A DNA stretch of 64,000 nucleotides. Source: Terebella lapidaria (lineage: Eukaryota > Annelida > Polychaeta > Terebellida > Terebellidae). The translations under genes were made by a program, and so were the position numbers. Each line of letters starts with the position of its first letter. The first letter of the stretch is position 1. This document shows, piece by piece, positions 1 to 64,000 of this stretch. The notes under the pieces are model-generated. The model was not told where the DNA came from. It was given only the letters and a program-made list of their open reading frames with translations, and did no database searches. The DNA lies in contig OX424555.1 of assembly GCA_949152475.1 (NCBI GenBank), positions 74,993,915 to 75,057,914 on the forward strand, written 5' to 3'.

Positions 1-1
1 T

Positions 2-796
2 CGTAGCGCTGGTGGTCGTCGTAGAGGCAGCAGGGGCTTGGAGGGTAGTTTCCGTGGTCGGAGCAGCTGGGTTTATGGCGACCGGTGCAGTAGTTGGCAT
101 GGTGTCGTGCGCAGGTGGGTAGCCAGTGTTGCTCGGGATCGGCACGGTCTGGGGGACCAGTCTGTAGGGCGGCGACCTTGCTGGAATTCCGTATGACGGA
201 GCTGGGTACGGCACCTTCGGGAATTGATATCGCGAACTAGGGGCGAACACACTTGGACATACTGCTACTCCATGGTTTTGCATGGCAATCCCAAGATTGG
301 GCACTATTCCATGATTGTATACGGCTACTCCATGTGCTGGTATTCCGTTCGTATATGACCCAAAGGGGTATACTGCTACTCCGTAGTTAAGCAACACTCC
401 ATGATCGCACACTGCTATTCCATGGTTAGGCACTGCCGCTCGATGATTAGACGCTGCTATTCCATAGTTAGGCACTGCTACTCCGTGGTTAGGCACGTAA
501 CTGTGTGGTGCGGGGTGCACAACTGGATGCGATGGTTTGACAATCATCGATGGTCTGATGTTGCTTGCCGATGGCGGTGGATACATGGCATGCGTATTTC
601 CGCTGGTGTCACAGATCGGAGCTCTGTCGTCGTGTGGTCGGCGATTGGTTGGAGTTCGGTCGGGTCGCGTCAGCTTGTTTGGCATCGCTGACGGGCATGT
701 TGTCATGTTGTTGTGTTGCGATGGTGGTTCGGTCTGATTATCCGAGTCATGCGCCCATTGTTGGATTCTCAACCGACTTGGTGGGTGCGTCATCAT
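2..796 (-). CDS. Uncharacterised Pro-rich heptad-repeat protein, partial
   Basis: The minus strand is open from an in-frame TAA at 883-881 down to the window edge, about 293 codons; the first in-frame ATG is at 796. The frame runs off the left edge, so the product is incomplete. Residues encoded near 496-390 form tandem seven-residue repeats of the form V-P-N-[HY]-G-[IV]-A (21 bp period, in phase), with synonymous changes between copies, then decay into looser NHG[VI]A variants to about position 270. After the repeats the sequence turns Pro/Tyr-rich and then Thr/Ala/Pro-rich, mucin-like. No known domain is recognised and no signal peptide is obvious at the ATG, so the true start may lie in an upstream exon. 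It could be a structural or secreted protein, or a retroelement-linked frame; function is unknown. Plus-strand frames here are shadows. Confidence 0.55.
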   Translation of the reverse strand, partial: MMTHPPSRLRIQQWAHDSDNQTEPPSQHNNMTTCPSAMPNKLTRPDRTPTNRRPHDDRAPICDTSGNTHAMYPPPSASNIRPSMIVKPSHPVVHPAPHSYVPNHGVAVPNYGIAASNHRAAVPNHGIAVCDHGVLLNYGVAVYPFGSYTNGIPAHGVAVYNHGIVPNLGIAMQNHGVAVCPSVFAPSSRYQFPKVPYPAPSYGIPARSPPYRLVPQTVPIPSNTGYPPAHDTMPTTAPVAINPAAPTTETTLQAPAASTTTTSAT

Positions 797-883
797 TGAC
801 GCACTGAAGTTCGCAGTACGTACACTGACCGACTTAGGAAGCAAGTCGGTATTGGGTTGACGCCAAGGGCATGTATAGTCTTA

Positions 884-1450
884 GCTTTTCTTTTACTATA
901 ACTTCAAGCAAACTGAGCATTCCATATACGATTTCTGGCCAGTAAAATATCTAAGGCCACCAAAAGATCAACCATATTTTAGTATTCATATGCTTATAGG
1001 CCTGTATATATAGGCATATTTTCAATTTGGGGACATATTGGCTAGGTTTGCAAAGTATATATCGCGATGGAATGCTTTTTGTGGAACAAATGGTTGTTGA
1101 AGGACTCTATTATTCAAGTATATTGTCTAAACACGCTAGCTTTTCGAGCTTTCGTGCATTATCAAGCGATCCAAAACACTCCTTGTGCTTGTGAAACTAA
1201 AACACAAAAATTTGGACTTTGGACTTTTGTTTGGACTTTTGTCCAAGAACCTACATGTAATTGAAATTGCTCCCAAAAACATTGTTATTCTCCTTTGTTA
1301 TGTAGATCTTGAAAGGTCCTATCCACGAGGAAGAAATGTGTGAACGAATGTTTTCTGAAAATTGGTTCGTGATCCACAACTTGATGCACATGTGTATTAA
1401 ATTTGATGAAACGAAGAAAACTGTATAAAGTTGTCATCAGCATAACTAAA
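884..1450. other. Noncoding stretch, nothing recognised
   Basis: AT-rich sequence with no coding frame of note, no repeat array and no RNA gene that I can see. A short direct repetition of TTTGGACTTT occurs near 1210-1240. It lies upstream of the minus-strand frame at 2-796, so a promoter or first exon for that frame could be here, but nothing in the sequence proves it. Confidence 0.4.
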
Positions 1451-1634
1451 GTGTAACGTTTGACGCCCGCTACTTAGGGCGCAATCACCACACATCTGAG
1501 CAACGGCCGCAGGGGTCGTAATTACTTAACTATGGCCAGGTCACAGTCCGGGAAACAAGTCCGGCCTGCATACATCACTCAGATATTACATTACACCTAC
1601 CATTCGACATGTTACTGGCCGGCCCCTTGACGAT

Positions 1635-1705
1635 CCACCACGGGGATAGAACCCCGGATAGCCCGACGGTCTGCCAGAGCCTTAAGCACCATCTCAGGGT
1701 GAGAG
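1635..1705 (-). repeat. tRNA-derived SINE-like relic
   Basis: Read on the minus strand, this stretch has an A-box-like TGGTGCTTAAGG followed about 30 bases later by a T-arm-like hairpin CGGGG-TTCTAT-CCCCG with a B-box-like GGTTCTATCCC. The loop is one base short of a true tRNA T-loop and no acceptor stem closes, so this is not a functional tRNA. The arrangement fits the head of a tRNA-derived SINE. Confidence 0.35.
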
Positions 1706-3395
1706 ACTACCAATCCATGGGGGCGTGAGCCCCCGGATCAAAGCAGCCTCTCTCCTGGACCCCCGATTGAAATTGTACCCGGGGTCTTCATTGAACCTCT
1801 AGTCAGGCAAAGGGGACGAGGAGCACTTGGCCCTGCCTACCGTCGTCCTCTCGCCCTAACAGCTCTGAGACAACTCAAAGAAAGCGCAAGAGAACGAGGG
1901 TGTGACGTCATGACCATTATTACAGCATAGTGGAGTTTTGAACGCGAAGCAGCCAAATCAGGTAGGTATGGAGTATAACAGCAGCCGAAACTCCTATCAC
2001 AATCTTTGGGCAAAATCGCGACAATACACCCTTCTTACAATGTTGGTCCCCAACATGCTCCGCCTCAGCCCAAAACCCACCAGAACACGACCTGAGCATC
2101 ACACGGCAAAACCAGAAGGAATCAAGGTGAGCGGCACCCAGAAGTTGCAACGCACAAGATTCAGACCTTGAGAGTCTGTTTTGGAAGAATGTGGCTTACG
2201 GACTACACTATAACACTCCTAGACTTTTGAATAAACCCTAATAAACAAACTAAAATTTTGAACTAGTGGTTCCAGAAGGATCCCAGGTCATCCGCCGAAA
2301 GGGACAGTGTGCTGAGTGTTTGGAATCCAATTAACCTTTAGAAATAGAAATGTTTTAAAACGACTCACTGGTGTATGCCCATTGTAGCCCTAAAGACACC
2401 TGTGCATTTTATGGGCGTTCATGACGCGCTCACTAGTAACCACAGTTGCAGTTTATTACTATATATATATTACAAGGCCACGGAGCAATGCACCGTTCAA
2501 ACCTAGAGCAACAAATCAACTAAGGGAGCGTGGTTCCATATATTCAGACGGAACTGACAGGTCCAAAACACGGAGGTTAGACGGTTATGGACGATTTAGA
2601 TGATGAAATCAATTGCCGGCGGTCGTCGGGAACTGCCCTCGGATGAAGGCCAGCCCCGAACAGCCACAACGAAATGGCATATTGACCTTGAAACTGTAAC
2701 GATAGGGATTAAAAGCCACAATGCATGCTGACGCAAGTAGAATTCGACCCCCTGCTTAAAAGGCAGGCCGGGGTTACGGTCATTCCAGCCGGACCATGTA
2801 ACATGCAATCCTGACAAAATAAGCATCCCCTTACTGCCATGGTCAGGCTGCATATGAGGACTACGACCTGGCAAAACGGTTTCCCGCATTAGAAACCTTT
2901 AACTACTAAGTACGCTTAACCTTACCAGTGGCGCATGAATGATGACACACCAAATGATGTCACCTCAAAGCGTCCATTGCGCCAGATGAGTCATGCAGAG
3001 GAACTGCGAACATCAGTCCTCACATCCAAGCACTAGCCCCCCATCCATAGACAGCTCCCCATTATCGTGGGAAAGGCACTTCTCCCACAGCAAACGAAAG
3101 CCCCAACCTCTGTTTGGCCATATAAGAGGCTGTTCCGGGACCCTCCGGCATTCGGCAAATCCATAAAAGTGGTCCAGTCGGTGCTGGCATTGGGTTAACT
3201 GCACCGGACAACACTCCACATGATGCAGATAGGCTTGCCACAAGATCTTAGCGCTAGAAACTACGGAAGGTCGAATGAGCGGTGGCGGCGCTTCGGCGTA
3301 TATGGTCGATTCGCTCACACCTGCAAATCACTAAAAATTAATGATCGCGGTGTTAAGCGGTCTGAAGGTGATAAATGGATACCACACTTGCATCC
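1706..3395. other. Intergenic stretch, possible retroelement flank
   Basis: No convincing gene. Small open frames on both strands (for example 2596-2889 and 3013-3318, minus) show no recognisable domain. Because this lies downstream of the minus-strand Gypsy integrase, part of it may be the 3' end or LTR of that element; TGTAACG at 1452 would suit an LTR end, but I could not find the partner end, so no LTR is called. Confidence 0.3.
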
Positions 3396-4113
3396 TTATG
3401 TGCGGAACGACAGTCCCACTCGTACCTCGATGGTGCGCATGATTGGCGACGTGGTCGTCATCCATTTCTTGATGTCCAGAAGTTCAGGAGGGATCTGCAG
3501 ATCGCCGAAAACTGGTGGTAAGTCATCCGGACTACCATCGGATGAATCGGTCAGGTCCAGAAGGCTTACCATTCGATGTATTCGTTTGTCTGGGGTCCAC
3601 GGATGCTGACCAGATGCATCCAAGATAGGAACATCATCCGGGTCTGCATCCTGAATGAGTGGATCCAAGATGAGCGGGTTGTCTATGTGAACTACTAGGA
3701 TCCTGTCCGAATCAGAATCTGGTAGTCCACCTCGATCACCTGTTGCAGTACAATGAAGGGGCCTATCCATGCTCGCACAAACTTGTTGCCTTGTTTGGCT
3801 GGTAGATAGTAATAGCGTACCTTGTCGCCTCCCCAAAAGCGAGCCTACCCTTGGTGTGGCCATCATAGCCTCGTTTCTGGCGGATAGCGGACTTATCAGG
3901 ACATGCTCGTGCATGAGTGTTCGCCAGGGCGCGGTAAACCAACTCCAAGTACTCGGGGCTGCACTGTGGTACTCGGCCGATTTTCACCGCAGTTGGATAC
4001 ATGATATCCATGAGTAGATTTAGCTCCCGGCTGTACAGCATCGCGTGCAGAGTCACCCCTGTAACGTGTGTTATAATCATATCAATAGTGTTCCGTGTTT
4101 CATGTATTCCCAT
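3396..4113 (-). pseudogene. Integrase C-terminal region (Ty3/Gypsy), frameshifted
   Basis: Two overlapping minus-strand frames (3763-4113 and 3396-3914) cover the region after the catalytic core. The first contains the TPHA/YGREL-type phrase (here THVTGVTLHAMLYSREL) and an alpha-helical stretch that usually leads into the chromodomain-like end; the second begins with the KxGRLAFGE region out of frame and then runs into an Asp-rich tail. No intact chromodomain is visible. Confidence 0.5.
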
Positions 4114-4199
4114 GATCCGGTTTGCAAGTACGGAAACCCTAAAGTAAACAAGACAAACAACACATTACAACCCCTGGCCAGTCAAGAGTGGACCGACGA

Positions 4200-4620
4200 C
4201 CTATACACCATCAAGACGTATGGGGGCTGGTCATCCCAGTCATTCACACGATCACTAATGAAGGCCGCCAGCATGTTCAGGAGAGATCGGTTGAGGATCG
4301 GTAAAAGGTGGTCTGGACCTTGTTGCTCACTAGCATTTCAGCAAGGGAGCCCCGGAACAGCTTGCTTTCAAATTGCGTGCCCTGATCCGAATGTACCTGC
4401 TTGGGTATTCCATGGTACACCACCCACCTATTCACCAGCAACCGAGCTACCTCGTCCGTGGTCTGGCACCACAGGGAATAGGTGTCATTTTACTAGGTGA
4501 AATAGTCCGAAATGACCAGGATATATCGGAACCCAGGCGGAGTGACCCGGTGAGTTCCCAGAATGTTCATATCGATCCAGTCAAAAGGCACGCCAGCCTT
4601 AACAGTGGTCAAGAGGTGGC
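4200..4620 (-). pseudogene. Integrase catalytic core remnant (Ty3/Gypsy)
   Basis: The minus strand holds, in one broken reading, a RYILVISDYFT-like stretch (around the first catalytic Asp), an in-frame stop right after it, then VVYHGIPKQVHSDQGTQFES-like sequence around the second catalytic Asp. The region of the final catalytic Glu is not readable in frame. The core is interrupted by at least one stop and one frame change, so it cannot make an active enzyme. Confidence 0.6.
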
Positions 4621-4793
4621 GGCCAGGAGTTTACAGGAGCATACAATCTCTGCACATCCAGGCTGCTACCAGGCCAATGAAAGCGTTGTTGCAGTCAGTG
4701 GATAGTCTTCTGGACTCCAAGATGACTGGTGAACCGAAGTTCAGGCAGTTGGTGGAGCACTTCGTTCCGCAGTGCTGCAGGAAGCACCAGCTG

Positions 4794-5114
4794 TCAGAAG
4801 GCAGGTGAAGGGTGCAGAGGCTCATAGCGCTGGTAAAGTAGGCCTTCGTGGAACGCGAGCTGTTCCCGATGGGAGACCAATGCTTGGGTCTCCTGACTCT
4901 CTTCCATGTAGGTTTCCTGCTCTGCCTTCGAAGGTTTCTGGTCAGCCTCAAGGACCTTTATTATTGGTGCTAGGGCGCGGTCTGCCCTTTGCTTTGCAGC
5001 CAGTTGTTCTGGAGAGCAGCCACCCAAGTAGGTTGGCTCATTGGTTAATTGCCGCTCATACTCGGACTCGGATGAGGACGTGGTGGGTTCCCAGAAAGAA
5101 AACATTCCCACCAT
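4794..5114 (-). pseudogene. Gypsy pol spacer before integrase
   Basis: Charged minus-strand frame of 106 codons (many E, Q, K, A) lying between the RNase H and integrase parts, ending in an LAFHEGLLYQRYEP-like stretch. That phrase resembles the 'LLYR...' stretch that precedes the zinc-binding N-terminal integrase domain in Ty3/Gypsy elements. An overlapping frame at 4631-4951 continues the similarity, showing a frameshift. Confidence 0.5.
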
Positions 5115-5583
5115 CGAGGAGGACTCGCTAGGGTTGAGTTTTACCCCGAATCGAATGCAGGAGGGTGAACTCCTGTTGCCCGGGCCGCCGTGGTATTGAG
5201 GGCTGCGGAGGCCTGCAGTCGCCCCAGAAGATCCAGGTATGAGTCAGAAGACAAATCCTTGCTGCGCTGGAATTGGGTCATTCCTGCGCAGTCCCGATTC
5301 TTGCACTTATGGCAACGTGACGGTCTGTCAGCATTGCCATAGACGTAGAATCAATACCCAGTATTCCGAGTGACCAAAACAGGGTCCGTTATCCAATCTC
5401 ATAGTTCGGGGACAGAAAGTCATAGCAAACATACGAGAGAAAACAGAAATGACAGGGGAACTGATGAGCCCCCAAAAAGCCATGTTGCTTTCCGTTGTGG
5501 TGCTCTATTTTTATGTCATATTCCTGGAGTTTGACAAGCCACCGGACCACCAAGCCATCAGCCTAACTATAGTTGACCAGCCA

Positions 5584-5952
5584 TCAGAGTGAACTGTGGT
5601 CAGCCCGCAACCAGAAATGCCGCCCCAACAAGTAATGCTGGAACCGCTTAGTCATAGTTACAACCGTGAGGAGCTCGCGGTCAGTCGTGCAATAGTTCAT
5701 TTGAGAGCAGCTCAGGGCCACACTCGCATAAGCTACTACACGCTCCTGTCCGTCCACGACCTGTGAGAGAACACCGCCGAGTGCTAAGTTACTGGCGTTC
5801 GTGTCCAGAATACACTCACTGTCAGGAAGTGGGTGCCGGAACACAGGTGTTCCACAAAAGCTGACTCCTGGGAAGCCTGCTATCTCTGCGAAGCCCTGGA
5901 TAAACTGGCAGTGGAAGCTCACGAAACCCAAGAAGGACCTCACGTCCATCAC
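5584..5952 (-). pseudogene. RNase H-like domain of Ty3/Gypsy pol
   Basis: A 122-codon minus-strand frame carries the usual connection-RNase H landmarks in order: a DTNASNLALGGVLSQ-like block (D-A-S-x-x-G-x-G-x-V-L-x-Q family signature, with A-L replacing G-x), a YASVALSCSQMNY block, a TTDRELLTVV block and a terminal YLLGR...LRADHSSL block. In an intact element it would degrade the RNA strand of the RNA-DNA hybrid. It is cut off from the integrase by frame breaks. Confidence 0.75.
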
Positions 5953-6085
5953 GATACAAGGTCAGGACCTGTGCTTTTCGGCCTCAATCTTTGATCGGTC
6001 CGGACGAACACCTGTGCTTGTCACCATGAAGCCAGGTACAAGATCTCTTTGCCAAAGAGTTCGCACTTGTTGGGCTTAGCCTAAC
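5950..6085 (-). pseudogene. Reverse transcriptase C-terminal remnant (Ty3/Gypsy)
   Basis: The minus strand encodes, with a frame change, the end of the RT palm/thumb: a short NKCELFGKE-type stretch followed by a VTSTGVRPDRSKIEA-type stretch, typical of the position just before the RNase H domain. Frame is lost at least once and the rest of the RT is absent. Confidence 0.6.
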
Positions 6086-6339
6086 GTGGTCATTTATGAT
6101 GAGTATAAGTTTTATCGCCCTTGACTCTTCGGTCTGGTAGATGGCCGGTAAATTTTTTTTCTCCCAAATCGCATTACTATCCATTTTGGGCCATTTCCAG
6201 GCAAAAAAAAAATAATTCACCCTTTGAAAAAAACTTGACACTTTTTGGCTTTATAATGGGAGCTGCGGCAGCTGTACTCCCAGAAACCTTGAAGATGGGA
6301 CTCAGGTATTGACACTTTCAAATGGGAAGTCATATGTGG

Positions 6340-7345
6340 CGATTAGTGTGGTGACCTTGAAATTTAACTTTCGATGAGCTTTGAAAGGCCTTTCCGAATA
6401 TTGTATACCAAATCCGAATATTTTGATGACCTTGAATTTGACATTTGATCTTATTTGCGAGGTCAAAGCACAAAATGGCTAATATCTTGCTTATTATATG
6501 ATTTTACAGATCAGGAATCAATTGAGCATATGATATAAACTGAATATTGTCATGACCTTTCAGGAATGATATATGCTGAATATTCTGATGACTTTGAATT
6601 TGACCTTTGACCTCATTTTCAAGGTCAGAGCACAAATTGGCTAATATCTTGCTTATTATCGATTTTACAACTCAAGAATCAATTGAGCATATATGAAATG
6701 ATATAAACTGAATATTGTCATGACCTTGAATTTGACCTTTGACCTTACTTCAAGGTCAGAGCTCAAAATGGCTAATTTCTCGCTTATAATCGACTTTACA
6801 GCTTAAGAATCAATTGTGAACCTATAGGAAATAATATATGCTGAATATTGACATGACCTTGAATTTGACTTTATTTTCAAGGTCAGAGCACAAAATGACT
6901 AATATCGTTTATTATCGACTCTACAGTTTGGGAATAGGTTGTGTACAGGAAATAATACATGCTGAGTATTCTCATGACCTTGAACATGGCCATTGACCTT
7001 ATTTTCAACGTCGGAGAACAAAATGGCTAATATCTTGTTTGTTATCAACTTAAAGGCTTGTTGATCAATTGTAAACATACATGAAATAATATATGGTGAA
7101 TATTGTTATGACCTTGAATTTGACATTTGACCTCATTTTTCCTTCATAATGGGAGCTGTATGGAGTAAACTCGAAGAACACTTCAAGATGGAGCCTAAAT
7201 ATTGGTAGTATCAAATGGAAAATCATGTTGCAGTTTCAATGGTAATCTTAAATTTCACCCCCAATGACTTTGGAAGGTCAATAAGGCAATATTGATGAAA
7301 AAGAGTTATGGTTTAAAACTAAACATTTTCCGGTAACCTCTCTTA
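6340..7345. repeat. Diverged tandem array (unit about 120-135 bp) with nuclear-receptor-type motifs
   Basis: About seven diverged units, each with TGACCTTGA, then often TGACCTTTGACCT, then TCAAGGTCA, followed by ACAAAATGGCTAATATCT and a TATGCTGAATATT stretch. Clear starts lie near 6426, 6590, 6720, 6854, 6975 and 7108. Perfect AGGTCA direct repeats with one-base spacing sit at 6601-6613 and 6733-6745. The array ends near a CCGGTAACCTCTCTTAACCC stretch at 7331-7350 that matches the end of the sister copy at 56144-57550. Noncoding. Confidence 0.8.
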
Positions 7346-7359
7346 ACCCTTGGACGTTT

Positions 7360-8185
7360 TTTTTTTTTCAAAATGGTGGCTGTTTCGACAAAAACGACCA
7401 GTTTTGGATTTGGTGGTCATTTTCCTAAATCTGTTCAGTAACTTTTTTTCTAATTTTGCATAAGCATGACATTTTAGGCCATCTGTAAGATGTATGAATG
7501 TGGTAGCCCTTGAATCGCTCAAAAAGCCCGAAAAGTAGGCCCAAAATGGCCTAAATTTCACTTTTTGGCTTTTGCAGCTTGTGTAAGAAGAAATACAGTC
7601 TTGTAAGAAGAAATACAGTCATTCAAAATGCTGGAATAGGCCCAAAATATCCAAAATTTCACTCCATTGCATTTCGCTTGAAACTTATTTAGTAACTTTC
7701 TCTCTATATTCACATATTCATAACATTATGCTATGTTCATTTCGTGTGTTGGAGATGGAATGCCTCAAATCGCTCGAAAAGCTCAAAATACAGGCCCAAA
7801 TCTCGCAAAGCGGGCTGACATGAACAAATTGGTATACAAAACGCTTACAGATACAATATGAGCATGTATTATGGACATATAGGAAGTCATTTATGGCAGA
7901 TTTTTTGATGACCTTGAATTCGACCTCACATGACCTTGAATGGTGAATCTCCAGGTCACGTCCCAACTGAAACGTTTAATTTGACCTGTACCTACTAGAG
8001 GGCTGCAAATAAAGCTTAGGTTTTTATTTTGAACTTTTAAGTCATATATTGTGGATCTTTTGGTGGTCATGAAGCAGATGACCACGAGTGGTAAGTTCGA
8101 AGATCACATCTGAATTCAATGTGTAAATTGGACTCTGCATACAACATGGCTGTAGCTAGAGCTTAGGTTTTATTACGATCATATA
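7360..8185. repeat. Dispersed repeat related to 56300-56530, host of a nested transposon
   Basis: The stretch from 7366 to about 7560 matches 56310-56530 in order (AAAATGGTGGCTG, TTTGGATTTGGTGG, TCTGTTCAGTAACTTT, GAATCGCTC, GGCCCAAAATGG). The related sequence resumes after the nested element, ending with TGTCCGGTAAGCTATCTTAA near 9659. A 20 bp unit CTTGTAAGAAGAAATACAGT is duplicated around 7581-7620. No coding. Confidence 0.6.
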
Positions 8186-9482
8186 CACAGTCGTCAACGT
8201 GCGCACAGGATTCCTGTAGCGGAGTTACAGGAAGCCTGCAAAAAACAACAACATAATCTGAGAAAATTGATGGTAGGTGGGTATTTTTGGTTGGAAACAC
8301 ATCCCAAAAGGAGTTTCCAGCAAAGCGACTAAGCAGATAGACTAACATAATGATATTCTTTTGCGTGGTAGTTTCATTTGTTGTTGACACCTTCGTTATT
8401 ATTAACTATAAACACATGAAGTGAGATTATTCCTCAATTATCGTTCGATTGCCTCTTTGCCTACATGAAATCACCATATAATGGAACTTTTGCCCACTGC
8501 TAATGTACATGGGGGTTTATTGGTTCACAGTTGATTAAATTCGACAGTTAATGGGAGGTGACACTCGTCTGGGAGGTGACACTCGCTAACAAAAACACAC
8601 ACGTAAGATAGGTTAGGTCTATGTGTTGCATGGACCTAGGTTAGGTCCATGCAACACACCAATACTGATATCATTGAGGACATGATGAGCACTGTATATT
8701 CAGTTTATTATATTGTTCCAGTTGTTACACATAATAAGTTATTTTACTGTAAATTTAGTGAAAGATATATTTGGGGGCAATGTTCCATCTAGTGCTTCTT
8801 GCATACTAAATTACTTTACAACGAAGAAAAGGCATTGCCAGTTGATGAGATCCAGCCAAGAATATCGCAACCTATATGCTTGTACTTTTCCAGTACAATG
8901 CACAATCCATGAATCTGACCTCTGTATGTGTTTATATTGATGTGTACAAAGTTAAGTTGAAATTTTAGGGCAATTTTACATCCAGTGTTACTTGAATACT
9001 GAAGCGCCTGTTACGTGAATACTTCAGCGCCTGTTACGTGAATCCTGCAGCACATATCTCGTGTGTGCTACGATAAACAATTGCTTGACAAACACAAACA
9101 GACGAGTGTCACCTCCCATTAACTGATGAATTTGTTCAACTGCGAACCAATCAACCCCCATGCACAGTAGCAGTGGGCAAAAGTTCCATTATATGATGAT
9201 TACATGTAGACAAAGAGGCAATAGGACGATAATTGAGGGATAATCTCATTTCATGTGTTTATAGTTAATAATAACGAAGGTATTAACAACAAATGAAACT
9301 ACCACGCAAAAGAATATCATTATGTTAGTCTATCTGCTCAGTCCCTTTGCTGGAAACCTCGTTTGGGATGTGCTTCCAACCAAAGATACCCACCTACCAT
9401 CAATTTTCTGATTATGTTGTTGCTTTTTGCAGGCTTCCTGTAACACCGTTACAGGAATCCTGTGCGCACGTTGACGACTGTG
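8186..9482. mobile_element. Long-TIR DNA transposon, nonautonomous, 1.3 kb
   Basis: The left arm (8186 to about 8580) is repeated in inverted orientation at about 9100-9482, including exact ends CACAGTCGTC...GACGACTGTG and many shared blocks such as GTGCGCACAGGATTCCTGTA and its complement. It is flanked by a 5 bp duplication, ATATA at 8181-8185 and 9483-9487. The central 500 bp has no transposase; its largest frame (8713-8940, plus) has no recognisable domain. It sits inside the dispersed repeat at 7360-9700. Arms of about 400 bp out of 1.3 kb make it foldback-like. Superfamily is not assigned. Confidence 0.85.
8622..8658. repeat. Perfect 17 bp hairpin in transposon centre
   Basis: TGTGTTGCATGGACCTA at 8622-8638 is followed after 3 bases by its exact reverse complement at 8642-8658. 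It overlaps a short direct repeat of AGGTTAGGTC. It lies just inside the left inverted arm of the 1.3 kb element. Confidence 0.85.
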
Positions 9483-9487
9483 ATATA

Positions 9488-9700
9488 GGAAGTCATACAT
9501 AGCAGATCTTTGGGTAGTCTGAAGTTGATCTGAGATGACCTTGAGCAGTAAATCCGAAGGTCACATCTTACTTGAAATGTATAATTTTGGACTCTGTACG
9601 GCTGTAGTCAGAGCTAAATCAAACATTCTAGATCTTTCTTTTTAGACAAACCAAAATTGTCCGGTAAGCTATCTTAACCCTTGGGCTTATTTTTTCTTAA
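9488..9700. repeat. Right remainder of the interrupted dispersed repeat
   Basis: Sequence after the nested transposon resumes the host repeat: AGGAAGTCATACATAGCAGATC parallels 7880-7900, and AATTGTCCGGTAAGCTATCTTAACCC near 9655-9680 parallels the ends at 7331 and 57513. This shows that the 1.3 kb element inserted after the host repeat had settled. Confidence 0.6.
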
Positions 9701-10080
9701 AGCATAACGGCAGTTCTTATCGACTTATACAGTATTAGGATAGGTTCACGAACCAATTTTGATACGATACCAAAATATATTCGAATAATATCCAAACTGC
9801 ATCAATTTTACATGTGTGTGCTGTTCGAATAATTTACTGAATTCCTTCTTTAGTATGAACAAGATCTCTTTCATGTCCTCGCGGACTTCAATTTCAAATA
9901 CTTATGAAGCTCGAACTATTTTTCAGTTTCCAATATCAGACCAAATCCATGTCTTTTTTGTCGTAGAAATATTACACGAAAACAACAAGTGCCATTGTTC
10001 AATAATGCTTTTTATTAGATAAATAATAAATGATCACGTAATAGTTGATATTTTCCGGAGAGCGAGGCGCCTACTGATTG
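9701..10080. other. Noncoding stretch, nothing recognised
   Basis: AT-rich, no repeat array, no credible coding frame. A 68-codon plus-strand frame at 9816-10022 has no recognisable features. Confidence 0.4.
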
Positions 10081-10094
10081 TATGTGTGAGTGTG

Positions 10095-10220
10095 TGGGGC
10101 CGCGTGGTACAGTGGTAATCCAGATAGAGACGTGGTTGAGACAACAGTGTAGGGAGACATCAGGCTGAAGATGGCTGGGCATCTAGACTAGTGGGGGGTT
10201 CACATCGGGCGTGCATAGCA
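10095..10220 (+). repeat. tRNA-derived SINE-like relic
   Basis: GGGCCGCGTGGTACAGTGGTAA near 10098 resembles the A-box end of a tRNA head (TGGTACAGTGG). A weak B-box-like GGTTCACATC follows at about 10198. The spacing is longer than in a tRNA and the B box is imperfect, so this is at most a SINE relic. Confidence 0.3.
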
Positions 10221-11350
10221 ACAGTCACATGGATAGCGGTTCATTGTATTTAGAAAATTTACGACATAGTTGCTCAACAGTGAGTAGATTTGTGCAAAGG
10301 TTGGAAGCAGAAGTGATATGAGCCATTGAAAAGAGGTAGATGTGTTTGAAAGTAATGTCAGTGGGAAGCAATGGAGAAGATACAAAGACGGGGTGGCAAC
10401 TAATAGTGAGAGAGAATCCAGAAAGACTACAGACAGGAGGGAAAGTCACCGGCTGGCAGGACGAGCTGTAGCACTCTGGCAAGGTAACCAAGCACAGCTG
10501 TATGGAGGGAACCAAGACTAGGGGCAGCGAAGGAGTATAGAGTAAGTGGCAGGGGAGGGGTCAGAACATTGATGAGATAAATAATGAGAGTTACATACAA
10601 CACGATTTTTTAAAGGATCAGGCCAAATAAAGAGTTTGATAGCAATTAAGATACACACTAGTTGCATTACATGTCATTGTAGATACAGCAGAAATGTTCA
10701 AAAGAACCAGCAATTTAATATTGAGACATTTGTCAGAGATCATTTTTTAAAAGAAAATAATGAACATGGAAACTGCATTTTAAGTTTTGTGCCAATTGGA
10801 ATATAAAATGCAAGACAAATTCGTTTAAATCCTTAGTACAAGATGTAAAAATGATAACCACCTTAGTCATACTGTCCATAAATATAATAAATTTTTGACA
10901 AACAGTATCTTTATAATACATACAATACAGGACATAAGAATATTTTCACTGCCAAATTTCATAAATCATATAGGAGCCTCAAAATAAGGAAAGCAGAACA
11001 TTGGTAAAAACACAGAAAGCAGAGATAGCAGATAAAGCGATGTATGAAAATACACACTAGGAAGATAGGCCTGGTCATACAGAACATACCATATTCTGGT
11101 ATTGATTTATATAAGGAAGCCTAAGGAGCTTGACCCTCCCCCTGCATGCCTCTAATGTTACGTCGCCATCATGAAATATTTGTTTTTCTGTTCGTTACAA
11201 ATCTAAAGAGACCACAAAGAGATCTGCTTGTGAGATCTTTATATTGATCAAGTGTAAAATTTGTTACCATGGTAACCCCAGAAAGCAACCTGCTTGACAA
11301 CATTCAACAGCATCAATAACTGAAGTTATCAGGAGTCTAAGAAATACGCT
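10221..11350. other. Intergenic, downstream of ZMIZ
   Basis: No gene or repeat array recognised. It lies beyond the proposed poly(A) site of the minus-strand ZMIZ gene; if a more distal poly(A) signal is used, part of it would be 3' UTR. Confidence 0.4.
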
Positions 11351-11354
11351 CAGA

Positions 11355-13550
11355 AAGAACCATTCACTTATGTTTATTTGCAGTAACTCAGTAACTTGCA
11401 AAATGATGTTTTGCAATTTCCAACAAATGATGACAAATAGTGTCCAAGGGTCATGATATATCTTGTGTGGGGATCATAATGTACATCTCGCATATATCTT
11501 ACAAACAATATCTTGCAAGTGTCTCTACAAACATGATACCAGTGTGCTTCTTGTAATAAATAAATAATATATTTTAGCAACAAAACACACTTTTGGATCA
11601 ACAATATAACATGTCATAAGTTGGTACACTATAGGGTACCGTTCAGCTACCACACCGCTACTGCTTATAGCATAAAGCAACTATCTCCAACCAGTATGTA
11701 CATAACAATATATATATATATATATAAAAGATTTCTCCGTACAGAGCTACATATGTATATGTTTATATAACACTTGTCTTCAAGGAAGGGAAAACACATT
11801 GCATCAACTACACTTTTGCTTTTACATTTCCATTCAATGTTTGTGTCAATGAAAAGTACGCTCGAAAAGAAATAAAGCATATATATGCTGTATACACAAA
11901 TGACAAAATGTACTGGCATCTCATCAACATACACTAAAAACTAAGATTTGTACAATAAAGGCTTTTAATACATTTCATACAGAAAAATGTACAATTATAC
12001 ATGTATATACACTCTAAAAAACGATACTGGACATAAAAAAGATTTGCATGTCACGGAGCTGGCTGATAACCAGACTGTAACCATGGAAACAGGGCAGGAA
12101 GGTGTTGGGACTATGTTTGCTATCCAGTTGTCTGTCATGTACATCACTCGCGTCACAAGCGTACCTCACACCCAGCACTAGCTGACTCGATCACAAATGC
12201 TGTCTGTATGTGCTCACAACACAGCATATCAAACTGGTAGTGTTGGTCTAAAATTACAAATATTGATTATCTTGTTTGAAAAATACTGGTCAGATACACA
12301 TTAGCAGCAAACCATTTCCAACAATGTGACATCATGTACAGAGCCAAGATTGGTTCGTTGGATAAAATTTGAACCCTTCAAGATTGAAAATGCAAAGTGG
12401 AAAACTTGCTATCACAAACTTGACACAAGAATTTCTTTCTGCTGTTTTGTTCTCACAAGTGCATAAGGCTAAAAGTACAAATGTTACAGCTATAAATCGC
12501 TGATAATACTATTGTCTACAAATATGGCCACCTAACAAGACATTGGTAAATACTGCAACATTATTTAAAACCACATTCAAACCACAAATTCTTCCTGATT
12601 TTGTTCATTTATCAACAATACTTTTAACACCTAATACATAAAATGCCAGTTAAAAGTGAAAAGTTACTATAATACAAAACATTTGTGTGATGTTTGATGC
12701 ATATGTATATATAGATGTCTTGATGAGATGATTCAATATCATGATGATAGAGGGACACACGCGTACATGGACAACACACACAAGTAAGCTGCCTATACAG
12801 GTATTGTTTGGTAATTGTAACAAATGTCAGATGTATATTTCATCTGAAAGATGGAGCGTCTGAACCATACAGCTACAACAGCTCATGCAGTCAATGATTT
12901 CCATTTCAGGTATGTCGGCTGGTTTGTCCAACATTGTGATATAACTTGGTGGTACGCGGAGATACAACGTTGATGAGAACACGTAGCAACTGTTCATTGT
13001 GTGACTGGAAGGCTCCAGAGACCTGCTCAATGCGACGGCTGTAACAGTCACATGATCGTCATGTGACCCACCTGGAGGCTGCTACATCGTATGATCAGTT
13101 CACCTCAGTCCAGGACTGTCCAACAAGTGACACAGCATCTATCAGTCAGGTAATTGTCATGGCAACTCCATGTCATGTTCAGAGTTGGCCTGATGACTTC
13201 CCCATCATCACCAGATCTCTGCCTGGCGTCCATTACTGTCTTTTGTTGACATCGTATCCTCGCAGTGTTGATGGAGATCCCTTGGCAGATCCCACCTCCA
13301 GTGTTACACCATTCAGTCTTCAGTGGCAAGGTCACAGTCAAAGAGTTCTCGGACTGTTTCCCAGCGAAAAACAGTTCCAAAATGCATAGCAGACAGTTCG
13401 GAGTTTTAGCAAAGTTTGCTCCCACAGTGAATACTCGACCAGTTGTCATGGGAACGAGCTCATGTCCTGGTTCACTGTCACAGTATCCTTGATGCGAGGT
13501 TTGGGAGATCCTGGAGTGGTGTGCTGCTCGAGACAATTTGTCGACATTGT
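11355..13550 (-). other. Probable ZMIZ 3' UTR
   Basis: Sequence after the stop codon at 13553-13551 has no coding frame that continues the protein and no obvious splice. A minus-strand AATAAA occurs at 11378-11373, which would place cleavage near 11350-11360 and give a 3' UTR of about 2.2 kb. An AT dinucleotide run lies at about 11709-11726. The frames at 13063-13389 (plus) and 13105-13536 (minus) fall here and are not genes. The poly(A) site is an inference. Confidence 0.4.
11373..11378 (-). terminator. Candidate poly(A) signal AATAAA for ZMIZ
   Basis: The plus-strand TTTATT at 11373-11378 reads AATAAA on the minus strand. It is the clearest canonical hexamer I found in the first 2 kb past the stop codon. 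No strong GU-rich downstream element was recognised. Confidence 0.35.
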
Positions 13551-24466
<10,916 letters not shown>

Positions 24467-27400
24467 CTGCAACGACAGGGGAGAACAGACTCATCAGTTA
24501 CAGAGATCATCGTATTTATATAGGCTCAGTACCAGCAAGTGTTCTGCCAAAGCTTTCTTCTGTAACGAAAGAGCTTCCCTGAAAGACGTAACAAAGTGAA
24601 ACAAGATTTGAAGAAGTTAATTCACACCCTTTGCCATTTTCCGGTAGTACTCTCCTACTATTCTAAAGTGTCGAACAGCCATTATTATTGTGGTATTTGC
24701 CGATTTTCCTTGAATCCTGCACAGATGTATCAAAACCATGAAAAAACTGTCAATAATTGAGTGGCAGTGATGTTTTCATATTAACAATATTAATGTAAAT
24801 AGCGAGGAGGAGAATTATTGACGTGCCGCTCTTTGTGGCGTGGGGATGGTGTGCTTGCGTCTATACAGATCCATTCCCCACAGATAGTCTTATTGTGTAT
24901 GGGCCTATATAATCAATAGTCACTCGGCAGGCGTCCTGTCGCCCTGTCGCCCACAGCCTAGCTCACTTGCCCAGCCAGCCCCTCAACATATGGGACAAAA
25001 TTATGGCTTGTTTAAGATCATGTAGGATTGGGGTGCTAGGTGCTAGGTAGACTGGTGTATGTGTGTGTGTGGGGGGGGGGGGGGAGGCGGGGTAAGGCAG
25101 ATAGAAGATCAATCGTTATGAGTGATTCCCTGTCATTGTGAGCTGCACAGAGGTGCGTTATTTATCTGTTTCAATCAGCCTGCTGCATGAAACATGACTG
25201 TATGATTAGGAACATGCTTAGGACATCATTATACCGGTTGTTCCATCCATGACTTGTTAATATGGTTAACAGGATGTACATAGGGGAATAAAGAGTAGAA
25301 AAATAATGTCATTCTCAATTCATAATGGTTGTGATTTTACTTTAGAAAAGGAAATTCCATCACAGAACTCTGGAACATGCATGCCGTATTTGAAATATAT
25401 ACATCCATATTTACGCAGTTGAACACACACCATCAACAAATTTTCATACTAACTTTTGACCTTACCCCCATAATAATGATCAAGGGTTTGAATACATATC
25501 ACAGACTGTAGAAGTATCATCATGCTGGTCATTATTCGGTTATGTACAGCAGATGTTCTCAAGGACAAAGTCTCAATTGCACTCAAAATATTCATCGAAC
25601 TGCCAAATAATCTAATAACAAAACAGCCAATAACTATGTACACAGTAGCTGACATTTCATGCCAAGATTAGCTTGGGTACGTAGGGTATAATCTTTTATA
25701 CCAGAAAGTCAGCTGATACATGTATTTGTGGTAGAATCATGGTGATACCACAGGAGACCCGGAGAAGTGTCAGAAACTGGTCACATTCAGGTCATACACA
25801 CAGATAGATCCATGTGTATACATGTAATCTGTGATCATAAACTGTACCAAAACATCGCCCGTACACCACCAAACATACCGTCACAGTGTAGACTATGGTC
25901 TGTAGTGTGAGGTGGCTCAGGTGTGTAGCACTGCCTCCAGCCCTCCATTATGTTCAGTGTGTCTCCAGTGTACAAGTATTGTCAAGTGATGACCTGTCCA
26001 TCAGTCACAGGAATATCCACTAACACTGCATTGACCAGTGCCACACAAAACCACATCTCATTGCTCAACTTAATCAGATAAGATCGTCTAACGGTCTGCC
26101 CCGACTATAATATGTCCGTTTACGCCCACATAATGATTTGAGGTTCCCAGCTTAAAGGTATCGCATCTTCTGATTATACGGCAACATTATGGGTTTCTGA
26201 CGGCAACTAACCTCAGACAATAAAGAAACTCTGATGAAATGACGGCCTCAGCAAAAATAACTTTGATTAAATATCAGCAAGACACAAGGCAATCATGGAC
26301 ATCACTCACCCACACACTGCTGACTACAGAATAGATACAAGTATTTCAGGAATGCACATCATCAAAGGGATAAGGAAGGTGACTGAATATATTTAGAAAA
26401 GATTGCACTTTATGATTAGACAACAACGTCAGTTTCAACGTCATTGATTCCCTACATGATGCAAATAATCCCCAATGCTTAGAACTTTTTGAAAATTGGA
26501 ATTATTAATTTTTTCCATGGAGTTTCATTAATCTTGATATTGTTCAGTACAATGTTATTTAATCTAATGAAGCAAAGACACTGAATGGAAGTAAAGACTG
26601 ACACCATTGCAACAAAGATCTCTCTGGTTATCAGCACTTACAGGTAAATCTTGTGTATTGTGTGACAGACTGCCCTATTATCCAGACGACAGTGGTGTTA
26701 TAGGGGGGGGGGGGGGGGTACATTCTGTGATGTGTTTGCTGACCACTTCAGGATGTCTGAAGGTTTTTTTTGAGGGCTAACAATTCGAGCTGGTTACATG
26801 GACATCCCTAGAGAGATACCACAGCGGAGCAGGGTCGTATCAGGGTCAATGGGTGTACAACTATAGGCTATGAGCAGGAAGGTGTCCACTCTAAAGCAAG
26901 AGGTGTGACTGCTAACCACACTGCCGTCCATCCATCCACCCATCAATCACCAGGCATCAACCGCAGACATACAAATCATCCCCACCCACATGATACACAA
27001 CGCTCCCATGCTTACCACTCACAGGCTGATAGCCCAATCACACTGACTAATGACTCCACAACAATTAATATTGTCCTGTCTGGGACCTGCCACAGTCCAC
27101 AACCTGCCAATACAGGGACCTCGTAAAGACAACAATGATGAAAGAAAGCCACTTCCACAGCTCACACAAGCACTGCAGAAAAATTTATTGGCATATCAAC
27201 CACAAATTGTTGTTAAGAGTTTTGTAGAGTCGTGCAGATTTTGCCCCAGAGGGGGAGTAAACAGGTCAATAGACATACGATGATAGACAACTGCGCATAC
27301 CATCACACGTGAGGTCAGATAGATCTGCGTACTTGGCAGACACCGTTCAGCTAAACACAGACGCAGAAACACCAATCCTATGTGACCGCTGCGACACCGG

Positions 27401-27475
27401 GCAGTAATGATATCGACCGAGGACAGTCAAGGAGTCAACAGGTGTGATAGGATCACGTAAGCACTTCCAGAGTCT
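24467..27475. other. Noncoding, presumed ZMIZ 5' intron
   Basis: Upstream (in transcript sense) of the first visible ZMIZ exon. I looked on the minus strand for the conserved ATELLDWCGDP and AVCAANRDKFTP blocks that should precede it and did not find them. Contains poly-G runs at 25071-25084 and 26703-26718. No gene recognised. Confidence 0.5.
26703..26718 (+). repeat. Poly-G run, 16 bases
   Basis: Uninterrupted G homopolymer in noncoding sequence. Confidence 0.9.
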
Positions 27476-27477
27476 CC

Positions 27478-28112
27478 AACAACCCTTCAATGTAAGGGAC
27501 CATCTCATAGTCTACAACTGCCCTCCAATGTAAGGGACCATCTCAGAGTGTCAATCAACTCTTCAATGTAAGGGACCATCTCAGAGTGTCAATCAACTCT
27601 TCAATGTAAGGGACTATCTCAGAGTGTCAAACAACTCTTCAATGTAAGGGACCATCTCATAGTGTCAAACTTCCTTTCAATGTCAGGGACCATCTCAGAG
27701 TCTTCAACTACCCTTCAATGTAAGGGACCATCTCAGAATGTCAAACTACCCTTCAATGTAAGGGACCATCTAAGAATGTCAAACTACCCTTCAATGTAAG
27801 GGATCATCTCATAGTGTCAAACTTCCTTTCAATGTCAGGGACCATCTCAGAGTCTTCAACAACCCTTCAATGTAAGGGACCATCTCAGAATGTCAAACTA
27901 CCATTCAATGTAAGGGACCATCTCAAGAGTGTCGAACTTACTTTCAATGTGAGGAAACATCTCAGAGTGTCAAACTACCCTTCAATGTAAGGGACCATCT
28001 CAAGAGTGTCGAACTTACTTTCAATGTGAGGAAACATCTCAGTGTCAACAACCTTCAATGTAAGGGACCATCTCACAGTCTCCAAAAACCCTTCATTGTG
28101 AGATACCATCTC
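27478..28112. repeat. 38 bp minisatellite, about 16 copies
   Basis: Head-to-tail units of the type TTCAATGTAAGGGACCATCT followed by CAGAGTGTCAAACTACCC, 38 bp each, with substitutions, a few one-base insertions and alternate variants (GTGAGGAAACATCT). Copies abut directly, with no unique spacers. Noncoding; the overlapping frames are chance. Confidence 0.9.
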
Positions 28113-29110
28113 ACAGTTTCCAATACACAACCACGAGAGCCATATTGTGGACTTTCTCAAAAGGTAATTGGAGTATCGTACCATCAGGGACTGTGTCAAA
28201 GATATAAAGCTGGCATTGCATGAATGTCTCAAGCCCTTTGTGCAAGAATGTGCATTAGATTTTACCAACATGAAATGCAGGGTTAGGTGACAATTTATCA
28301 CCATTCAGTCAAATCCACAAATTGTGGCTGCAAATTAATAATCAGAGATCATGATGCTCATGATTCACCGAAATTGCAATGATCCATCTCATGTCCATGG
28401 TGAAGATAAAGCACATGTATTTTGTAGGCCAACTTACGTGACAAACAAACAAATATTCACTGTTTACACAACATGTTGCTTGAAGTGGTACAGGTACACA
28501 AGTGAACTGTAAACAATATGAAACCTACTTGTAGTGAGATACATGATTAATAACATGTAATATCATTAAAAGCAATAAAAGAACACACCTCAATAGTCAT
28601 TAATATATATCAACAATAAACACTCAGATTTTCATGCAAATTGTATCGATCGGATCCCAAAGCACTATCAGCTATAGGTCATACACAGTGCTTGTAGAAC
28701 CAGAGAGTAAATCCCAAAGGCAGGGTAATGATATACAGCTGAACATGCTGATGACTGTGTGGCTATGATCTATACACATCAGGTGTCCAGTTGAGCAGGC
28801 TGACTGAGGCGGGGAGATCCTTAGTGCAAGGCATGTAATGGCTCACACCTCTATATACTCTTCATGCATTCCATACAGACAGAAGCAAGGCTATACAATA
28901 ATTCCCTCCTTCTCATATCCCAGTTAAGCTACTGTCTTGTATGTTCAATATTCAATATACTAGTAATCAGACCGACCCCCTAACTCCCTCACCAGTGCTT
29001 AGCCTGGAACTGCATGCATTGTGCCATACCTAGAGGCTCTGGCTGTGATGGACACCAGGCAGAGGTCAATCAGTGGTGATCATCACAACACCTGAGGGAG
29101 GGAGTGTGTT

Positions 29111-29125
29111 GGGGGGGGGGGGGGG
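29111..29125 (+). repeat. Poly-G run, 15 bases
   Basis: Uninterrupted G homopolymer in noncoding sequence. Confidence 0.9.
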
Positions 29126-32100
29126 ATACCCATGGGGAGGGAGACCCTGAGAAGCATGGGTCAGGCACAGGTGAAGGAGGGCTCAGACACAGCGGGAAGC
29201 TAGAGTACCAACTACATGTACAGCTCTGAAACATCAACATGTACTGCATGGTGTATCACAGCTCACTTGCTGATCCCAATACCAACAGTGCTGGTTATAG
29301 CCTAAAACTGTGTGCTGTAGCCTGAGTTCAATGGAATTGAAGTATGATTCACATGTATATACTAAATTGGAGTAGGCCGTCTATTGTAGATTAACCTGAA
29401 TAAACACGGCAAACTATGGCAGATATTGACCTGGATAAGCAAGTGAGAACACTCACTTATCCACGTGCCAGTGCTGTTGTATATCATACAATATTGATTG
29501 AGCTTCGCTGTCAATGGCCCACAGAAAGCCACCACCATCACCCAGAGCAGGCGACTGTCAGCGGACAGAGTGGTTGTCACACTGTACCACTGACCTGACA
29601 CTGACCTGTCCAGACACACACACACACACACACTAACATACATGAACTGTAGCTGAGGTAGAGCTGATCTATATCACACGGATCACACAAGGACAATAAT
29701 CTTCCATACATTTGACATCAGCCGGGAGCAACACCTGATTATAACTACCAGTTTTACAACCCTACAACCTTACACCTGCAGCTTACAAGGCTTGAGAATT
29801 ATTGACACCACATGCGATATCTATCATGATCAATTAACTAAGATCAAAAACACAATCAGTGCATATATTCACACTAACAGTCGCCCCTATCTGATTACAG
29901 TTATGTAACTTCATCAAGTCTCCACAATGTTGAACGGCGAGCTTGCTGAATTCGTTGATTTGATGTGTACATTTCGATATCACTGGTGACTGCCATAAAT
30001 AAATATGATTCACGACAATTAATTACACTGTAGACCACTTCTACAACAATGAGATAGTGGCAATGCCAAGTGGCTTACAACCACTACACTATCAAACAGC
30101 CACTATAGCCACTATAGAGATGTTATAATTGCATGATTACCTGGAAATCACAGCGCTCCATCTTGTGCTGCCACCTAGTGAATGTAATCCAGCGCTAAGT
30201 GAATGTTTTGTCAGCAGCGGCTCAAGTTGGCCTCTGTTTATTGATAGTTAACAGGCCAGACAACAAACCAATTACAAGTCTGCCAAGCCTCACATGTAAT
30301 AACCGCGGCTAACATACTCCCAAACAACGCATGCGACAAGCCAAAACTGCACGTATCCAAAACTGGCAAAAAGTGACAAAGTGCTGCTGATGCGAGGCGC
30401 CCCGTGATGGCAACTGTAGCAGGAAGCCCGGTGCTCAACCTTAACTAGAAGATGTTCTGCTTCTCTGTCGGTAAATGGACTCAGCCAATAGGGGTGTTAT
30501 CAGGCAAGAGAAGAAAGCGAGAGGGGGGAGCGCGGTCAATCGATCCACTCCACACCGCTGGCTGCATGGCCTGCATTACAAGGGCCAGCCTGAAACAAAG
30601 GTGCAGCCACTAGCTACAGCATCAGCTCCAATTAGACATTCCGGTGCCAAGGGAGGACCACTCATGGAGACATCACACCCATGGCCGGCCGAACGAGGAG
30701 TGAGAGAGTGAGCCAGCAAGCGTGGCGGCTGTAACAATAGGGCTCATACATGTGTGCGGTAATTGTCGCTTTCTTCACATTTGTTTGTGCGGGTATTTTG
30801 TAACGAGTCGCCCAGTCTTCAATGACTGGCAGTGCACAGACTAGATGGGGTGTCAGTGGTGCCCGGTGTCCTAGCAGTGATGGTATGGCACATGCGGTAT
30901 GGGGGGAGTTTAGTCTATTTATAAGCCCACCGCTGCGACTGATTCGACAATAAGCTGAATCAGCGCACAGATCGTAGCTTTATTAATCAATCTGCGTAGA
31001 AGTGGCAATACACCATTAAGTGCGAGGTGGACATGGGTAATGTCAACAGCTCCATGATCCCAACAGGTTCAACAATCGGCCATTGTGACTTCTACAAACT
31101 TGCCATAGGTGCTCACGCCCCTGTGAAATACCTTACAGAACCGACAGCCATAAATGGAAATAAACTTGCCTATAACACGTATAATACCCATACTCCTCTC
31201 AAGAGGTGCATGCTTTAGAACTAGACCAGTCGCTATGAACATCAGAGCTTTATGTCAACTGTTAACATATTGGCCTCAATGACAATGTGTATTCAGTCAA
31301 AATGAATTACAGCCATGTCAGAATTTTTGAGATTGTTGTTGGGGTTCTTGAGGCAATGACGTATGCTAGTGGTACATTCTCTCCTTTATATCATAGAATG
31401 CCTCTACTGGAGAGAGAAGGAAAGATGTAATTTTATGGCTGATGAACATTCTTAGAGCAAACAGAAAGACGATATTGTTGCAATGACACCACAGCACAAA
31501 GCAATAGGCAAATCATTCACCTCATTTTTACAAGACAATGCCATAAATATTTGGAAAATAAACCACAGTCATAGACTGTCATTTTATGGACTTTCAGGCT
31601 TTCATCAATTAAGCTGAATAGGCCATCATAATTTCTGAATTAATGATATCTTTTCATCATTAATATTTTATTTACTACGATCACGCAAAGATTGAAGTTT
31701 TCTTCAGCCCCCGTTCACTTTTAAAGCGCGGCCAATCAACAAACAATTTATAACTCATTATTAAAACTACCATATAATGAATGATGCCAGTCGGTGTTTG
31801 TTAATTTCCACATACCACCAGCCGTACTATTGCAAGTACTGTTCATCCCAGTATAATCCCTATCTCACCATATGATCCAATTTATTGTGATTTATGTAGA
31901 GAAATGATCTTACTAAAGTGAGTGAGAGCGGCAAGAAGCTGGCGAGTCAGAAACTAATCAAACCACGAAGCGCCAAGTGACAGCGTAACAATAACGCTGC
32001 TCAATATTGGATGAGGGCTTTTAGGCGACAATACCACAGAACGGCTGGAATTCTAGTTGGCAGTGTAAACGATAAATAGGACATATACCATTATAAAGGC

Positions 32101-35100
32101 CCCTAGAACAGCTACTGAACGATGCCTAAAACAAGCAAGCAATATTAGCAGGTCATTCACCTGTGATCTATGTCTATGCTGAAATGGTATGAGGCAAAAA
32201 CAGCGCTGGAAAGTTGGCAGCAGAGTACTTTTACACCTGGACGGGAATTAAATATGGAACACACAACAATTACCTGGCTCGATCTCTGGAAGGATTCTGA
32301 TAGCAATAAGTCAATGGAACCTCTAGAGGTATATTATCTGGTCCGGGACCGTAATAACAAGGACAGTGTCACAACCAGTGAATATCTAGACCGTCCCAGA
32401 CATCTATCACTGGATCTAGGCACTCTGCCCTAGCTGTCACTGGATCATCATCACCATGGGAACAAAAACCTTGTGGGTGAGCAAGCGACTGAGCCAGGAG
32501 ACATTCGTGTTTGACTGACAGGAAGCAACAGTCTGCAAGAGTTTATTGACGTCTATCTGACCTCCGACTCCAAAACACTTACATAATCCACATGCTGGAT
32601 CCAGGTCTGTTTATTCCCAAACTTCTGCCTCTCTACTATTACAGCGGATACTTGCCACAAAGAACAATGTTCACTTGTTTTGCCTCTAACTTGAACCTTC
32701 ATCCTGTTTTGGGGCGTGAGGAGTAGACGTCTTGATCTAGCGGTTCTCAAGTGCTTCCTCCTGCAGTAACTAGTGCCTTAATTAATATCATATGATGTGT
32801 TTGGGCAGCTGACTGCGATACCATCACATCTACATAAACAGAACAAAACACACTTACTGCTAGACAAAGAAATAGATGATTTCCCTGTGAAGGAGAATTC
32901 TCCGTTTTTAGCCACTTGTTCACATCCGTCAGGTTTTTGGTCGGAAAGAAAACATGTGACGGAATCCAGGATCCGTCTGCTACCCAGGAAAGTTGTTACA
33001 CTCCTGCAGATACAGTGCTAGTTTTGGAGTCAACTATCAGGCTTCACCAATCCCAGATAGCACACACACACATGTGGTCGGCCATAACACATTATAGAGC
33101 ATACTTGTACATAAGCCTAGGTTTGGAGTCCATCCGAAGTTTTGCGACCTCCTGTTATTAGTATTCACTGTTTACGGATGACGGTCACAGGCCTGTAACA
33201 ATAACCATGTAGCTCAAGTGGAGAAGGCTGCGGCTTTATGCTCTGGGCCAACATCAACCACTTCTTGACCTGCCAATACATCATCGCGTTATTCCACTGA
33301 AAATCCACTGGCTAACTGTAAATTGCTCAAAAACATTATTGTGAATCATATTGACTATCTGGATGGTGGAATATATTTCTTTTTCTTGGAGTTGAGTGTT
33401 GTTGGAGTGAGGCCAACAATGCAGACCGATGGAGGGACTTAGATCAGCCGACATGTAGTTTGTCTCATATTTTTTCTTTCTCTCTCTCTCTCTCTCTTTT
33501 AGTCTTGCTTGATTCTGTCGGCTGTTTACGAGGCGAGCATGTTGATATTGGGTGGTAAACACCTCAAACTATCTCTGGAATCTTTGTTTGATTTAAAATA
33601 TGAGTGAAAGCTGCATGGGCAACTTGTACAAAGCATGATGATTGGTTTACAAAGAAAAACAAAGCGAACCACACACCCTGAGTAAATAGAGGGCTCCGCA
33701 GTGACAGAAAGGGCGGCATCAGTGACAAGTTGTGACGTCTTGTAACAAACTGCGGCCAGGGGTCAGTACTACAGCGTGCATGCCGGGCGGGCGCGGGAGG
33801 TTTGTGTACTAACTCTGGGGTCAGACAGACAAATCAACTACGCTTTCTTCTTGCAGGTCCTCATTCACAAGACTTCTCTGCGTACCGTCTCACCTCAAAC
33901 GTTTGTCATCTCAATGTTATCTGACGGTTCTCAGGGGCCTAGCTGCACCATTCCTGTGGGGGACCACACCAAGCCAAACTATGCTGTATACCTTCCAAGT
34001 GTATGATACACGTAAAAATACCCACAAACACACAAAGGTAAAACAAATTCCGAGCTGCCTGTGGCCGATGCTGAAGGCCGAGAGTGTAGGGTTGATGTAT
34101 AATTACACAGTTGGAGAAGATGTCTACCAGTTACACCGTCACTGACTTCCGAGATGTGGCTGATGAAAAGCGGCAATGAACCCCACATTCGACCCTTAAT
34201 GATTCAACGGTCTGCGGTTGTACACTTGTAGAACTTACATCTAGATTACCATGTGTAGGAAAAATTTAGCTTTCAAAACAACATGTACTTAGCAAGAAAT
34301 GCCTGAACTTCATAAACTTGTTGCTGATCAGGAAGTTAGTGTGGTTTTTTCAGGACTATATTCTGGGTCCTGTAGGGGCCTGGTTGGTACCAGGAAATGT
34401 AACACAGCTTGCGGTCTTCTCAAGTTGATTTACTTCCTTTTCAAGTTTTGATCACGAATACACAGTGAAATGAATGAAATGGGAATTTTTTTTCTTCTCA
34501 TGGAAATCCATATATGCATCATGTTGTATTGTGCTAACATACCAAAGTGCATGAGTGGTTGAATGCTCTATCATGGTAATACCATGTTACTATAGATGTC
34601 AAGGTTATCAGCTCTCCAGCAAATAAGTGCATCCCCTCTCCGCACACATCACTATAACAATGCCTGTACGACATCTCACGTTTAGTACAGTCCACAAGTC
34701 AAATGTACTGCTAGCTTCCTGATGAAGCAGTGCCTTGGGGGAGAATTCACACACACAATATACCACTTGTAACGCTGAACGTATTGGCAGGTTGCCTCAG
34801 TGTGTTTGCCCATACAGTAACTATCGAGACCCATGACAGACAGCAAGCCTTCTGCTCTAACTCCCTGTACCCAGCTATTTTGGTACATTAATAATTGATT
34901 GGACATATTCCTTCAGTGTTGGTGCCATCCCTGACCTTTTAGAACTATGTCAGTTATGCAAGCCGGGTGAGAGGGGTTTGGTTATGTGCCCGCCAGTGAT
35001 ATTGGCCCTCGTTGCTACAACTACAACACTTGATAACTGTCTAGAAATCGTTAACCCAGAGACCTAGGGTCAGACTCCCCTGGGTGCTACTGGAGACAAT

Positions 35101-35633
35101 CATACAACTTACACTCCCATGCTGCTTATCCTAGAAACATCGACAATCATATTCCAGTCAGTGTCAATACACTCAATACACAAATGCTGTCTCATGTTAT
35201 CCTGTATTCAGTTACAAGTGTATCCATCTCATCATTCATGTCAAAGGTAAATGGTTCCAAAAGTTTGTCTGTTATCTGTTATGGTTTGTTAGTGTAATCC
35301 ATTCTGCAGCAGAGCATCAATATTTAAAGTTTTCCGCCAAGACATCAACCACAAGTAGTTGTAGCTGTGTGCATGCACAAAGTTTGGTTTTTCAATCCTC
35401 CCGCCAGTCAGTCAGACAACAGGTATGATTACTGGGGCTGACTGGCCGGTCACAAGGCTAGCTTTTAGGGGCTCCTCTGCTGCTTTTGTGTCTGTAATAA
35501 CAAGCTTTTGGTCCAAGTCAAACCTCAGCTTTCTCCCACAAACACCTTGCTGTATAAATACAACAGCCTGCTTATGGCTGAATAAAGAGCTTCACTTGGC
35601 CCCCAGTGAGCTGGAGAAGCTACAGAAGTACAA

Positions 35634-35649
35634 GGGGGGGGGGGGGGGG
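35634..35649 (+). repeat. Poly-G run, 16 bases
   Basis: Uninterrupted G homopolymer, 145 bp before a poly-C run of equal length at 35794-35809, so the two could pair as a hairpin. Confidence 0.85.
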
Positions 35650-35793
35650 TGTGTGATGATTGGGGTGGTCCATTCATTCATTTCCCTTCTCTCTACTCTA
35701 TCACATTCCACAAACTACGTACCCTCTCCCCCCCTCCCACCCAGTACTGAATACACTTAACTACCTGTGCCTCTGACCACTCAATTGGAAAGT

Positions 35794-35809
35794 CCCCCCC
35801 CCCCCCCCC
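35794..35809 (+). repeat. Poly-C run, 16 bases
   Basis: Uninterrupted C homopolymer, complementary to the poly-G run at 35634-35649. Confidence 0.85.
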
Positions 35810-36082
35810 AGTGTCCAGGCCCCTGACTCTGTAAACACTGACCAGACCCTGGCTAGTGTACTGTAGTGCTAGAGCTCTCTCATGCATGGTCACAGAGGTC
35901 AATTACATAACAGCACTGTATCAGCCACTCATTTACCTGTTAGCTATACAAGGCAGAGGAAAGGTGCAAGGAGGAAACAAGCAGTTAGTTATTGCATGGC
36001 AGTGTGAGGAAAGAAGCTTGGCTTGCTTACTGCCCTCAAACCCTCAATAATGGGTCCAAACTAAGCGATATTCCCTACATTT

Positions 36083-36097
36083 CCCCCCCCCCCCCCC
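36083..36097 (+). repeat. Poly-C run, 15 bases
   Basis: Uninterrupted C homopolymer in noncoding sequence. Confidence 0.85.
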
Positions 36098-37497
36098 TCC
36101 CACCATCCATGTGGTATGCCACTGATTCTAGTGTTACATCAGGACGTTATTGACAGAGTTCCACTGATGTCACAATCTGGGTCTCAGAGGAAGCGGGAGA
36201 AATCTGTATATAGCTGCTGTAATGAGACAGTTGTGTAGATCACAAGTTAGATATCTGGGTAGATAGCAATAAGTGGTGTATTGTTACCCTAATGTACTAG
36301 TTACAGAGTGGGGTGGGGGTGAGGGGTGGGGGGCATTTACATAGACAATAGTGTATTGGGGAGGAGGAGCAAGATAATTGTGTTTTCCTTTACCTAGTGA
36401 TACGCATAACTACACTTGACTGTATAAGAGACCAGATATATATCAGATGGCGATTATAGTGGCTAAGTAACCATAGAATACAACTAATAGAATTGTACAC
36501 CCCAGCTACACACACAGACATACAGACGCACTGATATGCTATATGACCGTGTAATGACGAGCGATGATGTACACATATTTCCGCCTAGCTCTGACTCTGT
36601 CTGTCTCTGTTCATCAATCAATGAATACTCGACGGTTCTCTGTCAGCGCTCCATGCCCCAGGACCTATACCGATCTCTATTTACATAAATATATATATAC
36701 ATATATATGGATACATGTATATTGCATAAAGTGATGATAGCTCGGAGGCTGCAGACACGGGGCGGGTGGCCGGGCGACAAAGCCAACTGGCCTATATTTC
36801 ATACACATTAATCAGACCACACATCAAGTGACTGCATCGGTACAGTTTGGAGATATAGTATTGACACCCGCCCGCCCGCACAGAACTGCAGAAAATAGAT
36901 TCAGCATGTTTATTGGCACCCACCAGGATTTCCCGCACTTACTTAGCTGAATACACAACCCTACCCGGGTTAACACACCTGTGCCGGTCAATAGCGTATA
37001 GCTTTATCTCTATAGCATGTCATGACCTTACTCACTTCTTTAAATACCTTGCTTTTGATTTCACCAATATATAATGATAAATTTAACAGAAGCATGGACA
37101 CTTGTATCACTGCAGCCATGCATGCTGTACAGTAGTGAGTCTGTATTATACTAAGGGGCTGTTCAAATGGGGGTTTGATTTTATGATGAATATATTCCTA
37201 AAATATATTGTGTGAAAGTTAAGAACTATAAAGATTTACTATTTTATGTTTTCACTGGGATCAAGACCCAAACATGTGTGTATGTATACATCAACTAGCC
37301 TACGACTGGATGGACCAGTAAAGCTCCTCTCCTCTGTGGGCTGACCTTGACTTTCAGGCCTTCAAGATACATCAAATAAACCCATACAATTGATATACAT
37401 AACATGATAATAGCTCTCCCAGCGAACAATATGGCTATCGCTCGGAAGTCATGTTTATTCAGTATCTGTGGTAATGAAATGACAACTCAATATAGTA

Positions 37498-37830
37498 GTA
37501 GTAATTTAGTAGTAATTTATTGACATACATTCAATGGGTAATCATAAAGACAGAAATAGATTTCAAGAGCAACCATAATTGAACAAATTGAATTGACATA
37601 GGTTATTTGGTGATTATGTCCAATTTAAGTCCAGGGCTGCATGGCAATATTTAGCAACTAGAGAGAGTTCAGAATGGTTGTACAGTTCGTCGATGTTGTT
37701 GGCACATATCTTCAGATCAGAGCGAAGTGATGCAGTTTTAGCACACTTTAGTAGGATGTGCTCCTCTGTTTGTACGTCCTGTCCACATTGGCAGATTCTG
37801 TCCTGCATCGCCAGTTGGGGTAATTTATCA
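37498..37830 (-). mobile_element. 3' tail of a non-LTR retrotransposon (LINE)
   Basis: A minus-strand frame ending with a stop at 37614 encodes MQDRICQCGQDVQTEEHILL then KCAKTASLR. The C-x-C-G ... E-E-H-x-L-x-x-C pattern is typical of the Cys/His motif at the end of LINE reverse transcriptases. About 60 bases beyond the stop the minus strand runs into AATAAATTACTACTAAATTA and a TACTA repeat, which fits a LINE 3' microsatellite tail. Everything upstream (RT, endonuclease) is missing: a 5'-truncated, dead copy. Confidence 0.65.
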
Positions 37831-40800
37831 ATGAAGGGCTGCCAATAATAATCAGCTCTCTATTAAAGGGGAGATCTGGGGGGGGGGGACTTGGATTAAT
37901 AGTTGAGATTATCAGTAACACATCATACTCACATCATTAGGTACAGATTGTTTACTCTCATCTATAGTCCAAACTCAGCAGTTTATCCGCCAGCAAAAGT
38001 TGACTGATTGATTACTGTTACAATCCACAAAGTTCACCTTTGTCAATCAGTGACCGTTACAAGCGGAAGAGCGTTTAAGTGGTCCACTCATATCCTTGTT
38101 CACACCAGATAATCAATAACAACTCCAGAAATAACTGGTGTATGTATCCATCCCAAAACAAAAGTAGTGTCGTAAACACGTTAATCATTAATTAGGAGAA
38201 TCGTGGTGATTAATCCCATTCCAAGAGAATGACGTGTTGAAGTAGTACGCTCTATAAACAGATCACTTTTAAAAAGCCCTCAGTTCCAATACAACTAGCT
38301 CATCAGCAATAACGTGACACAAATAAATACCACCTACAGCCACCTAGCTCCATTCATGCCAGATCTCAGTAAACTGCTCTCGCTGCTCAAACTAATAGAT
38401 TTTATTACATATTGTAGCCGAGAGATCGAGAGAGAGCATAAGTGCGGGGGAGAGAACCCCACGCCACGCCACGCGCTCACACAAGTCAGTGGGCTGCCTA
38501 GTGGCACGGCTCATTCAACAGCTTCTTGACACTGTGTATGATATGTATCACGGCTCTCGAGTACAAAACCCCCTCACAACACAATACCAGCCGCTTTTTA
38601 AATAGTATCATCCTGCCGAGTGCACAAACTTCGATCACACCGAGCCACACCATGCATTGCTGGCATATTCAAATATTGCTAAAGAAAGGCATTAATGTAG
38701 ACAGAGCTAATGTTTATATAGCGAGAAAAAGCCAAGACTTTTCCCGCAGTTGAACCCACTACACGCCCATCAGCGGAGCGGTCCATATGGATGTTCTAGG
38801 TGTGTTTTAGTTCCCGACATCGCTCCTGGATCCAGTTTTTTGCCTGTATCTCTGAAGTAGTTCGGTTGATGGCCAGACTGTCAGTCATACAGCACCCATA
38901 ACTCCACCTGACTCCAGTCAGCTATCCACCGTATCTACAGGGCCAGGGGGGCTCACAGACATGCCATAACAAATCATTTAGCAAACTTGTGCAATCTGTA
39001 CCTCTCTTCCCCGCGGTACAAAAAATTACAACAAAATTGTTGCAATGCTGCAGCGAATAACCCAACAAAGAAAACCTTTCAGTGCAATTCGGATCTCATC
39101 GGCAGTTTTTTTTTAGACAGCTGCAGAGAAGTGTGTACAAAAAGCTCTGCAACATTGAATGTAAAATATGATGATCCTATTTTAAAGTAGTCCGCGTGCG
39201 AGGCTAACTTCACATGTAGCCAGCCTTACATCCGCTTTCTCGTAAAAATATTGACAATTCATTTGCAACAACAGTAATTAGCAAGCCATAGCTGGGTCAC
39301 GCTGAGCAACAGAGTCATTTTATGGGCTGGTATTTCACAACAACTCTGAAAAAATCACTCAACTAGCTGTCGGGGAGTATGTCTGCACGATGATTATGTT
39401 TTTATTCATAAGCTAATTGCTATTTTATACGCAACTACATCAGAACATAATGACCTTTGATAGGACCCTATTTATATCGGAAACATTCATGATACATGGG
39501 GCACAGAAAAGCTGAAGCCAAAAATAAGCCGTTGATGTTACCACATTTCTGCATGAGTTACGATGACGAGCAGATACGTCAGTCTGTAATCCTACTGAAG
39601 TACCCCCTCCATCGTCACCGAGACCGGCAGATTTATCAAATGCCGCTGATCTCGTCATTTGACACAGGATTCTTGAAGGCCCCTGCCTGAGGAGTACCGA
39701 TGACATTTCTCTAACTGGAGACAGGAGAACCCGCATCCCTCCCACACTTCCAACCCACAGCTACACCCGTGACCTGACTGGAGCAGGCCAGTAAACAAAC
39801 ACCTCCTCCACACACATATCAATTACCAGCAACATTAATTACGAAAAATCACCAATTTGTATGCAGTGTGCTGTTACAACACGAAAACAAAAAACAGCAG
39901 TGCTCTATTTTGGTCTTGTCGTATAACATTTTCATTGTCCGTCTCGATTTTCTTCTCGAAGAAGTGACTCAATTAGCGAATCATCGTGAGAACAATTCGC
40001 GAACAATTCGCGTGTTACAAAAGTTAGCATCGTGAAATGCAACAAAGCTGATGCACTTGCCAAGTGAGTCTGGTCCTTGACCACATTGATCCTGCGCTGT
40101 TGACCAGGGAATGACTCTCGGAGCTGTTATTGATCTCCGTTTGCCATTACCGCCTGCTGTCACTGAACAATGTATTCAGTTACCCAACAATTGGCAGTGT
40201 CCTGTGAGATTTAATGAGCAGAACACACACGTGGCTGATCAGTGTGTGATGACTGCAGTGGGAAGGTGGACTTGTAGTAACAGATTGCCAATCAATAGGT
40301 GGCTGGTAGGTCACACTGATAATCAGGCTGGGGAAGAGTGAGAGGGAGATACCTGTACCTCTGTAGAACTGTTACCTAACATCTCAAGCAATGTCACACA
40401 CTCGCGAGCAACAAGGCTGTCACCCAGGAAATAGTTGCCTTGGGAACCATGTCAGCACATCACCTCTGGAGACCCAGGGGAGTGAGAATCCCCCCCCCCC
40501 CCCTCAGTAATCCTGGCTCCCAGAGGCTATAGGGTCACACTGACCCTGCCACTAATCCTGCAGTGTCATATACATGATATACATGTAGGATATATTTCCC
40601 CCATAAAATCTAATCTACTGCTTTGATTTTTCATACCTAAACCATTTATATATCACTGTATATATTATATTTATGTGAAAGGGAGTATTTTCACATACCG
40701 GTATAAAACCCACAAACTTTTGGACGTGAGTCTTTTGATCCCTACAGACTCGCACAGTTTTCACTGTCTATCTGCTCTGGTCTGCCTCAACAAACGATCG

Positions 40801-43800
40801 CTGTCTCTGAATACTCCAACAATCAGTGGACATCCATCTCTTTGGTGTCTGGTGCCAATATGCAAATAAGTTGGGTAAAAACGTCATCTGTTATGTTTTT
40901 GCTCCTCCCTGCATGACACAGGCTCTCCAAGGACTTTGGGCCAGAGAGAGACGCAGAGGTTGACGGATCAGCTAGTATGTGAGAGTGGGGGGGAGGGGGT
41001 AATAAGGATCTGTGGGGGACTTATTGATTTGATTCGTCCTCATCAGTGCTGAATAACAGTAAACAACTCTGCAAGGATGTCGTGGGCCGAGGATTTTATC
41101 TGAGTGTGGTGGGGTGACATAGGAAAGGAAGGTCTTCAAATCTATTGTCTCTCTGTATTATCAAGAGAGGTATCAATTGTGAAACTGACCAACTGACCAC
41201 TAAACAATTCTGAATGTCAGTCTTATCACGGGATATAATCACGTGCCTAGCAATATTCATCTGCTAACGATTTAGCGGCATAGCTATGATCAGCTAGCTA
41301 TTATGGCAGATTTAGTGTGTTATCAATCAATAATGTCCCTTGCACATACTAGCTGTTGTCAGGCCATAGGCTCGTTAATAATTGACTGATCAATGATGAC
41401 CCGACACATTAGTATATGGCACTGTATTCTGACATCCAGTGCGTCATCGACCTGGCAAAATACTGAAACACTAAATGACAAGAACACAACATTTACTCCG
41501 GTACTCAATAGCCATTCAAACAACAAAAACAATTGACCTTAATAACTGGTTGGAACATGCATTAACATGATTAGAATATACATTACATGAAGCATGCTCA
41601 ATGTAATGAAGAGCTCACAAGATCTCTTATCGGCTGATATCATTATGTTGATAATCAACAGTTACCATAACAGCTAGCGGTATTATGTTGTATTACCCCA
41701 GATAGTAGGTAGGATTTTTGTTTGTGCCTTTAACCTGTTGAAGCTGGTGTTTAATTATTTTGTCCTAGTAACGACATTGATCAGCAGCTATACGCATGAT
41801 ATGCAGAACTTTATTTATAGGTTTTTTAATATGCTATGTGTTGCTAACTTTGTATATCAATATAGTCCTCAGCACATAAATTAAAATATTATTTTCTTTT
41901 ATTCTATCAGGCAGTATGGTTGAATGGGATGTGACCTTTAAGTAGCATTGGCTGGGCTACTTCATCAACTGACAGTGTGTTGAATAAAGAGATACAATCA
42001 CATACAGCTGGCTTGCTTTATAAACAAAAGCACAAAAAGCTAGAAACTGCATGAGAACGCCTGCCATTATTAATATTGATCTTTGACAATGCTGTCTACA
42101 GTAGTATGGATGATATACAAGTTAGTGAGGGACCTGGAAGGCTAACGAGCTATCTGAACGACGCCCTCCCTACACCATCATCTACGCACTAGCCCTGAAT
42201 CCCACCACAGGAATCGTCCCACTGGTTACCTAGATATCACTGCGTAATTAACATGACTTATGTAAGCGGAGGAATTGTTGCTCTAGCTACAGTCCAAGAC
42301 AGTGGCTCTATCTGGGTCATCCATTCACTGGCTCCAGCTCGACACACTTCTCCTGTAGCGTCCCTAACTAACTGCCAGCGGACATCGCCTTTCAGGCAGC
42401 GTCAAACTGATGGCGACAGAACAGAAAGAGCACCAACAACAAGAATGGACGCTATCGATCAGACCATCTCACCACTCGTTTAATTCCGCTTAAACACATT
42501 GTTCGTGTTTGGTTAATTCATCAATATCTGCATAACTTCAGCAATTATGCGCAGGACGGCACAAGCTACTTCTAAATCAATATTCATGCAAGGAGATAAC
42601 AGCGACGCGAGCAAGCAACCTTTGCTCTTGCATAGTGCAATACCCCCACCCGCCATACGACAATGATGGGTTTTTTCTCTCTCTCTGTCTCTATGTGAAA
42701 TATTGGATTGCTACTAAAACATGTTTCAGTGCACGCCTTGAAGAACTGGCTGGAGTTTTATGATCGCACAGTGTCCACGTACTAACCTGATAATGTACAG
42801 ACACTGTCACCCTCGGCTCTCCACATTGCCTGACATTTACATCATAATTGACCGGGTTGTGCTAACAGCTAGAGTGGTGGGGGGGAGGATTCTATTACAG
42901 AAAACCCGCAGTACACTGTCCAAAGTTGACATTCGCTTTGCACCTTGCAGCGTTTTGTTCTTTCGAATGACATACACAACAGAGCAACTGATCAGGTGAT
43001 TTTACAAGCTCAATATTTCGATAGGCTATCAATACTTCAGTGGGTTTTACTACGGATGGACAACTAAAGTATGAAAACACCACTGAAAACCCTGCAATAA
43101 CTTTCTAAACGTTACCATTTATATACTTCGTCAAACATTTACTTGTCTTTTTTTATCAAACTTTATATAAAGACTCATTTCCAAATCGTCAATGTCTGGT
43201 ACAAAAATCCTGAAATTATACTGTCAAATATTGATCAAATGAACAGATATATGACATGACAATTGCATATTGTCTGTAAAATATATTGGAGTACATGACA
43301 TATAGAATTGAAGATGGTCTGGAAGTTTATTCTAATGGTTACCATAGAGATTTCTCAGCATGTCCACATAATGGTATGCAAATGGTCAAATGTAGCCGAG
43401 GCATTACTCCCACTAGGTCTCGTAACAAGATATTCACCTGCTATTTATAAGTTTGCCAGATGAGTTGACATTCTCTTGTGTGAGATGTGGGATGACTGGA
43501 AAATGTGTCCAGCTCATGGGGTGCTTCTGTGTAGCTATGGTAATGTTAACCCACATGGTCATGCATCCTTCATGGACGATTGGTCCCACCGGGACCAACT
43601 GATTCATATCCTTCAATGACCAACTGTTACCATGGTTACCAGAAGTCAAACTTCAACAAGATCCTGCCCAAAATAGCGGGCCAAGTGCAGGCAAGGCAAG
43701 GGCACTGCACATGCTGAAGGGAGAGGGGGGGGGGGGGGGTGACGATGATGGAGGGCGACCGAGGTTATCCCAGAAAACTTGTTAGGGTGAATCAGTGGAG

Positions 43801-44455
43801 AGCTTGGAGCCGGATCAGGGGACGGGGGCGAAGTGGAGCGTCACAGGGTGCAGGATTGACGAGAAGTGAGTGACACGCTTGCAGGACGCGGGTCCGTGAA
43901 GCTATCAGCGGTCGGGGGAGGATGGTTCCCACTCAGGAACGCCACGGTCCCACGGCAGATGACAAGAGGAGTCCACGCTCCTATTTCACCGGCCCACCCG
44001 CCACAGAGACCGACCCCTGGAGACAGGCAACTGTAGCTCTCTGTCGATGCCACTGTGGTGTGATTTACTGCTGAAGATCCGTAATACCGCCGCAGGCCAC
44101 CGACAGCCATATTGAGGACATTATTAATCTCCAAGGAGTTACGTACGTGTTAGGCAGGCCTGAAAAAGGTGCAAGTTTATGGCAGCATGCATCGATTGCC
44201 ACTCTGCAGGTTTCTTTCTTTAGAAATTGTTTCTCTCATTCGAAGCATCCTAATGCATATCCTCTATTTCCTCTATTCCTTGTTGAAATAAATTATTTTC
44301 AGTGAAAATAAATGAGGGCAGATACTTCACAGGCCATTCAGAGCTCGAGTGTTGAGGGGAGTAAGAGAACGCAGTGAAGGAAAACTAGTGAAAAACTGAC
44401 AGGCATGAGAAGATTCTCTACCAGGTGTAAATATTTGATGTTCCACAAAATTCAC
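37831..44455. other. Noncoding, presumed ZMIZ 5' intron
   Basis: No gene, RNA or array recognised. Homopolymers at 37878-37888 (G), 40490-40503 (C) and 43725-43739 (G). A 97-codon minus-strand frame at 43841-44134 in a GC-rich patch has no recognisable domain; the patch might be a promoter or first exon, but I cannot support that. Confidence 0.4.
43725..43739 (+). repeat. Poly-G run, 15 bases
   Basis: Uninterrupted G homopolymer in noncoding sequence. Confidence 0.9.
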
Positions 44456-44464
44456 AGTCATTAG

Positions 44465-44845
44465 ATTCTTTACCAAATCAACAATCATTAGATTCTACAC
44501 CAAATCAACAATCTCTGGATTCTCCACCAAATCAACCAGTCCAGATTCTTCACCAAATCAACAATCTCCAGATTCTCCACCAATTCAACAATCTCTGGAT
44601 TCCGCCAAATCAACAACTCCAGATTCTCCACCAAACCAACAATTTCCAAATTCTCTACCAACAATTCTTCAGATTCTCCACCAAATCAGTGATCTCTGGA
44701 TTCTCCATCGAATAAAAAATCTCCAGATTTTCCACCAAATCAACAACTCCGGATTCTCCACCCAAGCAACCATCTCCAAATTCTCCACCAACAATCTTCA
44801 GATTCTCCACCAAAGCAATAATCCACGGATTCTCCACCGAATCAA
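44465..44845. repeat. Minisatellite with unit of about 27-30 bp
   Basis: Imperfect head-to-tail copies of CCAAATCAACAATCTCCAGA followed by TTCTCCA. The unit length near a multiple of 3 keeps a minus-strand frame open (repeated VENLEI-type peptide), which is not regarded as a gene. Confidence 0.8.
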
Positions 44846-47800
44846 CAATCAATGGTTCCAAAACTACGGTATACACAAGCAGTTTGCATGTACCACTGCA
44901 TTTACCATTACATGCACAAATTTCATGCAGAAGAGAATTGTAGATGCTTGAGACCTTTGAAGCTTTTAAGACTTCACTATGCATAAAAACTTGTTACATT
45001 GTAATTGACTCACTTAAGTAACGATTCTAAATCATGCTTGGGTGAGATAAACAAATTGTTAATTGTTTGTTAACATTTTGGTGATCTGGGTCAAAGAACT
45101 GGTCCGTAAAGTGCCATGACTATTAAAGGTCAACGGGCAAGCTACCAGAGGTATACCCTGTCCTCTCCAAGGTCACAACAGATACAGGAGGTTGCTGCTC
45201 AACATGCCTCTGTTTCTATGCCTTAATCCAATAGTTGGCCTCACAGCCACCGATTTACTGCCTAATGAAATAGGACGAGACCTCTATTACAGCAGGAAGG
45301 CAGAGTTGACCCAGCGCTGCTGCGACAAGACACCTTCATTCTGCTGGACTGCTCCCACATCCATGAACACAAGCAGCGGACACCCCCTTCATCCCGTCCC
45401 TCTCCCCATCAATTTATCTAACCTCTCCTAGCCGGCAGAATCAGCTCTCCCCACCATCTCACATCCTGATGTACTAAGGGTTCAGACCCATCGATCAGTC
45501 CAGACCCCTCCGTAAAGAGCTAACCCAGACCCATGGAACAGAACCAACTGAGGAGGGTCCCTCAGCCTGGGTCACCCAGCTCCCAAGTCAGCCAAAATTG
45601 GATATGGTCCTTGCCTGTTAATACCACTGAGGCACCGGCAGCATCCTTTCCCATCTTGTAATCTAACCAAGTCAAGTTATCTCCAGTCAATCTCACCCCC
45701 CTCACAGCCATTGCCCTGCTTCTCTCTCTCCCTCTCCCAAAAGTGTCTCTGTGCAGCCAGCAACATCGCCATCACAAAACTATCATCCTTTTATCGCTGT
45801 CAGTTTGTCTCCCCTTCACACCGCCTCGCCTCCTCCAGATCAACCTACACCGGCCACAGAACCTGATGGGCCAACCCAGACAAAAGAATAACGGACGACA
45901 GCAACAGAATACCAAATTTGATTAAATCCAACTGCACAGGAGTTTTTATTGATCTTGTAATGTGCATTCATCCTGTCAGAGGAGGGGTAGCACAGGGAGA
46001 AGGAATGACACAGATTGTTGGCCCGGGATTTCTTTCTGCCCACTTCTCATCCTTCCAGTAATGCTCAGTTTGCGAAATGATTTTTTGCCCCCATTTCGGA
46101 GCAAAAAGCTCAGTTTCATCAAATATTAAATCTTGCTCAGGACTTCCTTTATGGCTGCTGCATGACGCAGCCCTGTGATCATCACAACAATTATTGCAGA
46201 AGAATGATTAGCACTTTATCCTGACCATTCAGTCAATAAATTCTGTCCACAGCCGAATATGGTCGGGAGCGAGCTAAGAATTATGGACCTTGGAGGGCTT
46301 TTGCGCACAAGATTTTGCACTCTGGACTGGTGCAACAGGCCATCAGCCAAATAAAAAGATCCTAGTCGGGAGACTGGGGGACATGGCCATATCCCCAGTA
46401 CCATATTTCATGGGCGACTTTAGCAGTTTGACGAGGCACCAGACCCGTGCCGCCACCGCTGCCACCGACTGGCAATAAATGGAAACGAATGTCCTGGCCG
46501 GTGAGAGGATGTGAGCGCCATGCTAACAGGCTGATACTGGTCCCCTGGGAGCCGTGGACGGGTGATGATCGCGGCCGCTCCGGCACAATGATCCGCCGCC
46601 AAACAAAGGCCATTCTCCGGCAATAACCAGCGACAGTCGGGCGAGAGAGAGAGAGAGAGAGAGAGTGAGCGAGGGACCACTTCTCAAACTCATTCAAAGT
46701 TACCCTCGATACAACTCTGGGAACAAATGCTCACAATGAAGCGAGCGTAAATCAGTCAAGGGGAAAACCCAAACTAATCGTTCTGATTCTGTGGGCAAAG
46801 TAACAGCTACTTCCAAAGATGAACTTCAATGATTAGGAGTTCATGAGTTTAATCCATTCTGGGACATTTTGTACATCACACGACAAGATTACTGCTGTAA
46901 CTGGCATTAGGAAGTGATGGTCTGAATAATGCTCATGTAGCTCATTGTCACATGGTTACCGGTAATCACTGGGGTTTGTTTGGTGCTTAAGACTACTGAA
47001 TTAGCTTTTGTCACTGTAATCATAATAGGCTCATTACTTAACATGCTTAGTGTAATATTCACTGTGACCAACCACCATTGTAACACTATTAATGCCATAA
47101 AGGTAGCTAGCAATATGACAAATATATGATCCCCTCTCAACATAGAACAAATGTTTGGCATGGGAATGGAGGCCAGTGGAATACAAACAGCTCTTTCCTC
47201 AACAGGAGTCACATATTCAGCACCTCAGAGGCCAGAAAATGTGGACATTTCCAGGAGACACCTTGGGCCCAGGAGATGATGGCTTGATAAGTGTGGTCCT
47301 CTGATGGATGTTCTCACCCATATCCTTGCTCCCCTCTCCTCCACCTAGTAACTACACTAGGGAAGGTTCCCGGAGCAGCAAGGTCACCAGGGTCCAGGTC
47401 GGCATGATGAGGGGGGGGGGGGGGGGGGGTAGGGGCGGATAGGAGGGTGTTTGGGAACCAACGAAATCCATGTTGGAAAATCACCAAACATGGGCTGAAA
47501 AGTTGTGACTGGAAGCAGCAACTGGAACAGTAGATTGATAGGAGATCACATGTTGGACAGTGGTGGTGGGAGGGTTGGGGTGTGTGGGCAGGTCTAGAGA
47601 CTGTGAGGGGGTGCTGCTTCCGCTGGTCCACAAGGCACTAAATCACTGACAGCTCCCAGTGCCAAGAAGAAAGTCTGCTCTTCTGTCTCTTTCAGCAAAA
47701 AGACGAAGCAACCCGGGCTGGAGTCATGACAAATAGTTGCTGGTATTAGTCTCTGAAAACCTCTTCAACATGGGAGAGTTCACATAAGGTCCTTGCATGT

Positions 47801-50800
47801 CTTCAATCACTTAAATGGCCTGACTGACCAATTTTGGCCGGTGTTTTTCTCCCCTGCACTGACCGTGATGCAGTAATGACTGTGCAGGGAACAGTGCCAC
47901 CGGGCCCACTACAAAAATCTCAGAGTGAGACGCCAGCGGCAGAAATGTCCCCAGATCACCGAGAGCTTTCTAATAAACCGTGGGTCACTCGTCTACAGAA
48001 CCGTAAGTCATACTCAAGTGCTCGTTAGATTCGGGACTCGACACTGCACCAAATCACACCCCGGTCAGCAGTTTATTCAAGCTATAAAACAAAGATTACT
48101 GAGCTCCTCTGACAAGTTTTGTTGCACATTTATGCTAAGGTCGGGTGTCATCTGATTGCCGATTGCAGCCACTGATCTGTACTTACCATGCTGGCAGGCA
48201 GGGGGCAGCAGCTATGCACAGTAGATCAATAAATCCTCAATGTTAATCTTTTGTCAGCCTCCTAGTGGATAGGCACAGCGCATTGATTGTGACCGCGAAG
48301 CAGTCATACACGGCCAATGTATCGAAGCCAATCGCTCAAGTTGTCTGCGACACAATGACGAAAATCAATCACTATGACCTGGCCTCCAATAACAAGTTGA
48401 TTTAGCAACGGGCCACTAACACACCGTTGATTGCTGTGTAGTGCAGATTAACCGTGTCACAGTCGAGTCTGTAAGGACCTGTAAATACTTGTCAGTGTCG
48501 CTGAACAGCCTCAAAGTCCAACTCCCAAAGAAACATTCCGATCACGCTGCTATTTGCTTCGTGCGCATAAATAAGTAAAAGGCGCAGTGATTTGATTGCC
48601 GAGGCCTATTGACAGGCAGATACATATCAGTTTGTTTGTAGTGTGGAGGCTTGGAGTGTCACCCGCCCGCCCCAGGACGGCCCGGCCCCGGCCTGCTCTT
48701 GTTGGTGTCGACAACGAGCACTGCTCCCCCCCAGCCACTCACTCACGGCCATACAAATGACTGTAATAATGCTGTTATATTAGCAGCTGACAAGTAACAT
48801 GTCCTACAACCTTGCTATGGTCCTTACATGCCCCGCCGGTCTCTGTAGTGTTCTATCTCTGTCCGTCTGTCTGTAGGTATGACGTCCGCACCGCGACAAT
48901 CCAGTGTCTGATCATGTGATCAGATTTCTTGTAGCAGTCACACTTCTCAGATAGAGTACGTCAATGAGGAGATCCAACACTACACTGACAAGCTTAGGAC
49001 AGGTCCTTCAAAGTCAAATAAGCGTTCTGTTGTTCCAACTCCTACCCCCCATCACCCATCACTCCAGCACTCACTCACAAGGCTGTTGTCAAACATATGT
49101 CACCTTGTCAGCGCAGCACTACAAAAACTGTCCCAGCTGCTGCTGTACTACTACGGAACTTGGGCCATCTCAATCTGTGAGCAATTATTGCTCAACCAGT
49201 CAGCTATCCCTCCCCTCCCCCTCAGAAGTCCCCCCCCCCCATCCACCCTTCCCCAGTACCAAGGAAAATTTAACCTCCCCTGCACACCCACCTCTCATGA
49301 ACTTGTCCATGGAATATCATTGATTTATCGTGTTTTCCTATTGTTCGATGTTAGCACTAGATATGGTGACTATTATTAGAAGTAATTGATTATATTTGAG
49401 GGGGTAAGCAGGTTGTGCCACTAGCTGAAACCTATAGCCAGAACGCGACTCCCAGCTAGCCTGGCCCAGCACACAATCATGCACTACCTGCCAATATTGA
49501 TGTTTTATTGACGATACACGGCAATCAAGGTACAATGCAGTCAGCAATCGGTGTTATGTTACCAGTTAATATCTGACCATAACCACACAAACAGCCATGG
49601 ATCAGTACTCAATAGATATTTATGTAGCGCCGTTTCAGGGCAGAGAACACAGCCGTGTTTGAACATTGATATATCGACCACAGCGTCTATGTCATTGATT
49701 GTGCCTCCCTCGGCCAGACTTATTAACATTGATTACTGTCTCCATCAGGTGTTCACATTACTGCAATCCGCAATCCACGACTAAATGCCAGGTCATTACT
49801 GCAGTAAATGATGAATAAAATACCTAATTTTTGTAATTTATTGACAATTACTGGTATTGATTAATTTGTTTGACATAATCATGATAATGAAAACTACATG
49901 ATCTTGTATCCTCAAACCTCATCAACACAATGGACATTATATACCACAATACACATTTACCATAAGGTCATTTATCACAATCCTGGGGTTTATTGATTAT
50001 CTGGACATGAGGGCAAATGTGTTTAATTAACATGATTAATTACCTACTGTTGAAATTTAGTGGAATATCGAAATGTTCAGATAAACTCCGTTCAATATTT
50101 AGTCATCTCTAAAGTCCCATGGAGTTGAAATGATTTTCAGAATACATTGTATTGATTTGGTCAGTGCTTATTATGAAGCAGCTGTGTGAACTGTGTACTG
50201 GGGAAATTCTATCAGCTTGTTGAGCGGTGATAATGTGTTTTTGTTGAGTCTAGATCTGTCCGCGCGCTTGGCTGGTCATATCACCAGAAAACAACGGCAG
50301 CCTCGTCATAAGACAGACACGATTGTGTCTTTGTGCTGACGGGATCAATACTATTGCCATCTGTGGCAACATCAATACACTACGCCATGAATCTATCATA
50401 CCCATAGAACTGTTCACCAACACTGACGCTCTCCCATCAGTGTATACAATTAAGTAGTAGGCCAACAAAAACTACACAGCCGCTCTCAGCAAGCTGACTG
50501 CCTGCAGCTCGACTTGTGTCAAGTGCTTCATTGAAGATTCAATTGACAAGACTACAGATTGCTCACCTTTAATCCATTTGCATTTAATTACGGAGATATT
50601 GGACCTGTAAACCATATAGGAAAGGTTTAGTCTCATTTGGATACCAGCATCCATGTCCTTGTGAATATAAGTCACTTGTAATTATAGTATATAATCTAAC
50701 CTACATACTAGAGTTGGGTATTGGGCGGACAGCTATATTCCATTAATAAAAGTTAATTTGCCACTCGAGAATCTATGATACAGAAGCAATCAAGCCAAAT

Positions 50801-52686
50801 ACTACTCAATACTGAAGTGGTCGACAGGTTGTTACACGTCGTCGCTGATAAATACCTGAACATTACTGTCAACTGTCGCACAGTGTGTCGTGTGTCTGCA
50901 CACACACATCCATCAAATACACCGCACACGGCACAAGAACATTTCACCATAACCATATTTCACTGTTGCATAATTTTTGTCAGTGCAAATAATACTAGGT
51001 ACACACAAAGACTGCAATGAGTATTGCGAAACATCAGCTCATTCGGCGGTGAAAAGATACGCAGGCACCAATATTCATAATCAACACAACAGATCACACT
51101 CGGACGGAATGAACATTTCGAGCAGTACAATTCAAGCTCGTTGAGACAAACAACAGCACAGCCTGTTTATTGTGATAGCCTGACATCCACTAAGCACCTG
51201 ACTCAACATTTGCTGCGCATCAAACATAATCACATATCAGTGTTATATTGTGTGAATAATCAATTAGTTTTTCACAGTTGAATCATGTGCAGTTGGGGGA
51301 AAATATGTTATGAGCAAATAGGTGCTATATATATTTATGTAGTTGATTCTAAAATTTGCATTTCATCCATTGTAAACACACAACTCATTTACATGTACAC
51401 AATACATGAACTCTATCATTATTTCATTGAAAACTATCTGGACATCAGTGCACAGCCATATGTTTAATACTGGTTGTGGAAGATGAACTTGATGATACTA
51501 CTGTGTTGGTGCATTTATCATTTGTATACAGTTATACAGTATCTCATGCAGGATAGCAGTTTCTTACAGTACAACTAAATCCATCTAATTATAGCATAAC
51601 ACTTGACTCGTCCTTTAATGTAATAACTAGTTAATAAATTGATTCCTTCCGGCCATGGTTAACTATTCAAGTTAGTTAGCTGATAACTCATTTATTAAAC
51701 ACCTGTGCTTTTCTGCTGCAGTTGCAGGTAATAACCAGGCTATTGAGTAGAAAGTTATCTTTATTTGGTTTCCCTCCCCACAGCTTCTGAGGACATTAGG
51801 CCAGTTAGCACACAATGGCCTGGTCTCCTCTGTTGCTGCAACTCAGACAAAATCCATCGCCCAACCGTCATTAATCACTATCATACAGGCAACAATCAAC
51901 AACCGGCCGGGGTTTTTTTTCACCCCGGGTTTCCCCTTTATTCCCCGTCCTTACATCCCACCACGACTACTACCACTGCCACCACCCGGCTGTCCGCCAA
52001 TTCTCTGCCCGGCTTCTGCTTCTTTGTTTCTCCTCTCCGCCCAATCTACTGCATTATTTTATTGATTTATCTCCGTGGATAATACAGAAGGTCCTTTTGC
52101 TTTGTGCGTAGTCAGAATCTTGTGCAGCAAGGGGAAACACTGTAAACGTCACACAATCCCAGTGTCACTAGACTCGCTTACTCCATGACAGCCCCCGGAA
52201 AATCGATGCAACTGGAGAATATTTGGCCAGATTAAATAGCTCATGCCTTAGCAGTCTGTCAATAGATTGCAGCCTAAGCCACACTAAACATGGTTATCTG
52301 GGCAATGGCCAGGGGCACACACAGGAGCAACCCCCTCCCATCCAATTGCTGTCATTATGGCTTCCATAGCAATATGCTTTATGTATCGATGATTCCTGTG
52401 CCCTTGCACACCATTTCCCATTGCAATCCTTGCGTCTTTGCGGAGAGAAAGTGTCCTTGTTGTACCTCCTTCCCTCCCTCCCCCTCCCCCTCCCCCTCCC
52501 CCTCACCTCTTCACATCCCTGCTGTAAACATGACAATGTCCTCATGATCAATATTTCAACAAGATTGTTGTAACCTGGCTTTATACACATGTCCTGAGGC
52601 AACTGTAGACAACCAGCTCGTTCAGTGATTGGTAGGTAGTTCATGGTAAGCTGACGCGAAATTAGCTCCCACGAAATCTTATCCAG
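44846..52686. other. Noncoding, presumed ZMIZ 5' intron or upstream region
   Basis: No recognisable gene. A GA run at about 46644-46665, a poly-G run of 19 at 47411-47429, an 11 C run at 49230-49240, and a CCCCCT-type run at about 52478-52503. GC-rich patches near 46550-46640 and 48640-48740. Numerous short open frames lack any domain. Confidence 0.4.
47411..47429 (+). repeat. Poly-G run, 19 bases
   Basis: Uninterrupted G homopolymer in noncoding sequence. Confidence 0.9.
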
Positions 52687-52696
52687 TACAATTTTA

Positions 52697-54640
52697 TGCG
52701 ACGGCCATGCGGCGGTCCGTCAGAGCCACCCTGTAGCGTTGCTTCACACTGTTTCTGTTTATGTGACGGGCAAGTGACGGTCCGTCGGATAGCCGTTGTA
52801 GCGCCACATAAGAACATTTCTCTTTCTCCAAGTGACGGCCAAGTGACGGTCCGTCACATGGACGTTATAGCGCCACATAAAAATTTTTCCCTTTCTCCAA
52901 GTGACGGGCAAGTGACGGTCCGTCGGATAGCCGTTGTAGCGCCACATAAGAATTTTTTTCTTTCTCCAAGTGACGGCCAAGTGACGGTCCGTCACATGGA
53001 CGTTATAGCGCCACATAAGAATTTCTCCCATTCTCCAAGTGACGACCAAGCGACGGTCCGTCAGATAGCCCTTATAGCGCCACATAAGAACATTTCTCTT
53101 TCTCCAAGTGACGGCCAAGTGACGGTCCGTCACATGGACGTTATAGCGCCACATAAGAATTTTTCCCTTCCTCCAAGTGACGGGCAAGTGACGGTCCGTC
53201 AGATAGCCGTTGTAGCGCCACATAAGAATTTTTTTCTTTCTCCAAGTGACGGCCAAGTGACGGTCCGTCACATGGATGTTATAGCGCCACATAAGAATTT
53301 TTCCCTTCCTCCAAGTGACGACCAAGCGACGGTCCGTCAGATAGCCCTTGTAGCGCCACATAACAACATTTCTCTGTCTCCAAGTGACGGGCAAGTGACC
53401 GTCAGATAGGCCTTGGAGCGCCACATAGCCATATTTCCCTTTCCCCAAGCGACGAACAAGCGACGGTCCGTCAGATAGCCCTTGTAGTGCCACATAAGAA
53501 TATTCCTCTGTCTCTAAGTGACGGGCAAGTGACCGTCAGATAGGCCTTGGAGCGCCACATAGCAAAAATTACCCATTCTCCAAGTGACGGGCAAGCGACG
53601 ATCCGTCAGATAGACATTATAGCGCCACATAAGAATTTTTTCCTTTCTCCAAGTGACGACCAAGCGACGGTCCGTCAGATAGCCCTTGTAGCGCCACATA
53701 AGAACATTTCTCTTTCTCCAAGTGACGGGCAAGTGACCGTCAGATAGGCCTTGGAGCGCCACATAGCCATATTTCCCTTTCCCCAAGCGACGAGCAAGCG
53801 ACGGTCCGTCAGATAGCCCTTGTAGCGCCACATAAGAATATTCCTCTGTCTCCAAGTGATGGGCAAGTGACCATCAGATAGGCCTTGGAGCGCCACATAG
53901 CAAGATTACCCTTTCTCCAAGTGACGAGCAAGCGACGGTCCGTCAGATAGACCTTATAGCGCCACATAGCCATATTTCCATTTCCCCAAGCGACGAGCAA
54001 GTGACGGTCCGTCACATAGCCCTTGTAGCGCCACTTAAGAACATTCGTCTTCCTCCAAGTGACGTGCAAGTCACCTTCAGATAGGCCTTGGAGCACCACA
54101 TACCAAGATTAGCCTATCTCTAAGCGACGGGCAAGCGACGGTCCGTCAGATAGACGTTATAGCGCCACAAAAGATTTCTCCCCTTTCTCCAAGTGACGGG
54201 CAAGTGACAGTCCGTCACATAGACGTTATAGCGCCACATAAGATTTCTCCCCTTTCTCCAAGTGACGGACAAGCGACGGTTCGTCAGATAGATGTTATAG
54301 AGCCACATAGGAACATTTCTCTGTGTACAAGTGATGGGCAAGTGATGGTCCGTCACATGGATGTTATAATGCACATATCAATATTCCCCTTTCCCCAAGT
54401 GACGGGCAAGTGACGGTCAGATAGGCTTCGTAGCGTCACTTAGCAATGTTCCTCTTTCAGGAAGTGACGAACAAGTGACGGTCCGTCACATAGCCCTTGT
54501 AACGCCACATAAGAACATTTCTGCTTGTCTGTGTGATGGACAAGTGACGGTGCGTCAGATAGATATCATAGCGCCACGTATGAACATTTCTCTTTCTACA
54601 AGTGACGGGCAAGTGACGGCCCGTCAGATAGAGCTGATAC
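52697..54640 (+). repeat. 69 bp minisatellite array, left arm (about 28 units)
   Basis: Unit: GCGCCACATAAGAA, T/C-rich spacer, CTCCAAGTGACGGGCAAGTG, then ACGGTCCGTCAGATAG and a variable GCCC/ACG-TTATA or -TTGTA end. Canonical units are 69 bp; a variant lacks 4 bases within ACGGTCCGTC (for example near 53395-53410 and 53530-53545). Each canonical unit carries the palindromic core TGACGGTCCGTCA. Two unit types alternate (CACATGGACGTTATA and AGATAGCCCTTGTA), so the higher-order period is about 138 bp. Long frames on both strands arise because 69 is divisible by 3. Confidence 0.9.
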
Positions 54641-54654
54641 CCCCACATGAAAAA

Positions 54655-55020
54655 CACTATTAACTTTGAAAACTGGACAATTTCTGATGCATTGGGACAT
54701 ATGTCCGGAAATCAAATGAATATATTGAGAAATAAATCTCTGCGTACATTGGGTGAGAAGCAAGTATTGTTTTCCTTGTGGACCTTTGATATCAGTAACA
54801 TCAAACAATGACAAGCATTTCAAAGCAATATCCGACCAAATGATAATGATCGCAACATTGGCACTGATTGTGCTTTAGATATAAACATCATAGAAGATGC
54901 TTATATTGTCAGTTATATGCAATTAGTGGATACTGCTGTCACAGATGACTTGGCTGATAAGCCTGAGACAAAAGACAATGGGGTTTATACAAACAGTGAC
55001 ATCAGACATGGGCCCAGAGG
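54655..55020. repeat. Inner part of left inverted arm
   Basis: Matches 61262-61640 in inverted orientation with scattered substitutions and small gaps, for example GGGCCCATGTCTGATGTCAC and CCAAGTCATCTGTGACAGCA on the complementary strand. Not coding. Confidence 0.85.
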
Positions 55021-55840
55021 GTGAAGGGGGGGGGGGGGAGGGGGGTGTTAATCAGCAATGTTCTTTCATTGTGGTGAAAAAGTAGCACCCCAATATTTCT
55101 ACACATATTAAGGGGCATTTGACTGCCATATTTTAACTTGTTGGAATAAAACTTTGACCAGTCAAAGACATGTTCATTTATTCCTCAATACTATTCCTCT
55201 ATACTTTTGGGCAATGGTTAATGATATCATGCTATACTTTCCTGGCAATCACATCACTGAATGTTGTTACTTTTCTGCAAAATCTATCAGTTCTAGGTAA
55301 TTAATTACTGTCGTTGCTGTAGGGGCTGAAATGTATGCAATATTTATTTGTATCTGTAAATCAAATGACACATTGGAGTAGTGAAAGTAATGACTCCATC
55401 ACAAATATTCTTAGTTAGAGCAGAAAAATGCTTTCACGCATATCCATTGCCATTTGTTTTCAACTTACTGACACAAGTGTTAATGCAATGAACTAGTAAA
55501 ACCAATGTTGTCTTAATCATCAATAATTTTCCAGTTACCATGATAACCATGGTAACAGCAGACCTATATTTCTAGACATATCCAGTGTCATTCGTTTTCA
55601 AACGACTGGCACATATTCTAACTTGTTGGAATAAAGACGTTTACCAGTAAAGGTAATGTTCAGCTATATCATTCCATTGTAACCAATGGTAACTGGTATC
55701 ATGTCATACTTTCCTTTCAGTGGCATCACTGATTGTTGTTATTCTTTTGACAAATTTAGCAGTAGCAATTAATAAACACTTTCGGGTTACAATTGTTGCA
55801 ATTTATCATGTTTATTTGTATATGTAAATAAAATAACACA
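55021..55840. other. Interior of the foldback element, no gene
   Basis: Begins with a G13 run (55026-55038). The rest is AT-rich, with phrases such as AACTTGTTGGAATAAA occurring twice (about 55137 and 55620), suggesting an old duplication. No coding. Confidence 0.5.
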
Positions 55841-56143
55841 CTGAAATAGTAAAGGCAATGTTAACTAAATCAGCAATATTCTTTCAGTTCGAGCGACCTA
55901 TTTAGGATACCATTTCTTTGTACATAAAATAACACACTGAACTTGCAACAGTGATGTTAACTTAATCAGCAATATTCTTCCAGTTAGAGCACACCTATAT
56001 ATTATGTACCATATAAATGGTGACTGTTTTGGAGGGGAACACGGCAAAATGTTCCCTCGAGGAGACAATGTTACCGGAGGCGAAGCTGAGGTTAACATTG
56101 CCTTTGAGGTGGAACATTTCCTGACAAACGAGTGACCATTTAT
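55841..56143. repeat. Start of AT-rich array, interrupted by an inserted element
   Basis: Units of the type AATCAGCAATATTCTTCCAG with TTAGAGC begin here and resume at about 57660. Between 56030 and 56140 lies a different dispersed repeat (GGGAACACGGCAAAATGTTC, ACGAGTGACCATTTATTA), itself cut by the element at 56144. Confidence 0.6.
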
Positions 56144-57550
56144 TAGGTTACCGGACCTATGGTCCGATAACCTATTGGCATGGCGTTGCGTCCGTCGTCG
56201 TCGTCCACATTTTTATCTTTTTTGTTTACGGGCGAATTTTTCTGAAATTTTGCAGAAAAATACCTAAAAATAATTCAAGAAGGAGGTATTTTTTAGTTTT
56301 TTGATTTTCGCTTTTTCTTCAAAATGGCGGCCGCTTTCGACGAAAAAGGCCTGATTTTGGACTTTGGCGGCCATTTTCTCAAAATCTGTTCAGTAACTTT
56401 TTTTCTTTTTGATACATAAGACTCCTCATATGTACTTCTATGATGTCTATAAATTTCGTTGCGCTTGAATCGCTCGAAGTGGGCCATTTTGGCCCAAACT
56501 CAGCCCAAATGGGACTTTCCCATGTTAAATTCTCCTATGCTTTATAATGGGACACATTATGCCTAATATCTCACTTGATATTGAGATTAGAGACTAGGAA
56601 TCAATTGTGGACATATAGGAAATGATATATGCTGAATATTCTCGTGACCTTGAATTTGACCTCTGACCTCAGTTTCAAGGTCAGAGCACAAAATGGCTTA
56701 TATCTCGCTTATTATCGACTCTACAGCTTAGGAATCAATTGTGGACATATAGGAAATAATATATGCTGAATATTCTCGAGACCATGAATTTGACCTCTGA
56801 CCTCAGTTTCAAGGTCATAGGACAAAATGGCTTATATCTCGCTTATTATCGACTCTACAGCTTAGGAATCAATTGTGGACATATAGGAAATGATATATGC
56901 TGAAGATTCTGATGACCTTGAATTTGACCTTCGAACTCATTTTCAAGGTCACAGGACAAAATGGCTAATATCTCGCTTGTTATCGACTTTACAGCTTAGC
57001 AATCAATTATGAACATATAGGAAATGATATATGCAGATTATTGTCATGACCTTGAATTTGACCTTTGACCTCATTTTCAAGGTCACAGGACAAAATGGCT
57101 AATATCTCACTTATTATCGATTTTACAGCTTAGGAATCAATTGTGGACATATATAGGAAATGATATATGCTGAATATTCTCGTGACCTTGAATTTGACCT
57201 CTGACCTCATTTTCAAGGTCCAAGGACAAACTGGCTCATATCTAGCTCCTCTATTGACTGTATGGCTTGGGAATCAATTGTGGACATGATATACAAAATG
57301 ATATACATTGAATATTTTGATGATCTTGAATTTGACCTTTGCCCCTTCATTTTCAAGGCCACAGCACAAAATTGCTAATATCTCTCTGATTATTGAATTT
57401 ACAGCTTAGCAATCAACTGTGGACATGATATATGCTTAATGTTATATATGCTGAATATTCTCTTGACCTTGAATTCAACCAGTGACCTGGCTAACATCTA
57501 AAATATTAAACATTGTCCGGTAACCTATCTTCGGCCCTTGGCCTAATTTT
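56144..57550. mobile_element. TIR-bounded element carrying nuclear-receptor-motif array
   Basis: Starts with TAGGTTACCGGAC (56144-56156), which recurs as its exact inverse at 57515-57527, followed by TCTTCGGCCCTTGGCCTAAT. The first 400 bp (CGTCCGTCGTCGTCGTCCAC, AAAATGGCGGCCGC) matches the 7360-7560 repeat; then come about seven units of roughly 133 bp with TGACCTTGA, AGGTCA direct repeats and TCAAGGTCA. Perfect one-base-spaced direct repeats lie at 56657-56669, 56791-56803, 57059-57071 and 57195-57207. No transposase. Sister copy at 6340-7350. Confidence 0.75.
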
Positions 57551-57559
57551 TTATTATAC

Positions 57560-60295
57560 CGAATGTCACTGATTTTATTATGATGTTATACATATATCTG
57601 CAAATGTACCTACAAAGTCATTGTTGAAGTCGACAATTTTCTGAAGTCTTTGACGGCAGCGGTAAACTGAATCAGCAATATTCTTTTAGTTAGAGCAAAC
57701 CAATATGATACACAATTTCTTTGTACAAGTAAATAAAACAATGCACTGATTTGGTAAAAGTATTGTTAATTTAAATAACACTATTCTTCTAGTTAGAGCA
57801 AACCTACATAGTATGTAGAATTTATTTGTACAAGTAAATGAAGGAATGCACTGAACTAATAAAACTAATGTTAACATGATCAGCAATATTCTTCCAGTTA
57901 GAGCAAACCTACATATTATATAGAACTTATTTGTACCAGTAAAGAAACTAACACACTGAACTAATAAAACTAAGTTCAACTTAATCAGCAATATTCTTCA
58001 GTTAGAGCAAAGCCACGTAATATATAGAATTTATTTGCGCAAGTAAATGTACTAACGTACTGAAGTAATAACAGTAATGTTAACTTAATGAGCAATATTC
58101 TTCCAGGTAGGGCAAACCTACATAGTATTTAGAATTTATTTGTACAAGTAAATAAACTAACGCACTGAACTAATAACACTAATGTTAACTTAATCAGCGA
58201 TATTCTTCCAGTTTGAGCAAACCTATATAGTGATCAGCACTATTCTTCCAGTTACAGCAAACCTACATATTATATAGAACTTATTTGTACCAGTAAATAA
58301 ACTAACACACTGAACTAATAAAACTAAGGTTAACTCAATCAGCAATATTCTTCCAGTTAGAGCAAACCTACACATAGTATATAGAATTAATTTGTACAAT
58401 AAATAAGCCAGCACACTGAATTAACAAAACTAATGTTAACATGATCAGCAATATTCTTCCAGTTAGAGCAAACCTATATAATATGTACAATTTTGTGTTC
58501 AAGTAAATAAATTAACACATTGAACCAATTAATGAATAAAGCTAATTTTAACTTAATCAGTACAGTTCTTCCAGTTAGAACAAACCTACATAGTATATAG
58601 AATTTATTTTACAAGTAAATAAACTAACGCACTGAACTAATAACACTAATGTTAACATAATCAGCAATATTCTTCCAGTTAGAGCAAACCTATATAATAT
58701 GTACAATTTTGTGTTCAAGTAAATAAATTAACACATTGAACCAATAACTGAATAAAGCTAATTTTAACTCAATCAGCACAATTCTTCCAGTTAGAGCAAA
58801 CCTACATAGTATATAGAATTTATTGTACAATTAAATAAACTAACGCACTGAACTAATAACACTAATGTTAAGTTAATTAGCAATATTCTTCCAGTTAGAG
58901 CAAACCTACATATTATATAGAACTTATCTGTACCAGTAAATAAACTAACGCACTGAACTTATAAAACTAAGGTTAACTTAATCAGCAATATTCTTCCAGT
59001 TAGAGCAAAGCTACGTAATATGTAGAATTTATTTGCACAAGTAAATGAACTAACGCACAGAAGTAATAACAGTAATGTTAACTTAATGAGCAATATTCTT
59101 CCAGGCAGGGCAGACCTACATAGTATATAGAATTTATTTGTACAAGTAAATAAACTAACGCACTGAACTAATATAACTAATGTTAACTTAATCAGTAATA
59201 TTCTTCCAGTTATAGCAAACCTACATGGTATATAGAATTTATTTGTACAAGTAAATAAACCAGCACACTGAACTAATAAAACTAATGTTAACTTAATCAG
59301 CCAAATTCTTCCAGTTAGAGCAAATCTACATGGCATACAAAATTTATTTGAAGAAGTAAATAAAGTAATGCACTAAACTAATAAACTACTGTTAACTTAT
59401 TCAGCAATATTCTTCCAGTTGGAGCAAACCTAAACATAGTATATAGAATTAATTTGTACAATAAATAAGCCAGCACACTGAACTAATAAAACTAATGTTA
59501 ACATGATCAGCAATATTCTTCCAGTTAGAGCAAACCTATATAATATGTACAATTTTGCGTTCAAGTAAAATTAACACACTGAACCAATAACTGAATAAAG
59601 CTAATGTTAACTTAATCAGCACTATTCTTCCAGTTAGAGCAAACCTATAGTATACATAGTATATAGAATTTATTTGTACAAGTAAATAAACTAACGCACT
59701 GAACTAATAACACTAATGTTAACTTAATTAGCAATATTCTTCCAGTTAGAGCAAACCTATATAGTGATCAGCACTATTCTACCAGTTACAGCAAACCTAC
59801 ATATTATATAGAACTTATTTGTACCAGTAAATAAACTAGTGCACTGAACTAATAAAACTAAGGTTCTCATGATCAGCAATATTCTTCAGTTAGAGCAAAT
59901 TATATAATATGTACAATTATTTTGTTCAAGTAAATAAATTAACACACTGAACCAATAAAGCTGATGTTAACTTAATCAGCACTATTCTTCCATTTAGAGC
60001 AAACAAACCTACATAGTATATAGAATTTATTTATACAAGTAAATAAACTAATGCACTAAATTAATAAAACTCATGTTAACATGATCAGCAATATTCTTCC
60101 AGTTTGAGCCCTATATAGTATATAAAATTTTGTGTACAAGTAAATAAACTAACACACTGAAGTAGTAAAACTATTGTTAACTTAATCAGCAATATTCTTC
60201 CACTTACAGGAAAACTACATAGTATGTACAATTAATTTGTACAAGTAAATAAACTAACACACTGAACTCATAAAACTAATGTTAAAGTGATATTG
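57560..60295. repeat. AT-rich tandem array, unit about 120 bp, over 20 copies
   Basis: Each unit contains CAGCAATATTCTTCCAGTTA, GAGCAAACCTACATA, TATAGAATTTATTTGTACAA, GTAAATAAACTAACGCACTG and AACTAATAAAACTAATGTTA. Some units are shortened (for example around 58225 and 59765, where an ATAGTGATCAGCACTATTCT junction is repeated). Minus-strand frames with repeated LTLVLLVQC peptides are a by-product of the period. It fills the interior of the foldback element. Confidence 0.9.
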
Positions 60296-60783
60296 GCAGA
60301 AAGTTATGGACTTTGCCATACCTTTCTGATCGAAGGAAAAAACATACAGTTTTATATCTGCACTTGTATGGCCAAAGAGATGCCCATTTGTACTTGATTT
60401 CATTGCGAGTTTCTGGTGGAGACAGTTTGGGCTGATCATGAATTCCAATGATGATTACATTTCTGATTCTTCTGATGTTATACTAGGCAACAAAGTTCCT
60501 TTGATTGTCTTTAAAGTTCAGATCATGGATTACAAAATGGAACTGTTTGTAACACATGTATATGTATGGTTACATTTCTCAATCATTGAAAACTTCATTT
60601 CAACATTTAACTTCGAATAAGTGGAGGGACAGTCCAAAAAAGAAACACATCGAAACACACTTTCAACACTGAGATACATGTATATCTATTGCAATCTGAT
60701 GACCTCTGTGAATGGAAAGTACTGCAAAAGATATGATAATGATATTGTGAGTTCCCACCAAGACAGAACTGTCTGAATGTAGA
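60296..60783. other. Interior of the foldback element, nothing recognised
   Basis: Single-copy looking AT-rich sequence with short frames lacking domains. Confidence 0.4.
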
Positions 60784-60785
60784 TA

Positions 60786-60991
60786 CTGTAAAAAGACTAA
60801 TTTTGGCAGCTATTAAATTTGGCGGTTGTGTGCCCCACATTATTTGGCGGATATTTAATTTGGCGGTTTCAAAACCACATATATTTCTTAACATGTGTCT
60901 ACTTAATTTGGCGGACGATTTAATTTGGCGGTTTTTCCCCTACTGCCAAATCCGCCAAATAAATCGTCCGCCAATATTATTCGTTTTACAG
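60786..60991. mobile_element. 206 bp MITE with TA target duplication and TTTGGCGG repeats
   Basis: Ends are CTGTAAAAAGACTAATTTTG and, inverted, CTGTAAAACGAATAATATTG, flanked by TA at 60784-60785 and 60992-60993. The body has five copies of ATTTGGCGG or a close variant on the plus strand and two on the minus strand; arms at 60909-60931 and 60952-60974 form a near-perfect hairpin of about 23 bp. No coding. TA duplication fits a Tc1/mariner-type origin, but the ends are not diagnostic. Confidence 0.75.
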
Positions 60992-61261
60992 TATTAATTC
61001 CTTGACTGAGAAACAGACCCCATTTTCTGAAAAACAGACCCCATGGATGAAAATTATTGTCCTATAGTAAACATGAAGCAGAATCACAATTTGGCCATCT
61101 GACATGTACATGTATACTGTACCCTTCTCAATATTATCATCATTGTCTTTAAAAATCCACCTGAAGTGCCCTTGTCCTCCACGCCACCAGTGCAACACTG
61201 ATGTCCTGCATTCTATATCATCTGTGCATGTTCCCCCTCCCCCCCTTGCCCTCCCCCTCAC

Positions 61262-61640
61262 CCTAGCTCACCCTCTGGGCCCATGTCTGATGTCACTGTT
61301 TGTATAAACCCCAGTCTCTTTTATCCTAGGCTTATCAGCCAAGTCATCTGTGACAGCAGTATCCACTAATTGCATATGACTTGTGACTAAAATCTATGAT
61401 GTTTATATCTAAAGCACAATCAGTGCCAATGTTAGGGTCATTATCATGTGGTGAGATATTGGTTTGAATTGCATGTCATTGTTTGATGTTCCTGATATCA
61501 AAGGTTCACAAGGAAAACAATAGTTGCTTCTAACCGGATCCCATGCATTTTGAATATTTACACAGAGATAACATTTATTTCTCATCAAATATTCATTTGA
61601 TTTCAGACAATACGTCTTAATGCATCAGGGATTGTGCAGT
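61262..61640. repeat. Inner part of right inverted arm
   Basis: Inverse copy of 54655-55020. Bounded on the left by a C/T-rich stretch (61228-61262) that mirrors the G-rich stretch at 55021-55045. Confidence 0.85.
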
Positions 61641-61687
61641 GTTCACCACTTATAGTGTGTTTTTCTTGTGGCACTATATCATCTATC

Positions 61688-63191
61688 TCATGGACAGTCA
61701 CTTGCTCATCACTTGGGGAAGGGAAATCCTGCTGTGTGGCGCTTTTTGCCCATCACTTGCTGAAGGAATATATTGCTATGTTGCGCTATAATGTTTTATC
61801 TGACGAACTGTCGCTTGCTCATCACTTGGCGAGGGGAATTATCGCTATGCGGCGCTATAACATCCATGTGACGAACCGTCGCTTGCCCGTCACTTGGGGC
61901 AGGGAAATATTGCTATGCGGCGCTATAACGTCTATCTGACGGACCGTCGCTTGCCCGTCACTTGGGGCAGGGAAATATTGCTATGTGGCGCTATAATGTC
62001 CATGTGACGGACCGTCACTTGACCGTCTCTTGGAGAAAGGTGAATATTGTTATGTGGCACTATAACGTACATTTGACGGACCGTCACTTGGAGAAAGAGA
62101 AATTATTTATGTGGCGCTACAAGGGCTATCTGACGGTCACTTGCCTGTCACATGGAGGTAGAGAAATGTTCTTATGTGGCGCTACAAGGGCTATCTGACA
62201 GACCGTCACTTGCTCGTCACTTGGGGAAAGGGAAATATGGTCACTTGGAGAAAGGGTAATTTTGCTAAGGCCTATCTGACGGTCACTTGCCCGTCACTTG
62301 GAGACAGAGAAATATTCTTATGTGGCGCTACAAGGGCTATCTGACGGACCGTCGCTTGCTCGTCGCTTGGGGAAAGGGAAATATGGCTATGTGGCGCTCC
62401 AAGGCCTATCTGACGGTCACTTGCCCGTCACTTTGAGACAGAGAAATATTCTTATGTGGCGCTACAAGGGCTATCCGACGGACCGTCGCTTGGTCGTCAC
62501 TTGGAGAAAGGGAAAAATTCTTATGTGGCGCTATAACGTCTATCTGACGGACCGTCGCTTGCCCGTCACTTGGAGAATGGGTAATTTTGCTATGTGGCGC
62601 TCCAAGGCCTATCTGACGGTCACTTGCCCGTCACTTTGAGACAGAGAAATATTCTTATGTGGCGCTACAAGGGCTATTTGGCGGACCGTCGCTTGCTCGT
62701 CGCTTGGGGAAAAGGAAATATGGCTATGTGGTGCTCCAAGGCCTATCTGACGGACACTTGCCCGTCGCTTGCCCGTCACTTGGAGAAAGAGAAAATTTCT
62801 TATGTGACACTACAAGGGCTATCTGACGGATCGTCACTTGCCCGTCACTTGGAGAAAGGGAAAAATTCTTATGTGGCGCTATAACGTCCATGTGACGGAC
62901 CGTCACTTGGCCGTCACTTGGAGATAAAAAAAAAATTCTTATGTGGCGCTACAACGGCTATCTGACGGACCGTCACTTGCCCGTCACTTGGAGAAAGGGA
63001 AAAATTCTTATGTGGCGCTATAACGTCCATGTGACGGACCGTCACTTGGCCGTCACTTGGAGAAAGAGAAATGTTCTTATGTGGCGCTACAAGGTCTATC
63101 CGACGGACCGTCGCTTGCTCGTCACATGGGTAGAGTCATAGCTATGTGGCGCTATAAGGTCTATCTGACAGACCGTCGCATGGGCGTCACA
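61688..63191 (-). repeat. 69 bp minisatellite array, right arm (about 22 units)
   Basis: Inverse orientation of the left array: TCTGACGGACCGTC, GCTTGCCCGTCACTTGGAGA, AAGGGAAA, TTCTTATGTGGCGCTA, TAACGTC or CAAGGGC. The 4-base-short variant (CTATCTGACGGTCACTTG) occurs here as well (for example 62125-62140 and 62272-62290), so both variants predate or are exchanged between the arms. The innermost units (61690-61900) are the most diverged. Confidence 0.9.
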
Positions 63192-63198
63192 TACAATT

Positions 63199-64000
63199 CC
63201 AAGAAAGTGGATGAGGAGAAATAAAAATTTCGCGGGTTCTTACCATGAAAGGGTAACCGACACCCAGATGAAGTATGCCACGTTACCATTTAACATCGCA
63301 ATAATATCAGTGAAAACGGTGTAATTGAGTCAGTAAAATCAAATTGTACATATACAGTACAATTCACAGAATACAGCGAAGCCCGCAAAATAGCGCGCAA
63401 CGTATGTCCAAGGTGGAATCGCTCGCTATCCGTACAACTTACCACGAATATATAGTAGTCGGGCTAACCGGCGTCAGGCCGGACAAATAGCCGTAGATGT
63501 ATACGCCCTGTATTCCCCTCCCTGTATGATGTTTCGAGCGGTAGGGGGGAGGTGAGGGGGGGTCATTCAGGAGTTGCATATATGCGGGCAGTCGAGCCAT
63601 TGAAGCCAGAGTGTACACTCTCTGGCAGTCCAAACGATGCGGAGCTCCGCTCTGAATGTTAGGGACCTACTCTGCCTACACTCTGCCTAGATTCATAGAT
63701 CACATACACATACACATGCACATGCGCTGCGACAAATAGTCCCTGGTCGTCTCAAGAGAAATAGGTTGATAAGCTCAGCATAATCGAAATAATTCGGAAT
63801 GAGTATTTTAAACTATTGTCTAAAATGCTCAAAAGTAATTCGTCCTTGTCAACCCCTGCAATACAACATATTTCTGGTGGTTACTTCTTGGCGTAGTATT
63901 ATAAGTAATTACAGTAATTATAACCACACAATTGGAGCGGTCATACTTTGTGAGTTCTAAGATAACTGGCAGGAAAATCGGAAATTGCACTTGCGCATTC
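63199..64000. other. Flank of the foldback element, nothing recognised
   Basis: No repeat array or credible gene. Minus-strand GTAAGT at about 63442 and GTAAGA at about 63251 look like possible donors following short open stretches, but there is no protein similarity to support exons. A palindromic GCGGAGCTCCGC lies at about 63639-63650. Confidence 0.35.

Follow-up and report, generated by a model that had tools for sequence, protein, structure and literature searches.

Structure of the element

The window, a 64,000-nucleotide stretch of Terebella lapidaria DNA, carries a foldback-type element at positions 52631-63258 (10,628 bp) on C1, read on the plus strand with its L end on the left and its R end on the right. 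These limits follow from a second copy, C5:40804503-40815130, which is 100% identical to the window copy over exactly these bases, with the identity starting and stopping at 52631 and 63258. The element terminates in GGTAGGTAGTTCATGGTAAG on the left and GGTTACCCTTTCATGGTAAG on the right, and the terminal 69 bp of the right end shows identity at 40 of 40 scored places among 77 candidates. The left flanking domain (52631-52762, plus strand), delimited by the end motif and by inverted-similarity comparisons, contains the terminal GGTAGGTAGTTCATGGTAAG together with CGCGAAATT; the right one (63178-63258, minus strand), delimited by the conserved terminal 69 bp, has the terminal GGTTACCCTTTCATGGTAAG, read inward. 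The preliminary description had placed the ends at 52697 and 63191 (10.5 kb), but the true ends lie 66 and 67 bp further out. It had also taken TACAATT for a probable duplication outside both ends, and the two copies of this motif (52687-52693 and 63192-63198) in fact fall within the element. At this position, 12 of the 14 left ends read have a TGCAAT form, and TACAATT is confined to the window copy and the C5 copy identical to it. Being internal and peculiar to these two copies, TACAATT is therefore rejected as a target site duplication (TSD), the real one being 8 bp long.

The arms consist of 27.4 copies of a 69-bp unit on the left (52763-54632, plus strand; TRF) and 21 inverted copies on the right (61746-63177, minus strand; TRF and inverted pairs). 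Their complementarity reaches 97% in stretches and amounts to 85.9% over 1,471 bp, which confirms the inverted tandem-repeat arms noted previously. Sequence comparison further delimits a left inner domain (54633-55010, plus strand), with inverted similarity to 61300-61690, and a right inner domain (61300-61745, minus strand). The inner stretch said to be common to both arms is present here as inverted pieces of 101-260 bp at 80-89%. Across 399 units from seven copies, the core of the 69-bp unit that bears the palindrome TGACGGTCCGTCA is more than 90% conserved, and several other positions drop to 43-70%. This core is not the sole conserved block, since AGCGCCACATA is also at least 92% conserved in the same units, and array homogenisation could yield the same pattern. 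No sign of arm-to-arm gene conversion within a copy was seen in 371 chunks from seven copies. Arm similarity is 89.5% to the opposite arm of the same copy and averages 89.5% to the opposite arms and 93.3% to the same-side arms of other copies.

The interior includes a short 96-bp array (55823-55998; TRF), seen in further copies too, and a middle domain formed by an AT-rich array of about 105-bp units (57665-60285; TRF). Leaving aside the window copy and the C5 copy, 11 of the 12 copies compared have this AT-rich array, and the twelfth was covered only in part. A MITE-like stretch, TACTGTAAAA...TTTTACAGTA (60784-60993, read directly), lies in sequence that aligns with at least three other copies. 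The element of 1.4 kb at 56145-57548 contains a 134-bp array, with GGTTACCGGAC close to either end; it is a later insertion, because nine other copies have the joined site. All three interior repeats first noticed, namely the AT-rich array, the TIR-bounded element and the MITE, are present, the last as a MITE-like stretch.

Copies and target sites

A genome-wide search for other copies with matching ends, as proposed in the preliminary description, returned 56 dispersed L/R pairs of exact end motifs with constant termini and a median length of 10,147 bp, besides 25 ends without a partner. The end pattern gives 138 matches (69+69) and its control gives 0, so the matches are not due to chance. 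Two copies show 100% identity in a comparison of 7,695 bases, and each is bordered by an exact TSD of its own. The family is a many-copy, recently active and mobile one.

Many insertion borders fix the TSD at 8 bp, without a strong motif. The sequence on either side was read for 40 copies, comprising 38 of the 56 pairs and two more. Of these, 32 have exact duplications (8/8), four match at 7/8, two do not match, and in two, the window copy and the C5 copy, the duplications are exchanged. For one of these two exchanged loci, an empty site with a single GACACCCA appears in 39 of 41 rows of matches. Together, the exact duplications and the empty sites for this locus support insertion with target duplication. 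The TSDs of C3:38848561-38852220 (3,660 bp; 4/8) and C4:18292716-18306445 (3/8) are unexplained and count against the main explanation given below.

Several loci depart from the usual form. Relatives of the ends that lack the family's C after TTCATGGTAAGNNNN number 64 (control 4), of which 59 belong to one tandem array on C11 and the remaining five are solo ends and a 60-bp derivative. This derivative, C1:35037313-35037372, holds little besides the two ends and has a TSD matching at 7/8. At C7:37.7 Mb, an apparent TSD mismatch is resolved by a further L end lying outside the first, at 37705351, which has the matching CGATGTTT, and the 14 bp preceding the inner L end equal window positions 54950-54963, mirrored also in the right inner domain; this locus is therefore a copy nested in a copy. 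The long copy at C1:35.05 was considered as autonomous and rejected, its interior containing two nested ORFs (1,290 and 521 aa) that resemble those of retroelements. These are read here as LTR-type; the 521-aa ORF has a PNMA match slightly under the cut-off.

Exchanged flanks of two identical copies

Flank comparison places the TSD CAGTGATT to the left of the window copy (52623-52630, plus strand), and the same 8 bp lie to the right of the C5 copy. Adjoining the right end of the window copy is GACACCCA (63259-63266, plus strand), which flank comparison and empty sites identify as the duplication belonging to the insertion site on C5. The two 8-bp TSDs are thus reciprocally and perfectly exchanged. 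In the C5 copy, 200 N are located 477 bp right of its end, and in the C1 copy, N starts 742-828 bp right of its end. N runs lie less than 1 kb from the right-hand limit of each twin, so the likeliest cause of the exchange is a faulty join made during assembly at two identical copies. The right flank (63259-64000), that is, the last 742 bp of the window, probably belongs to the C5 locus, together with the sequence to the left of the C5 copy, as the exchanged TSDs, empty sites and nearby N suggest.

The strongly favoured explanation is that of a non-autonomous foldback-type cut-and-paste DNA transposon, with exchanged TSDs produced by an assembly error at identical copies. An improbable alternative is a real reciprocal C1/C5 translocation, through crossing-over between copies or insertion of a hybrid element. 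Such an event would account for the perfect exchange and for identity over all 10,628 bp, and the N runs may not be scaffold gaps, as N in this genome can also mark withheld sequence; excerpts of the Galileo literature describe TSDs exchanged at inversion breakpoints and a hybrid-element model that predicts identical copies (PMC2775673). However, N near the right end of both copies is expected of a bad join and unlikely by chance, and both the window and the other sequence examined (298,567 letters in total, some overlapping) are otherwise free of N. The earlier suggestion that the element can promote rearrangements meets, at the window copy, a signature for which an assembly error is the better explanation. 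A chromosome-scale assembly can acquire a likely false translocation signature from foldback copies of 10 kb that are nearly identical, and exchanged TSDs are the very signature taken as proof of transposon-driven rearrangement.

Source of mobility

No transposase was recognised in the copies examined, and no autonomous partner was found, which counts against the favoured explanation as regards enzyme and superfamily. Matches to P-type transposases, compared by eye, include none inside pairs among the 150 listed of 496 candidates. None of 39 MULE matches lies in an end pair, the one within a family copy being nested; inside pairs there are likewise none of 48 Merlin (PF12762) matches. One Merlin family differs from the foldback element in its right end, the only Merlin end read, and its two loci lack foldback end motifs. 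Transposases of KDZ (Zisupton group) give 0 of 14 matches inside pairs. The TSDs of hAT elements are 8 bp long and of the nTnnnnAn type. No such pattern emerges from 34 TSDs taken without regard to the orientation of the element, in which position 7 is T in 18 and position 2 is A in 15.

The favoured explanation of a non-autonomous transposon builds on fixed ends, 8-bp target duplication, dispersed and near-identical copies at different sites, and empty sites at one locus, in copies without a recognised transposase. A DDE transposase would be supplied in trans by another element and would recognise the conserved termini GGT...TTCATGGTAAG....CGCGAAATT. The 69-bp units, each with the conserved palindrome, may serve as extra binding sites, after the model of Galileo, in which binding sites lie within the arm repeats (PMC3573991, PMC2775673, PMC3688188, as excerpted). 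Array length would vary among copies through repeat expansion and contraction. A more specific and rather unlikely proposal is that the mover is a transposase of an undescribed group, marked by the 8-bp TSD, GGT termini, the internal TTCATGGTAAG....CGCGAAATT and a 69-bp palindrome array as binding platform. Selection for multivalent enzyme binding would then keep the arms, and the 60-bp derivative would be the minimal substrate.

It is highly improbable that the element is a foldback derivative of a MULE family whose transposase gene sits in the copy at C1:45.235-45.257 Mb. A 463-aa MULE ORF does lie inside this copy, and the 8-bp TSD falls within the 8-11 bp given for MULEs in part of PMC6446971. 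However, the MULE forms a unit of 2,548 bp that has separate termini (GGGATACGGTCAAAACCCC/GGGTCCATGTCAAAACCCC) and is flanked by a 9-bp TSD of its own (TATAGCGCC) within the 69-bp array. Moreover, a relative at C2:29.97 Mb likewise starts with GTCAAAACCCC repeats, and the 8 kb around it contain no foldback end motif. This MULE, the only candidate for the coding copy that the preliminary description proposed to seek, turned out to have inserted independently into this copy and was rejected as the family transposase; the earlier statement that no transposase is present stands for the copies examined, apart from this nested ORF. Finally, that the inverted arrays reflect a local, immobile satellite inversion agrees with arms made of tandem arrays but is practically impossible, being refuted by the 56 dispersed pairs with constant termini, the 8-bp TSDs and the empty sites.

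Comparison with known foldback elements

The element shares the features of the foldback structural class: long inverted tandem-repeat arms around a non-coding middle, target duplication on insertion, and dispersed copies with matching ends. The sea urchin TU elements and Drosophila FB likewise have inverted arms composed of short tandem repeats, a likeness at the level of description. Rehavkus, as outlined in part of PMC6446971, has a minisatellite near one end, before the 3' TIR, and a 9-bp TSD, in contrast to the 8 bp found here; compared with Rehavkus and MULEs, the foldback element has no recognised transposase.

The foldback architecture proposed at the outset holds for a mobile element that matches foldbacks of the Tetris and Galileo type. 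Galileo, a foldback-like member of the P superfamily, has the same long, internally repetitive arms and transposase-less copies, and some of its copies likewise have non-matching TSDs (excerpts of PMC3573991, PMC2775673, PMC3688188). Its TSD is 7 bp with a consensus (PMC2775673, in part), whereas that of the present family is 8 bp without a strong motif and, as noted, no P-type transposase was found in pairs among the matches listed. Tetris of Drosophila virilis, as described in part of PMC4079207, shows the same order of flanking domain, tandem-repeat outer domain, inner domain and variable middle, likewise without apparent coding capacity or autonomous partner, and its TSD is 8-10 bp. By the same description, the Tetris unit is about 220 bp versus 69 bp here, its flanking domain reaches 866 bp versus 132 and 81 bp, and three structurally complete copies contrast with dozens of end pairs.

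On a limited literature comparison, the family is plausibly undescribed. Its kind, the foldback element, is already known. Being large, recent, sharply delimited and rich in copies, among them natural deletion derivatives, this foldback family is useful for studying the function of long repetitive arms.

Boundaries, copy number and target-site duplications

The foldback element with inverted 69-bp-repeat arms occupies positions 52631-63258 of the window, which itself corresponds to C1:74993915-75057914. These limits replace those of the preliminary description and are set by a second copy at C5:40804503-40815130 (the C5 twin), which is 100% identical to the window copy over 52631-63258 and has unlike flanks on either side. 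The terminal sequences are GGTAGGTAGTTCATGGTAAG at the left (L) end and GGTTACCCTTTCATGGTAAG at the right (R) end, and NNNNCGCGAAATT comes next in both. The TTCATGGTAAGNNNNCGCGAAATT pattern occurs 69+69 times in the genome searched (761.6 Mb, 438 contigs), against 0 for the control. Patterns with one ambiguous base each listed 73 L and 64 R ends. Joining neighbouring, inward-facing ends of opposite type at most 35 kb apart yielded 56 pairs (median length 10,147 bp, range 3,660-32,211), confirming that other copies with matching ends exist, and left 25 ends without a partner. At the R end, the outermost 69 bp are identical in 40 of 40 places scored (of 77 candidates), and at least 421 genome matches were obtained with a 278-bp query from the arm (40 of 227 candidates scored).

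Reading many borders, as had been suggested, fixes the target-site duplication (TSD) at 8 bp. The sample comprised 40 copies with both flanks, namely 38 of the 56 pairs, a MULE-bearing copy and a 60-bp derivative. The TSD is exact in 32 copies and matches at 7/8 positions in four: C1:35.05, C2:40.17, the derivative at C1:35.037 and the MULE-bearing C1:45.235, scored on the assumption that one base was lost at its R end. It is non-matching in two (C3:38.85, 4/8; C4:18.29, 3/8) and exchanged in the remaining two, the window copy and its C5 twin; C7:37.7 was scored from its outer L end. The motif TACAATT, earlier taken as a duplication outside both ends, is situated inside the element ends, and 12 of 14 left ends read carry the form TGCAAT at this position. 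At C1:66014251 and C1:66015388, L ends spaced by 1,137 bp share an identical 14-bp flank, which looks like a tandem duplication of the left end and flank.

Internal architecture and derivative copies

From the end inward, the element consists of a flanking domain (L 132 bp, R 81 bp), a 69-bp array, an inner domain and a middle with 105-bp AT-rich arrays. TRF places the arrays at 52763-54632 (left arm) and 61746-63177 (right arm) in opposite orientation; arm-to-arm complementarity reaches 97% in stretches, with one 1,471-bp alignment at 85.9%, which bears out the inverted arms first described. Among eight complete copies compared, length is 8.6-12.6 kb, and arrays measure 1.9-4.0 kb (L) and about 1.1-1.6 kb (R). 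Across 399 repeat units from 7 copies, every lettered position of GTGACG..CAAG.GACGGTCCGTCA is more than 90% conserved, as is AGCGCCACATA at 92% or above; several remaining positions fall to 43-70%. The two arms contain 17 and 10 instances of GACGGNCCGTC; the middle and window 1-52630 contain 0. The palindrome of the unit may represent an enzyme binding site by analogy with Galileo, whose binding sites the available text of PMC3688188 locates in the arm repeats.

A 1.4 kb element nested at 56145-57548 is present in the C5 twin and absent, with a joined site, in nine copies (one with a few extra bases). Its 134-bp array also occurs in the C7 copy, and a 131-bp array at window 6561-7139 has a similar unit, a resemblance suggesting that the nested family probably has more copies elsewhere. 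Further minisatellites lie outside the foldback element at 44462-44850 and 27468-28117 (27-bp and 38-bp units).

Comparison of 7,695 bp shows no difference between the copies at C1:3.86 and C1:86.44 (12,303 and 12,305 bp in full), both of which have an exact TSD of their own. Several further copy groups are equal in length to within a few bases; we infer recent transposition of the family. The 60-bp derivative at C1:35037313-35037372 consists of 25 bp from the R end and 33 bp from the L end, separated by 2 bp, and lies between octamers matching at 7/8 positions. At C7:37705351-37718526, one family copy is apparently nested in another at the site equivalent to window 54963, their right parts apparently merged.

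Search for a partner transposase

The element holds eight stop-to-stop frames of at least 110 aa, six of which we read as wholly or mainly array. A Pfam scan of seven of the eight returned no transposase and only two weak hits below cut-off (ASH and DUF5661), in agreement with the initial view that none is encoded here. The pairs contain none of the 101 hits to Merlin, KDZ and MULE and, as judged by eye, no P-like hit among 150 listed of 496 candidates. At two Merlin-bearing loci, repeat-rich sequence flanks the gene on one side.

One MULE hit sits within the C1:45.235 copy. This 2,548-bp unit (C1:45236692-45239239), nested in the 69-bp array, was rejected as partner because it has its own termini and its own 9-bp TSD, TATAGCGCC; it carries a terminal GTCAAAACCCC minisatellite and has relatives at C2:29.97 Mb and elsewhere. 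The MULE superfamily is compatible with the family in TSD length only.

Exchanged flanks of the window copy and its C5 twin

The octamer CAGTGATT terminates the window left flank and opens the C5 right flank, and GACACCCA terminates the C5 left flank and opens the window right flank. A query of joined flanks without the element, with 40 of 978 candidates scored, returned 41 rows. In 39 of them the C5-left/C1-right junction is crossed at 99-100% identity and GACACCCA is present once; these two flanks were therefore contiguous before insertion. That site lay in one copy of a different dispersed repeat, and the 39 rows represent other copies of that repeat in which the site is empty. With the C1-left/C5-right query, the C5 half alone matched, the C1 half being missing among the rows scored.

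Ectopic recombination and insertion of a hybrid element are rival explanations for such an exchange, and both are discussed for Galileo in the accessible part of PMC2775673; that of PMC3573991 raises unmatched Galileo flanks as a possible assembly by-product. Here, a run of exactly 200 N is located 477 bp to the right of the C5 copy. On C1, N occupies 75058000-75058009, with none through the window end at 75057914 and none at 75058190, which puts the start of the run 742-828 bp beyond the right end of the window copy (N at 1 of 20 points sampled). No further N occurs in the window or in the sequence fetched (298,567 letters in total, partly overlapping). Withheld sequence is likewise shown as N, which makes both runs probable rather than certain scaffold gaps. 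A wrong join would produce two contigs that both stop just past an identical 10.6 kb repeat, and because the N runs near both twins fit this situation, the exchanged TSDs are read as an assembly error. The 742 bp that close the window (63259-64000) are probably misplaced, their home being the insertion site at C5:40.8 Mb. This segment starts within another high-copy dispersed repeat.

Comparison with known elements

Literature searches, which cannot reveal a sequence match, returned nothing pointing to this family. By description, its 8-bp TSD sets it apart from Galileo, with 7 bp in the portion of PMC2775673 available, and from Rehavkus, with 9 bp in that of PMC6446971. The closest match is Tetris, which, as far as the available text of PMC4079207 describes it, has its domains in the same order, likewise lacks coding sequence and a partner, and agrees in the length of its TSD. 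Compared by description with known elements, the family appears to be a new one within a kind already known.
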